From Betaproteobacteria bacterium (GTDB taxonomy: Bacteria > Pseudomonadota > Gammaproteobacteria > Burkholderiales > UBA9220), in NCBI GenBank assembly GCA_020061285.1, contig JAGUYQ010000237.1, positions 1 through 8,548 on the forward strand: 8,548 nt of DNA, in the 5' to 3' direction. Below, piece after piece: positions 1 to 8,548 of this stretch. Numbering within the stretch: position 1 is the first letter of the stretch; each line of letters starts with the position of its first letter. Made by a program: the position numbers and the translations under genes. A model generated the notes under the pieces. It ran no database searches. It was given only the letters and a program-made list of their open reading frames with translations, and was not told the DNA's origin.

Positions 1-72
1 CAGGGCGGCGCAGATGAGCAATCGGTGGGACACGGACTTGGAGGCCGGGGCGGTGATGATGGTCGCGTTCAT
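1..72 (-). CDS. aroA: 3-phosphoshikimate 1-carboxyvinyltransferase (EPSP synthase), N-terminal 24 codons only
   Basis: Only the first 24 codons lie in the window and the frame runs open through base 1. The translation begins MNATIITAPASKSVSHR, which fits the start of EPSP synthases: a short strand followed by the conserved SKSxSxR phosphoenolpyruvate/shikimate-3-phosphate binding motif (Lys12, Ser13, Arg17). The enzyme transfers enolpyruvyl from phosphoenolpyruvate to shikimate 3-phosphate in the cytoplasm, two steps before prephenate. The ATG overlaps the pheA stop as ATGA, so the two genes are probably translationally coupled and cotranscribed. The identity rests on this short piece plus the operon context, which is the gene order I know from Desulfovibrio. 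The rest of the gene cannot be judged here. Confidence 0.85.
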   Translation of the reverse strand, partial: MNATIITAPASKSVSHRLLICAAL

Positions 73-1232
73 TCCTCGATGACCTCCGATTTTCCGGACA
101 CGTCGATATGCGGCCCGGCCGGGTAGCAGCCCAGGATGCGCAGGCTGTGGGTGCATTCGCGCAGTTCGTCCAGGAGCCTGGCGTATTCGGCCCGGCTTAG
201 GTCGCACTGCAGGTCGGCAAAAAACACGTACTTCCATTTCTCGCCCCGAAACGGCCGGGATTCGAGCTTGGTCATGTTGATGTCGCGCCCGGCCAGCTTT
301 TCCAGGACCGCGTGCAGGGCCCCGGGCCTGTCCGGGAGGTTGAAGAGGATGGAGGTCTTGTCCCGGTTTTCCTGCTTGGTGTCGCTTGGGCCGATGATCA
401 AAAACCGGGTCCAGTTGTCGGGCAGGTCTTCGATGTGGCTGGCCAGGACGTTCAAGCCGTGCATCTCGCCCAGGCGGCTGTGCCCGATGGCTGCGGCCGT
501 GGGGGTTTTCAGGATGCGCAGGGCGGCGGCGGCGGTGCTGTCCGTGGGGATGATCTTCACGCCCGGCAGGTTGGCCCGCAGCCATCCGGCGCACTGGGCC
601 AGGGGCTGGGGGTGGGAGTAGACGGTCCGTATCCGGGCCAGTTCCGTGGCCTTGGAGAGCAGGGAATGGCTGATCTTGCAGTAGACCTCGGCCTGGACGA
701 AGACGTCGTGGCGCATAAAGAGGTCCAGGCTCTGGCCCACGGTGCCTTGCAGGGAGTTTTCCAGGGGAACGAGCCCCAGGTCCGCCTCGCGGGTGGCCAC
801 GGCGGCGAACACGTCGTCGATGGAGGGCTTGGGCTCGAACTCCCCGGCCCGGCCCAGGGTGGCCATGGCCGCGAAGTGGGAGAACGTGCCCTCGGGACCG
901 AGGAAGACGACCTTTTCCGGGCGTTGCAGGCGGCGGGAGGAGGACAGGATCTCGCGGTAGATGATGCGCAGGTGCTCGGCGGGCAGGGGACCGGAGTTTT
1001 CGGCCACCAGACGTTTGAGAACCTCCTTTTCGCGAAAGGGCTTGAACACGGCCTGGTGGGTGCCGTCCTTGCGTTTGCCGACCTCGATGCTGGCCGCGGC
1101 CCGGCGGTTGAGAAGCGCCAGGATCTGGTCGTCGATGGCGTCGATGTCCCGGCGCACCCCGGCCAGGAACCCCTCCAGGGCCTCGGGGGAGGCGGCGGCA
1201 GGGGCGGCGGGTGAGGGCTTTTTGGCGGCCAT
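69..1232 (-). CDS. pheA: Bifunctional chorismate mutase / prephenate dehydratase (P-protein) with ACT domain
   Basis: A 387-residue protein converting chorismate to prephenate and then to phenylpyruvate, the precursor of phenylalanine. An Ala/Pro-rich tail (about 1-18) precedes an AroQ chorismate mutase domain (about 20-105), where Arg27, Arg44 and Lys55 align with E. coli catalytic Arg11, Arg28 and Lys39. The dehydratase domain (about 107-282) shows FLGPEGTFS (110-118), a VPLENS motif (155-160) and the catalytic Thr-Arg-Phe (275-277). A C-terminal ACT domain (about 293-372) carries GALH (304-307) and ESRP (324-327), the family's Phe-binding motifs, so feedback inhibition by phenylalanine is likely. 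Length and domain order are normal for P-proteins. An AAGGAGG ribosome site lies inside the end of the upstream gene, 8 bases before the ATG. The gap to that gene is 3 bases, and the stop overlaps aroA. Confidence 0.96.
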   Translation of the reverse strand: MAAKKPSPAAPAAASPEALEGFLAGVRRDIDAIDDQILALLNRRAAASIEVGKRKDGTHQAVFKPFREKEVLKRLVAENSGPLPAEHLRIIYREILSSSRRLQRPEKVVFLGPEGTFSHFAAMATLGRAGEFEPKPSIDDVFAAVATREADLGLVPLENSLQGTVGQSLDLFMRHDVFVQAEVYCKISHSLLSKATELARIRTVYSHPQPLAQCAGWLRANLPGVKIIPTDSTAAAALRILKTPTAAAIGHSRLGEMHGLNVLASHIEDLPDNWTRFLIIGPSDTKQENRDKTSILFNLPDRPGALHAVLEKLAGRDINMTKLESRPFRGEKWKYVFFADLQCDLSRAEYARLLDELRECTHSLRILGCYPAGPHIDVSGKSEVIEE

Positions 1233-1235
1233 GGC

Positions 1236-2210
1236 TCAGCCCTCCTTGATGTCTTCGGCGATGCGCATGCCGAAATGGCGTCCGGCCACGTCCGTGCGGC
1301 ACAGGATCTCGTCGCCCACGCGCAGGGAAACCACGCTCACGGGAGAACCGTCGGGCGTGACCAGCCGGATGGTCTCGGCGTTTTGCAGGAAGATGCGGCC
1401 CTCGGTGTCGCCAATATTTGCGGCGATGAGCAGCATGGGCCGCACCTCCACCTTGACCCGGCCCACCACGGCCAGGGAGGTCTCGCCCGTGGCCGAGACG
1501 ATGAGCACCTCGTCGCCTGCGGCCAGTTCCTCCAGGTAGCGGGTTCTGTCCCCGGGCATGGCGGCGTAGGCATGCACGGCCCCGGCGTTGATGCGGAAGG
1601 GCCGGGCGGCCACGTAGGGGTTGGACTCGGTCTCGGCATGGACCAGGAAGGTAAACGCGCTGGAATTGCCCACCAGCATGCCCTGGCCGGTGCGCAGCAT
1701 GGAGATGGTGTCCACGCAGACCCGGTGCCCCAGGCCCACGGGGGTGATCGCGGTGACCACGGCCGGGGTCAGGGACATGGACCCCTGGCTGATTTTGAGT
1801 TCGGCCACGATGCGTTTGAGGTCGGCTGCTCCCTCGGGCAACACCAGGATGCGGTCCACGCCGCGCTCCAGGATGCCTGCGGCCAGCCTGGCCTCGGCCA
1901 GGCTGGCGGCCTCAAGCCCCACGCCCGCGACCTGGGCCAGGATGTTTTCCACGGGGATGATCTCGCAGCCGCGCGCCAGAAAGACCGTTTCGCCCTGGCG
2001 GATGCGGCGCACGGCCTCTTCCTCGTCGGCCTTGCAGGCCACGGCGATGATGGCCGCCTCGGACAGGGGGACCACCCGCACCCGGCCCAGGGCCTGGATT
2101 TTCTCCACGTCGTCGTCGTCGGCCAAAATGGCGTCCACGCCGGACTCCAGGGCCAGGGTGACGAACTTCTTGTCGAAGGGAACGGCTTTCGCCCAGATTT
2201 CCTTGCTCAT
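1236..2210 (-). CDS. aroB': 3-dehydroquinate synthase II (archaeal type)
   Basis: A 324-residue protein of the type II dehydroquinate synthase family (MJ1249-like), unrelated to ordinary AroB. In the known pathway it oxidatively deaminates and cyclises 2-amino-3,7-dideoxy-D-threo-hept-6-ulosonate (ADTH) to 3-dehydroquinate with NAD+. Family hallmarks visible are an N-terminal KEIWAKAVPFDKKFVT stretch (3-18), GLGHRVCVDT (about 159-168), GMLVGNSSAFTFLVHAE (about 177-193) and NPYVAARPFRINAGAVHAY (about 197-215), followed by a beta-rich C-terminal half. The length matches bacterial members. The start is supported by GAGG inside the upstream stop codon, 5 bases before the ATG. It sits 7 bases after the ADTH synthase gene, the enzyme that supplies its substrate, and 3 bases before pheA. 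Some annotations call this family simply 3-dehydroquinate synthase. Confidence 0.95.
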   Translation of the reverse strand: MSKEIWAKAVPFDKKFVTLALESGVDAILADDDDVEKIQALGRVRVVPLSEAAIIAVACKADEEEAVRRIRQGETVFLARGCEIIPVENILAQVAGVGLEAASLAEARLAAGILERGVDRILVLPEGAADLKRIVAELKISQGSMSLTPAVVTAITPVGLGHRVCVDTISMLRTGQGMLVGNSSAFTFLVHAETESNPYVAARPFRINAGAVHAYAAMPGDRTRYLEELAAGDEVLIVSATGETSLAVVGRVKVEVRPMLLIAANIGDTEGRIFLQNAETIRLVTPDGSPVSVVSLRVGDEILCRTDVAGRHFGMRIAEDIKEG

Positions 2211-2217
2211 GACGTCC

Positions 2218-3021
2218 TCATGTGTTGTCGGCCAGAAGTTCCATGGCCTGGTCCACGTCCCAGTTGCGCTGGACGATGCCGTGCAGGGCCTGGACGATGC
2301 GCGCCGGCTGGCGGTGCTGGAAGATGTTTCGGCCGATGGACAGGCCCGAGCCCCCGGCCTGGACCGAGTCGTGGGCCATCTGGATCAGGTCGCGGTCGTT
2401 GTCCATCTTGGGGCCGCCGGCGATGACCACGGGGATGCAGCAGGCCTCGGCCACCCGGGCGAAGCTGTCCACGTCGCCGGTATAGGGCACCTTGACCACG
2501 TCCGCGCCAAGCTCGGTGCCCACCCGGGCGCAGTGGCGCACGATCTCGGGATCGTATTCGTTTTTGATCTTGGGTCCCCTGGCGTAGACCATGGCCAAAA
2601 CCGGCATGCCCCATTCGGCGGCCTTGGAGGTGACCTCGCCGAAGTGTTCGAGCATGTGCCGCTCGGTCTCGTCGCCCAGGTTCACGTGCAGGGACACGCC
2701 GTCGGCCCCGAGCTTTAAGGCGTCTTCCACGGTGGCCACCAGGATCTTGGCGTTGGGATAGGGGGACAGGGCTGTCGAGGCGGAGAGGTGGATGATCAGC
2801 CCCACGTCGCGGCCCCGGCCGCGATGGGAGCAGCGGGGCAGGCCCTTGTGCATGAGCACGGCGTTGGCCCCGCCCTCGGCCACCTGGTTGACGGCCTCGC
2901 GCATGTCGATCAGGCCGTCGATGGGGCCCACGGTGACGCCGTGGTCCATGGGCACGATGATGGTGCGGTGGGTGTTGCGGTTTAGGATGCGTTCGAGCCG
3001 GACGGCTTTTCCCAGAAGCAT
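2218..3021 (-). CDS. aroA': 2-amino-3,7-dideoxy-D-threo-hept-6-ulosonate (ADTH) synthase
   Basis: A class I aldolase-fold protein (267 residues from this start) that replaces DAHP synthase as the first step of aromatic synthesis. In the archaeal pathway it joins L-aspartate semialdehyde to a fructose-derived ketosugar phosphate to give ADTH. Visible motifs are [12 protein letters not shown] near the N-terminus with the catalytic Asp (residue 26), a Tyr in MVYARGPK (residue 146) and the Schiff-base Lys in DVVKVPYTG (residue 177). Their mutual spacing equals that of Asp33, Tyr153 and Lys184 as I recall them for the Methanocaldococcus enzyme MJ0400. A C-terminal [13 protein letters not shown] phosphate-binding segment is also present. 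Two ATGs are possible, at 3027 and 3021. GGAGG lies only 2 bases from the first but 8 from the second, so 3021 is preferred. It is the first structural gene, preceded by an attenuator. Confidence 0.94.
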
Positions 3022-3089
3022 GGCCATACCCTCCTTGCGGGTTGCGGTTTGGCCTCTCGGGGTCGCGGGTGACCGGGAAGCCGACGGCC

Positions 3090-3130
3090 AAAAAAAAGGG
3101 CCGCCGGCGTTTCGAATCGCCCGCGGCCCT
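3090..3130 (-). terminator. Rho-independent terminator in the aro leader (attenuator, segments 3:4)
   Basis: On the minus strand, the 13-base arm AGGGCCGCGGGCG (3130-3118) pairs with CGCCGGCGGCCCT (3109-3097) through 12 of 13 positions (one G/G mismatch). The loop is 8 bases and the stem leads straight into eight T's (3097-3090). It is a strong intrinsic terminator lying before, not after, the aro genes: 68 bases upstream of the ADTH synthase start and 25 bases downstream of the leader-peptide stop codon. Its 5' arm can alternatively pair with an upstream segment, as expected of an attenuator. No upstream minus-strand gene exists that it could plausibly serve as an ordinary terminator. Confidence 0.92.
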
Positions 3131-3225
3131 TGGAGAGGCTTTCGTGCAGTTCTGGTTACACCGCACCCCTCCCCCGACCACGGGCGTGGCTAAACCAGTA
3201 CCAAAAATAAAAACCGGAGGTCGGG
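3118..3225 (-). promoter_or_regulatory. Attenuator alternative RNA pairings: protector (1:2) and antiterminator (2:3)
   Basis: Segment 1, CCCGACC (3225-3219, leader codons 7-9), is the exact complement of segment 2 GGTCGGG (3179-3173), giving a 7-bp protector hairpin that loops out the aromatic codons. Segment 2 read slightly upstream, CGCCCGTGGTC (3186-3176), can instead form 11 consecutive pairs (nine Watson-Crick, two G-U) with GGCCGCGGGCG-type sequence at 3128-3118, the 5' arm of the terminator. The two pairings share 3179-3176 and are mutually exclusive. The layout follows the trp model: a ribosome stalled on the aromatic codons masks segment 1, frees segment 2 to capture the terminator arm, and transcription continues. 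The pairings were found by eye; no folding energies were computed. Confidence 0.8.
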
Positions 3226-3245
3226 ATGAGGTTTTGGTGTTGCAT
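3156..3245 (-). CDS. Aromatic amino-acid operon leader peptide (29 aa, seven consecutive aromatic residues)
   Basis: A 29-codon reading frame with ATG at 3245 and TAA at 3158-3156. It begins [11 protein letters not shown] and then reads F-Y-F-W-Y-W-F as codons 12-18 (3212-3192), followed by an Arg/Gly-rich tail. A run of three Phe, two Tyr and two Trp is what transcription-attenuation leader peptides of aromatic operons look like, except that here all three amino acids are mixed. It lies between a sigma70-like promoter and an intrinsic terminator ahead of the ADTH synthase gene. No Shine-Dalgarno sequence precedes the ATG (the upstream bases are C/T-rich), and an in-frame TGA lies upstream in the -35 region, so this ATG is the only sensible start. 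The peptide itself is presumably without function; its translation is the sensor. Inferred from sequence alone, but the fit is unusually complete. Confidence 0.9.
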
Positions 3246-3252
3246 GGGGAAG

Positions 3253-3282
3253 GGGATAGTCGGGGGCAGCCGGGATTGTCAA
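3253..3282 (-). promoter_or_regulatory. Predicted promoter of the aro operon and its leader
   Basis: A perfect -35 TTGACA (3282-3277) and a weak -10 TATCCC (3258-3253) are separated by 18 bases. The expected start of transcription, about seven bases past the -10, falls at 3246 or 3245; A3245 is the A of the leader-peptide ATG. The leader from there to the ADTH synthase start is about 224 bases. The -10 matches only three of six consensus positions, so the exact start is uncertain, but no better pair was seen within 100 bases upstream of the leader peptide. Confidence 0.6.
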
Positions 3283-3539
3283 GATTTTTTTCTTTGGGTT
3301 TTTCGGGTGTTGCCGGAAAGGTGGAATCAAGAGGTCGTGAAACTCAAAAAAAGACTTGATGCAGGGCCTTGAGTCTTCTAATAGGCTTGATGAAATCCGG
3401 TACCCACTGGAGGGAATTGCCGCCTACGGGCAAGGCCGCGTTTTTGTTCCCGCACCCGGCCCCGGCTTCCCCGGGGCCAGCCGCAAATCCAAACGCGGCG
3501 CGGGGAATGCGGCGGAGATCAAAAAAGACGTTTCTTCGC
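3283..3539. other. Unassigned part of the divergent intergenic region
   Basis: No convincing gene is visible on either strand. Short open frames here have GC-rich, low-complexity translations and no ribosome sites in the right place. Small structures are present: AAGACT at 3351-3356 against AGTCTT at 3372-3377, overlapped by ACTCAA/TTGAGT (3342-3347 and 3369-3374), a CTTGATG direct repeat (3355-3361 and 3386-3392), a TTGCC/GGCAA hairpin (3417-3433), and the stronger hairpin at 3458-3478 listed separately. It may hold upstream binding sites for either divergent promoter. Confidence 0.5.
3458..3478. repeat. 8-bp perfect inverted repeat (GC hairpin)
   Basis: GGCCCCGG (3458-3465) and CCGGGGCC (3471-3478) are exact reverse complements around a 5-base CTTCC loop. 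No T-tract follows on either strand, so it is not a normal intrinsic terminator. It lies upstream of both predicted divergent promoters. Its function is unknown, and in GC-rich DNA it may be incidental. Confidence 0.5.
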
Positions 3540-3568
3540 TTGACGTGGACCCGGGAGCTTGTTAAATT
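3540..3568 (+). promoter_or_regulatory. Predicted sigma70-type promoter of aprBA
   Basis: TTGACG (3540-3545, five of six consensus bases) and TAAATT (3563-3568, four of six) are separated by exactly 17 bases. Transcription would begin near 3575, leaving a leader of about 258 bases before aprB. The -10 lies inside a Rex-like palindrome, which is the usual geometry for repression. An AT-rich stretch downstream (TATATT at 3606-3611) could be a second -10 but lacks a -35 at proper spacing. Confidence 0.6.
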
Positions 3569-3589
3569 CCTCACAAGCTTTCCACGTCA
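3541..3589. repeat. 9-bp inverted repeat flanking the apr operator
   Basis: TGACGTGGA (3541-3549) and TCCACGTCA (3581-3589) are exact reverse complements, 40 bases apart, bracketing the Rex-like site. The left arm overlaps the -35 element and the right arm lies just after the expected transcription start. The arms are offset from the centre of the inner dyad by about 2.5 bases, so this is not one simple palindrome. They could be paired half-sites for another regulator, or able to extrude as a cruciform. Confidence 0.6.
3559..3576 (+). promoter_or_regulatory. Candidate Rex (NADH/NAD+-sensing repressor) operator of aprBA
   Basis: The 18-base sequence TTGTTAAATTCCTCACAA matches the Rex consensus TTGTGAA-N4-TTCACAA at 12 of its 14 defined positions, and the dyad extends outward as AGCTTGT/ACAAGCT (3556-3562 and 3573-3579). 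It covers the predicted -10 element and the region just before the transcription start. Rex is known to control sulfate-reduction genes such as sat in Desulfovibrio vulgaris, so a site here makes functional sense. A CRP/FNR-family regulator with a similar TGTGA/TCACA-like site is the main alternative. Confidence 0.62.
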
Positions 3590-3833
3590 GGACTTAATAG
3601 TCTGATATATTGGGGAGTTGTCATCGCTTGTCATGCAGGCGGTGGGATTTCCGGCCCAGATGGAAGGCTGAGGGTCGCCGGCAAGGGGCGTCGGCGCACG
3701 GCGCGACGAGAAAAGCCGGGGAGGGACACTTCCCGGCGGTTGTTCGTTAAGGCCGCGTGAAATCACCCGACGTATTGCTATACGGTGGAATTGGCACAGG
3801 CAGCAATCAACAACCAAAAAGTGGAGGACGACT
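3575..3833 (+). promoter_or_regulatory. Predicted long structured 5' leader of aprBA
   Basis: If transcription starts near 3575, the mRNA has an unusually long leader. It contains several hairpins: TCAGGACT with AGTCTGA (3587-3605, one bulge), CGTCGGCGC with GCGCGACG (3689-3708, one bulge, 3-base loop), GCCGGGGA with TTCCCGGC (3715-3737, one G-U, 7-base loop) and CGTAT with ATACG (3771-3784). A TTGTCAT direct repeat (3618-3624 and 3628-3634) spaced 10 bases apart, about one helical turn, is also present. No known riboswitch pattern was recognised. The aprB ribosome site GGAGG (3823-3827) lies 6 bases before its ATG. The leader could stabilise a heavily used mRNA or be regulatory. Confidence 0.4.
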
Positions 3834-4325
3834 ATGCCTACCTTTGTTGATCCGAGCAAGTGTGACGGATGCAAAGGCGGTGAGAAAACCGCGTGCATGT
3901 ACATTTGCCCCAATGACCTGATGATCCTCGATCCCCAGGAAATGAAGGCTTACAACCAGGAACCGTCGGCTTGTTGGGAGTGCTACTCCTGCGTGAAGAT
4001 CTGCCCCCAGGGCGCCATCGGCGCCCGTCCCTACGCCGACTTCGCTCCCATGGGCGGCACCTCGATCCCCATGCGGTCGGCCGACTCCATCATGTGGACC
4101 ATCAAGTTCCGCAACGGCAACATCAAACGCTACAAGTTCCCCATCCGGACCACCCCGGAAGGCTCCATCAAGCCCTATGACGGCAAGCCCGAAGGCGCCA
4201 ATCTGGAAGACGAGCTGCTGTTCACCGAGACCAAGCTCATCGAGCCCAAGGAAGTCCTGATGAAGGCCTTTCCGGTGACCGATTCCGATACCGTGCAGTG
4301 CTGGCTTGACGGTTTCTGCAAGTAA
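3834..4325 (+). CDS. aprB: Adenylylsulfate (APS) reductase, beta subunit (iron-sulfur)
   Basis: A 163-residue ferredoxin-like subunit of dissimilatory APS reductase that passes electrons to the FAD of AprA. Two [4Fe-4S] motifs are clear: Cys10, Cys13, Cys21 and Cys25 in the first, and Cys47, Cys50, Cys53 and Cys57 (CxxCxxCxxxCP) in the second. Trp48 matches the tryptophan described between the two clusters in the Archaeoglobus enzyme. The rest forms the beta-sheet and the extended C-terminal arm that wraps AprA, ending QCWLDGFCK. Length is typical for the family. The start is supported by GGAGG 6 bases upstream. It lies 38 bases before aprA in the usual beta-alpha order, behind its own promoter. 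The protein is cytoplasmic with no signal peptide. Confidence 0.98.
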   Translation: MPTFVDPSKCDGCKGGEKTACMYICPNDLMILDPQEMKAYNQEPSACWECYSCVKICPQGAIGARPYADFAPMGGTSIPMRSADSIMWTIKFRNGNIKRYKFPIRTTPEGSIKPYDGKPEGANLEDELLFTETKLIEPKEVLMKAFPVTDSDTVQCWLDGFCK

Positions 4326-4363
4326 TCTTTGCACTACAAGAAAATAATAGGAGGAGACATCCT

Positions 4364-6352
4364 ATGCCTACCATTCCCGTTAAGGAAGAGCCCAAAGGTA
4401 TCGCCCTTGCCGAACCGGAACTGATCGAAAAAGAGGTCGACATTCTCATGGTCGGCGGCGGCATGGGTACCTGCGGCACGGCGTACGAGGCCTGCCGCTG
4501 GGCCGACAAGATCGGCGGGATCAAGATCATGCTGCTGGACAAGGCCTCCCTCGAGCGTTCCGGCGCCGTGGCCCAGGGCCTTTCGGCCATCAACACCTAC
4601 ATCGGCGAGAACCCGGTCGACGACTACGTGCGCATGGTCCGCACCGACCTGATGGGCCTCGTGCGCGAAGATCTGATCTTCGACCTGGGCCGTCACGTGG
4701 ACGACTCCGTGCACCTGTTCGAGGAGTGGGGCCTGCCCTGCTGGGTGAAAGAAGGCGACCACAACCTGGATGGCGCTGCGGCCAAGGCCAAGGGCGTGTC
4801 GCTGCGCACCGGCGCGGCCCCTGTCCGCTCCGGCCGTTGGCAGATCATGATCAACGGTGAGTCCTACAAGTGCATCGTGGCCGAGGCGGCGAAAAACGCC
4901 CTGGGCCAGGATCGCTACCTTGAGCGCGTGTTCATCGTGAAGCTGCTTCTGGACGCCAACGAGAAGAACCGTATCGCCGGCGCCGTGGGCTTCTCCACCC
5001 GCGAAAACAAGGTGTACGTGTTCAAGACCAACGCCATGGTCGTGGCCTGCGGCGGCGCGGTCAACGTGTACCGCCCCCGGTCCACTGGTGAAGGCATGGG
5101 TCGCGCCTGGTACCCGGTGTGGAACTCCGGTTCCACCTACACCATGTGCGCCCAGGTCGGCGCCGAGATGACCATGATGGAAAACCGCTTCGTCCCCGCC
5201 CGTTTCAAGGACGGTTACGGCCCGGTCGGCGCCTGGTTCCTGCTTTTCAAGGCCAAAGCCACCAACGCCAAGGGCGAAGACTACTGCGTCACCAACCGCG
5301 CCATGCTCAAGCCCTACGAGGATCGCGGCTACGCCAAGGGTCACGTCATCCCGACCTGTCTGCGTAACCACATGATGCTTCGCGAAATGCGCGAAGGTCG
5401 CGGCCCCATCTACATGGACACCGCCACCGCGCTGCAGACCACCTTCGCCAAGCTGACCCCCGAGCAGCAGAAGCACCTGGAAGCCGAGGCCTGGGAAGAC
5501 TTCCTCGACATGTGCGTCGGTCAGGCCAACCTGTGGGCCTGCATGAACATCGAGCCCGAAGTCAGCGGCTCCGAGATCATGCCCACCGAGCCGTACCTGC
5601 TCGGCTCCCACTCCGGCTGCTGCGGCATCTGGGTCTCCGGCCCCGACGAGAAGTGGGTTCCGGACGACTACAAAGTCAAGGCCGACAACGGCAAAGTCTA
5701 CAACCGCATGACCACGGTCAACGGCCTGTGGACCTGCGCTGACGGCGTTGGCGCCTCCGGCCACAAGTTCTCCTCCGGTTCCCATGCTGAAGGCCGCATC
5801 GTCGGCAAGCAGATGGTGCGCTGGGTGGTGGACCACAAGGACTTCAAGCCGGCCCTGAAGCAGAGCGCCGCCGAGCTGGCCAAGGAAATCTACCAGCCGT
5901 GGCACACCTTCAAGGACGGCGTGGCCGCCTCGACGGATCCCATCGTCAACCCCAACTACATCAGCCCGCACAACTTCATGATGCGCCTGGTGAAGTGCAC
6001 GGACGAGTACGGCGGAGGCTGCGCCACCCTGTACACCACGTCCAAGACCCTGCTGGACACCGGCTTCAAGTTGCTGCAGATGCTGGAAGAGGACAGCCAG
6101 AAGCTGGCCGCCCGCGACCTGCACGAACTGATGCGCTGCTGGGAGCAGTACCACCGCCTGTGGACCGTTCGTCTGCACATGACCCACATCATGTTCCGCG
6201 AAGAAACCCGCTACCCGGGCTTCTACTATCGCGGCGACTTCCTGGGCCTGGACGACAGCAAGTGGAAGTGCTTCGTCAACTCCGTCTACGACCCGGAAAC
6301 CAAGGAAACCAAGGTCTTCAAGAAGACCTACCACCAGATCATTCCGGACTAA
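4364..6352 (+). CDS. aprA: Adenylylsulfate (APS) reductase, alpha subunit (FAD)
   Basis: A 662-residue flavoprotein of the fumarate reductase/succinate dehydrogenase family and the catalytic subunit that reduces APS to AMP and sulfite (energy-yielding sulfate respiration, cytoplasm). The N-terminus carries the FAD dinucleotide motif GGGMGTCG (31-38), with an acidic Asp59 ending the second strand (LLD). Arg280 in RFVPARFK and His416 in GSHSGCCGIWVSG correspond by context to the substrate-binding Arg265 and His398 of the Archaeoglobus enzyme. A GHKFSSGSHAEGR segment (466-478) closes the FAD-binding part, and the C-terminal helical region is full length. AGGAGG lies 9 bases before the ATG. Codon use is strongly biased to C-ending codons, as expected of an abundant protein. 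A perfect terminator follows 11 bases after the stop. Confidence 0.99.
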   Translation: MPTIPVKEEPKGIALAEPELIEKEVDILMVGGGMGTCGTAYEACRWADKIGGIKIMLLDKASLERSGAVAQGLSAINTYIGENPVDDYVRMVRTDLMGLVREDLIFDLGRHVDDSVHLFEEWGLPCWVKEGDHNLDGAAAKAKGVSLRTGAAPVRSGRWQIMINGESYKCIVAEAAKNALGQDRYLERVFIVKLLLDANEKNRIAGAVGFSTRENKVYVFKTNAMVVACGGAVNVYRPRSTGEGMGRAWYPVWNSGSTYTMCAQVGAEMTMMENRFVPARFKDGYGPVGAWFLLFKAKATNAKGEDYCVTNRAMLKPYEDRGYAKGHVIPTCLRNHMMLREMREGRGPIYMDTATALQTTFAKLTPEQQKHLEAEAWEDFLDMCVGQANLWACMNIEPEVSGSEIMPTEPYLLGSHSGCCGIWVSGPDEKWVPDDYKVKADNGKVYNRMTTVNGLWTCADGVGASGHKFSSGSHAEGRIVGKQMVRWVVDHKDFKPALKQSAAELAKEIYQPWHTFKDGVAASTDPIVNPNYISPHNFMMRLVKCTDEYGGGCATLYTTSKTLLDTGFKLLQMLEEDSQKLAARDLHELMRCWEQYHRLWTVRLHMTHIMFREETRYPGFYYRGDFLGLDDSKWKCFVNSVYDPETKETKVFKKTYHQIIPD

Positions 6353-6363
6353 AGATGCGCATG

Positions 6364-6397
6364 ACGGCCGCGGGCGTAACGCCCGCGGCCGTTTTTT
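6364..6397 (+). terminator. Rho-independent terminator of aprBA
   Basis: ACGGCCGCGGGCG (6364-6376) and CGCCCGCGGCCGT (6380-6392) form a perfect 13-bp stem with a 3-base TAA loop, followed by a run of six T's (6392-6397, the first also closing the stem). It starts 11 bases after the aprA stop and should end most aprBA transcripts before qmoA, allowing much more AprBA than Qmo to be made from neighbouring genes. Confidence 0.95.
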
Positions 6398-6428
6398 AAC
6401 GGTCTTATCCGGGACGACCGACCGGGCG

Positions 6429-6457
6429 TTGACGGAGCCGTCCGCGGGGTCTATCGT
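6429..6457 (+). promoter_or_regulatory. Predicted promoter of qmoAB
   Basis: TTGACG (6429-6434, five of six consensus bases) and TATCGT (6452-6457, four of six) are separated by exactly 17 bases. The start would fall near 6464, giving a leader of about 45 bases to the qmoA ATG. The -35 is identical to that predicted for aprBA. A CCGCG/CGCGG inverted repeat (6442-6446 and 6458-6462) brackets the -10 and may be incidental. No Rex-like site was seen here. Confidence 0.55.
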
Positions 6458-6508
6458 CGCGGATCAGGCCGTTTGCATGCGGGCTATAACCACTGCCGGG
6501 AGGTTGCG

Positions 6509-7750
6509 ATGTCGAGCAGCGCGATACTCGTCGTCGGCGGCGGCTTCAGCGGTATCACTGCCGCCCTGGAAGCCGCTGAAGTCGGCCACGAAGTGTACAT
6601 TGTGGAGAAAAACCCTTTTCTGGGCGGCCGGGTGATGCAGCTCAACAAGTATTTTCCCAAGCTGTGCCCCCCGTCCTGCGGACTGGAAATCCAGTTCCAG
6701 CGCATCAAGAACAACAAGAACGTCAAGTTTTTCACCATGGCCGAGGTGACCAAGGTCACCGGTAAGCCCGGCGACTACGACGTGACCATCGCCATCCGAC
6801 CCCGCTTCGTGGAGCCCGGCAGCCTTGACCTGTCCGATGCGGCCGAGGCGCTTTCCAAGGACGTGCCAAGCGATTTCGAACTGGGCATGGGCAGCCGCAA
6901 GGCCCTGTACATGGACGTGCCGTTCGCCTTCCCCAATCGCTACGTCCTGGACAAGGACAACTGTTCGAAAGAGGATCTGGCCTCCCTTGCCGGAACCGAC
7001 ATCATCAACATGGGCGACGCTCCCAAGGACGTGACGGTCAAGGTCGGCAGCATCATCTACGCCACGGGCTGGAAGCCCTACGATGTCACCCGCCTGACCA
7101 ACCTGGGCGCCGGAACCATCAAAAACTGCGTCTCCAACATGCAGCTCGAGCGCCTGGCCTCCCCCAGCGGCCCCACGAACGGCTGCATCCTGCGTCCCTC
7201 CGACGGACGCGCCCCGCGCTCCATCGCCTTCGTGCAGTGCGCCGGTTCACGCGACGAGAATCACCTGAACTACTGTTCCTACATCTGCTGCATGGCCTCG
7301 CTCAAGCAGGCGGCCTACGTCCGCGAGCAGTATCCCAGCGCGCGCATCACCATCTATTATATCGACCTGCGCACCCCCGGCCGCTACGAGAACTTCGCCA
7401 AAAAGATCCTGGCCGACGACAAGATCGCAACCGTCAAGGGCAAGGTCGCGGCGGTAGCCGAGGACTCTGGAACCGGCGATGTGCTGTTGACGGTGGAGGA
7501 CGCCGTGACCGGGATCAAGTCCGAGAACCGGTTCGAGATGGCGGTCCTGGCCACGGGCATGCAGCCCAGCCTGGCCGGGCAGAAGCTGCCGGTGGACGTG
7601 GCCCTGGACGAGATGGGATTTCTCGTGGGCGGCGAGGAGAAAGGCATCTTTGCCGCTGGGTGCGCCAAGTCGCCGCTTGATGTCATGAAGTCGGCCCAAT
7701 CCGCGACCGGCGCGGCCATGAAAGCGATTCAAACGGTGAGAGGGAGGTAG
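6509..7750 (+). CDS. qmoA: Quinone-interacting membrane-bound oxidoreductase subunit QmoA (HdrA-like flavoprotein)
   Basis: A 413-residue soluble FAD protein of the Qmo complex, which carries electrons from menaquinol toward APS reductase. It resembles heterodisulfide reductase HdrA: an N-terminal GGGFSG dinucleotide motif (10-15), an acidic Glu33 at the end of the second strand, FLGGRVMQL (37-45), and a CAGSRDEN...YCSYICC segment with Cys244, Cys256, Cys260 and Cys261. It ends with the HdrA-like GIFAAGCAKSP flavin-closing motif. The ferredoxin-type cysteine cluster that HdrA has after its IYIP-like segment is missing; only Cys152 remains there. ATG 6509 is chosen over an in-frame ATG at 6473 because GGGAGG lies 5 bases before it and HdrA-like similarity starts at once. 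It sits 6 bases before qmoB and 156 bases after aprA, beyond a terminator. Confidence 0.96.
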   Translation: MSSSAILVVGGGFSGITAALEAAEVGHEVYIVEKNPFLGGRVMQLNKYFPKLCPPSCGLEIQFQRIKNNKNVKFFTMAEVTKVTGKPGDYDVTIAIRPRFVEPGSLDLSDAAEALSKDVPSDFELGMGSRKALYMDVPFAFPNRYVLDKDNCSKEDLASLAGTDIINMGDAPKDVTVKVGSIIYATGWKPYDVTRLTNLGAGTIKNCVSNMQLERLASPSGPTNGCILRPSDGRAPRSIAFVQCAGSRDENHLNYCSYICCMASLKQAAYVREQYPSARITIYYIDLRTPGRYENFAKKILADDKIATVKGKVAAVAEDSGTGDVLLTVEDAVTGIKSENRFEMAVLATGMQPSLAGQKLPVDVALDEMGFLVGGEEKGIFAAGCAKSPLDVMKSAQSATGAAMKAIQTVRGR

Positions 7751-7756
7751 AGGGCG

Positions 7757-8548
7757 ATGGCCGAAAAAATCGGTGTGTATATAGATGAGTCCAGCGTCGC
7801 CCCGCATCTGGACGCGGGAGAGCTGGCCGCCTTCGTCAAGGAAAAGCTCGGCGGCACGTGCCCGGTCATCAAGACCCACAAGCGCCTTTCGAGCCCCGCC
7901 GCCGTGGCCGACATCAAAGCCGACATCGAGGCTGGCGGCATCGACGCCGTCCTGTTGTGCGGCACCTCGCCCCGGGTGGATTGGGACGTCTTCGACTTCG
8001 GCGACAAGGTGCTTGTGGACCGAGTCAACCTGCGCGAGTTCGGGGTGTTGGCCTACAAGAATCCCGACGGCAGCGCGCTCGGCAAGGACGAGCCGGCCCC
8101 GGATCTGCTCAAGATGCTGGCCCGGGACTACATCAAGATGGGCGTGATGAAGCTCACCAAGATGAAGGCCCCCGATCCCGAGATGGTCGAATCCGTCAAG
8201 ACCGTGCTGGTCATCGGCGGCGGTTTCACCGGTCTCAACGCGGCCCTGTCCGCCGTCAAGGGCGGCTTTGACGTGGTGCTGGTCGAAAAGACCGACGACC
8301 TGGGCGGCAAGGCCGCCAAGCAATACAAGACCTTTCCCATGGCCTATCCCTATGCCGAGGCCCACGCCATCGGCATCGAAAAGCTCATCGCCGAGGTCAC
8401 GGGCAACGCCAAAATCAAGGTGTTGACCGCAACCACCCTCAAAGAGCTTCAGGGCGCGCCCGGCAACTACACCGCCGTTTTCACCGGCCCGGGCGGCGAG
8501 ACCTCCGAGCCCGTGGGGGCCGTGGTCCTGGCCGCCGGATGGACCCCC
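7757..8548 (+). CDS. qmoB: Quinone-interacting membrane-bound oxidoreductase subunit QmoB, N-terminal 264 codons (cut by window end)
   Basis: An open frame of 264 codons running off the window; whole QmoB proteins are far longer (roughly 750 residues), with C-terminal iron-sulfur and MvhD-like parts not seen here. Residues 1-145 resemble the HdrA N-terminal domain (IGVYIDES at 5-12, CGTSPR at 68-73), but the CxCG iron-sulfur cysteines of HdrA are absent; only Cys35 and Cys68 occur. A FAD-binding domain follows with VLVIGGGFTG (150-159), an acidic Glu177 and LGGKA (182-186). GGAGG (7743-7747), overlapping the end of qmoA, lies 9 bases before the ATG, and the 6-base gap indicates cotranslation. 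It forms the Qmo complex with QmoA and the membrane subunit QmoC, presumably encoded just beyond the window. Confidence 0.95.
   Translation, partial: MAEKIGVYIDESSVAPHLDAGELAAFVKEKLGGTCPVIKTHKRLSSPAAVADIKADIEAGGIDAVLLCGTSPRVDWDVFDFGDKVLVDRVNLREFGVLAYKNPDGSALGKDEPAPDLLKMLARDYIKMGVMKLTKMKAPDPEMVESVKTVLVIGGGFTGLNAALSAVKGGFDVVLVEKTDDLGGKAAKQYKTFPMAYPYAEAHAIGIEKLIAEVTGNAKIKVLTATTLKELQGAPGNYTAVFTGPGGETSEPVGAVVLAAGWTP

Follow-up and report, generated by a model that had tools for sequence, protein, structure and literature searches.

A predicted ribosome-mediated attenuator with phenylalanine, tyrosine and tryptophan codons upstream of an ADTH synthase operon

Introduction

The leader of E. coli trp terminates transcription when it is not translated. 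The attenuators of ilvGMEDA and thrABC are multivalent, with several amino acids acting through one leader. In the same organism, the role of first enzyme in the aromatic pathway is held by DAHP synthase isozymes. Leaderless attenuation is reportedly known in C. glutamicum.

The described systems closest to the one considered here come from several bacterial groups. The aroR leader of C. glutamicum carries a Phe-Tyr-Phe run ahead of aroF, which encodes a DAHP synthase (PMC11802643, PMC4046766). In Acholeplasma, the uORFC-13-1 motif resides upstream of aroF and is predicted to consist of a Phe uORF and a terminator (PMC8632094). The attenuated RNA of S. meliloti trpLE(G) is leaderless, and is described as beginning at the ATG of its leader ORF (PMC7298713). 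A survey that included 10 Desulfovibrionales states that the attenuators covered by Rfam were limited to those for His, Leu, Thr and Trp (PMC3766115). TrpR and TyrR are reported to be absent outside the γ-proteobacteria (PMC5343134).

We have analysed a window of 8,548 nt, by which we mean the whole stretch of DNA under study, that carries an ADTH synthase (ADTHS) operon and its leader on the minus strand. Sequence and comparison point to a ribosome-mediated transcription attenuator of the trp type with three input amino acids, a reading to which we assign a probability of about 0.87. Such a device would probably allow a sulfate reducer to turn on the aromatic pathway when any one of Phe, Tyr and Trp is short. 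Among CC-licensed papers in PMC, we found no attenuator for all three aromatic amino acids and none in Desulfovibrio, and single cases may have been listed earlier. Within the searchable literature, it would rank as the first described case both of an attenuator reading Phe, Tyr and Trp at once and of one serving the ADTH/DHQ synthase II pathway.

Results

Gene context of the leader

The first structural gene of the operon (2218..3027, minus strand) encodes ADTH synthase (2-amino-3,7-dideoxy-D-threo-hept-6-ulosonate synthase; TIGR01949, 396 bits against a cut-off of 299; PF01791). As its start codon, the ATG at 3021, which lies 8 nt after AAGGAGG (3036–3030, minus strand), is a likelier choice than 3027. 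On the same strand there follow 3-dehydroquinate synthase II (DHQSII; 1236..2210; PF01959; NF002628, 554 bits, cut-off 508), pheA with its chorismate mutase, prephenate dehydratase and ACT domains (69..1232; PF01817, PF00800, PF01842), and the beginning of aroA for EPSP synthase (1..72), which is cut by the end of the window and is assigned from its reading frame and from relatives in which aroA follows pheA.

In two of the nearest relatives of the window, G002 and G003, the operon runs ADTHS-DHQSII-pheA-aroA-tyrA-trpEGDCFBA and, judged by its genes, is one that makes Phe, Tyr and Trp. From these genomes and G001 we infer how the operon of the window ends and which other ADTHS copies accompany it; in all three relatives there is a second ADTHS gene with a Tyr-type leader. 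The first-pass annotation had placed the operon at the entry of the common pathway. The operon is not confined to the common pathway, as it continues through pheA, aroA, tyrA and trpEGDCFBA in G002 and G003, and this output of all three amino acids is the better reason for three-way sensing.

Divergent genes occupy the plus strand from 3834 to 8548, starting about 590 nt from the leader ATG. They include genes for an iron-sulfur protein and a flavoprotein, and they resemble aprB and aprA followed by qmo genes. A promoter-like site lies at 3540–3568. At other loci (L117, L138, L141, L145, L156, L158 and L163, of which L117 and L138 are in the same genome), tandem duplicate ADTH synthase genes head the superoperon.

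Rfam gave no match at or above the gathering score in the window. Between 3060 and 3330 there were nine matches below that score, none to an attenuator family, and in 14 related loci Rfam found tRNAs only.

Leader ORF and terminator

The leader peptide ORF (3156..3245, minus strand) comprises 29 codons and a stop codon, with its ATG at 3245 and a TAA at 3158–3156. Codons 12–18 (3192..3212) read Phe-Tyr-Phe-Trp-Tyr-Trp-Phe; the 29-residue peptide and its aromatic run had been put forward in the first pass, and direct reading of the sequence bears them out. The operon is preceded, then, by a short ORF with a run of codons for its own products.

The predicted intrinsic terminator is a stem-loop at 3096..3131 with a tract of eight T at 3090..3097, both on the minus strand, and its stem begins 24 nt after the leader stop codon. 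The segment 3140–3085 folds at −32.6 kcal/mol (z = −3.9), and none of 200 shuffles was as good; the earlier proposal of an intrinsic terminator after the leader stop and ahead of the first structural gene is thus upheld. In an alignment of 35 diverse loci the stem is paired in 98.3% of cells, and a terminator lies between the ORF and the first gene in 77 of 78 loci. At L041 the aromatic ORF is present and the stem has no T run behind it. A mechanical terminator scan of the window listed nine sites, compared with 7.3 expected by chance, and the 3131–3096 stem was not among them, in our reading because the scan permits no mismatch within a stem and this stem has one.

Alternative folding

The leader ORF contains, 5 nt beyond its final aromatic codon, the segment CGCCCGTGGTC (3176..3186, minus strand), which is complementary to the 5′ arm of the terminator, which would serve as its 3′ partner in an alternative antiterminator. 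The corresponding segment begins a median of 5 nt past the aromatic run in 77 loci. In the alignment of 35 loci, the ten antiterminator pairs are formed in 95.7% of cells, compared with at most 43.1% for slid versions of the helix, and the covariation score of 0.296 (0.228 in shuffled alignments) was reached by none of 500 shuffles. Four pairs are changed on both sides, a number reached by 9 of 500 shuffles. When 161 distinct segment/arm combinations were compared with arms sampled from other loci, the terminator arm of the same locus was the better binder of the segment in 68.5% of comparisons. One position of the arm has a partner in the antiterminator in 147 of 149 loci, yet in 105 of 149 it has none in the terminator, and its antiterminator pairs are T:A in 86 loci, C:G in 41, T:G in 14, A:T in 5 and G:C in 1. 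It is these compensatory pair types that carry weight here, because the duplex program favours paired states.

Minimum free energy (MFE) folding extends the antiterminator into a longer hairpin that spans the stop codon, the inner 5′ part (3156..3175, minus strand) ending at that codon. For 3190–3118 the hairpin has an energy of −44.9 kcal/mol (z = −5.0; 0 of 200 shuffles), and across 169 loci a mean of 10.0 pairs bridge the stop codon, compared with 5.7 when the interiors are shuffled. This hairpin is visible only when the whole segment is folded; plain pairing of spacer to leader is not enriched, the spacer alone having no pairing excess with the segment before the stop codon (mean z +0.22). 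Compared with the terminator, the antiterminator hairpin has the lower MFE in 153 of 169 loci, and an untranslated leader should therefore read through, whereas that of E. coli trp terminates. In the same 169 loci, a putative protector (1:2) pairing would join the N-terminal codons to the stretch from the antiterminator to the stop codon (mean z −1.66, with 53% of loci below −1.5); with the antiterminator segment alone, these codons give a mean z of −0.75.

If a ribosome is assumed to cover 13 nt counted from the A-site codon, stalling at codons 12–16 would leave the antiterminator whole, while 0.82 of it would be kept at codon 17 and 0.55 at codon 18. A ribosome footprint placed at the stop codon misses about 70% of the outer antiterminator pairs, so that a block on antitermination would have to come from the inner helix across the stop codon. 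This proposed block is the least secure step of the mechanism. A value of 0.02 obtained for the ribosome at the stop codon was set aside, as it is true by construction.

Promoter and predicted transcription start

Upstream of the ORF on the minus strand are a −35 element, TTGACA (3277..3282), and a −10 element, TATCCC (3253..3258), separated by a spacer of 18 and ending seven bases ahead of the leader ATG. Inspection by eye of the region ahead of this ATG found no Shine-Dalgarno sequence. The fixed distance of the promoter suggests that the +1 is the A of the leader ATG and that the transcript is leaderless.

The same arrangement is found widely. Between −48 and −26 relative to the leader ATG, 134 of 169 loci have TTGACA with at least five of six positions matched, compared with 17 of 169 for the same interval upstream of ADTHS starts and 112 of 1059 for other ATGs. 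The gap from −10 to ATG is 6–8 in 110 of the 131 loci whose −10 begins with TA, and in 154 of 169 loci the leader ATG is directly preceded by C or T. A Shine-Dalgarno sequence is present in 13 of the 132 loci with the promoter at −41 to −35 and in 27 of the remaining 37. From this distribution of promoters and Shine-Dalgarno sequences, transcription of most copies probably starts on the ATG or within a very short distance of it, while an ordinary ribosome site would be used in some lineages.

Conservation of the leader

The sample for comparison consisted of 224 distinct ADTHS genes, from 80 named loci and further relatives, of which 222 had at least 250 nt upstream. A search blind to composition accepted any ATG ORF of 15–45 codons that ended 5–60 nt before a hairpin with a T run, and ranked candidates by promoter match, hairpin energy and length. 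It found a leader before 180 of the 222 genes and gave none for the other 42. At least four F/Y/W residues within seven codons are present in 169 of the 180 leaders and at least six in 139, the remaining 11 having fewer than four. For comparison, 2669 other ORFs of 15–45 residues from the 80 named loci reached four in 60 cases and six in 3, and the +1 and +2 frames of the 180 leaders reached six in 2 of 360.

Aromatic leaders precede 66 of the 83 distinct genes of the named loci, and the 17 genes without one include two tandem second copies, L033, which is cut by the end of its contig, and L041, which has no T run. Across the phylum, a protein match was obtained in 185 of 297 genomes, many of these being distant aldolases; among the best-scoring matches (L254–L281, some from the window's own family), 17 of 25 distinct genes have an aromatic leader. 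Standalone ADTH synthase copies at L198–L202, L205 and L207, which form one well-supported group in the tree, had no aromatic leader in the blind search, and at L198–L202 and L205 the leader seems to be truly absent. The first-pass annotation had made its proposal depend on the same upstream region in other Desulfovibrionales: there the ORF, the terminator and a covarying antiterminator are conserved, and aromatic leaders are found in other Desulfobacterota as well.

Leader codons and gene content

In order-level genomes, all 46 leaders of operons that include trp genes (47 genes, 28 genera) have F, Y and W in a nine-codon core. For operons that lack trp genes, the count with W is 6 of 11 leaders, and for standalone ADTHS genes (41 genes) it is 2 of 23. 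Fisher tests on these counts, uncorrected for kinship, give 9e-16 and 1.1e-4. The counts leave out 19 genes on short contigs, for which W is in 12 of 18 leaders. At the level of genera, every leader contains W in 28 of 28 that have trp operons, and W is absent from 4 of 10 genera without trp genes and 15 of 17 with standalone genes. Where one genome has both an operon leader and a standalone leader, W is solely in the operon leader in 21 of 22 genomes (16 genera), the trp content of these operons not always being known.

A larger set gives a similar picture, with W in 45 of 45 leaders of trp operons (47 genes), 6 of 11 of operons without trp genes and 3 of 40 of standalone genes (75 genes, 35 of which yielded no aromatic leader). 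The 40 standalone cores comprise 12 with Phe only, 6 with Tyr only, 19 with Phe and Tyr and 3 with all three. Excluded from this set are 82 genes whose contig ends too soon (W in 56 of 73 leaders), second copies of tandem pairs and genes with less than 250 nt upstream. This correspondence of leader codons with gene content supports the trivalent reading of the leader made in the first pass, although the persistence of W in 6 of 11 operons that lack trp genes counts against it.

On a quick tree of 200 ADTHS proteins, leader types, whose limits were set by the analyst, need 36 changes, and the well-supported branches alone force at least 6 changes for Phe, 3 for Tyr and 9 for the trivalent type. 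Leader type has therefore been switched repeatedly. Tyr-rich or Phe-rich leaders with a core lacking Trp also stand before second ADTH synthase genes (L112, L195, L196, L197; L137, L148, L154, L155, L157). By analogy with the E. coli DAHP synthases, these second enzymes are perhaps isozymes under separate control.

Leaders before other genes

Searched with a covariance model of the device, 93 of 99 genomes gave a match at E ≤ 0.1. We fetched 20 regions with matches away from ADTHS: several were unrelated terminators, and others lay before genes for an SSS symporter (PF00474) or a TRAP binding protein (PF03480). Matches at L325–L328 and L330 were dropped as tRNA-linked or unrelated terminators.

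By the blind method, of 21 SSS matches, one of which is partial, 11 have a leader, all rich in Phe, Tyr or both, and 10 have none. Phe-only or Tyr-rich leaders occur at L312–L317, L319, L320, L322 and L323, and in G059 one of two tandem SSS copies has a Phe leader and the other a Tyr leader, which suggests that the symporter takes up Phe or Tyr. TRAP binding protein (DctP) loci were matched in 59 of 99 genomes. Among the 30 best-scoring, Trp codons stand in tandem or in a cluster in the leaders of 10, and 20 have no Trp-type leader; loci with such Trp leaders are L321, L324, L353–L356, L358, L362, L365, L372, L381 and L382, and L318 has no clear Trp run. Their codons suggest that the TRAP system takes up Trp. 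At trpE loci outside ADTHS operons, tandem Trp codons are in the candidate leader in 9 of 11 cases, at L241 only in the second-ranked ORF. Of 4040 control ORFs, taken from loci among which are those of SSS and TRAP, 78 contain the WW pair.

Discussion

We propose that RNA polymerase starts, probably, at the A of the leader ATG and that a ribosome translates the leader. A shortage of charged tRNA-Phe, tRNA-Tyr or tRNA-Trp would stall the ribosome within codons 12–18 and leave 3186–3156 free to pair with the terminator 5′ arm in the antiterminator hairpin. Polymerase would then continue into ADTHS-DHQSII-pheA-aroA and, by homology, tyrA-trpEGDCFBA. When all three amino acids are plentiful, the ribosome would reach the stop codon and the terminator would halt transcription. 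As the stop codon lies inside the antiterminator hairpin, we propose that this hairpin cannot form with a ribosome there.

A working attenuator might nonetheless sense one amino acid in practice, for example Phe, with the other aromatic codons as passengers. There is precedent in C. glutamicum, for which Tyr supply is reported to have no effect on aroF behind the Phe-Tyr-Phe aroR leader (PMC11802643), and in the window Trp 17 and Phe 18 are the less well placed codons. Against it, 46 of 46 trp operon leaders retain W and 21 of 23 standalone leaders lack it, and Phe-only, Tyr-only and Trp leaders exist before other genes; leader composition thus appears to be selected, and we consider sensing of a single amino acid unlikely. 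Translational control, with leader hairpins gating the ADTHS ribosome binding site, would also fit a leader ORF and alternative structures. The stem and T tract are nevertheless upstream of, and separate from, the AAGGAGG before ADTHS, and the antiterminator ends at the terminator arm, which makes such gating very improbable; the 169 leaders themselves do not count against it, because the blind search required a hairpin followed by T. Slightly less credible still is a U-rich stretch retained for its role in the RNA, whether for a protein, for Rho or for ribosome pausing, with the aromatic peptide as by-product. The preference for TTT (0.78 of Phe codons) and TAT (0.67 of Tyr codons) in leaders, compared with 0.27 and 0.35 in ADTHS genes, does produce a U-rich run, though we also count this bias in favour of the attenuator. 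Trp TGG, however, is not U-rich and is the residue that goes with trp genes, leaders of the Tyr-only and Trp kinds are found in the same position upstream of other genes, and the pattern is missing from the other frames. A chance ORF ahead of an ordinary terminator, which would fit a terminator scan whose yield was close to that expected by chance and from which this site was missing, is already refuted by conservation, with the controls and covariation also against it, and no other gene seems to end here, because the nearest likely gene opposite (3834–4325) is on the plus strand.

With attenuation by all three amino acids as the preferred reading for the window, we lean on balance towards a wider one, in which the aromatic regulon of Desulfobacterota would use one modular attenuator whose codon set is rewritten for each target, with no dedicated regulator protein. 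The set would be Phe, Tyr and Trp for the full superoperon, Phe or Tyr for first-enzyme isozymes and the SSS symporter, and Trp for separate trp operons and the TRAP transporter. Most Desulfovibrionales copies would be leaderless and would read through by default, with termination dependent on a ribosome at the stop codon. If this is true, leader codons predict the substrates of uncharacterized transporters, and Phe, Tyr and Trp are proposed here for transporter genes of sulfate reducers. The reading also suggests how bacteria outside the γ-proteobacteria, which are reported to lack TrpR and TyrR, may regulate the aromatic pathway, and the natural variation in codon sets is a ready experiment on the integration of several tRNAs by one leader.

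Among known systems, aroR of C. glutamicum is alike in being an attenuator at the entry of the aromatic pathway (PMC11802643, PMC4046766). It differs in a run without Trp, in control of a DAHP synthase, in its phylum, and in that a response to Phe is reported there, and none to Tyr. The uORFC-13-1 motif likewise has a uORF and terminator ahead of the first pathway enzyme; as described, it carries Phe codons only, precedes another enzyme and comes from Acholeplasma and environmental sequences only (PMC8632094). S. meliloti trpLE(G) is leaderless, as is predicted here, and is described as responding to Trp only and controlling trpE(G) (PMC7298713). The ilvGMEDA and thrABC attenuators share multivalence with this leader, and serve the branched-chain and Thr/Ile pathways instead of the aromatic one. 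With E. coli trp and pheA, the locus has in common a leader ORF with regulatory codons and mutually exclusive antiterminator and terminator helices before the first structural gene (PMC11802643). It differs from both in reading three amino acids instead of one, in an antiterminator 5′ segment that lies inside the ORF, so that the hairpin spans the stop codon, and probably in having no 5′ UTR.
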